From a virus: DNA of 31,280 nt. The stretch lies in the IMG/VR virus record IMGVR_UViG_3300022749_000061, positions 1 to 31,280 of that record. One strand, given 5' to 3'. The notes under the pieces are model-generated. The model saw nothing but the letters and a program-made list of their open reading frames with translations, did not search any database and had not been told where the DNA came from. The position numbers and the translations under genes were made by a program. Shown piece by piece: positions 1 to 31,280 of the stretch. Positions within the stretch are counted from its first letter, which is position 1, and each line of letters begins with the position of its first letter.

Positions 1-45
1 GATGTGCTTGGACGTATCCATACCGATGCGGCTAATCTGATCCAC
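1..45 (-). CDS. IS110-family transposase, N-terminal 15 codons only
   Basis: The minus strand reads GTG then V-D-Q-I-S-R-I-G-M-D-T-S-K-H-I before the window ends. 'IG-M-D-x-S-K' is the first strand of the RuvC-like DEDD catalytic domain of IS110-family transposases, and its Asp is the first acidic catalytic residue. A strong Shine-Dalgarno AGGAGG (complement of 52-57) sits 6 nt upstream of the GTG, which fixes the start. The rest of the gene lies left of the window, so completeness cannot be judged. The neighbouring gene to the right is broken exactly where this element's end should begin, which supports a real insertion. Family assignment rests on only 15 residues plus this context. Confidence 0.72.
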   Translation of the reverse strand, partial: MDQISRIGMDTSKHI

Positions 46-123
46 GAACGGCCTCCTCGCATGAGATCTACAACGACCTCAGCTTGGCACAGCGATGCCG
101 TTCGGGGGCCGTCCACCCCATCA
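46..123 (-). mobile_element. Left end of an IS110-family element (non-coding)
   Basis: These roughly 78 bases lie between the transposase start and the point where the HNH-like gene loses its family sequence (after the CQR codons, near 124). The minus strand begins with a GTGGACGGCCCCC-type end. IS110-family elements lack classical terminal inverted repeats. In the IS110 subgroup a bridge RNA comes from the region upstream of the transposase, while IS1111-type members carry it downstream. This segment is short, which fits an IS1111-like arrangement better. The exact boundary is inferred from where the host gene is lost. Confidence 0.5.
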
Positions 124-449
124 TCGCTGGCAGGAGGCCGCGAGGTTGGCGTCCCTGTTGTTCGAGGTGTCGTGATCCCGATGGGCAGCGGCCAGAATGA
201 CCCAGGTTTGGCGGGCGCGGCGGAGAATGTCAGCCTCTGGCCCTAGCCGGATCCTTCGGCCCCAGCCGCCTCGCCACCGCTCAGCATCCGCATCCCACCA
301 CCGCCCGTCGCCGAGGTGGTAGACCATCCCCGTCCGTGCGGTCGGCCGCACCCCTCACAGCAGACTCTTGCCCGGCCGAACCGAACCACGGCCGAGAGCT
401 GCGCCCAGTCGATGGGAGAGAAGAAGCGGTGCTCGGGCCGGATCGGCAT
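121..449 (-). pseudogene. HNH-type protein gene, frameshifted and truncated by the IS110 element
   Basis: From ATG at 449 the minus strand encodes M-P-I-R-P-E-H-R...D-W...C-E-G-C-G-R-P-H-G, the usual start of a small HNH/zinc-ribbon family in Methylobacterium-like genomes. At about 325-340 the frame shifts by the loss of one base, and the family sequence resumes in another frame with Y-H-L-G-D-G-R-W-W. It continues to the A-A-H-R-D-H-D..N-N..N-L..C-Q-R signature of the HNH core. In intact members CQR is followed by CH and about 10-20 more residues; here a stop falls at 121-123, at the IS110 end. The gene therefore has two lesions, a frameshift and a lost C-terminus including the last metal ligands. 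It is probably non-functional. The original role is unknown; the family is only inferred to bind nucleic acid. Confidence 0.75.
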
Positions 450-681
450 GGTGGCGCACTGTGCCAGCCATGGTTAAGAAAGCGTAGCGGCTGGAAGGTT
501 ATCTACAACGCGCCCTTGGACCTGTCTGCCCAGCGTTCTGGGCTTCTCCCGCCGTTGCTATGGCAGGACCTTGGTCAGCCGGCCGAGGAGACGACGCTCG
601 AATTGGTGTTTTCGCGCTAAGAGATTGGCAATCGGCTTGTGGCCTAACGTGCTGGGGGATTTTCAGCCTCGTAGGACTGAG

Positions 682-2244
682 GTGACGCACGTTGAGACCA
701 GCCCACCAGGGCGCCGCCTAAATTTGTGGCCTGGGATATCCCTGGCTCGATGGCTGGTCCTTGCTAACTTCCTCACCGTCACCGGCCTGTTCAGCGTGGC
801 CGCCCTTCTGCTCTGGCAGATGCGCACGGACGCAGAGCGTCACAGCCAACTGACAGCGAACAGCCTCGTTCAGGTGCTCGGCCGCGATATCGCTCGCAAC
901 GTCGAACTCTATGACCTGTCACTGCAGGCTGTCGTCGAGAGCTTCGGCCGAACGGACGTCGCACAAGCTTCGCCTGAACTGCGCCAGCTGATCCTGTTTG
1001 ATCGCGCTGCGTCGGCGCCAGGCTTCGCGTTCCTGCTGCTCCTCGACGTGAAGGGCGTCATCGTCTCCGGCTCGGATCGCTCGGTGCCGAAGGGGCTCGA
1101 CCGGTCCGATACCGAGTACTTTCGTCACTTCGTCGATCATCCGGACGATGACGGGCTGCATATCAGTCCACCCGCCATTTCGCGTGTCAGCGGTAAGCAG
1201 ATGATCATGCTCTCTCGCCGCCTGTCGAACTCGGACGGTTCCTTCGCCGGCGTCGTGGTCGGCGGCATCAACATCGACTACCTGCGCAGCCTGTTCGCCT
1301 CGGTCGATGCCGAGCACGCCGGCACTGTGACGCTCTACGGACCGGAGGGCATCGTCCTGATGCGGGAGCCGTTCGATCAGAGCGCACTCGGCGCAAGCGT
1401 GGCTGATACGTCGAGCTATCAGCGCATGATCGCAATGCGTGACGGTAGCTTCATCGGGCCGGCGATGCTCGGGGACGGCGAGCGCAATATCACCTTCGCA
1501 CGGCTCGGCACGGCGCCGCTCACCCTCAGCATCGCCGTTGCGCCATCCGCTATCTACGCCGAGTGGCAACGGCAGGCACTATGCATGGGCATGGTGTTGA
1601 TTAGCCTGTGCGGCGTCACTGCTGTCCTCACGTGGCTCCTACGCCGTGAGTTGGGTCGACGTGAGCAGGCTGAGACGAGGTTGGTCACCGCCAATGCTCA
1701 CCTCGCGGCACAGGCAACCACCGACGCGCTGACTGGTCTTGGAAACCGGAGACGTTTCGACGAGGCGCTTGCCCAGGAATGGGACCGTGCAGTGCGTGGC
1801 CGACGGCCGCTGTCGTTGATTATGATCGACGCGGACTGGTTCAAGGGCTTCAACGACACCTATGGTCACCAGCGCGGCGACGAGGCACTCCGGCTGATCG
1901 CAGGCTCGATCCGGGCGGCTGCCAACCGCGCGAGTGACATGGTCTGTCGCGTCGGCGGCGAGGAGTTCGCCGTCATCCTGCCGGAGATCGACTTGGCGGG
2001 CGCTGAGGTTGTGGCCGAGCGGGTCCGAGCAGCGGTGATGGGCTGGGGTATGCCTCACGCGGCAGGACCCCATACAGTCCTCACGGTGAGCTGTGGTGTG
2101 GCGAGCCTTCCTGAAATCTTGGCTCACAACGCTGCAGCGCTCGTCGCGGAGGCCGACGCCGCCTTGTACGTGGCCAAGAGAGTAGGGCGGAACCAGGTTC
2201 GTGCTGCCGAACCAAGCATAAATCCCCTGCGCCTCGTGAGCTGA
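682..2244 (+). CDS. Membrane-bound diguanylate cyclase (Cache-like sensor, GGDEF)
   Basis: About 520 aa from the GTG at 682, chosen because AGGA (673-676) lies 5 nt upstream; an in-frame ATG at 571 gives an unlikely basic extension. TM1 spans about residues 22-45, followed by a periplasmic region of about 250 residues that resembles double Cache sensors. TM2 spans about 300-320. The GGDEF domain has D-A-L-T-G-L-G-N-R-R near 348-357, the metal-binding I-D-A-D-W-F segment, and an intact G-G-E-E-F near 425-429. An RxxD inhibitory site (R-A-S-D) sits five residues before it. This predicts active synthesis of c-di-GMP from GTP with product inhibition, controlled by an extracytoplasmic ligand that cannot be named. 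An EAL gene follows on the same strand, so synthesis and breakdown may share control. Confidence 0.9.
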   Translation: MTHVETSPPGRRLNLWPGISLARWLVLANFLTVTGLFSVAALLLWQMRTDAERHSQLTANSLVQVLGRDIARNVELYDLSLQAVVESFGRTDVAQASPELRQLILFDRAASAPGFAFLLLLDVKGVIVSGSDRSVPKGLDRSDTEYFRHFVDHPDDDGLHISPPAISRVSGKQMIMLSRRLSNSDGSFAGVVVGGINIDYLRSLFASVDAEHAGTVTLYGPEGIVLMREPFDQSALGASVADTSSYQRMIAMRDGSFIGPAMLGDGERNITFARLGTAPLTLSIAVAPSAIYAEWQRQALCMGMVLISLCGVTAVLTWLLRRELGRREQAETRLVTANAHLAAQATTDALTGLGNRRRFDEALAQEWDRAVRGRRPLSLIMIDADWFKGFNDTYGHQRGDEALRLIAGSIRAAANRASDMVCRVGGEEFAVILPEIDLAGAEVVAERVRAAVMGWGMPHAAGPHTVLTVSCGVASLPEILAHNAAALVAEADAALYVAKRVGRNQVRAAEPSINPLRLVS

Positions 2245-2380
2245 GTGACGAGCCGCATGACCGTACCGTCGTCATTTTTTGGCGCCGTTATTAACTTCCG
2301 AGCAATGTGATCTGGATCAGCTTGCAACCCTACGTCGCAACCGAGCGCTCCCTCTAAACCAGATTCTGTTGGGAACACCG

Positions 2381-3517
2381 ATGACCAAGCAGCCGGTCTT
2401 GGCTCGCAAACATCGCACGGTCGCTTCCCGCAAAACTTGCGCATTGCGCCAGATGGGGACGCACGTCCGAGCAGTCTTTCAGCCGATTGAAGATCTGTGC
2501 ACCGGTGAGGTCGTCGGATATGAGGCGCTAGCCCGGCTCAAGCGCGGCGATCAGCTTCTGAGCCCAGCGGACTTCCTATCCGGCCTGGCGCAGGATGCTC
2601 TCGTTGAACTGTTCCGGACGATGCTCGGGCAGGCGGTGTCGATGAGGAAGAGCTTGGCCGGTGACGGGCCTGGCTTCTACGTCAGCGTCAATGTCGAGGT
2701 GCCGCTGGTACTCTCAGACGGGTTTGTCGACCTGCTGCGAGACGTGCTGGACCAGAACGACTTCGTCCCAAATGGCGCGGTGGTGCTGGAGCTGTTGGAA
2801 GGCCACGTCGCGCCCGATCTCGCGCAAATGTCCGAGCGTCTACACGCGATCCGTGCGCTCGGTATCCGGGTCGCTCTCGACGACATCGGCAGCGCCTACT
2901 CCTCGCTGATCAATCTGCGCGATCTGCCGGTCGACATCATGAAGCTCGATCAATCCTTCGCCCGCGGCTTGGCCGGGTGCCCGAGAGACCTGCACTTCGT
3001 GTTCAGCCTGCAGGGTTTGGCCCGCAGCATCGGCAAGCGGTTGGTGGTCGAGGGCGTAGAGACGCTCGAAATCCGAGATGCTCTGCGCGTGCTAGGTGTC
3101 GATCTCGCCCAAGGCTACGGGATCGCTCGGCCTATGCCGGCTGAAGCCGTGCCTGGCTGGCTGAGCGCACGCTCACCCGAAAAGGTAGAGCAGGGACCCT
3201 GCACGCTGCTAGGCGCCTATGCGGGACATCTCCGTGTCGTAGAAGCATGCCGCACACTGATGGGCCAACCTCTGCCCATGGCTTGGAAGGATGCAGCAAA
3301 GGATCCGCATGCCTGCAGCATCGGTGCCTTCTTCGACCGACAGGGCGTGCACGACACCACTCTCGGGCAGGCACATAAACGTTTCCACGAGGTCATGACC
3401 TTGTACGACGTAGAGCCGAAGCGTTGGCAAACTGGAGCGGACGAATTCCGAAGAGAGTTGGAGCAGGCGTTGGCTGATCCCGGTTCACGCTTTCGCTGTG
3501 AGGCTGTTGCGGTTTGA
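2381..3517 (+). CDS. EAL-domain c-di-GMP phosphodiesterase with C-terminal CZB-like zinc-binding domain
   Basis: About 378 aa from ATG 2381 (weak GGGA upstream); TTG 2279 and ATG 2453 are alternatives. The EAL domain looks catalytically complete: E-A-L-A-R near residue 48, S-V-N near 103, E-L-L-E near 137, D-D-I-G near 167, M-K-L-D near 187, V-E-G-V-E-T near 224 and Q-G-Y near 244. It should hydrolyse c-di-GMP to pGpG. There is no membrane segment or GGDEF domain. After residue 275 comes an alpha-helical tail with H283, C312 in A-C-S-I-G-A-F, and H332-x3-H336. This H..C..HxxxH pattern is like the zinc-binding CZB domain of E. coli DgcZ, which suggests zinc control of a phosphodiesterase. The CZB call is by motif only. 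The gene lies about 136 nt after the cyclase gene. Confidence 0.86.
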   Translation: MTKQPVLARKHRTVASRKTCALRQMGTHVRAVFQPIEDLCTGEVVGYEALARLKRGDQLLSPADFLSGLAQDALVELFRTMLGQAVSMRKSLAGDGPGFYVSVNVEVPLVLSDGFVDLLRDVLDQNDFVPNGAVVLELLEGHVAPDLAQMSERLHAIRALGIRVALDDIGSAYSSLINLRDLPVDIMKLDQSFARGLAGCPRDLHFVFSLQGLARSIGKRLVVEGVETLEIRDALRVLGVDLAQGYGIARPMPAEAVPGWLSARSPEKVEQGPCTLLGAYAGHLRVVEACRTLMGQPLPMAWKDAAKDPHACSIGAFFDRQGVHDTTLGQAHKRFHEVMTLYDVEPKRWQTGADEFRRELEQALADPGSRFRCEAVAV

Positions 3518-3633
3518 CTAAGAACGCCACAATGGATCAGGTAACGCCGCTCTCGATCAGCGGATGAGTACTGCCCTGGGCACTTCCCTGTTACTCCTTT
3601 TCGTCAGCTGCTCTACCCGCCTCCCGAGGCCGG

Positions 3634-3747
3634 TCAGCCAACTGCCCAGAACAGCGGCAACGCAGCCGCCAAGAACAGAGCCGAGGAGAGGAGCACGGCA
3701 AGGCGCTCGCGATGGTGGAGAACGAAGGCGTGAGGGCTGGCGAACAT
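3634..3747 (-). CDS. Small single-span membrane protein (37 aa), tentative
   Basis: The minus strand encodes 37 aa: M-F-A-S-P-H-A-F, a basic stretch H-H-R-E-R, then a hydrophobic segment of about 23 residues rich in L, A and V ending F-W-A-V-G. A GGA lies 6 nt before the ATG. The segment would form one transmembrane helix reaching almost to the C-terminus, as in many bacterial microproteins. Codon third positions are GC-rich, as in real genes here. No function can be given. Overlapping frames on both strands encode low-complexity Arg/Pro-rich products and look like shadows. The 3518-4000 gap otherwise holds only the repeats and terminator listed separately. Confidence 0.35.
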   Translation of the reverse strand: MFASPHAFVLHHRERLAVLLSSALFLAAALPLFWAVG

Positions 3748-3857
3748 AGGAGTTCCGGAGCGAACGTGTGCTCTCACGCTGGCCCCTGGACATTGCCCAA
3801 TCGGAGGGTACTCGGCACCGTCTACCGATGGTCTAGGCCGAGGACATAGGGCACGTC

Positions 3858-3940
3858 GTGTTGCATCCGTGTTGCACGAAGCAGCCTACGCCCGGTCGTA
3901 ACCCGTTGTAAAACCACAACTCACGTTGCAGCGTGTTGCA
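3858..3940. repeat. Four GTTGCA repeats next to the att site
   Basis: GTGTTGCA occurs at 3858-3865, 3869-3876 and 3933-3940, and ACGTTGCA at 3923-3930, all in one orientation, with a related GTTGTA at 3905-3910. Closely spaced directional repeats beside an att site resemble arm-type integrase sites. They lie on the side predicted to be outside the prophage, so they may belong to another element or be chance. Confidence 0.35.
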
Positions 3941-3968
3941 AGCCTTGCGGAACATGCTTTGCAGAATG

Positions 3969-3999
3969 AAAAACCCGCCAAGTCATTGACTGGGCGGGT
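3969..3999 (-). terminator. Intrinsic terminator downstream of the tRNA 3' end
   Basis: On the minus strand ACCCGCC (3999-3993) pairs with GGCGGGT (3979-3973) around a 13-nt loop, followed by a run of five T (3973-3969). It begins 9 nt after the CCA of the tRNA fragment and is probably the native terminator of that tRNA gene. Confidence 0.75.
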
Positions 4000-4007
4000 G
4001 AATTCGA

Positions 4008-4066
4008 TGGTAGCGAGGGAGGGATTTGAACCCCCGACACAAGGATTATGATGCCCTGTTTGTGTC
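4008..4066 (-). other. Prophage attachment site: 3' part of a CAT-anticodon tRNA
   Basis: On the minus strand the sequence from about 4052 to 4008 folds as the 3' part of a tRNA. It has a loop containing CAT then AA, the 3' anticodon strand TCCTT, a T arm of GGGGG-TTCAAAT-CCCTC, the acceptor strand CCTCGCT, A73 and encoded CCA. No matching D arm or 5' acceptor strand (AGCGAGG) lies upstream, and the bases before the anticodon do not pair fully with TCCTT. GACACAA (4036-4042) and TTGTGTC (4060-4066) form an inverted repeat centred at 4051, on the anticodon, as expected for integrase core sites in elements that recombine in anticodon loops. The fragment's orientation puts the element on the right. 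The intact tRNA (probably elongator Met) should be at the other end. Confidence 0.75.
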
Positions 4067-4197
4067 TTTACTGTCAGATACTTGCCCGCTGAAATTGCGG
4101 CAAACCGCACCGTCAGTTTCAATGGCTTAGGTGCCGAATTGTCAAACCAGCCGGGCCCGTCTCGACGCCTCGCTCTTGCCCGCGGTAGCCTCGCCTT

Positions 4198-4380
4198 ATG
4201 AGCGAAGCGCACGATCCGATTCTCGAAGCCATTGAGGCGCTCTGGACGGCTGGCATCTTGGTGATGCCGACCGGCGACGATCTCGACCGCTGGCAGGTCG
4301 GCGACATGACGTTCTCGGATGCCGACCTGCTGCGCCTGGCCGTCAGTCGCGGACTCGTCGAGGAAGGCGAATCACGATAA
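4198..4380 (+). CDS. Small hypothetical protein (60 aa)
   Basis: Acidic 60-aa protein beginning M-S-E-A-H-D-P-I-L-E-A-I-E-A-L-W and ending S-R-G-L-V-E-E-G-E-S-R. It looks like a compact helical protein with no membrane segment or cysteines. It is the first gene inside the prophage and starts a run of three small + strand genes; the next begins 12 nt after its stop. No clear Shine-Dalgarno precedes the ATG. The function is not recognised. Coding character is supported by GC-rich third positions and the close gene packing. Confidence 0.55.
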   Translation: MSEAHDPILEAIEALWTAGILVMPTGDDLDRWQVGDMTFSDADLLRLAVSRGLVEEGESR

Positions 4381-4392
4381 TTCGGCGGGGTC

Positions 4393-4632
4393 ATGCCCTC
4401 CGAACCGCCCGCGCCGATCCGCGGCCGCCACCTCGAAGCCCTGCGCGCCGTCGCCGAGAACCCGGGCGGTCTGCGGCAGGAGGCCTATCCAACCGTGATG
4501 CCGATCCTACAGGAACTCGGCTACGTCGAGGAACGCGCGACCCGAGGCCGAACTGGCCGGCGTGCGTGGCACCTCACCAGGGCCGAGCGAGAACTGCTAA
4601 TCGTGCTCGGAATCCCAGCGAGCGCCGAGTGA
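4393..4632 (+). CDS. Small hypothetical protein, winged-helix-like (79 aa)
   Basis: 79 aa. It has the layout of a small winged-helix fold: R-H-L-E-A-L-R-A-V-A-E-N-P-G-G-L as helix 1, then P-T-V-M-P-I-L-Q-E-L-G-Y-V-E-E as a recognition-like helix and first strand. R-G-R-T-G-R-R-A-W-H-L-T could be the wing, and R-A-E-R-E-L-L follows. This resembles the 'leucine-glycine-tyrosine-valine ... W-x-L-T' pattern of many small DNA-binding proteins, but no named family can be claimed. Its stop overlaps the GTG of the next gene (GTGA), so the two are probably translated together. Confidence 0.6.
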   Translation: MPSEPPAPIRGRHLEALRAVAENPGGLRQEAYPTVMPILQELGYVEERATRGRTGRRAWHLTRAERELLIVLGIPASAE

Positions 4633-4859
4633 CCGACGAGCAGAAGGGTTACCTGCAGGCGCTGTCGGACCTGCGCTTATGGCACCGCTGGCAGCTTGGG
4701 CAGTGCCTCGGCAACGTCCGCGCCATGCAGCCACACGAGACGGCCATCGCCTACCTCGACCTGCTGATCGCCACGAAGAAGCAGCATGCGGCCGAGGATG
4801 AGGCGGCGCGTCAGCGCGCCCGCGCCGCGAACTCCCAGACCGGCGGCCCCCAGGTCTGA
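4629..4859 (+). CDS. Small hypothetical protein (76 aa)
   Basis: The start is the GTG at 4629, whose last two bases are part of the previous gene's TGA, giving a 4-nt overlap typical of coupled genes; an in-frame ATG at 4566 would lie deep in the preceding gene. The product begins V-T-D-E-Q-K-G-Y-L-Q-A-L-S-D-L and is mainly helical. It has an Ala/Arg-rich, probably coiled C-terminus around K-K-Q-H-A-A-E-D-E-A-A-R-Q-R. The last 49 nt overlap, tail to tail, the minus strand gene at 4811-5179. The function is unknown. Confidence 0.55.
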   Translation: MTDEQKGYLQALSDLRLWHRWQLGQCLGNVRAMQPHETAIAYLDLLIATKKQHAAEDEAARQRARAANSQTGGPQV

Positions 4860-5179
4860 CCCTGCTTGTTCCGGTAGCCAGAGAAGCGGTCGAAGACGAT
4901 CCGGTCGTTCTCAACAGCGACCACCGGGTTGCCGTTCACCATCAGCGCGCCGGCATACTCCACGCGCAGGAAACCGTGCTCCGGATGGACGCCGAACAGC
5001 TGCGGCGCCGTCCAGCCGAGCCGGTACGCTTCGGCGCCGTGCTGGTCGAGGAAGGCCAGCGCGTTCTCGCGCATCGTCTTCCACTTCGCCGGCAGGAGAT
5101 ACCTGCACGGCGAGGCGTGCTCGGACAAGCGCTCGATCTGGTCGCGCCAGGAGGCGACGGCGGGTTGGAGGTTGGACAT
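4811..5179 (-). CDS. Conserved hypothetical protein (122 aa)
   Basis: 122-aa soluble protein: M-S-N-L-Q-P-A-V, then P-A-K-W-K-T-M-R-E-N-A-L-A-F-L-D-Q-H-G-A-E-A. The conserved-looking core is L-G-W-T-A-P-Q-L-F-G-V-H-P, followed by strands L-R-V-E-Y-A-G-A-L-M-V-N-G-N-P-V-V-A-V and I-V-F-D-R-F-S-G-Y-R. The end is G-P-P-V-W-E-F. The 'GWT.PELFGVHP' segment is familiar from small accessory proteins of Methylobacterium and other Rhizobiales, often near mobile DNA, but their function is not known. It runs against the three small + strand genes and overlaps the last of them by 49 nt at the 3' ends. Confidence 0.72.
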   Translation of the reverse strand: MSNLQPAVASWRDQIERLSEHASPCRYLLPAKWKTMRENALAFLDQHGAEAYRLGWTAPQLFGVHPEHGFLRVEYAGALMVNGNPVVAVENDRIVFDRFSGYRNKQGQTWGPPVWEFAARAR

Positions 5180-5229
5180 GCCGGCGGGGTACGGCCGAAT
5201 GGTTGCCGACCCGCTAATCGTCGGCTCGG

Positions 5230-5258
5230 CCCCGCCCCGATCTGCTCACGGGGCGGGG
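5230..5258. repeat. GC-rich perfect hairpin between divergent genes
   Basis: CCCCGCCCC (5230-5238) and GGGGCGGGG (5250-5258) form a 9-bp perfect stem with an 11-nt loop. It lies in the promoter region between the minus strand gene starting at 5179 and the + strand gene at 5343. There is no T tract right after it on either strand, so it is not called a terminator. A partial second copy (CGGGGCGGGGGAGC) occurs near 5607-5620. Confidence 0.5.
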
Positions 5259-5342
5259 GAGCTTTGAGGGTGCGGTCCCGACCCTATGTGCGGCTGAGCG
5301 CTGGCTCCACAGGCCGCCAAGGATCACAGACCAGCGGATCTC

Positions 5343-5582
5343 GTGCCTATGCACAAACTCGCGCCAAACAGCCTCTCCCGCCTGCAGACGCTCTCGACGC
5401 TGGGGCCGAGGTTCTACCAAGTCTCCGTCTACATGCGCCGGCTTGAGACGCTGGGATTGGTCGTAGCCACTGGCCAAGCGGATCCGGCAGCCGACAGCGT
5501 CGAGTACGAGATCACCGACGCAGGCCGTGCCGAGCTTGAAGAGCGTTACGGGCCTCCTCTGCCTGCGGTTGGTGGCAACTGA
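5343..5582 (+). CDS. Small winged-helix-like protein (79 aa)
   Basis: 79 aa from a GTG at 5343. The sequence L-S-R-L-Q-T-L-S-T-L-G-P-R-F-Y-Q-V-S-V-Y-M-R-R-L-E-T-L-G-L-V can be read as a helix-turn-helix of the winged-helix type. E-Y-E-I-T-D-A-G-R-A-E-L-E-E follows, and 'ITDAGRAEL' is the wing-strand and last helix seen in many PadR/MarR-like small proteins. No effector domain is present. It may bind DNA and act as a small accessory regulator. This is inferred from fold pattern only. Confidence 0.6.
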   Translation: MPMHKLAPNSLSRLQTLSTLGPRFYQVSVYMRRLETLGLVVATGQADPAADSVEYEITDAGRAELEERYGPPLPAVGGN

Positions 5583-5752
5583 CGCTCAACCGCCGCTGTC
5601 TTCTCCCGGGGCGGGGGAGCGTCCGATCTCACCAGCGTGTGAGCCGAGCCGATACGCAATGCGGCGCTGGGACAGGATGGCCGGCGCCACTCACGAGAAA
5701 CTGTGCTGATCGTAGGCTAGCGCCAGCCGGCCCCGCATGGCACCTCAGCGAC

Positions 5753-6010
5753 ATGACGAAGTCTACTGCTCAGACCTGCGAAGCTAAGATTGATGGCGTC
5801 TGGCGCTCGATCAGCATTGTTGAAGCGAAAAGTGCCTACGTGATGGCGCTCAAGCGCTGCCCGTCCTGCCACGGCGCCGTGGTAATCTCCGGGTCATACG
5901 CTGAAAATGGCACTCGGCAGTTCAGCCATCGCAGGATGCATACCGGCTGCCCTTGGGACCCGAAGCGATATTCCGGCACGCCCTCGCCGCATCCGCAGGC
6001 GCTCACCTGA
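5753..6010 (+). CDS. Small Cys/His-rich conserved protein (85 aa)
   Basis: 85 aa from ATG 5753; an upstream in-frame ATG at 5639 adds a sequence unlike the family. The first half reads I-D-G-V-W-R-S-I-S-I-V-E-A-K...A-L-K-R-C-P-S-C-H-G-A-V. The second half contains F-S-H-R-R-M-H-T-G-C-P and ends with G-T-P-S-P-H-P-Q-A-L. The pattern CPxCxG ... F-x-H-x-x-x-H-x-G-C could hold one zinc ion. It is recognised as a small family common in Methylobacterium and other Rhizobiales ('RCPxCxGRVRxH...HFEHxxxHxGC') of unknown function. The gene is monocistronic here. Confidence 0.7.
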   Translation: MTKSTAQTCEAKIDGVWRSISIVEAKSAYVMALKRCPSCHGAVVISGSYAENGTRQFSHRRMHTGCPWDPKRYSGTPSPHPQALT

Positions 6011-6036
6011 GGCGGGCCGGCTTCGTTGCCTGATCG

Positions 6037-6180
6037 ATGATAGTAGCCCACCCGGATGGGACCCGGGCGGGCTTGTGCGACTGCGACGGCGAGGCCGCAC
6101 CGGTGTACCGGGACGATGCTGCTCTGCCGCCGCTCAACCGCCCGGCTGATCGCTGGAGGAACCTGTCCCGACACGGTTAA
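6037..6180 (+). CDS. Possible small protein (47 aa)
   Basis: A 47-codon frame begins M-I-V-A-H-P-D-G-T-R-A-G-L-C-D-C-D-G-E-A and ends R-W-R-N-L-S-R-H-G. It follows the previous gene by 26 nt on the same strand. The C-D-C-D-G motif and balanced composition look like a real small protein, but there is no clear Shine-Dalgarno and nothing is recognised. The rest of the gap up to 6463 holds two minus strand terminators and no other convincing gene. Confidence 0.28.
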   Translation: MIVAHPDGTRAGLCDCDGEAAPVYRDDAALPPLNRPADRWRNLSRHG

Positions 6181-6212
6181 TGGATCGTTGCCGGTGTCGG
6201 TGCGCGGGCACG

Positions 6213-6243
6213 AAAAAACCCGCGCCGGAGGACCGGGCGGGCT
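6213..6243 (-). terminator. Intrinsic terminator, minus strand
   Basis: On the minus strand GCCCGCCCGG and CCGGCGCGGG pair with one bulge around a TCCT loop, followed by six T (6218-6213). It lies downstream of the DUF6894 gene at 6464, after another terminator at 6418-6451, so it would act as a second stop for minus strand transcription. Confidence 0.7.
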
Positions 6244-6417
6244 GAGGTAGTGAGATAACCCGTCCCGCCAGGGTGCGAGCATCCCGAGACGCTCCTAGCA
6301 GAACGGCCAGCAAAGAGAAGCCCGCCGCGGCAGTTAGCCGGGCGCGCTTCCCCAGATCCCGCCTAAGGGGGGATAGAGGCTGGATCCGAGTAGCTCGTAC
6401 CGCAGGTCACTAGATCG

Positions 6418-6451
6418 AAAAAGCCCCGCGCGGCGGTGCCGGCGGGGGGGG
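6418..6451 (-). terminator. Intrinsic terminator of the DUF6894 gene
   Basis: On the minus strand CCCCGCCGGC pairs with GCCGCGCGGGG (small bulge), followed by five T. It begins 12 nt after the stop of the 6464-6703 gene. Confidence 0.75.
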
Positions 6452-6463
6452 ATACGATGCAGC

Positions 6464-6703
6464 CTATCCGTCCAGCCTGGATCCAACGAAGGTCAGCGTC
6501 CCCGCGTAGACCTGGCTGCCCCTCTCGTCACGCACCTTCACCGTCACGGCCTGGTTGTCGCCATCGCTCGAGGTGATCAGCTCCGCGACATCCGGCAGGC
6601 TTTCTATGACCTTCCTACGAGCCGCTTCGACGTCTTCGCATTCAATGCCTTCACCGTCCCGCTGGAGGTCACCATCGTGAATGTCGAAGAAGTAGCGAGG
6701 CAC
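6464..6703 (-). CDS. DUF6894 family protein (79 aa)
   Basis: Begins M-P-R-Y-F-F-D-I-H-D-G-D (GTG start), followed by R-D-G-E-G-I-E-C-E-D-V-E-A-A-R-R-K-V-I-E-S-L and a beta strand V-T-V-K-V-R-D-E-R-G-S-Q-V-Y. The 'MPRYFFDxHDG' start, the acidic linker, one amphipathic helix and the terminal strands are typical of the DUF6894 family, which is very abundant in Methylobacterium and Bradyrhizobium. Its biochemical function is not established. A paralogue lies upstream at 6914-7141. Separate terminators follow both genes, so they are probably separate transcription units. Confidence 0.85.
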   Translation of the reverse strand: MPRYFFDIHDGDLQRDGEGIECEDVEAARRKVIESLPDVAELITSSDGDNQAVTVKVRDERGSQVYAGTLTFVGSRLDG

Positions 6704-6824
6704 GCAGACTGCTCGTTGTCCGTTGACCGGACGTGATCAACTCACGGTCTGGTTTTAGGTTCTAAGCCGTTTCTAGTCAGGCCAGTCACACGTGGGTGAC
6801 ATCAATGATGGGTCCGCGCCCACG

Positions 6825-6854
6825 AAAAAGCCCGCCCCGAGGACCGGACGGGCT
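6825..6854 (-). terminator. Intrinsic terminator of the upstream DUF6894 gene
   Basis: On the minus strand AGCCCGTCC and GGGCGGGCT pair around a short loop, followed by five T (6829-6825). It ends the transcript of the gene at 6914-7141, and the 6703-6824 stretch should then carry the promoter of the next gene. Confidence 0.72.
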
Positions 6855-6913
6855 CAGGCATATCGCAACGCTGAAGAGGGCTGTTAGACCCGGCTGAGGC
6901 GCTGCCGGGTTAG

Positions 6914-7141
6914 TCAATTCAATGTGTATCTCATGATGCCCGAGTAAACGGTACGGTTATCTTCGCTCCTTACCAAAATACTATGAGCGCGGCTTTCTCC
7001 AGCCTTGCGAACTTCGTCAACAACAACCTGATAAAGCGAACGCTTAGCATACTGAACGGCGGCCTGTAGATCGGCGCAATCTACGAATTCTTCATCGAGC
7101 GCATTGCGGCCCTCGTTGATCTCAAAGAAGTAGCGCGGCAT
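6914..7141 (-). CDS. DUF6894 family protein (75 aa), paralogue
   Basis: From ATG 7141 the product begins M-P-R-Y-F-F-E-I-N-E-G-R-N-A-L-D-E-E-F, then a helix D-L-Q-A-A-V-Q-Y-A-K-R-S-L and strands H-S-I-L-V-R-S-E-D-N-R-T-V-Y. GGAG lies 7 nt upstream, better placed than for an ATG four codons earlier. Same family as the gene at 6464, but the two are well diverged outside the start motif, so the pair is not a recent duplication. Base composition is lower in GC than its neighbours. The function of DUF6894 is unknown. Confidence 0.83.
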   Translation of the reverse strand: MPRYFFEINEGRNALDEEFVDCADLQAAVQYAKRSLYQVVVDEVRKAGESRAHSILVRSEDNRTVYSGIMRYTLN

Positions 7142-7256
7142 GTCGCTCTCCATTGGCCTGGGCAGGAGCTCACGCGTTTCTGTCCGCTTGCGCGAAGGCC
7201 CAATCTAGCCGCTAGCCTCGCTTTGCCATCACCCGATTGAAGGATCGCAAACCCGG

Positions 7257-7286
7257 AAAAACCGCCTTGGCCAGAGCCAGGCGGTT
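7257..7286 (-). terminator. Intrinsic terminator at the end of the lysis/late operon
   Basis: On the minus strand AACCGCCT (7286-7279) pairs with AGGCGGTT (7267-7260), extended by GGC/GCC, followed by five T to 7257. It lies about 64 nt after the stop of the last late gene (7350) and marks the downstream limit of the long minus strand array. Confidence 0.8.
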
Positions 7287-7349
7287 GAAGGTAATTCGGG
7301 CAGGGATGCTGAGGGCGGTCCACGCACGGACCGGCGCCGCGGTTTCCGT

Positions 7350-7706
7350 TCAGTCGGAGGGCCGCCGCATGAAGGCCTTCAACATCGCCTCGCGAGTCTC
7401 CTTCATCTCGTCACGCACCGAGCTGACCATGTCGTCGATGCGCCGCTCCAGGCGCGTAATGACGTCGCCGGTCACGTAGGTCCGCGCCACCTCGATCTTG
7501 AAGGCGTTCAGCTTGTCGTCGAGCGCCCGAATATCGATCTTGGCCGCCGCCATGTCGATCGTGAGCGGCGAGACCGCCTCCTTCGTGCCGGTTCGCATCT
7601 TCCCGACGATCCAGTCGACACCTCGGCCAACCGCGAACAGGAACAGCGCGAGCGCGATGAGCTGCGCCCAGGTGATCGGCCCGGGCGACAGGAAGGAGGT
7701 GTCCAT
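7350..7706 (-). CDS. Membrane-anchored coiled-coil protein of the lysis cassette (118 aa)
   Basis: 118 aa. One N-terminal transmembrane helix, I-T-W-A-Q-L-I-A-L-A-L-F-L-F-A-V-G-R-G-V, is followed by a long charged helical region. Its heptad-like spacing (A-A-A-K-I-D-I-R-A-L-D-D-K-L-N-A-F, R-L-E-R-R-I-D-D-M-V) predicts a coiled coil. This is the last gene of the late operon, after endolysin and two holin-like genes. An N-anchored coiled coil at this place could be an inner-membrane spanin-like or holin-regulating protein. No partner outer-membrane spanin lipoprotein is visible, so the role is inference from context. Confidence 0.72.
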   Translation of the reverse strand: MDTSFLSPGPITWAQLIALALFLFAVGRGVDWIVGKMRTGTKEAVSPLTIDMAAAKIDIRALDDKLNAFKIEVARTYVTGDVITRLERRIDDMVSSVRDEMKETREAMLKAFMRRPSD

Positions 7707-7726
7707 GGCAGTGGTCTTTCGTGACT

Positions 7727-7755
7727 CTCCCCACCCTGAGAGGAGGGTGAGGGGG
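7727..7755. repeat. Imperfect palindrome between two lysis genes
   Basis: CTCCCCACCCT and AGGGTGAGGGGG form an imperfect stem directly after the stop codon of the holin-like gene (7756). There is no T tract. It resembles the GC-rich palindromes found between genes in Methylobacterium genomes and could also moderate readthrough into the next gene. Confidence 0.4.
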
Positions 7756-8184
7756 TCAGGCCTTCAGCAGGCGGGCGGCGCCGGCACGGGCTAGCGTGGT
7801 GAGCGGCGAGGACACGAAGAAGGCGGTCAGGATCGTCGCCTCGATCGTCTGGTAGTCACCGGGCAGGCCAGCGACCTTCCAGGCGCCGACCTCGTGCCAG
7901 CCGTAGAACGGCAGCCACCACGGCATGCTGTCGGCGCAGATGGCGCCGAAGTGCGCGGCCGCCGGCAGGCCGATGCAGTAGATCAGGCCCTTGAAGGCCG
8001 GGGCGATAGCGGCCCGCACCTGGTTGGCCGCGATCTCGGCCTGGAGGCTCTGGACCGCGACGTCGCGGTTCGCGTTCTGGCCGTTCTGGACAGTGTTCAG
8101 GATCGGCGCGAGCACCGAGTTGCCGAACGCCGAGACGAGGCCGGACCCGATGTGCCCGAGGAGAGTGCCGAGGATCGTCCACAT
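7756..8184 (-). CDS. Putative holin (three hydrophobic segments, 142 aa)
   Basis: 142 aa with three hydrophobic segments at about residues 7-30, 62-85 and 112-135, separated by a polar helix (Q-N-G-Q-N-A-N-R-D-V-A-V-Q-S-L-Q-A-E-I-A-A-N-Q-V-R). The layout, and the 'AEI-A' helix before the second segment, resemble three-TM holins such as the GTA-release holin family. Weak similarity is all that can be seen. Its ATG shares one base with the stop of the upstream membrane gene (TGATG), and it sits two genes after the endolysin. It would form inner-membrane lesions letting endolysin reach the wall. Confidence 0.65.
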   Translation of the reverse strand: MWTILGTLLGHIGSGLVSAFGNSVLAPILNTVQNGQNANRDVAVQSLQAEIAANQVRAAIAPAFKGLIYCIGLPAAAHFGAICADSMPWWLPFYGWHEVGAWKVAGLPGDYQTIEATILTAFFVSSPLTTLARAGAARLLKA

Positions 8185-8459
8185 CAGCGCGGCCCTCCGA
8201 CGGCGTCGTGATCGTGGCCCTGGCAGGGCGGGGTCGTGGTGTAGGCCCGCAGGATGATGCCGAGCAGGAAGCAGCCAGCGACGATCGCTTTCGCGGTGCC
8301 CTCCGGCGCGCCCATGTCGAGCAGCAACTGCCGGAAGTCGACCGCGTGCAGCATGTCGAGTAGCGTCAGCAGGAAGGCCGGCGTGAAGAAGATGAAGGTG
8401 CGCCAGCCTCGAAGGCGGCGCCAGATCACGCGGGCATGGTGGAAGTGAGCGGGCGACAT
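8184..8459 (-). CDS. Small two-span membrane protein, holin-like (91 aa)
   Basis: 91 aa. A basic N-terminus (H-H-A-R-V-I-W-R-R-L-R-G-W-R) is followed by hydrophobic F-I-F-F-T-P-A-F-L-L-T-L-L-D-M-L and a second helix A-I-V-A-G-C-F-L-L-G-I-I-L-R-A-Y. The end is a polar tail rich in H and D. Two helices, small size and the position directly after the endolysin fit a holin or holin partner. It overlaps both neighbours by a single base (TGATG at 8459 and 8184), which points to coupled translation in a fixed ratio. Which of the two membrane proteins is the holin and which a regulator is unclear. Confidence 0.65.
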   Translation of the reverse strand: MSPAHFHHARVIWRRLRGWRTFIFFTPAFLLTLLDMLHAVDFRQLLLDMGAPEGTAKAIVAGCFLLGIILRAYTTTPPCQGHDHDAVGGPR

Positions 8460-9067
8460 CAGACAGCCTTTCGTCCGAGGAAGAGGTCTACGAGGCGGTT
8501 GAGCAGCCCAGGCCTGGTGGGCGCGGCCGTCATCGGCGCGAGCGGATCGGGCACGCTGACCGGGACCAGCGCAGGTCTGGTCAGGGCCCTCACGGGCGAG
8601 CGATCGCCGCGGCGCGCGTAGACCTTGGCCCCGTCGTAGGAGGCGAGGGCGGCCTGGTCGCGCTCACCCTGCCGTCGCGAGATGATCGCCGCCGGCTTGT
8701 TCCACATCAGGAAAGCCTCGACGGCCGCCGACAGGTTGCCGGCATTGGCCAGCCGGACCACGGACGAGTGCGCGAAGCCGACTGGGCCGATGTTGTAGGC
8801 TAGGCTCACGCACGCATCGAAGAACGGCTGCGGCACCGGCTTGGCCAGGGCGGCCCGGACCGGGGCGGCATACTTCTCGACGGCCGCGGCGAAGAGCGCG
8901 TCCGACTGCGCGGCCGTGATCTTGAGCCCCGGTACCACCTTGATCAGCCCGGACGCGGTCGTGATCCCGGTGCCGATCGTCCAGACGCCGACGCTGTCCT
9001 TGTAAGCGGTCAGCACGTTGCCTTCGCGCCCCTCCAGGGCGGCGCGTCCGATGGGCGACACGTCCAT
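8459..9067 (-). CDS. Endolysin, T4-lysozyme-like muramidase (GH24), 202 aa
   Basis: The start is ATG 9067, with GGAG 8 nt upstream; an in-frame ATG at 9154 would overlap the preceding gene. The N-terminal domain shows L-E-G-R-E-G-N-V-L-T-A-Y-K-D-S-V-G-V-W-T-I-G-T-G. Residues E15, D24 and T30 have the same 9- and 6-residue spacing as the E11-D20-T26 triad of T4 lysozyme, so activity is likely. It cleaves the MurNAc-GlcNAc bond of peptidoglycan. F-F-D-A-C-V-S-L-A-Y-N-I-G further on is also typical of phage muramidases. After about residue 150 comes a Pro-rich linker and a short amphipathic C-terminus (L-L-N-R-L-V-D-L-F-L). There is no signal peptide, so it depends on a holin; holin-like genes follow directly. 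Confidence 0.92.
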   Translation of the reverse strand: MDVSPIGRAALEGREGNVLTAYKDSVGVWTIGTGITTASGLIKVVPGLKITAAQSDALFAAAVEKYAAPVRAALAKPVPQPFFDACVSLAYNIGPVGFAHSSVVRLANAGNLSAAVEAFLMWNKPAAIISRRQGERDQAALASYDGAKVYARRGDRSPVRALTRPALVPVSVPDPLAPMTAAPTRPGLLNRLVDLFLGRKAV

Positions 9068-9080
9068 GATGGGCTCCGGG

Positions 9081-9410
9081 TCAGAGGATGGCGAGGTGGA
9101 CGCGGCCGACGCCCGACAGGCCGATGGCCCGGGCCGCACCGCGCGAGAGATCAATCGCCCGTCCGGCGATGAAGGGCCCGCGGTCGTTGATCCGCACGAC
9201 GACCGACCGGCTGCCGTAGGTCACCCGCACCCGAGTCCCGAACGGCAGGCTCCGATGCGCGGCGGTCAGGCCGTCGGGCGCGAACCGCTCACCGTTCGCG
9301 GTGCGATGGCCGGAGCCGTACCAGGAGGCGGTCTCGGCCTGGGCGCACGGGACCGATCCCGCGAGCACGAGGCACGCGAGGGCGGCCCGCGCCGGGAAGC
9401 GCAGGGGCAT
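9081..9410 (-). CDS. RlpA-like secreted lytic transglycosylase (109 aa)
   Basis: A signal peptide at residues 1-25 ([12 protein letters not shown], cleavage after A-Q-A) is followed by a double-psi beta-barrel: [13 protein letters not shown]...[15 protein letters not shown], then V-R-I-N-D-R-G-P-F and [11 protein letters not shown]. These are signature segments of RlpA, and the Asp residues required in known RlpA enzymes are kept. There is no lipobox Cys at the cleavage site and no SPOR domain, so this is a minimal secreted form. It starts the lysis cassette, 13 nt before the endolysin, which suggests a second wall-cleaving activity in the periplasm. Confidence 0.88.
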
Positions 9411-9451
9411 CAGGATCTCTGGGAAGGAGCTTAGGAGGGGACCTTAGGCGC

Positions 9452-10123
9452 TCAGCGCAGGTTGGCGGACGCGAAGAAGGCGTCGAGCGCGTCGGGCGTG
9501 GTGATCCCGAAGGACGCCGCCAGGATGGGCGTCAGCTCGTGGTTGCGCGGGAAGATCGTCGTCCCGGCCAGGAACAGGAGCACGCGCTTCTGCCGATCCG
9601 GGTCGGTGACCGCCTGCTGAACCGCCGAGATAAGCGACTGCGGGATCTTGCCCTGGCTGACCCACGCCATCGCGTCGTCGTCGGAGATGATGGCGCGCGC
9701 GGCGGCCTCGCCCGCGAACTGATAGTCCTTCACGGACATCACCTTGGGCGGCGGCGGAACCGAGAACGTCAGCGCCGCCGGATCGAACAGCTGCTCGGTG
9801 AACAGGTTGTGCGGGTCGGTGATGCTCGGGTCGACACCGTCGATCTCGATCAGCCGCTGATTGGTCGGGAAGGCCATGTCGGTGTCGCGGAACACCGATT
9901 TCACCACCTCCAGACCGGTCGAGGCGTCGGGTAGCGCCGCGGCCACCACGGCGTTCTCCGCGAACGGGGCGGTGCTCCGGAAGTCGTAGAAGTCGAAGCC
10001 GTCGCTGTCGCGGCGCAGGAACACGACGGGGCCGCCGATCGACATCACGGCCTGCGCCCATTCGGGGACCGGATCGGGCTTGTACGGCTTCCAGAAGCCG
10101 TGATCCTTCACGGGATAGGACAT
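9452..10123 (-). CDS. Putative phage tail accessory protein (223 aa)
   Basis: 223 aa with GGAG 6 nt before the ATG. The N-terminal half reads W-A-Q-A-V-M-S-I-G-G-P-V-V-F-L-R-R-D-S-D-G-F-D-F-Y-D-F. The second half has two helical stretches (V-M-S-V-K-D-Y-Q-F-A-G-E-A-A-A-R; D-A-M-A-W-V-S-Q-G-K-I-P) and ends with T-P-D-A-L-D-A-F-F-A-S-A. No known family is certain. The 'DAMAWV..G.IP' region resembles small helical domains found near tail-fibre genes. It follows the tail fibre at 10139 with a 15-nt gap, the usual place of fibre chaperones or fibre-tip proteins. Confidence 0.6.
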   Translation of the reverse strand: MSYPVKDHGFWKPYKPDPVPEWAQAVMSIGGPVVFLRRDSDGFDFYDFRSTAPFAENAVVAAALPDASTGLEVVKSVFRDTDMAFPTNQRLIEIDGVDPSITDPHNLFTEQLFDPAALTFSVPPPPKVMSVKDYQFAGEAAARAIISDDDAMAWVSQGKIPQSLISAVQQAVTDPDRQKRVLLFLAGTTIFPRNHELTPILAASFGITTPDALDAFFASANLR

Positions 10124-10138
10124 CGTCGCTCCGGTCGA

Positions 10139-11191
10139 TCAGGAAGCTGCGCCGACGGTCACCCATCCCAGGTTCGGGATGTATGCCTGCAAGTAACGGT
10201 AGCGGTGGGCGTAATCGGCACAGGCGCCGTTCCCGATGCCGAGATCGTACGTCCAGTGATCGCACTTCATGGCGATGCCGCCGAACGTGCCGTTGAAGCT
10301 TCCGAGCCCCACGTTCTCGTTCGACCTCATGTCGCCGGCATAGACCCAGCGCATGTTCTGCACGCAGTTGTTGGCCGCGGCCTGACCCTGCTGCTGCCCG
10401 AGCAGGGAGGCCCGGCTCTCGATGTAGCTGCGCAGGTCGCCGAGCTGCCGGGTCGAGATCGAACCGTCGGCACCGAACGAGAGGAACTCGACGGTGGCGC
10501 CACCGTCGCAGACCTGAAGGCGGTTGCCGACCAGCGCCCGGATCAGGAAGTCGGTCGTTCCGGGGATGTAATAGCGGGTGCCGATCCCGGCGCCGAGCAT
10601 CGTCAGCGCGCCCGTCATCGTGTCGCCGGCCTTCTGCACGGGCGTGCCGAGGGCGGCGATCAGGGGAAGCGCTGCGGCGCGCGCCAGGTCGGCGATCTCG
10701 GCTGGCGAGATCTCCAGGCAACGGACCCGCGTGACCTTCGTGTCCGTGCTGGCCGCCATGTCGCCCAGCACGTGATAGATCCGGCCGGTGGTGAGATCGC
10801 CGTCCGCCAGTGCGCTGCCGTCGGCGTGCAGGACCGGCCCGCAGTCGAAGCCGTCGACGAAGAGATGCGGCGGCGTGGTCGCGACCGCCGTCGGCGCGGC
10901 GCTGAAGGTGAGGGCGATCGCGAAGGGCTTGGTGATCGCCGCCGGGATGCCGTTCACGCCGGTCGCGATGTCGATGAGGCCCTCGTTCGTCGTGACCGAG
11001 AGGCGGTTGTTCGCGCCGAGGGTCGCGACCAGGCCGCCGAGATCGTCGTCCCGCGCGAGCGCCACGGTCTCCATCAGGCCGCGGATCGCGCCGAGCACCG
11101 TGTTCGCGGGACGCCCCGGGCGCAGGTCCGCGTTCGGGTCCGACGAGCCGTTATCGGCGGCCGTCTCGGACCAGTGGTGCGGTCCACTCAT
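10139..11191 (-). CDS. Tail fibre protein (350 aa)
   Basis: The start ATG at 11191 overlaps the TGA of the transglycosylase gene by 4 nt (ATGA). The N-terminal part contains P-A-N-T-V-L-G-A-I-R-G-L-M-E-T-V and a beta-rich middle. Around residue 200 is Q-K-A-G-D-T-M-T-G-A-L-T-M, the 'GDTMTG' repeat typical of phage fibres with triple beta-helix shafts. The C-terminus is aromatic and Gly-rich (Y-A-G-D-M-R-S-N-E-N, W-T-Y-D-L-G-I-G-N-G, Y-I-P-N-L-G-W-V) and probably forms the receptor-binding tip. It is the second fibre-like gene of the prophage; the other is at 24267. Confidence 0.75.
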   Translation of the reverse strand: MSGPHHWSETAADNGSSDPNADLRPGRPANTVLGAIRGLMETVALARDDDLGGLVATLGANNRLSVTTNEGLIDIATGVNGIPAAITKPFAIALTFSAAPTAVATTPPHLFVDGFDCGPVLHADGSALADGDLTTGRIYHVLGDMAASTDTKVTRVRCLEISPAEIADLARAAALPLIAALGTPVQKAGDTMTGALTMLGAGIGTRYYIPGTTDFLIRALVGNRLQVCDGGATVEFLSFGADGSISTRQLGDLRSYIESRASLLGQQQGQAAANNCVQNMRWVYAGDMRSNENVGLGSFNGTFGGIAMKCDHWTYDLGIGNGACADYAHRYRYLQAYIPNLGWVTVGAAS

Positions 11192-11931
11192 GAGTCGATC
11201 CTCGTCGGCTGGAACGGCGTGAGCCCGAAGGCGAGAAGCGATGCGGGGCTCGCGACCAGCGGATCGCCGACGCCCGGCAGCTGCGCGCCGCCCGCCGGCG
11301 CACCGGGCATCGAGGCGTAGGAAGGCGTGCCGCCGTTGCCGTCGGCCATCGACGCCACACTGAGCTGCGTCGGGCCCGACAAGCCGAAGCCGGCGGGCGC
11401 GGAACCAGCCCCGGGCAGCGTCATCGGCGGGCCAGCCGGCGCGGTCGGAGCCGGCGCCTTCGGGACGCCGTCGACCTGACCGACCCACTTCGACGCGAAG
11501 TCTCGGGCGAGCGTGTCGGGCGAGCCGCCGTTGCCGCTGGCCGCTCTCCCGAGACCGAGGCTGCCCATCGTGGCATCCGGGTGCGCCAGGATCTTCGACG
11601 CGCCGACCGCGCCCTGTTGGTGCGCGAGGTACATCTCGCCGTCGGTCGGGGGACGGCCGAGGGCGTTGCTCAGCGACTTCTCGTTCGTCTGCGTCAGCTG
11701 CGCGGCCGCGTTGGACGAGGCGACAGGATCGAACGGGTTGTTCAGCCCGAACGCCTTGGCCGTGCGCGGCATGAACTGGAAGAGCCCCGCGGCGCTGCCG
11801 TTGCGGGCGTTCGGGTCGCCGGTGGACTCGATCTGCGCGACGCGCGGCAGGTAATCCGGCCGCGACCACGATAGGCCGCTGCGCTCTGCCGCCGCCTGTA
11901 TCGCGGCGGCGACCTCCGGGGACATCGGCAT
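11188..11931 (-). CDS. Virion-associated lytic transglycosylase (SLT/GH23-like), 247 aa
   Basis: The SLT domain is at residues 25-120: I-E-S-T-G-D-P-N-A-R-N-G-S-A-A-G-L-F-Q-F-M-P-R-T-A. The catalytic Glu is at 35 and the G-L-F-Q-F-M motif is conserved. The enzyme cleaves glycan strands with anhydro-MurNAc formation. The remainder is a low-complexity A/P/G tail holding F-G-L-S-G-P-T-Q, a segment also present in the virion protein at 18690. It has no signal peptide from ATG 11931, so it is more likely carried in the virion for genome entry than secreted. Open frame continues upstream to 12042, but through a terminator hairpin. The fibre gene follows with an ATGA overlap. Confidence 0.83.
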   Translation of the reverse strand: MPMSPEVAAAIQAAAERSGLSWSRPDYLPRVAQIESTGDPNARNGSAAGLFQFMPRTAKAFGLNNPFDPVASSNAAAQLTQTNEKSLSNALGRPPTDGEMYLAHQQGAVGASKILAHPDATMGSLGLGRAASGNGGSPDTLARDFASKWVGQVDGVPKAPAPTAPAGPPMTLPGAGSAPAGFGLSGPTQLSVASMADGNGGTPSYASMPGAPAGGAQLPGVGDPLVASPASLLAFGLTPFQPTRIDS

Positions 11932-11953
11932 GTGCAGGAGCGTCCTGAAACGC

Positions 11954-11979
11954 AAAAGGCCCGCGCGATGGCGGGCCTT
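11954..11979 (-). terminator. Strong terminator just upstream of the transglycosylase start
   Basis: Perfect 9-bp stem AAGGCCCGC/GCGGGCCTT with a 6-nt loop; on the minus strand it is followed by TTTT. It lies 23 nt before the ATG at 11931 and 22 nt after the promoter-like repeat at 12001-12043. Transcripts from the repeat would meet it before the first gene. Confidence 0.75.
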
Positions 11980-12000
11980 CTCGGGTCGGGCGCACAGCGC

Positions 12001-12043
12001 TCGCGACGGTGGGTTATTCCGACGGTTCGCCCGTCGGGTCAAG
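12001..12043 (-). promoter_or_regulatory. Late promoter/operator candidate, copy 1
   Basis: Minus strand CTTGACC (complement of 12037-12043) gives a -35-like TTGACC, with an A/T-rich GAATAA after 17 nt. Inside is a perfect dyad CCGACGG-ttcgc-CCGTCGG (12019-12037). The element is 43 bp and almost repeated at 27963-28006: the rightmost 20 bases and the leftmost 9 are identical. Both copies sit upstream of minus strand late-gene blocks. Confidence 0.55.
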
Positions 12044-12072
12044 TATTGGCGCGCTGACGAAAGCTCGGCCGC

Positions 12073-12462
12073 ATGCTACGATGCGGAATGTTCGTCGCTC
12101 GCCTCGCCCTCGTCGCTCTGCTCATCCCGACGGGAGCGGTGGCATCCGGTCTCACCGGCACCTTCGAGCACAACGATGACGGCTACCAGCAGGGCGTCGA
12201 GGTGAAGGCCGCGGGCGGCGGGTTTATCGGCGATTTCTCGACCGCGTCGAACCGCGGATGCGGCGGCGGGGTGAAGATGAAGGGCCGCGCGACAGGCCGA
12301 TCAACCATCGTGTTCAGCAAGACCGAGGACGGGCAGTTCTGCCGGATCACCGCCCGCTACGCTGACGGCTTCCGGTCCGTGGCCCTCGAGGAGGACGGCT
12401 GCACGCTCTGGCATGGCGCCTCGTGCGAGTTCCAAGGCACCCTGAAGCGGGCGGGGCGGTAG
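12073..12462 (+). CDS. Secreted hypothetical protein (129 aa)
   Basis: A signal peptide, F-V-A-R-L-A-L-V-A-L-L-I-P-T-G-A-V-A-S, precedes a mature part of about 100 residues with beta-rich sequence: L-T-G-T-F-E-H, R-G-C-G-G-G-V-K-M-K-G, F-C-R-I-T-A-R-Y, G-C-T-L-W-H-G-A-S-C-E-F. Four Cys in the mature part probably form two disulfides in the periplasm. The start may be ATG 12073 or 12088. The protein family is not recognised. It is transcribed against the late operon and is the first of four genes inserted between virion genes, so it is probably expressed from the lysogen. Confidence 0.68.
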   Translation: MLRCGMFVARLALVALLIPTGAVASGLTGTFEHNDDGYQQGVEVKAAGGGFIGDFSTASNRGCGGGVKMKGRATGRSTIVFSKTEDGQFCRITARYADGFRSVALEEDGCTLWHGASCEFQGTLKRAGR

Positions 12463-12554
12463 AGCAACTCGGACGAACATCCTCGTTCTACGAGATAGGC
12501 CGGGCGCTTGTGGAAGCGGCCCGGCCCGGTCATCCTCGGAGGTGCAAAGCTACC

Positions 12555-12589
12555 GGCGGATGAAGGATCCTAGCGCGATCCTGTCCGCC
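12555..12589. other. Long hairpin upstream of the HEPN-like gene
   Basis: GGCGGA (12555-12560) pairs with TCCGCC (12584-12589), and inside them AGGATC (12564-12569) pairs with GATCCT (12577-12582) around a 7-nt loop. It lies 24 nt before the GTG at 12613 and has no T tract. It could be a leader structure, the end of the preceding transcript, or an operator. Confidence 0.45.
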
Positions 12590-12612
12590 AGTCATGCCTT
12601 AACCTGCATCAC

Positions 12613-13209
12613 GTGGCGGTACCAATGGATGACGAACCATCAGCGGAATTGGATGCCGCTGCAGATAAATTCTACTCGGCTGCCGGCCGATGTATTGCAG
12701 GATGGTCATTCATCGACCGAACTCTGTTTGATATATTCGAAGTCGCGCTTGGAACAGAGAGCATTAAAGCGAGCATCATCTACTACCGCTCGCCGTCGTT
12801 CAGCGATCACCTTGTTCTTACAGATAAGATCGTATCCGCCGTTCTCGAAAAGAAGACGCCGCCTCGGATAGCGTGGGATCGGCTGAAAAAGAAAATGGAT
12901 CAGCTATCCCCAGTGAGGAACAAGATAGCCCATCATCCAACCACAATATTCAGAAGCTCCGGCGGCCGAAGACGTGACGACGGGACTTGGCACGGCACAA
13001 ACGACGAGTGGATTTCTTACGTTGAAGAGCCCCGAAAGCATCTACACCTTCTTCCCGAAGAGCGTTTCGGTCAAGCTATGCGAAATCAGCTTAGATATCC
13101 GGACTTGGCACGTCATCATTCTGAGACCGTAGATCTGCATCAGGATCTGCAAACGTTCCTCGAAGAGCATGCCGGTGCGCTTCGAATGCCCGCTCCAGGA
13201 CCGACGTAG
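12613..13209 (+). CDS. HEPN-like protein with RX4H motif (198 aa), accessory prophage gene
   Basis: 198 aa from GTG 12613 (ATG 12625 is possible). It is mainly helical: A-G-W-S-F-I-D-R-T-L-F-D-I-F-E-V-A-L, then W-D-R-L-K-K-K-M-D-Q-L-S-P-V-R-N-K-I-A-H-H-P. R102-N-K-I-A-H107 fits the R-x(4-6)-H active-site motif of HEPN ribonucleases, placed in a long helix after a first helical pair as in that superfamily. HEPN proteins often act in toxin-antitoxin, abortive infection and other antiphage systems. Non-catalytic members exist, so activity is inferred. GC content is clearly lower than in the flanking virion genes, a sign of separate origin. No obvious antitoxin partner lies beside it. Its last 119 nt overlap an opposite gene. 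Confidence 0.6.
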   Translation: MAVPMDDEPSAELDAAADKFYSAAGRCIAGWSFIDRTLFDIFEVALGTESIKASIIYYRSPSFSDHLVLTDKIVSAVLEKKTPPRIAWDRLKKKMDQLSPVRNKIAHHPTTIFRSSGGRRRDDGTWHGTNDEWISYVEEPRKHLHLLPEERFGQAMRNQLRYPDLARHHSETVDLHQDLQTFLEEHAGALRMPAPGPT

Positions 13210-13330
13210 CGAGCGTTTCTGCAAGCCACCGCCCGATATCATTGACATGTTCAAGCGCGTCAGCGCCGGCCGCGATCATCTCAGGCGTTGGTGACGCCGG
13301 TACGCTGAAGGAGTTGGGCGCCTGGGGCAT
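13091..13330 (-). CDS. Small helical protein (79 aa)
   Basis: The start chosen is ATG 13330, with AAGG 4-5 nt upstream; a GTG at 13375 is an alternative. The product holds P-T-P-E-M-I-A-A-G-A-D-A-L-E-H and L-E-R-A-F-E-A-H-R-H-A. The 'TPEMIxAGxxAL ... vyrAM' pattern is common in small phage and rhizobial proteins of unknown role. The C-terminal third overlaps the end of the HEPN-like gene on the other strand by 119 nt, so one of the two tails may be a non-conserved extension. Confidence 0.5.
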   Translation of the reverse strand: MPQAPNSFSVPASPTPEMIAAGADALEHVNDIGRWLAETLATSVLERAFEAHRHALRGTFADPDADLRSQNDDVPSPDI

Positions 13331-13400
13331 GCAGCCTTTTAACACGGATGCAAGAGGTATGGACTTCTCTTGCACTCAACTCCGCTGCTACCGTGCCGAC

Positions 13401-13634
13401 ATGCGCCGCTGGCCCATCATCCTCCTGTGCCTCGTCCTCTTCGCCGGGGCCATGCTGGGCGTGCGGGCGGTGCTGGTGGTTGGGCTGCCCTACGTCCTTG
13501 ATCCAATCGGAGCAGCCATAGGCTGGCCGGCTGCTGTCGGCATCGCGTTTTGCATCGGTGTCGCAGGGCTTATCTTCGGCACGTGGCCCCGTGATGCACA
13601 AGGCCGCATGCGTCCACTACCGCGCCGCCGCTGA
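13401..13634 (+). CDS. Small two-span membrane protein (77 aa)
   Basis: From ATG 13401: M-R-R-W-P-I-I-L-L-C-L-V-L-F-A-G-A-M-L-G-V-R, a second helix W-P-A-A-V-G-I-A-F-C-I-G-V-A-G-L-I-F-G, and a basic tail ending P-L-P-R-R-R. It has the topology of a small inner-membrane protein. No clear Shine-Dalgarno is present, and a longer frame from 13242 lacks membrane character. It ends 18 nt inside the end of the large virion gene at 13617. A phage membrane moron, for example in superinfection exclusion, is possible, but there is no direct evidence. Confidence 0.5.
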   Translation: MRRWPIILLCLVLFAGAMLGVRAVLVVGLPYVLDPIGAAIGWPAAVGIAFCIGVAGLIFGTWPRDAQGRMRPLPRRR

Positions 13635-16600
13635 CTGCCGCAGCTCGCCCGCGCCGCCATTAGCCAGGGACAGCAGCCGCGCTGAAAATAGCTCGGCATT
13701 CCGGCTGCCCGGCTTCGATTGCGCCAGCGCCCGCAGATCCGGGAGCGCCTTACGGTCAAACATCAACCGCGCGATCGCCTCGCCGTTGTTGAGCATGCGG
13801 GCATGGGTGATCGTATCGCCGATCCCGCGTTTAGCACCGACCACCATGCCGGCGAGGCCGGCTTTCGGGCCGCCGACCGCTGCACCGGCCGCACCACCAG
13901 CCAGCGCGTCGGAGACGGCCTGCCCGATGGGCGTCTTGCCGGAGGCGAGCTCCTTCTGGATTGCGGTGTTGAACGTCGTGTCCGAGCCCTTCTGCGGCCG
14001 GAAGCCTGTCGCCTCCAGCGTGGTCGCGAGCCGATCGAGCGCCGTCCAACGCATATCGCCGTCGGGAAGCGCCCGGATCGTCGCCTCCAGATTCCGCGAC
14101 TGCTGCGAGTTGCCCCGGATGGCAGAGGCCCAACCTGCGCCGCCGTACTGAGCCTCCAACCCACGCCGCATCTGCGTCGCTTCGTTGAACGTGCTCTCCG
14201 TGAAATGCCGGGCGAGCTGCTCGGCCGCGGAGCGGTTGTTACGGGCAAGCGCGCCCATGGCTGAAGCCACCTCGCCGTGGCTGCCAGGCGCGGGGCTGGG
14301 CGCGAACAGAACGTCGGTGGCTCGCTTCACCTCGGGCGAGGCGGCGATCTGGCCGAGCGGCGAGGCTTCCACCCGCACCATCCCGTCGCGAGCACGAGCG
14401 ATGCCCGTGAGGGCGTCGCGCACCTCCGGCAGCTGTGCAAGCGTATCCTCGTGGGCGAGCATGTGAGAGCGGATGGTCTGAGCCGAGACCGTGCCGTCGG
14501 GCGCCGTCGCGGCGTCGAGGATCTGGGTCTGGAGGCGCCGCCCCAGCGCCTCGCGTGCCGCCGGGGTGCCGTTGGCCAGCACCTCTCGGGCAGCCGTTGG
14601 CCCTTGCACCATGCCGGGCACCTGTTCGGCCGGCATCGCCATGCGGCTGGTGAGCGGGTCCTGGCGAGTGACTTGCGCCAGCGGCGCGTTGCCCTGGAAC
14701 GGATCAAGCGGTCGGCTGTTCGCGGCGAAGTTCGCGTCGGCCGTCGCCACCTCCGGCACCTGTTTCAGGGAACTGTCGAGATTGGTGCGGGCGATCTGAA
14801 GATCGCGAACCTTCGTGCCGTCGCCAACCTTCAGCGCGTCTTGGATCCGCATGTCGAGGCGCTCACGCGCATGCAGAAGTTCCTCGACGCTCATAGCGGG
14901 CTGGCCGCCCGGCTCGTACAGGTCGCGGGCGGTTGCGGCCAAGGCGCTACGGACATCACCTTTAGCGGTGCGTGCCTGCTCAGCCACGGCCGAGATCGCG
15001 GGTCGTGGATCAACCTGACCGGTTCGGACGTCCGGGATCTCCTCCACGATGGTCGGCGTCTTCACGAGCGGGGCCGGTGGCTCGCGCAGGCGATTCGCCA
15101 CGGCTTCGTAGGCGTCCGCGCCGTTCGCGTGCTCGCCCCGCATCAGCGCGCCCACGATGCGATCCTGGATAGCCGGATGAAGCGTCGCCGAATTGACGCC
15201 GGCCTGGTGCAGGTCATCCGCCATGCGGCTTCGCGCCTGCGACAGCGCCGCGCCATACTCATCTGACATCTGGCCGGCCGTGGCGCCCGGCTGCATCGTA
15301 CGAGACGAGGTGAGCGGATAGGACGGCGCGCCTCGCTGCTCGTTCTGGAGCTTGCGCAACAGATCGTTCGTGATGTCGCGCGCCATGCCGCCATCCGGAT
15401 CCGGGCGGAAGTAACCCTCCTCGATCAGCCGCTCGCGCCAGAAATCGTCGATCCCCTTTCCGGTCGGGCGCGCCACGTTGCCGAGGCCCGGGATATTGAA
15501 GCGATGCAGATCGGTCGCCGCTACATCGCCGTCGAGGCGCAGGCCGCCATTGCGGGCCACAAACCGCGCGAGGCTCTCCGGGCCCGCTTCCGCGTTGCTC
15601 ACGCCACCCGCGGTCGGCGGGGGATCGTACGGTCGGGGCGCATCCGCCGTGAACTGCGGCCGGCTGTACTGCTGCTGTGTGACGACCGGCTCGCCGGGCC
15701 GCTCCACCTGGATGGTGCGCTCAATGCCCACGTTCTCCGGTGCGGCACGCGCCGCGGCATAGTCCGCGTTCGCCTGTGCCTCCCGCGTCGCTTCAAGCGC
15801 GTCCCGGCGAGCCCGGAGATCGGTCTGGATCGTCTGACCCGCCTGCGCCGGGGTCACACGTGGGCCCGCAGCCTGGCGCGCAGCTGTCAGGGCCATGCCC
15901 TCCGGGGTCTGCGCGACGCCGGCTTGGGCCGCACGCTGCACGTCGAAGCCGAGGTTCGTCGGTGAGGCCGACTGCGCGCCGATCCGGTCTGCGGTCGCCC
16001 GGAAGGAGTTGTCGACCTGCGCCGGTCGTGCCGCGTAGAACTCACCCGCAAGCTGGCCGCCCTCGCCACCGGAGTTGGCAGCGACACGTTCGATCTGGGA
16101 GAGGCGGCTGGCCTTCCCGCCGGTGGCGGCGTTCAGCGCCTCGCCGACGGAAAGATCCACGCCAGAGCCCGGCAGGCTGGCCGCCTGGTCACGGATGAAC
16201 TGCGCGGATTCCAATTCGCTCGGGGTGAAGCCGCGCACCGCCTGCCGGATCATGTGCATGCCCGGCTCGCCACCGGTCACCATCTCGACGGCCTTGCCGA
16301 TGCCGCGGCCGACGGCCGGCCCGGCCGCACCGAGACCGGCACCAAGGCCAGCACCGAACAGAGTGCCACGGGCATCCCCACCAGAGCGGACCGCGGCGTC
16401 GGCGCCTCCGAGCAGTAGTCCGCTGCTACCCGAAGCGATAATCCGGGCGGGCAGCGCTGCCGCGCTCGCACCAAATGCAGCCGGCCACGCAGCGACCAGC
16501 GGGGCAGTCCCCGCAACACCACCGCCGATCTCACCCGCAAGATGCGCGTAGGGGTGCTCGCCCTCGACCTGCTTACCGTAATCCGCCGCCCGGGCCGCCT

Positions 16601-16889
16601 CCTCGGAGTACTTCGTGTCGTTGGTGACCGAGCGCACGATCGCGTCGCCTTTGTCGATCGCGCCGAGCAGCGCCGGGCCCGCGATCGGGATGCCGTCCAC
16701 GAAGCCGCGCGCGGCCGCGTTCATCGACCCATGCTCGCGGCCATCGGAACGCGCAGGTGCATCGGGCGTGGCTAGCGCGACCGGGCCAGCAACCGGCGCG
16801 GCTTCCCACCAGGCGCCCTCCTGATTATCCGCCGACGCCGGAGCCGGGGAGTCGGTCGCAAGAGGGGCTTCATCCCACCAGTTGCTCAT
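13617..16889 (-). CDS. Large internal virion / DNA-ejection-like protein (1090 aa)
   Basis: 1090 aa. It starts M-S-N-W-W-D-E-A-P-L and repeats a W-W-E-A-A-P motif at about residue 28, as many phage internal proteins do with short Trp-acidic motifs. Residues 120-200 are a Gly/Ala-rich amphipathic segment (I-G-G-G-V-A-G-T-A-P, G-A-G-L-G-A-G-L-G-A-A-G) able to enter membranes. The rest is long alpha-helical sequence rich in A, R, Q and E. A second Gly-rich stretch (A-G-G-A-A-G-A-A-V-G-G-P-K-A-G-L) lies near the C-terminus. This matches the composition and position of the last and largest ejection protein of P22-type phages (gp16) or T7 gp16. The ATG overlaps the previous stop by 4 nt. No catalytic motif is seen. 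Confidence 0.7.
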   Translation of the reverse strand: MSNWWDEAPLATDSPAPASADNQEGAWWEAAPVAGPVALATPDAPARSDGREHGSMNAAARGFVDGIPIAGPALLGAIDKGDAIVRSVTNDTKYSEEAARAADYGKQVEGEHPYAHLAGEIGGGVAGTAPLVAAWPAAFGASAAALPARIIASGSSGLLLGGADAAVRSGGDARGTLFGAGLGAGLGAAGPAVGRGIGKAVEMVTGGEPGMHMIRQAVRGFTPSELESAQFIRDQAASLPGSGVDLSVGEALNAATGGKASRLSQIERVAANSGGEGGQLAGEFYAARPAQVDNSFRATADRIGAQSASPTNLGFDVQRAAQAGVAQTPEGMALTAARQAAGPRVTPAQAGQTIQTDLRARRDALEATREAQANADYAAARAAPENVGIERTIQVERPGEPVVTQQQYSRPQFTADAPRPYDPPPTAGGVSNAEAGPESLARFVARNGGLRLDGDVAATDLHRFNIPGLGNVARPTGKGIDDFWRERLIEEGYFRPDPDGGMARDITNDLLRKLQNEQRGAPSYPLTSSRTMQPGATAGQMSDEYGAALSQARSRMADDLHQAGVNSATLHPAIQDRIVGALMRGEHANGADAYEAVANRLREPPAPLVKTPTIVEEIPDVRTGQVDPRPAISAVAEQARTAKGDVRSALAATARDLYEPGGQPAMSVEELLHARERLDMRIQDALKVGDGTKVRDLQIARTNLDSSLKQVPEVATADANFAANSRPLDPFQGNAPLAQVTRQDPLTSRMAMPAEQVPGMVQGPTAAREVLANGTPAAREALGRRLQTQILDAATAPDGTVSAQTIRSHMLAHEDTLAQLPEVRDALTGIARARDGMVRVEASPLGQIAASPEVKRATDVLFAPSPAPGSHGEVASAMGALARNNRSAAEQLARHFTESTFNEATQMRRGLEAQYGGAGWASAIRGNSQQSRNLEATIRALPDGDMRWTALDRLATTLEATGFRPQKGSDTTFNTAIQKELASGKTPIGQAVSDALAGGAAGAAVGGPKAGLAGMVVGAKRGIGDTITHARMLNNGEAIARLMFDRKALPDLRALAQSKPGSRNAELFSARLLSLANGGAGELRQSAAAR

Positions 16890-18688
16890 GGCTTCACCCG
16901 GAGCTTGCCGTCAGGGGCGATAAAGCGTGTGCCGGAGGGCGCCGCGGCGAACTCGGCCTGCGTGCGCAGCTGCACGATGGGCCCCGGCGACGTCGCGCCC
17001 GCCGCAGACCCGCCGTTGGCCCCGAAGGCCTGCCCGGTGAACGGGTTGATCATCGGGTGCGCGGCTTCGTACTCATCCTTCTTGTGAAGGTACTCATCCG
17101 TCGAGTTGGACCGCGCCGCGATGTTGGCGAGGTCCGCGTCCTGGACCGCGCGCTGGCGCATCACGTCCATCATCGCCCGGTTGCCCTCGACGCTGTTCAT
17201 CAGGCCAGGCTTCGAGTTGAGCATGGTTGTGAACTCGATCTGCGCGGGGCGGTTCGTGATCGCACGCGCCGCCTCGCCCGCCAGGATCGGGCCCATGTTG
17301 TTGAACATCTCGGTCGCGGACGTGCCGGGCAGCTCCCGCCCGAGGATGCCGCCAAGCGCCTGCTTGGCCCGCAGCACCGGCTCGCCGAGCGGGCCCGTGG
17401 TGATGTTGCCGCCCGCCGCCGCCAGGGCGCCGCTCATCTGGTCGAGGGTGCGGATCCGGTCCTGGGCCGACTTCCCGGCCGTGATCTGATCGGCCACCAC
17501 GTTGCCACGGGCCTCGCCGATCTTCGCCTGCTCCGCTTTCTCGGCCGGGGGCAGGTTCACGGTGACGCCCGACTGACCGATGGGGTAGACCTTCTTATTG
17601 CTGTCCACCTGATAGGCGCCCGGCGGCAGGCCGCGGGCGACGCGGTCCGCCTCTGAAAGCTGGGTATAGGTCTCGTCGGGCTTGCCCGCCGCGGCGCCGG
17701 CCGACTGTGCCTTGGCCTCAGCTTCGATGCGATCGAGGGGTTTGACGTTGCCGGCCATCGTCCCCGCCGACTGCGCCTGCGCTTCGGCCTGGATCCGGTC
17801 GAGGGGCTTGGCGCCGCCCTCCATCGTGCCAGCCGACTGCGCCCGCGCCTCCGCCTGGATCTGCTCCGGGGTCTTCGGCATCCCGTGGGTCGGGTCGCGC
17901 AGGATCTGAAGCGCGGTGGTCACGTTCCCGCTGTTCGTCGCCATCGCGGCCAGTTCGGCGTCCGACAGGTTCGGATAGGCGCGCTTCAGGATCTGAGCGT
18001 TGCCGGTATACGCGGCCTGCTCCCGAGCCAGCTTCGCTCGCTCCAGATCGGTCTTCGCGCTGCTCTGGCTCACGGACAACGCGTTCTGGAATCCGCGTCC
18101 CAGACCCTCTCCGAAGTTGCCGCCCTGAAGGATGCCGGCAGCGATGGCGATCAGCTGATCCGAGAGCCCGGACTGGTTCATGCGCCGAAGCGCGCCGCCG
18201 AGGTCGAACCCGCCGGAGCCCTGTGCGGGCGGAGGCGCCGTGACGGGCTTCGGCGAGCCTGACACCGGCTGCCCGGTGAGCGGGTCGAAGCTGCTGCCCG
18301 GGGACATGCCGGCGCCGAGCGCGGACAGATCGGACGGGCGCACGGGCGGCGTCGACGCGGGACCGGCGGGCGTCGCATTCGCAACCGGGGCGGGCGCCTC
18401 GTCGCCTGCCGGCGCCCGCGCTGTCTGGGGAACGGTGCCGGTCGTCTGCGGGCTCATTGCTGGCGCACCCTGAGCAACCTGCGGCGGTTGCGGGCTGACG
18501 ATGGTGCCGGAGGAGCCCGAGAAGCCGTTGTCCGGCGCGCCCATGCCGGCGCGGTCGAACACGAGGCTGTCGACAGGCGAGGGAGCGGCCTGCTGCTGCT
18601 GAGACTGGAGGAGCCGCGCGATCAGATCGGGCGACAGGCCATCCAGCAGCGAGGCCGGGTTGGCGCCGAAGGGGATACCGTCGCTCAT
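16886..18688 (-). CDS. Virion structural / ejection-like protein with 22-aa repeats (600 aa)
   Basis: 600 aa, low complexity. The N-terminus is S-P-D-L-I-A-R-L-L-Q-S-Q-Q-Q-Q, followed by a Pro/Ala-rich region to about residue 150. Residues 150-260 contain a helical block (L-I-A-I-A-A-G-I-L-Q-G-G-N-F-G-E-G-L-G-R-G-F-Q-N-A) as seen in phage internal proteins. Near 265-330 are three tandem copies of a helical repeat (A-E-A-x-A-Q-S-A-G-T-M). The C-terminal half is helical and ends with a small beta part (G-T-R-F-I-A-P-D-G-K-L-R-V-K-P). The place in the operon is that of P22 gp7/gp20. The stop overlaps the next ATG, and the gene starts 1 nt after the previous stop. Confidence 0.62.
   Translation of the reverse strand: MSDGIPFGANPASLLDGLSPDLIARLLQSQQQQAAPSPVDSLVFDRAGMGAPDNGFSGSSGTIVSPQPPQVAQGAPAMSPQTTGTVPQTARAPAGDEAPAPVANATPAGPASTPPVRPSDLSALGAGMSPGSSFDPLTGQPVSGSPKPVTAPPPAQGSGGFDLGGALRRMNQSGLSDQLIAIAAGILQGGNFGEGLGRGFQNALSVSQSSAKTDLERAKLAREQAAYTGNAQILKRAYPNLSDAELAAMATNSGNVTTALQILRDPTHGMPKTPEQIQAEARAQSAGTMEGGAKPLDRIQAEAQAQSAGTMAGNVKPLDRIEAEAKAQSAGAAAGKPDETYTQLSEADRVARGLPPGAYQVDSNKKVYPIGQSGVTVNLPPAEKAEQAKIGEARGNVVADQITAGKSAQDRIRTLDQMSGALAAAGGNITTGPLGEPVLRAKQALGGILGRELPGTSATEMFNNMGPILAGEAARAITNRPAQIEFTTMLNSKPGLMNSVEGNRAMMDVMRQRAVQDADLANIAARSNSTDEYLHKKDEYEAAHPMINPFTGQAFGANGGSAAGATSPGPIVQLRTQAEFAAAPSGTRFIAPDGKLRVKP
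17685..17880 (-). repeat. Three 66-bp tandem in-frame repeats
   Basis: The minus strand encodes three successive units of 22 codons of the type I-(Q/E)-A-E-A-x-A-Q-S-A-G-(T/A)-(M/A)-x-G...K-P-L-D-R within the 600-aa virion protein. DNA words such as GATCGAGGGGCTTG-type and GCCGACTGCGCC recur at 66-bp spacing. They are coding repeats, likely prone to copy-number change. Confidence 0.75.
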
Positions 18689-18689
18689 C

Positions 18690-19751
18690 CTACTGTCCCT
18701 TGGTCTGCCCGGCGAACTGCATCGGATGGAGGAAGCTGAACGGACGCGGCTTCACGGTGCGAAATTGCATCGGAGACGCGCCGCCCTGCTTCTGGCCGCC
18801 CTTGCCTGCTGCGGCCTCACCGGCGCCCTTCAGCGCATCCACGACATCGGGACTGCTGCCAGGCGTGGAGGAGGCCGCAGTCGAGCCGGGCGTATCCATC
18901 GTCCCGCCACCGCCCGGAAGGATGGTGCCCGCGCCCCGCGTCTGGGTCGGGCCGGAGAGACCGAAAGCGGCCGGCGCGCTCGAACCGCCGGCCGAGGCGG
19001 GCAGCTGCATGCCGCCGCCGAGGAACTTGTTTGCCCAGGCATAGTGCGGGGCGAACTGGGTGTTGACCTTGTCGGCCACCGTGCCGGGCATGCCGCCATT
19101 GCCGGCGTCTGACGCGTTGAAGCGGCCGGGCGAGCCAGCGTTGATGGTCGAATAGGCGTTCATCACGCCCATGCCCGGGGTGTACCCGCGGGCCGACATG
19201 AACTGCTCGGCCTTCAGGAGCTGCTCCTGGAAGCTCTCACGACCGGTGACGCCGAACTGCTTCTGCTCGCTCGGCCCGAACTGGATCAGGCCGACATGGC
19301 GGCCGCCTGTACCGCCCCAGCGGGATGGGTCGCCTCCGGACTCGTAGTGGATGATGCCGCCCCACTCGACCGGCGATAGGCCGAGGCGCTGCGCAGAGGC
19401 GATGAGGGCCTGCTGATCCGTCATCGGACCGGCGCCCGTTGGGGCAGGGGCGCTCGCTTGCCCCGCGCCCGCTCCTGCCTGCTGCCGCGGCGCATCGACC
19501 GAGATCATCGGCAGGGAGACGGAAGCGCCCGAAGCCGGGGAGGGCGCGGTCGGAGCGCCGGCATCCGCTGAAGGTCGGGCGGTCGCGCCGCTGAGCCCCA
19601 GAGGGGCAGTCGCGGCCGGCTGGGCTGCGGCCGCATCCCCACCGGGCTGAGACCCCGCCACCATTTGCCGGATCGACGCCAGCATGTCGGGGCTGAGCCC
19701 GAATGCGTCGTCCTGCGATCCCATCGAAGGAATGCTGAAGCCGAACGCCAT
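18690..19751 (-). CDS. Virion protein with transglycosylase-like domain (353 aa)
   Basis: 353 aa with GGGGAG before the ATG. Residues 1-105 are A/P/G-rich linker. Residues 112-235 look like a lysozyme/transglycosylase fold: Q-R-L-G-L-S-P-V-E-W-G-G-I-I-H-Y-E-S-G-G-D-P, then G-L-I-Q-F-G-P-S-E-Q-K-Q-F-G. The likely catalytic Glu is 137, and G-L-I-Q-F matches the substrate-binding G-L-x-Q-x motif. A Gly/Ser tail has F-G-L-S-G-P-T-Q, shared with the enzyme at 11188. It probably opens the peptidoglycan during genome ejection, as gp16 of T7 does. It lies among the ejection genes, between the 506-aa and 600-aa proteins. Confidence 0.75.
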   Translation of the reverse strand: MAFGFSIPSMGSQDDAFGLSPDMLASIRQMVAGSQPGGDAAAAQPAATAPLGLSGATARPSADAGAPTAPSPASGASVSLPMISVDAPRQQAGAGAGQASAPAPTGAGPMTDQQALIASAQRLGLSPVEWGGIIHYESGGDPSRWGGTGGRHVGLIQFGPSEQKQFGVTGRESFQEQLLKAEQFMSARGYTPGMGVMNAYSTINAGSPGRFNASDAGNGGMPGTVADKVNTQFAPHYAWANKFLGGGMQLPASAGGSSAPAAFGLSGPTQTRGAGTILPGGGGTMDTPGSTAASSTPGSSPDVVDALKGAGEAAAGKGGQKQGGASPMQFRTVKPRPFSFLHPMQFAGQTKGQ

Positions 19752-19763
19752 GGTGCGCTCCCC

Positions 19764-21284
19764 TTAGAACAGGCCGGCGCCGGCCAGCTTGGATACCAAG
19801 CCGCCGATGCCGAGCGCGCCACCGAGCAGCGAGGAGCCGAGGCTCTGCTGGGTCTGGGTCTGCGTGCGGCCATAGCTGTCGGTGGTGCCGCCGAGCCCAG
19901 CCATGCCGCCCATGAGGCCTGCGTAGCGGTCGAGGTTCTGCCACGGCATGTTGTTCTGCTCGTCGAAGAGCTGCTGCGACGCGCCGATGTTGGCCTGATC
20001 CTGTCCCTGGAGCAGCGAGCCGGCGCCGATCAGCTGCTGGGCGGGGGCGTAGCGGGCCGCGTCGAGCGCCGGCAGCGCGGTCGCTGCCTGGAGCGCCTGG
20101 CCCTGCCCGTTCTGGCCGGCGTTGATGAAGCCTTGAGCCTGCGTAACACCCAGGTTGCTGTTGAATTCCTGCCCGTTGAGGTCGTTGCCCACGTCGGTCG
20201 TGAGCGCACCGAGGCGGTTCTGCGTGCCCTGCGCGTAGGCGCCGAGCGCGCCGGTCGCCTTCGACAGATCGAGCTGCGAGTTGAATTCGCGGCCCGAGAG
20301 AAGCTGCCCGAGGACGCCGGCCTGCTGTGCGGTCTGTGACTGGGCCAGCCCTGCGCCGGCGAGCCGCTGCTGGTTGTTCGTCGACTGCACACCCGAGATC
20401 GCGTTGGTGATCCCGGTCCCAAGTTGGCTGGCAGCCTGACGCGCGGCGTCGATCTGCGAGTTGGCCGAGACCTGGTTGGCGCGCTCCTGATTGTACTGCT
20501 TGGCGTAGAGCGCCGTGTCCGTATCGTTGACCGCCTTGTTGGCCGCGCCCGCGAACGAGCCCGACCCGTACCGCCCGGAGGCCGCGAACGCCTCCTTCTG
20601 CGCCTGGAGTGCATTGGCGGACGAGGTCTGGACGAGATTCTGGAAGATCGCGTTCTTGGTCGGGTCGAGGAAGTCGCCGCGCGCAACCCCGGACAAGTTC
20701 GTCTCGGCCGAGGAGGGCGCCTGGGACTTGGCATAGAGGTCCTGCAACTGCGGGATCGTGGTCAGGTCCCGCGACCCGTTCATGAAGCTGGTGGCTGTCT
20801 GGTTGACCGGGTTCGAGGCCGAGCCGAGGCTGTCGGCGAGCGAGCCCAGCCGCGATAGGTCGACGCCCTGCACGTTTCCGAGCTGGCTCAGCGCGCCGGC
20901 CGAACCGGCCGACAGGCCGTTCTTGTCGAGACCCGACTGCCCCAGAACGCTCTGCGGCGTCACGCCCGGCACGCTGGCCAGCATGCCGAGACCCTGCTGG
21001 GTCGTCGAGCTGATCCCGCCGGATCCGAGCAGGCTCTGCGCGAACGAGATGCCCTGCGGCGCGGCGTTGTCCGAGGAGAACTGGTCGCGGATCGACTGGA
21101 GGCCGCCCAGCGTATCGTCGCCCAGCTGCGCCACGCGCGGCCCGGAGTAGATGCCGGTGCCGGCGCCGCTGTTATAGAGCGACGTCGCGTCGCCGAGAAC
21201 CTGCTGGAGGCCCGGTATCGCCGGCGCCCACGGCTGGGTCTCGGAATGCTGCTGTGACGTGGAGGTCTGGGTCGAGCCGCCCAT
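19764..21284 (-). CDS. Putative ejection / internal virion protein (506 aa)
   Basis: The start is ATG 21284, sharing one base with the stop of the DUF2824-like gene (TGATG); a longer frame upstream is not coding in this frame. The product is rich in Q, A, S, G and N: M-G-G-S-T-Q-T-S-T-S-Q-Q, many Q-x-x-L-G and L-S-Q-L-G segments, and R-Y-G-S-G-S-F-A-G-A-A-N-K-A near residue 235. A hydrophobic Gly-rich end (S-L-L-G-G-A-L-G-I-G-G-L-V-S-K-L-A-G-A-G-L-F) may insert into membranes. This composition and the place right after the gp14-like gene fit P22 gp7/gp20-type ejection proteins. Assignment is by context. Confidence 0.62.
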   Translation of the reverse strand: MGGSTQTSTSQQHSETQPWAPAIPGLQQVLGDATSLYNSGAGTGIYSGPRVAQLGDDTLGGLQSIRDQFSSDNAAPQGISFAQSLLGSGGISSTTQQGLGMLASVPGVTPQSVLGQSGLDKNGLSAGSAGALSQLGNVQGVDLSRLGSLADSLGSASNPVNQTATSFMNGSRDLTTIPQLQDLYAKSQAPSSAETNLSGVARGDFLDPTKNAIFQNLVQTSSANALQAQKEAFAASGRYGSGSFAGAANKAVNDTDTALYAKQYNQERANQVSANSQIDAARQAASQLGTGITNAISGVQSTNNQQRLAGAGLAQSQTAQQAGVLGQLLSGREFNSQLDLSKATGALGAYAQGTQNRLGALTTDVGNDLNGQEFNSNLGVTQAQGFINAGQNGQGQALQAATALPALDAARYAPAQQLIGAGSLLQGQDQANIGASQQLFDEQNNMPWQNLDRYAGLMGGMAGLGGTTDSYGRTQTQTQQSLGSSLLGGALGIGGLVSKLAGAGLF

Positions 21285-21688
21285 CAGAGTGCCTTCCGAA
21301 AATGAGTGTAGGCGGCGTAGTCCGGCAGCAGCCCAGCCCAGCCGGCACGGCCGGCGAACTCGACGGAGGCGCAGCCGAGGCGACGCGCGCCGGCCTCGAT
21401 CAGCGCGAGGGTGTCCCGCCACGCACGGGCGCCGGTCCCGCCGACCGCAAGCACCCAGCAGGAGCGGGTCCGGTCGACCTGGTCGCGAACCTGCGTCACG
21501 CCCGCGGCCACTGGCGGCCCGTCAGCGGGGCCGATGAGCACGAGCTGCCCCTGGCCGGCCCGGCACAGCGCGCGCAGGCCGTCGAGCGTCAGGTCTGATT
21601 CCCGGCGTGCACAGACGCGCGCCAGCAAAGGCTCCGCCACCGGCCAGATCGAGTCGACCTGGTCGGCGGGCACGGGCGTGAGAATCAT
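21284..21688 (-). CDS. DUF2824-like (P22 gp14-type) GNAT-fold protein (134 aa)
   Basis: 134 aa: M-I-L-T-P-V-P-A-D-Q-V-D-S-I-W-P-V-A-E-P-L-L, then G-Q-L-V-L-I-G, A-A-G-V-T-Q-V, W-V-L-A-V-G-G, and L-I-E-A-G-A-R-R-L-G-C-A-S-V-E-F-A-G-R-A-G-W. The 'ARRLGCxxVExxGRxGW' end with the preceding strands is the pattern of phage DUF2824 proteins, which have an acetyltransferase-like fold. One is gp14 of P22, which has a role in head assembly or infectivity. The acetyl-CoA loop is not obvious, so enzymatic activity is doubtful. Both starts and stops overlap neighbours (ATGA upstream, TGATG downstream). Confidence 0.68.
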   Translation of the reverse strand: MILTPVPADQVDSIWPVAEPLLARVCARRESDLTLDGLRALCRAGQGQLVLIGPADGPPVAAGVTQVRDQVDRTRSCWVLAVGGTGARAWRDTLALIEAGARRLGCASVEFAGRAGWAGLLPDYAAYTHFRKAL

Positions 21689-21999
21689 CCGCGGCGTCGC
21701 AGCTCGTAGTGGAAGGTGCGGTCGGTCGCTGCTGAGGCATCGTGGCCGACGGTGAACTGGCCGTTCTGCGACGAGACGGTCCACGGCCGCGCGGCCGCAG
21801 CAGAGGCGGAGGTCGGCGAGTAGGCGATCATCGTCCCCGCCGTGCAGAGGCGATCCTTCACCACCGTCGTCGTGGCGTTCGGCGTCAGCGTAAGATCGCC
21901 GACGGCATGCGATGCGCCCGTCACGAGGTCGCTGATCGCATCGACGTGCTTGTCGAGCTCGGAGCGGTTGAACGCGCCGCCGCGCACCGGCAGTCTCAC
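21685..21999 (-). CDS. Small phage structural protein (104 aa)
   Basis: 104 aa. An N-terminal helix, N-R-S-E-L-D-K-H-V-D-A-I-S-D-L-V-T-G, is followed by beta strands L-T-L-T-P-N-A-T-T-T-V-V-K-D and W-T-V-S-S-Q-N-G-Q-F-T-V-G-H-D and ends F-H-Y-E-L-R-R-R-G. It looks like a small trimeric beta-structured virion protein. It occupies the slot between the gp10-like and gp14-like genes where P22 has the tail needle gp26, but it is much shorter than gp26 (233 aa) and lacks a long coiled coil. It may be a reduced plug protein. Overlaps of 4 nt on both sides. Confidence 0.6.
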   Translation of the reverse strand: MRLPVRGGAFNRSELDKHVDAISDLVTGASHAVGDLTLTPNATTTVVKDRLCTAGTMIAYSPTSASAAAARPWTVSSQNGQFTVGHDASAATDRTFHYELRRRG

Positions 22000-23489
22000 G
22001 CCTTGCCCTCCGGAGCCGCATCGGGCTCGACGCCCGTGGCGTAGGTCCAGCCGTCACCGGCCGCGATCTCGACCTCGACGCGGTGGTAGCGACCGGAGGC
22101 GTGACAGGGCGCGAAGCGCTCGCGGTTCGGCCCGCTCGGATCCCGCCAACGGACCTGCACCGACGCGCCGAGGCTCTCCCGGGTGCCGACCCGGGCCGTC
22201 CAGGCATCCGCGTCGGTGTCCACCCGGACGCCGCGTGCGTAGGTCCGGTTCGGCCGCGCCAGCTGGGCATCGGGCGTGCCGATGGTCGCGGCCATGCTCG
22301 GCCCCTCAAGGAGGGCCAGACGGTTGTCCGTGCCCCAGACGCCGACCAGGGGAACGCCGCCCGAGAACAGCGCGGAATCGAGCGAGAGGCCACCGGCGAA
22401 GTCGTAGGGCGCCTTGCCGTCGATGTCCTCGCTGATGGAATCGATGCTCACCGGGGTCGTCTCGGCGCGCAGCCAGTGCCGCAGCACGAGGTCGAGCTGG
22501 GTCCAGCGGTCCTGCACGGAGTCGTAGACCAGCACGAGGTCGAGCAGCGTCGGATCCGAGACCCGGGTGCTCTTCATCGCGAACAGCACGCGGCTGCCGG
22601 TCGGATCGCCGACTGCGACGGCGGTGTGCGCGTAGGTCGGATCCCGCAGCGCCTGGATCCAGCCGTTCACCCGGTTCTTGCCGATCGGGACCGTGGTGCC
22701 GGCCGCGAACGCGTAGGCGCCGTCCCGGTCGAGGAAGAAGATGGTCGGGCCGATCTTCTGCACGGACCAGGGCGCGACCGCGCCGCGATCCTCCTCGAGC
22801 TTCGAGCGCTGGAACACCGCGCTCGTGCCGGCCGCGAACACCATCTGCTGGATGGCGCGGTCCTGGAACACGATCGCGCTGTTGTCCGAGCCGACGAGGC
22901 CGGTGACGTGGCCGCCGTCGGGAAAGATCTGCACGTCCGAGTCCTGCACGCCCGGCGTCCAGAAGGTCGGATCGCCGAGGCCGGACCACTGGATGGCGGT
23001 TGGGTCGCTGAGCAGGCTCCCGAGGAACAGGAACTCGCTCACCACCGCCACGAAGCGGGCCTTCGGCGGCGGGTTGGCGGGATCGGCAGCCACGAGGTCG
23101 GCGAACTCGGTGCCGGTCGCGACGTCGATCACCTGCGGCGGCGCGCCGAGGTGCACCGCGAACAGGCGCGTCCCGTAGAGCGCGAACGACCAGTAATCCC
23201 CTTCCGGCACGAGGTAGGACGAGGGTCCCGAGACATCGTCCCAGGCGTTCGTGGTCGGGTTCAGCCGGTAGAGCTTCTCCGCCGTGCCGGCGAACGCCAC
23301 CCACGATCCGTCCGGCGCCTGCACCGAGACCGAGCCGCGGCAGACCTCTGGGAGCGGCTGCGTCACCGGGTTGGGCGAGGGCACGGGACCGTAACCGTCG
23401 GGCCGCGGGAAGACGTTGCGCGCCACCGCGGAGACCGTCGCGTCGTTCGAGGCGACGTCGGGCGCCCAGGCGCCGAAGGCGATCTTCAC
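21996..23489 (-). CDS. Tail hub / DNA-stabilisation protein, P22 gp10-like (497 aa)
   Basis: 497 aa (P22 gp10 has 472). Beta-propeller-like repeats carry W and Y at regular positions: G-S-W-V-A-F-A-G-T-A-E-K-L-Y-R-L, Y-W-S-F-A-L-Y-G-T-R-L-F-A-V, F-V-A-V-V-S-E-F-L-F-L-G, and I-Q-W-S-G-L-G-D-P-T-F-W-T-P. S-A-I-V-F-Q-D-R-A-I-Q-Q-M and G-P-T-I-F-F-L-D-R-D-G-A-Y follow. The 'IQWSGLxDPxxWxP' and 'FLDRDGxY' segments are typical of gp10-type packaged-DNA stabilisation proteins. Such proteins form the hexameric tail hub below the adaptor and keep DNA inside. It follows the adaptor gene with an ATGA overlap, the same order as P22 genes 4 and 10. Confidence 0.8.
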   Translation of the reverse strand: MKIAFGAWAPDVASNDATVSAVARNVFPRPDGYGPVPSPNPVTQPLPEVCRGSVSVQAPDGSWVAFAGTAEKLYRLNPTTNAWDDVSGPSSYLVPEGDYWSFALYGTRLFAVHLGAPPQVIDVATGTEFADLVAADPANPPPKARFVAVVSEFLFLGSLLSDPTAIQWSGLGDPTFWTPGVQDSDVQIFPDGGHVTGLVGSDNSAIVFQDRAIQQMVFAAGTSAVFQRSKLEEDRGAVAPWSVQKIGPTIFFLDRDGAYAFAAGTTVPIGKNRVNGWIQALRDPTYAHTAVAVGDPTGSRVLFAMKSTRVSDPTLLDLVLVYDSVQDRWTQLDLVLRHWLRAETTPVSIDSISEDIDGKAPYDFAGGLSLDSALFSGGVPLVGVWGTDNRLALLEGPSMAATIGTPDAQLARPNRTYARGVRVDTDADAWTARVGTRESLGASVQVRWRDPSGPNRERFAPCHASGRYHRVEVEIAAGDGWTYATGVEPDAAPEGKA

Positions 23490-24220
23490 AGGTCGTAGCT
23501 CTGCACGACGCCCGTGCTGGCCATCGTCGTGGCCAGTCCCTTCAGGGAGGTCGATGCCTCCTGCACGGCCGTGTCCATCGCCTGCTTCAGGCTGGGATCC
23601 TTCAGGCGGTGGATCGCGAGGTAGCGCTTTGCGTACGAGGCGATGAGATCGTAGGCCTCGTCCACCCAGGCGTTGGTTTCCGCGTCGGTCGCGGGCGCGC
23701 CGAGCCGGACGTGGCCGGTGAACCGGATCGTGTAGACACCGTCCGGAATCGGGTAGAGCCGGTAGCCCTCGGAGAACTTGGCGAAGTAGGCGGGCTGCCC
23801 GGACTGGTTCTGGTCGCCCAGCACCTCCAGGCTCGCCAGCGGCACGTTCCGAAGCGCCCAGGTCGTGTTGCTGTCGTCGATCGCGATGGCCGTGTCGATC
23901 GCCAGCATGACGTTCAGCCCGGCGAGGTCGGCGCCGCCGTAGCCCGCCTTCCCCGGCACGGTTTGGAACTCCAGGATGCCGTCGTTGAATGCGAAGCGCT
24001 CGCGCTGCCAGAAGCCGATCGCGGCGCGGATCGCGTTGCGCACCGGCCCCACCAGGTCGGGGCGGTCGAGCTCATCCACGACCTGGTTGACCATGCGCAG
24101 CAGCGTCGGCGATCCATCGTCCTGTGCGGTGCCGTCCGCCAGGATCAGCGGGTTGTCGATCGTCGCGGCAAAAGCCGACTTCACCTGCGCGGTGGAGTCG
24201 GGGAACAGTCCGGAGGACAT
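23486..24220 (-). CDS. Head-tail adaptor, P22 gp4-like (244 aa)
   Basis: 244 aa with GGAGAG before the ATG. Core features of phage adaptor proteins are present: V-R-N-A-I-R-A-A-I-G-F-W-Q-R-E-R-F-A-F-N-D-G as an N-terminal helix, F-Q-T-V-P-G-K-A-G-Y-G, P-A-Y-F-A-K-F-S-E-G-Y-R-L-Y-P-I-P-D, and Y-T-I-R-F-T-G-H-V-R-L. The end is helical (W-V-D-E-A-Y-D-L-I-A-S-Y-A-K-R-Y-L-A). Proteins of this type bind the portal ring and form the first tail ring. It directly precedes the gp10-like gene. Compared with P22 gp4 (166 aa) it has about 80 extra residues. Confidence 0.8.
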   Translation of the reverse strand: MSSGLFPDSTAQVKSAFAATIDNPLILADGTAQDDGSPTLLRMVNQVVDELDRPDLVGPVRNAIRAAIGFWQRERFAFNDGILEFQTVPGKAGYGGADLAGLNVMLAIDTAIAIDDSNTTWALRNVPLASLEVLGDQNQSGQPAYFAKFSEGYRLYPIPDGVYTIRFTGHVRLGAPATDAETNAWVDEAYDLIASYAKRYLAIHRLKDPSLKQAMDTAVQEASTSLKGLATTMASTGVVQSYDL

Positions 24221-24266
24221 GAGGCTCTCCGCGCGGATCAGAGGACGGGCAGGGGCAGAGCGGCCA

Positions 24267-25913
24267 TCACAGCTCGTTCACCGCGGCGAGCGTCACTGTG
24301 GCCGAGGACAGCGCGTCGACCGCCGAAAAGCCGAGCGCCACGTCCGCACCGTATGGGTCGCTGGCGACATAGACGTAGCTCGTGGCCGAGCCGGCTGTCG
24401 CGCTCGTGGTCACGCCGACGCCGATCGTGCCGGGACGCATCTGAGCGCCGAAGCCAAGGTGCAGCGGGACGTATTGGTTCGAGATGCTCACGGCCACGGA
24501 CTGGAGGCGTCCGGTGTAGACCCCGAAGTACCGCTGGCAGCGGCGGATCTCGTCGTCGCGCCGCTCGAATGGCGTCGCGACGACCCCGGGCTCGAATTGC
24601 GCGAGAGCCACCGACCCGGTGGAGAATTCAACTGTGACGTTCGTGCCAGCTGTCAGAGCGGTGTTCGCGATAGGCGATACCGCGTAGGTGCCCGAAGCAG
24701 CGCCCTGATAGACGCGGGCGGTAGATGTACCGGTCCACGACAGGATGTATGACCCGCCTTCCGGCAGATACAGCCCGCCCTCGATCACCTGCAGCAGCGT
24801 GCCGGCGGTAATCGTGACCGTGACATCGCCGTTGGCCGCGGTCGAGAACGACAGCGTGACGCCGGCCGGACCCGCCTTCCAGCGATCCATCACGTAGGCG
24901 CCGGCCGCGTAGGAGGTCGAGGCCGATGAGGCTCCGCGCTGGTTGATCGCGAAGTTGCCGTTGACGATCCGGTTGCGGAAGGTGAGCCCGCGGGCGGTGC
25001 TCGCCGATCGATCCGCATAAGCGGTCGTGGCGACCAGAGTGGAGTTGTTGCCCGCAGCAGCCGTCGGAGCGACCGGCGATCCGGTGAAAACCGGACTGGC
25101 GAGCGGCGCGTAGGAGTTAGAGACGAACGCCGTCGTCGCGATCTGATTGTTGCTGGTGCCCGCTGCCGCAGTCGGCGCACCCGGCACCCCGCTGAAAGAC
25201 GGCGAAAACAGCGGCGCATAGGTCGCCGAGGCGGCTGAGGCGGTGAGGTAATTGCCGAGTGAGCCGGTCACGAAGGCGGTGTTGGCCACCTGCGCCGTTG
25301 CCGAACCGGGCGTAGCCGTCGCAGCCGTCGCCGCGCCGAGGGCCGGTGCGTTCAGCGACGTGATATCGGTGTTGATCCCGGCCGCCGCCGCGTTGATGTT
25401 CGCGCGGGCCTGGAACTGGTTCTGCGACGTGAGGGACTGGTTCGAGTAGAGAACGGCCGAGATGCCACCGGTGGACACCGCGTTCTGCACGAACGCCGTC
25501 GAGGCCGCCTGTGTGGTGCTCGTCCCCACGGCTGCCGTCGGGACGGTCGGAATGCCGGTGAAAGCCGGGCTCGCGAGCGGGGCACGAAGCGAGATCGCCG
25601 TGGCGTTGGCCTGCTCAGCAGCCAGCGCGCGGTTCACCTCGGCGGCAAAGGCAGCCCCGTCCGCGACGGTGCCGGCGGCGGTGCCGACATTCAGCAGCGC
25701 GGCCGCGCCGAGCGTGCTGAAGCGGCTCGTGACCAAGTTCTGGAGGAAGAGGTCGTTCTGGTAGAGCTTCGTGAGCGCCGACGGCAGCAGATCCACGCCC
25801 ACGCCTGGGCTGGCGACGAGGTTCGGCTGCTGGAGCGCGGTCTGGCTCAGCGCCAGCGACGGGGCGAGCAGAAGGACGGCGCCGACGAGGCGCCCGAGCC
25901 GGTGCAAGATCAT
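24267..25913 (-). CDS. Tail fibre protein with N-terminal signal peptide (548 aa)
   Basis: The N-terminus is a clear signal peptide: M-I-L-H-R-L-G-R-L-V-G-A-V-L-L-L-A-P-S-L-A-L-S with likely cleavage after L-A-L-S. Residues 105-295 hold four copies of a repeat of about 38 aa of the type Y-A-P-L-A-S-P-x-F-T-G-x-P-x-A-P-T-A-A-x-G followed by A-T-T-A-F-V, a known phage fibre shaft repeat. From residue 312, L-T-F-R-N-R-I-V-N-G-N-F-A-I-N-Q-R-G and Y-V-M-D-R-W-K-A-G start a C-terminal domain. That domain ends with A-Q-F-E-P-G-V-V-A-T-P-F-E-R-R and C-Q-R-Y-F, as in carbohydrate-binding fibre tips. A Sec signal on a virion fibre is unusual. The gene lies between decoration and adaptor genes; its ATG overlaps the previous stop (ATGA). 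Confidence 0.8.
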   Translation of the reverse strand: MILHRLGRLVGAVLLLAPSLALSQTALQQPNLVASPGVGVDLLPSALTKLYQNDLFLQNLVTSRFSTLGAAALLNVGTAAGTVADGAAFAAEVNRALAAEQANATAISLRAPLASPAFTGIPTVPTAAVGTSTTQAASTAFVQNAVSTGGISAVLYSNQSLTSQNQFQARANINAAAAGINTDITSLNAPALGAATAATATPGSATAQVANTAFVTGSLGNYLTASAASATYAPLFSPSFSGVPGAPTAAAGTSNNQIATTAFVSNSYAPLASPVFTGSPVAPTAAAGNNSTLVATTAYADRSASTARGLTFRNRIVNGNFAINQRGASSASTSYAAGAYVMDRWKAGPAGVTLSFSTAANGDVTVTITAGTLLQVIEGGLYLPEGGSYILSWTGTSTARVYQGAASGTYAVSPIANTALTAGTNVTVEFSTGSVALAQFEPGVVATPFERRDDEIRRCQRYFGVYTGRLQSVAVSISNQYVPLHLGFGAQMRPGTIGVGVTTSATAGSATSYVYVASDPYGADVALGFSAVDALSSATVTLAAVNEL

Positions 25914-26083
25914 CGACGGCCCTTCGAGCGGCGAGCGGGCTTCCGAGGCACGGCTGGCGCGGGCTCGGGCTGCGAGGCAGGCGGGGAAGGAGGAACCGGC
26001 TCCGGCACGGGGGCCGGAACCGGTGCGGGGGCCTCGGCGAGCGTGTGAGCGCCCGCGTGCAGCACCCAGAGGGCGGCCAGCAT
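25910..26083 (-). CDS. Small Pro-rich protein with hydrophobic start (57 aa)
   Basis: 57 codons: M-L-A-A-L-W-V-L-H-A-G-A-H-T-L-A, then a stretch of alternating P with A, V, E and S (A-P-V-P-A-P-V-P-E-P-V-P-P) and a basic end R-K-P-A-R-R-S-K-G-R-R. The ATG shares one base with the previous stop (TGATG) and the TGA overlaps the fibre ATG (ATGA), so it is embedded in the operon with tight coupling. That gap-free fit is the main reason to accept it. The first 16 residues could be a short signal or anchor. Function unknown. Confidence 0.6.
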   Translation of the reverse strand: MLAALWVLHAGAHTLAEAPAPVPAPVPEPVPPSPPASQPEPAPAVPRKPARRSKGRR

Positions 26084-26475
26084 CAGCCGTCGTTGTCGGG
26101 GACGTAGTGGAACACGATCGTGGCCACGCCCGCAGCCGGGGCGCCCGCGATCGTGCCGTAGATCGACGTGTCGGCGGCGAGCCGGCCCTTGAGGGTCGGG
26201 GTGTCGATGCGCTTCACGCCCGCCGCGGTGACGGCGGTGTCGGCCGCAGCGGCGAGGTCGTTGCCGCCCGCAGCGGAGCCGAGCACCAGCGAGGCACCGG
26301 CCGAGAACGCGGCCTCGACGAGCACCAGGAGCGAGGTGATCAGCGCGCCGGCCGGCAGCGACGCCGGCATGACGAAGGCGCCGTTGGCGAAGGTGACGGT
26401 CCGACGAACGTAGTGCGACTCCTGCTCGCGATACTCGCGAACCGACGGGGTCACGGGGGGGACGTTGGTGGCCAC
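26083..26475 (-). CDS. Head decoration / fibre-like structural protein (130 aa)
   Basis: 130 aa from a GTG with a perfect AGGAGG 6 nt upstream. After a short polar start (S-V-R-E-Y-R-E-Q-E-S-H-Y-V-R-R-T-V-T-F), the sequence is A/G/T/V-rich beta structure: L-P-A-G-A-L-I-T-S-L-L-V-L-V-E, A-S-L-V-L-G-S-A-A-G-G-N-D and A-T-I-V-F-H-Y-V. It directly follows the capsid gene, the usual place for a capsid decoration protein. The strong ribosome site fits a product made in high amounts. The family is not certain. Confidence 0.62.
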   Translation of the reverse strand: MATNVPPVTPSVREYREQESHYVRRTVTFANGAFVMPASLPAGALITSLLVLVEAAFSAGASLVLGSAAGGNDLAAAADTAVTAAGVKRIDTPTLKGRLAADTSIYGTIAGAPAAGVATIVFHYVPDNDG

Positions 26476-26523
26476 GAGGACCTCCTATTCAGGCAGAGCG
26501 GGGAAGGGCGGGGATGACGAAGA

Positions 26524-26550
26524 CGGGCCGGAGCGCGAGGCCCCGGCCCG
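26524..26550 (-). terminator. Weak terminator-like hairpin after the capsid gene
   Basis: CGGGCCGG and CCGGCCCG form an 8-bp perfect stem with an 11-nt loop, followed on the minus strand by TCTTCGTC, a poor T tract. It lies between the capsid stop and the decoration gene and may let only part of transcription pass, keeping capsid expression highest. Confidence 0.4.
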
Positions 26551-26583
26551 GGTCAGCCGTCAGGCTGGATCAGCGGAGGGGGA

Positions 26584-27684
26584 TCAGCCGACCGGCGCGG
26601 CCCAGGTCGGCACCACGATCGTGCCGAAGTCGTCGCCGTTGTAGGTCGTCTTCTTCATGCCCCAGATCGCCCAGGCGGAGACCTCAAGGTTCCGCTTGTG
26701 GTCGAGGAGCTCCTCGTTCCAGCGGTAGCGGTTCTCTCCGCCGGCCTTGCCGTAGGCGATGGTCGCGGCCTGGGCGCCGAGCAGCACCGCGCGGCGGGTG
26801 TTGGCGACCGCCGACTTGCCGTCGGGCGAGACGCCCTGAGTGATGTCCTGCGCCTCGCGGAGCACGACGCCGTTGTACATGCCGAGCGCGCCCGAGAAGA
26901 TCGGGCTCTTGCTCGACTGCATGCCGGCCATCGCGGCCTTCTGGATGTCGAGCCACTGGCCGGCGTTGGTGTTGGTCCGCAGCGAGGTGACCTGCGTGGA
27001 GTGCAGGTACATCACGTAGACCTTCTGGCCGTCGACCACGACGGGGCGGATCATCACCTTACCCGCCGCGCCGCCGGTCTTCGCCAGCTCCACCGCAGCA
27101 TCGATCATGCTGAGGGTGAAGAAGTCGGCATTGGTCAGGGCGGCGTCGTTGGCGCGGCCGTTCGGCAGGTAGATGCGGCCCTGGGACGGGGCGGTCACCG
27201 TGTTGTTGCCGGTGAACTTCTTCACGTTCTTGGCCGACAGCTGCATCACCGGGGTGAAGCCGCAGACGTGGTTGAAGAAGATCTTCGCGCGGCGGGTCTG
27301 GAACCAGTCGGCGATGCCGGAGCGAGCCTGCTCACGCAGGTTGAACGGGACGCGCTGGGCGTCGATGGTGTTGTCCGACTTCACGCCGACCACGTGGCCG
27401 AGCTCGTCGATGGTGAGCTTGTCGGAGTTGGTGCCGAGCTGCTCGCCGTTGCCCTCGGCGACGTCGTCGGAGGTGAAGCCGTCGCCCTTGAGCTGCATGC
27501 GCAGTCCGAAGGTGACCTGGTCGCCGTTGCCCTTCTTGAGCTCGGTCTTCTCCTGGATGATCGCCTTGTCGTCCAGGCCGACCAGGGGGTCGATGTCGAT
27601 GGACTTGTTGGCCTCGACCCCGAGCTTCTTGCTCCAGGTCTTCACGGCCATCGGATCGCCGATGCCGAAACCGGTGTAGGACAT
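26584..27684 (-). CDS. Major capsid protein, N4-gp56 family (366 aa)
   Basis: 366 aa with GAGG 7 nt before the ATG. Begins M-S-Y-T-G-F-G-I-G-D-P-M-A-V-K-T-W-S-K-K-L, then T-E-L-K-K-G-N-G-D-Q-V-T-F-G-L-R-M-Q-L, an acidic loop near residue 75 (V-A-E-G-N-G-E-Q-L), and R-V-P-F-N-L-R-E-Q-A-R-S-G-I. It continues with Y-V-M-Y-L-H-S-T-Q-V, S-P-I-F-S-G-A-L-G-M-Y-N-G-V-V-L and L-L-G-A-Q-A. These are signature parts of the N4-gp56-type capsid family, an HK97-fold lineage found in N4-like and many other podoviruses. About 400 copies would form the head shell. No scaffold or protease gene lies directly upstream, which is unusual. Confidence 0.9.
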   Translation of the reverse strand: MSYTGFGIGDPMAVKTWSKKLGVEANKSIDIDPLVGLDDKAIIQEKTELKKGNGDQVTFGLRMQLKGDGFTSDDVAEGNGEQLGTNSDKLTIDELGHVVGVKSDNTIDAQRVPFNLREQARSGIADWFQTRRAKIFFNHVCGFTPVMQLSAKNVKKFTGNNTVTAPSQGRIYLPNGRANDAALTNADFFTLSMIDAAVELAKTGGAAGKVMIRPVVVDGQKVYVMYLHSTQVTSLRTNTNAGQWLDIQKAAMAGMQSSKSPIFSGALGMYNGVVLREAQDITQGVSPDGKSAVANTRRAVLLGAQAATIAYGKAGGENRYRWNEELLDHKRNLEVSAWAIWGMKKTTYNGDDFGTIVVPTWAAPVG

Positions 27685-27962
27685 GATGTGCCTCTAAGGG
27701 CTGGATTCCGTGGGGGAGGGGTGCGTGCGGGCCGTGTCGTCGCCGCGCGGACGGAAGCCGGGCCCCAGGTGACCGTTGGGGACGGTGGTCGGACGGGCGC
27801 CGTGACGTGGCGCGGACGAAGGCTGTGACGCGGCCGTGCGGATCCTATGCGGGGATCAGTCGGACGACCGGACACGTGCGAGCGCCCCGCTGGTGAGCAG
27901 GGTGCGGCACGGGACCGGTCGGAAACTCGGGAAGCGCAGAGACGGGGCAGCGCCCGCACGTC

Positions 27963-28006
27963 TCGCGACGGATAGTTCTTTGGTCGGGTTCGCCCGTCGG
28001 GTCAAG
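27963..28006 (-). promoter_or_regulatory. Late promoter/operator candidate, copy 2
   Basis: 44-bp sequence nearly the same as 12001-12043; the shared 20-base block is GGTTCGCCCGTCGGGTCAAG. On the minus strand it begins CTTGACC, and an A-rich segment (CAAAGAACTAT) follows at the place of a -10 box. The inner dyad is shorter (CGGG-ttcg-CCCG). It lies about 280 nt upstream of the capsid gene. The rest of the 27685-28013 gap shows no gene or clear hairpin. Confidence 0.55.
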
Positions 28007-28013
28007 CGGGAAG

Positions 28014-28508
28014 CTACTGCGTCGGCTCGCGACCGATTACCATGACGGCGGCGCTGGCCGCAGCGGTGCCGAACGGATTGACCACTAATCCGAGGAGAGT
28101 GCCCGCCAGCGTCGTTGTGGTGGATTGCCAGCACTTCCCGGTGGCGCCGGTCGCCGAGCGCGAGACCACGTTGCAGACCAGCGGCAGCGAGCCCGTGTTC
28201 ACCGGGATCGGAAGCACGATAGGCGAGGGCGACACGAATGGCCGGGCCCAGGTCACCGACCAGGAGCCGTCGCTGGCGCTCGTCTGCACGTTCGCGGCCT
28301 GCACCGCCGTCGGACGCGAAGCATCTTTCGGCACGTAGCAGTTGGCCGAACCTACCGAGCCGTTCAGCGTGTCCGCGCTCGGTACCGCGCCGCACGGTTG
28401 GGGCATCTTCACTGGCGGCAGCGTTGCTTGCGCGAGCGCCTCGATAGGGAGGGCTACTGGAGAGGCGGCCCAGGCGAGCGCCAACGCCGCGAGAAGCGTG
28501 CGGGTCAT
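28014..28508 (-). CDS. Secreted protein with four cysteines (164 aa)
   Basis: A Sec signal peptide, M-T-R-T-L-L-A-A-L-A-L-A-W-A-A-S, has likely cleavage near A-L-A-Q-A. The mature part has four Cys (about 39, 57, 112 and 123), which suggests two disulfides. The central segment S-A-S-D-G-S-W-S-V-T-W-A-R-P-F-V-S-P-S-P-I-V, followed by L-V-C-N-V-V-S-R-S-A-T-G-A-T-G-K-C-W-Q-S, is a beta-rich pattern also seen in small proteins next to alphaproteobacterial phage fibre genes. No function is established. AGGA lies 8 nt before the ATG. The gene stands upstream of the capsid gene on the same strand, with copy 2 of the promoter-like repeat just after its stop. It could be a periplasmic or surface lysogenic-conversion protein. 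Confidence 0.68.
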   Translation of the reverse strand: MTRTLLAALALAWAASPVALPIEALAQATLPPVKMPQPCGAVPSADTLNGSVGSANCYVPKDASRPTAVQAANVQTSASDGSWSVTWARPFVSPSPIVLPIPVNTGSLPLVCNVVSRSATGATGKCWQSTTTTLAGTLLGLVVNPFGTAAASAAVMVIGREPTQ

Positions 28509-28563
28509 CGGGTGTTCCTGGTGGTGGAAAGCGCTGCGGCTCAGCCGCCCGGCGTCAGATCAG

Positions 28564-28593
28564 CCGCTCCCCTGGCGTGGTGTACGGGGTGCA
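28564..28593. repeat. Palindrome-type intergenic repeat, left copy
   Basis: CCGCTCCCCTGGCGTGGTGTACGGGG is similar to the sequence at 30094-30124 (CCGCTCCC...TTGGTGTGCGGGGAGCGG). The two lie either side of the Hint-domain gene. The left copy is degraded in its right arm (GGTGCAG instead of GAGCGG). Confidence 0.45.
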
Positions 28594-28677
28594 GGAATAG
28601 GAACAGCTGAGCGTAGAGTATTGATTCGGGAGTGGCAGGCGATTGTCGGCTCACTGCGCTTTGGTTCCCGGCCTGAC

Positions 28678-28712
28678 TTGACCGAGCGTCCCAAACAGTT
28701 GACCGAGCGTCC
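28678..28712. repeat. Tandem 21-bp repeat TTGACCGAGCGTCC
   Basis: TTGACCGAGCGTCC occurs at 28678-28691 and again at 28699-28712, a 21-bp period. Two helical turns of spacing would put both on the same DNA face. They lie 112-146 nt before the Hint gene. They may be regulator sites or a genus-specific intergenic repeat. No other gene is visible in 28509-28823. Confidence 0.5.
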
Positions 28713-28823
28713 AAGAATTCGCCCGAGGCACACAGGAGTGCTCCTCAGAAAGCTAAGCGTCTGACACAAGCGAGGATCGGCTTATCATCTCACAAGCCGT
28801 TTCCTGCGTTGGGGGCTTCGGAA

Positions 28824-30077
28824 ATGGCCGACGATATTATTTCGATTACTTTCAATAACGACAGAGTTGCTCCATTGGACGGAGGCGGTGCATTATTCTA
28901 TAATGGCACGTTGTTTGTCGATTATACTAATCAAACGGTAAGTGGAAGCATAAATATAACCGGTTATTATGAAACCAACGCTTCTAGGTTTGATTTTGAA
29001 GTCTCCGGGAGCACGATTCGTCTGGTTTCAGATACAGATGATGAGAATGGATCAGTTCAAATACGACTTTCTAGCGAAAACCACATTTCAGCGGCAGTAG
29101 AGGCTATATATACTGACTACAATACAACCCACCTATGGTACACTCATAACGCTCCGGTTTCCTCAGCAGCTTATACAGACAGCACACCATGCTACGTCAC
29201 GGGAACGCGGGTCCTGACGAGCCGGGGCGAGGTGGCGGTCGAGGCGCTGGCGGTCGGCGATCTGGCCGTGACCGCCTCCGGAGAGGAGCGGCCGATCAAG
29301 TGGATCGGCACGCGCAGCTACATCGGTCGCTTCGCCAACGCCAACCCCGATGTCCTGCCGATCTGCGTCCGGGCTGGGGCACTCGCTGACGGCATCCCCA
29401 CCCGCGATCTCTGGGTCAGCCCTAAGCACGCGCTCTATCTCGACGCGCACCTCATCCCGGCCGAACTGCTGATCAATGGCACGAGCATCATCAAGGCCAC
29501 TCGCGTCGACAGCGTCACCTACTGGCATATCGAGCTCGACAGCCACGACGTGCTTCTGGCCGAGGGCGCGCCAGCCGAGAGCTTCGTCGACGATGACGGG
29601 CGCGGCATCTTCCACAATGCCCACACCTACCACGCCCTCTACCCCGACGCGCCGGCCACCCCAGCCGTATACTGCGCGCCGCGCATCGAGCACGGCTACG
29701 TGCTGGAGGCGGTGCAGCGCCGTCTGGCCGAGCGGGCTGGCCTGTCCTTGCCGGCAGAGCGCCGCTTCGGTCGCCTGCGCGGGCGGATCGACGGCTGCGA
29801 TGGCCGGCGGGTTTGGGGCTGGGCTCAGGATCTGGCTTATCCGAATGCGCCGGTGTGCTTGGACGTGGTCGTCGAGGGCGTGGTGGTCGGGCTGGTCTAC
29901 GCCGACCGGCACCGCGGTGACCTGGAGAGGGCTGGCATCGGCGACGGTCGCCACGCTTTCGCGTTCGACCTTCCGCGGCCGCATGCCGAGGCCATCGGGC
30001 ACACCGTAGCGGTGCGCCGATCGGCTGATGGAGAGGTGCTGATCAGCGCGATCCGAGATGCCCAACGAGCCGCCTGA
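28824..30077 (+). CDS. Hint-domain autoprocessing-type protein with AT-rich N-terminus (417 aa)
   Basis: The start is ATG 28824; a TTG at 28809 is in frame. Residues 1-122 are an AT-rich beta-type domain (I-S-I-T-F-N-N-D, N-G-T-L-F-V-D-Y, G-S-I-N-I-T-G-Y-Y, S-G-S-T-I-R-L-V-S-D). At C123 begins a Hint domain of the Hint_2 type: C-Y-V-T-G-T-R-V-L-T-S-R-G-E-V-A-V-E, then V-G-D-L-A-V-T, I-K-W-I-G-T-R, V-S-P-K-H-A-L-Y-L-D-A-H-L-I-P-A-E-L-L-I-N-G, and H-D-V-L-L-A-E-G. Residues 305-417 are a GC-rich C-terminal domain (G-W-A-Q-D, R-G-D-L-E-R-A-G-I-G-D-G-R-H-A-F). Hint domains cleave the chain before the Cys by N-S acyl shift. No Sec signal is seen, so export, if any, would be by another route. DNA composition changes sharply at about 29190, at the Hint junction. 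Confidence 0.8.
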   Translation: MADDIISITFNNDRVAPLDGGGALFYNGTLFVDYTNQTVSGSINITGYYETNASRFDFEVSGSTIRLVSDTDDENGSVQIRLSSENHISAAVEAIYTDYNTTHLWYTHNAPVSSAAYTDSTPCYVTGTRVLTSRGEVAVEALAVGDLAVTASGEERPIKWIGTRSYIGRFANANPDVLPICVRAGALADGIPTRDLWVSPKHALYLDAHLIPAELLINGTSIIKATRVDSVTYWHIELDSHDVLLAEGAPAESFVDDDGRGIFHNAHTYHALYPDAPATPAVYCAPRIEHGYVLEAVQRRLAERAGLSLPAERRFGRLRGRIDGCDGRRVWGWAQDLAYPNAPVCLDVVVEGVVVGLVYADRHRGDLERAGIGDGRHAFAFDLPRPHAEAIGHTVAVRRSADGEVLISAIRDAQRAA

Positions 30078-30090
30078 CGCGATGTTAGCT

Positions 30091-30134
30091 CAACCGCTCC
30101 CTCACCTTGGTGTGCGGGGAGCGGGAGGGGTTGG
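30091..30134. repeat. Palindrome-type intergenic repeat, right copy
   Basis: CAACCGCTCCC (30091-30101) pairs with GGGAGCGG and GGTTG (30117-30133, small bulge), forming a long stem around CTCACCTTGGTGTGCG. It lies between the convergent ends of the Hint gene and the SGNH gene and resembles 28564-28593. Without a T tract on either side it is not a classical terminator, though it may act as a transcription barrier. Confidence 0.55.
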
Positions 30135-30139
30135 CGCGC

Positions 30140-31273
30140 TCAGTGGTTCAGTAGGTAGGCGTTGACCGGGGCCGCGTGGAGCAACGCCAGGAACGGGTAG
30201 CCGCCCTGGCCTTCGCCGAGCCCATTGTAGACGTACCCGGGATGCGTCCCGTCCTGGTAGATCAGCACGTTCGACAGGGCCGCCGTCGTGCCCATCGTCG
30301 GGTCGGTCGCCGCGTCGACGACAGAGTAGCCGAGGCTCGCGGCATTCGACCGGATCCACGTGTTCACCGCCGTGCGAACCGCCTCATAAGAGGGATTCGC
30401 CACGAAAGCCGAGCGCGGGAGGATCGTCTGCTCGAAGGTCGGCCCACACCCCGCGGCGATCGCGTACTGCTGAAGCGTCTGGAGGTTGGCCTGGATGGTC
30501 GCCGCCGTGCCGCCCGCCGGTATGTCGTTGGTCCCGACCGCGTTGTGGTAGAACGTCATCCCCGGCTTGGCACACAGGTTGATCCAACTCGGGATCGTGG
30601 CGACGTTCTGCGTCGAGGTCTGACCAGAGACAGCGACGTCGTAGGCATTGACCGCCGCGACGGTCTGGCCTGCCATGAGGCGCGGCCAGCCCATGAAGAA
30701 GCTGCCGTAAGCGCCCTCCGTGATCGAGTCGCCATCCGCCAGATCGGCACGCCGCACCTGCGGGTAGATGCCGGCCTGCCGATACAGCGTCATCACGACG
30801 TTCCAGTATTCGGCCGGCGACAAGGCGCGGTTGAAGATCAGCACATCGCGGATGGCGACGTTCCCGCAATTGGCGTCGAAGGAGGTGTCGGCCGGGACCG
30901 TGCCGCATCCGATCTGGCCGCCGGTCAGGGCCGACGCCGGGAAGGCACCCCGCCACAGCGCCTGCTGACCTTCGCCCGCCAGTACATAGGCGCCGGACGA
31001 CCCGCCGATCGAGCCGACAGCGCGCGCCGTGATCGGCGAGGTGTAGGCGGTGAGATTGAACTGTGCGCTGATGCTGGATGGGCTCGTGCCGGTCCAGACG
31101 GCCAAACCACCGACCGACTGCTTCTGCATCAGCGAGACGAAGGTGCTGCCCGACAGCTCGACGAGTGGCGCATCCTTCTGGGACTGGCCCATCGCGGCGA
31201 GCACGATCACGGTCTGCGCCTGCGTGTTCAGCACCAGTCCGGAAGGGATCGTCAGCCCCTGCCGGAACTTCAT
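30140..31273 (-). CDS. SGNH/GDSL hydrolase with LamG-like N-terminal part (377 aa or longer)
   Basis: The SGNH blocks are all visible: D-G-D-S-I-T-E-G (Ser183), A-V-S-G-Q-T-S (Gly217), V-G-T-N-D-I (Asn249) and Y-Q-D-G-T-H-P (Asp341, His344). Active esterase or deacetylase function is therefore likely. Residues 20-160 resemble the second half of a LamG/concanavalin fold, ending with I-R-D-V-L-I-F-N-R-A-L-S-P-A-E-Y. The frame stays open to the window edge 7 nt beyond the ATG at 31273, so the protein may be longer. Such proteins occur in phage tails that deacetylate or bind surface polysaccharide, and the strand agrees with the late operon. There is no signal peptide from this start. Confidence 0.82.
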   Translation of the reverse strand: MKFRQGLTIPSGLVLNTQAQTVIVLAAMGQSQKDAPLVELSGSTFVSLMQKQSVGGLAVWTGTSPSSISAQFNLTAYTSPITARAVGSIGGSSGAYVLAGEGQQALWRGAFPASALTGGQIGCGTVPADTSFDANCGNVAIRDVLIFNRALSPAEYWNVVMTLYRQAGIYPQVRRADLADGDSITEGAYGSFFMGWPRLMAGQTVAAVNAYDVAVSGQTSTQNVATIPSWINLCAKPGMTFYHNAVGTNDIPAGGTAATIQANLQTLQQYAIAAGCGPTFEQTILPRSAFVANPSYEAVRTAVNTWIRSNAASLGYSVVDAATDPTMGTTAALSNVLIYQDGTHPGYVYNGLGEGQGGYPFLALLHAAPVNAYLLNH

Positions 31274-31280
31274 GACCCCC

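Follow-up and report, generated by a model that had tools for sequence, protein, structure and literature searches.

Background

Hint domains behind variable N-termini are already known, and the Hint_2 (PF13403) proteins of Alphaproteobacteria combine variable N-termini with the same Hint domain as the gene described here. This gene lies in a viral stretch of 31,280 nucleotides (IMG/VR record IMGVR_UViG_3300022749_000061), which as a whole is referred to as the window. BIL domains, above all those of the B-type, are like the window protein in their Hint fold, in their sites in hypervariable proteins and in N-terminal cleavage, which in the B-type takes place without the intein C-terminal motif, as stated in sections of PMC7765530; the window protein, in which such cleavage is predicted, may be of the B-type. 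Hedgehog (Hog) and the nematode Hedgehog-related proteins have the order of the window protein, namely, a passenger, a Hint domain and a recognition tail, and in the nematode proteins the same autoprocessing module is found behind different N-termini (sections of PMC2362128). For Hedgehog, an N-S acyl shift and N-terminal cleavage with cholesterol as the nucleophile are described in parts of PMC9163320, whereas the window protein has no known adduct and its tail has no match to a Hedgehog family model. For the terminase intein of phiCbK, the authors suggest in a part of PMC3556154 that recombination, perhaps via the intein DNA, replaced the N-terminal domain; however, phiCbK has a splicing intein in one enzyme, whereas the Hint_2 family appears to undergo repeated passenger exchange. 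The polymorphic toxins share with the window protein polymorphic partners and Hint autoprocessing, which is predicted in the window, but their HINT domain sits just before the C-terminal toxin (parts of PMC3482391). The variable toxin thus follows HINT whereas in the window the variable part precedes the Hint domain, and the description of the gene in the earlier note on this DNA, as in polymorphic secreted proteins, is therefore a loose fit only.

Compared to other Hint_2 proteins the window protein has an unusually sharp composition break and a C-tail domain that is absent from all the others of the 33 Hint_2 ORFs compared below. We propose that it is probably encoded by a prophage cargo gene for a Hint_2 precursor, made up of an exchangeable passenger, a Hint domain and a tail of the surface or polysaccharide type, whose passengers are swapped at the Cys codon. 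New in this case are an exchange point located to the base, a pool of AT-rich passengers, a niche in prophages and a tail of the polysaccharide type. The point of exchange is resolved to within a few bases and coincides with the predicted catalytic cysteine, in genes that are often prophage-borne and have passengers of foreign composition. With such genes one can put to a direct test the notion that Hint domains act as general release joints, in front of which passengers are free to be swapped in the course of evolution.

Results and discussion

Architecture of the Hint_2 gene

The precursor ORF codes for 417 residues from an ATG at 28824, with the coding sequence extending to 30074 and the stop codon to 30077, and an upstream in-frame TTG at 28809 is a possible alternative start (Table 1). 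In Pfam, Hint_2 was the sole match at E ≤ 1; it covers residues 122-257 with an E of 6.6e-45 and 153.5 bits, above the curated cut-off of 28.4 bits, and extends over positions 1-146 of the 147 in the profile. NCBIfam and PHROGs gave no matches to the window protein and no solved structure matched it by sequence at E ≤ 1, while phage records gave five short intein-like matches, thymidylate synthases among them. The AlphaFold2 model (13 sequences) is good over Hint residues 121-250 alone, where the 10-residue mean pLDDT is 71-93, and beyond the Hint domain the quality of the full-length model is poor (mean pLDDT 53). When Foldseek was run with the Hint model the best matches were BIL and intein chains (6y75, 2lwy and 6rix; E 3e-5 to 9e-4, TM by target 0.59-0.70), the best in the PDB being a Tetrahymena BIL domain, mini-inteins and the Clostridium BIL domain 2lwy. 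As modelled, the window Hint domain has the Hint/intein superfamily fold. Inspection by eye showed no signal peptide in the window protein, and none of the window genes was recognised as one for secretion.

Table 1. Coordinates of the Hint_2 gene, its parts and its neighbours in the window
Feature	Position	Strand	Basis
Hint_2 precursor ORF	28824..30077	+	ORF call, Pfam
Passenger, residues 1-122	28824..29189	+	AT block 28834-29182, no homologue found
Cys123 codon, predicted nucleophile, exchange point in relatives	29190..29192	+	Invariant; DNA identity of relatives stops here
Hint_2 domain	29187..29594	+	Pfam, alignment A4, intein/BIL fold
Linker, residues ~258-316, predicted partly helical at low confidence	29595..29771	+	Model
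C-tail 'RVWGWAQD' domain, predicted beta-sandwich	29772..30035	+	Common to exopolysaccharide-cluster and Myxococcota proteins
GDSL lipase protein, tail type, 5' end outside window, convergent with Hint gene	30140..31279	-	Pfam Lipase_GDSL_2; continues in L052
Small leader-bearing phage protein adjoining Hint gene; capsid-gene neighbour in relatives	28014..28508	-	Comparison with relatives
Possible recombination seam	28459..28554		Leader DNA also in Hint-bearing L072, L075, L076, L078

Base composition changes at the Hint cysteine

The earlier note had reported an abrupt change of GC content at the Hint Cys with the reading frame intact across the junction, and both observations hold. The GC content is 41.6% (GC3 0.36) from 28824 to 29186 and 69.3% (GC3 0.84) from 29187 to 30074, and the 417-residue frame is open throughout. 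Maximum-likelihood change points, which were fitted without reference to gene coordinates, fell at 28834 and 29195 in one scan and at 28834 and 29182 in another, the start codon being at 28824 and the Cys codon at 29190. Nowhere in the window is the GC content of a 360-base stretch lower than in the one beginning at 28831 (0.41), and the next independent low is 0.50 near 12,591. When residues 1-122 were re-coded with codons used as in seven phage genes from the same window the GC content was 0.598 ± 0.010 (2000 draws, minimum 0.560) against 0.418 observed and, therefore, it is synonymous codon choice and not the amino acids that makes the passenger AT-rich. The AT-rich segment is coding; it has no stops in its own frame and 4 to 12 in each of the other five, the chance of an open frame being ~5e-4. 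The break is unlikely to stem from an assembly chimera because the same break recurs at the same residue in independent records.

Relatives drawn from plasmids and viral contigs gave 33 distinct Hint_2 ORFs, that is, every profile match that includes the start of the Hint, with duplicates of a Hint sequence removed and start codons assigned by rule. Doubtful members are included, namely, two with N-parts of 22 (locus L009) and 57 (L011) residues, the truncated Hints L016 and L080, and L061 whose ORF runs off the end of the locus. The part before the Cys was lower in GC than the rest in 30/33 Hint_2 ORFs and in 203/391 control genes, a drop of at least 0.14 was seen in 11/33 against 1/391 and one of at least 0.20 in 6/33 against 0/391, the Fisher values being indicative only as related genes are not independent. 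The controls, taken from the window, L005-L060 and L070-L087, were the first 360 nt of each gene, while the passengers are variable in length. In sharpness of the break the window gene is second of the 33, behind L075. Strong drops are found mostly with short passengers of ~110-180 residues in loci which we call Methylobacterium-like because of the identity of their Hints with that of L006, a plasmid gene of M. aquaticum. AT-richness is not required of passengers because that of L006 is GC-rich (GC3 0.96), and the fitted AT block is not always the passenger alone, for in 9/13 relatives it begins 81-425 nt before the start codon.

A break of this kind could arise with no exchange if passengers diverge fast in place and their AT-rich codons come from poor expression or weak codon selection. 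Consistent with in-place divergence, AT-rich passengers are common in the short-passenger group, the AT block of the window begins at the start codon and not at an imported flank, and some passenger families keep 30-45% identity. Composition alone cannot date the event because AT-rich passengers are usual in the family.

Evidence for passenger exchange at the cysteine codon in relatives

That the same Hint module should occur behind different N-termini was borne out, for instance, by two pairs of relatives, though not by any close relative of the window Hint. L006 and L075 are 93% identical in amino acids over 190 residues from the Cys on and 92% identical in DNA, and their passengers are no more alike than shuffled sequences (z -0.3). 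Likewise, L079 and L082 are 92% identical over 190 residues from the Cys on and 90% in DNA, with passengers at shuffle level (z 1.1), which was defined as z below 3 with 30 shuffles per pair. There were 19 pairs with a Hint identity of at least 75%; the passengers were at shuffle level in 14 and related in 5, and exchange is therefore not universal.

Base-level identity between relatives begins at the TGC (Cys) codon. Eleven loci (L006 and ten from viral contigs, with L070, L080, L081 and the window left out) were compared in 55 pairs; all the pairs have Hint DNA in common and 40 matches extend to the Cys codon region, 39 of them starting at most 10 nt upstream of the codon. The exception is L071/L073, where the match runs 867 nt further upstream through the same passenger family and the adjoining phage gene. 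Passenger kinship also crosses Hint kinship: the passenger of L006 is related to that of L076 (E 1.5e-10) although in the Hint L006 is 93% identical to L075, and the passenger of L075 is related to that of L082 (z 8.9) while the Hint of L082 is 92% identical to that of L079. Hint lineages are crossed as well by the passenger family made up of L071, L073, L074 and L078. Repeated replacement predicts unrelated passengers and crossed kinship whereas slow divergence does not. In-place divergence is also hard to reconcile with Hints that are 90-92% identical in DNA and yet follow dissimilar passengers of different length, and with a single passenger family found at 42% GC in L076 and at 66% GC in L006. 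Thus, we consider it unlikely, and passenger exchange at the Hint cysteine in this family is well supported by these comparisons. No free-standing donors were found, the passengers of L075 and L073 having no plasmid matches at E ≤ 0.01. Our literature search found nothing on Hint_2 passenger exchange or on prophage Hint_2 genes, which, with incomplete coverage, is weak evidence of absence. In L070 and L080, Hint_2 follows long repeat passengers (436 and 1474 residues) and the Hint starts are near-identical.

The passenger of the window gene

For the window gene itself the earlier note had proposed a recent swap of the N-terminus in front of a fixed C-terminal module. The swap is seen in relatives, where near-identical Hints carry unrelated N-termini and identity ends at the Cys codon, but the word recent is not upheld for the window gene because its nearest Hint, that of L070, is only about 58-65% identical and no donor was found. 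The module is also less fixed than supposed, for the Hint is kept while the C-tail differs among relatives. No homologue of the window passenger was found either: it gave no plasmid match by tblastn at E ≤ 1, those plasmid matches that seemed to cover it resting on the Hint part, and no known domain in Pfam or NCBIfam. Comparison with passenger families alpha and beta (HMM, hhalign) was not significant, a similarity to L075 being faint and unproved. The exact junction DNA was not found in viral contigs, and no Hint closely related to that of the window turned up behind a different passenger. From the behaviour of the family and the foreign composition, it is likely that the window passenger arrived by exchange.

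The window passenger has no Cys, 4 K/R and 16 D/E, and 61% of it is N, T, S, Y, G, D or I. Hint_2 passengers in general are rich in these seven residues and have few basic ones, which suggests that they are more adhesin-like than enzyme-like. Zero Cys is found in 29/33 passengers, and Cys-poor passengers suit thioester chemistry. We propose that the passenger would be replaced by recombination right at the Cys codon from a pool of mostly AT-rich passenger sequences; exchange would be cheap because whatever passenger precedes the Cys should be accepted for cleavage.

Predicted autoprocessing at Cys123

Cys123 is invariant in 17/17 rows of alignment A1 and in 13/13 rows of alignment A4, and in the 13 diverse rows of A4 S199, H202, Y233, H235, H241 and E252 are invariant as well. 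The window Hint thus has Cys123, S199-x-x-H202 and Y233...H241. A conserved Glu-Ser (E252-S253) stands at what we take to be the spacing where inteins end in His-Asn, and usual splicing is not expected because of this replacement. A His-Asn is found further on at residues 265-266 and, by eye, at differing places in 8/13 rows of A4, which leaves a small chance that the window Hint is of the A-type. A splicing intein, which would end in His-Asn plus Cys, Ser or Thr and sit in a conserved host protein, was rejected because no intein model of NCBIfam or Pfam matched at E ≤ 1 and the flanks are variable.

Based on these residues, we predict an N-S acyl shift and N-terminal cleavage at Cys123 without splicing, and regard autoprocessing of the window protein as a sound prediction. 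In the proposed precursor a beta-rich, Cys-free passenger would be followed by the Hint domain and a tail domain of the surface or polysaccharide type; Cys123 would form a thioester by the N-S acyl shift and the passenger would be released to a small nucleophile. The absence of the usual C-terminal His-Asn at normal spacing would also be expected if the Hint were decayed or purely structural, with no cleavage and the junction a mere domain boundary. However, the invariance of Cys123, H202 and H241 in 13 diverse rows would be surprising without selection on the chemistry and makes a Hint of that kind quite unlikely.

Many polymorphic toxins are processed by HINT domains, as described in parts of PMC3482391, and the passenger could be a toxin, or the Hint could release one, with an immunity gene nearby. 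This is very unlikely here, since the variable part precedes the Hint, opposite to the order in the toxins, no known domain was found in the passenger, whose composition is low in charge and N/T/S-rich, and the neighbours, on the other strand, are a GDSL protein and a phage protein. Classification as a polymorphic toxin with HINT was rejected because Pfam and NCBIfam gave no toxin domain and the downstream gene is on the opposite strand, and membership of the Hedgehog Hint (Hog) family because Hint_2 alone matched in Pfam at E ≤ 1 and the tail is a different domain.

The C-tail domain

The C-tail domain (residues ~317-404) has no Pfam name and shows the pattern RVWGWAQD...R.DL..IG. It is also present in two Myxococcota proteins, in one of them beside a VanY peptidase domain, and in small proteins of Neorhizobium, Chelatococcus and Ensifer whose genes have glycosyltransferase genes as neighbours; in Paracoccus the gene for such a protein lies close to an O-acetyltransferase gene and to genes of type I secretion. 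The C-tail profile matches these exopolysaccharide-type proteins with E values of 1.6e-10 to 2.7e-17, and a scan of genome contigs with the full-length window protein as query returned C-tail relatives only. The domain was modelled as a beta-sandwich with a mean pLDDT of 74. A fold search gave immunoglobulin-like look-alikes only, none at E ≤ 0.001, and with no convincing PDB match no function can be drawn from structure. A second unnamed tail domain (LHxxxDG...RWTDG) follows the Hint in 11 distinct Hint_2 proteins (L005, L007, L008, L009, L010, L012, L016, L072, L076 and L077).

As a long shot, and by analogy with Hog, the tail may bind surface polysaccharide and the Cys123 thioester may pass the passenger to a sugar hydroxyl, so that prophages would decorate the host surface with covalently bound proteins that keep changing (lysogenic conversion). 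This idea comes from the Hedgehog-like order, from the occurrence of the tail domain in proteins encoded among glycosyltransferases, and from the glycosyltransferase (GT2/GT92), sulfotransferase and APS kinase genes near Hint_2 in L072 (1472-2308), L074 (5868-7283) and L079 (5869-7319). If the tail does direct transfer to a glycan, bacteria would have a counterpart of Hedgehog processing and phages a new route to altering host surfaces.

The prophage setting

From 7.3 to 28.5 kb of the window the genes are nearly all on the minus strand and make up a podovirus-like prophage, with genes for the capsid (PF13252), an SU10-type adaptor, a tail fibre, an ejection-type protein and an endolysin; several phage genes were named by eye from motifs. 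In the relative L055 what we take, from such motifs, to be terminase, portal and scaffold genes stand ahead of the genes for leader protein and capsid, a place that is occupied in the window by the Hint gene and the GDSL tail-type gene instead. The right end of the window (31158-31280) has an exact 123-base overlap with the end of contig IMGVR_UViG_3300022749_000015 (L052), which contributes baseplate-wedge and tail-fibre genes, so that the GDSL gene follows baseplate and tail genes. The DNA at 28459-28554 is similar to a leader present in four Hint-bearing loci, and the window therefore looks like a mosaic of two phages with the probable seam beside the Hint gene. In the region 28014-28554 the portal and terminase genes expected upstream of the capsid module are lacking, and a signal-peptide leader common to several loci may be a recombination seam.

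The Hint genes of L071, L073 and L078 are on the opposite strand and have lysis-type (RlpA-type or endolysin) genes on one side and tail genes on the other, and that of L070 comes directly after a phage tail protein gene. From these several relatives Hint_2 genes appear to be recurrent prophage cargo, a link that partly reflects the place of search, since the Hint profile was scanned in viral contigs only; the plasmid-borne relatives show no prophage setting in the annotated cases. By profile, no Hint_2 was found in the analysed stretches of the capsid/leader relatives L017-L060, the record of L024, a capsid relative, having a Hint_2 gene outside that stretch (L077), and none was found in records G002-G004. 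No tRNA attachment site was found. The left end of the window (571-3517) has a dCache-GGDEF gene and an EAL gene, which may be c-di-GMP cargo or host flank, and L077 has a related GGDEF gene (37%) close to its Hint gene and to lysis DNA of a prophage.
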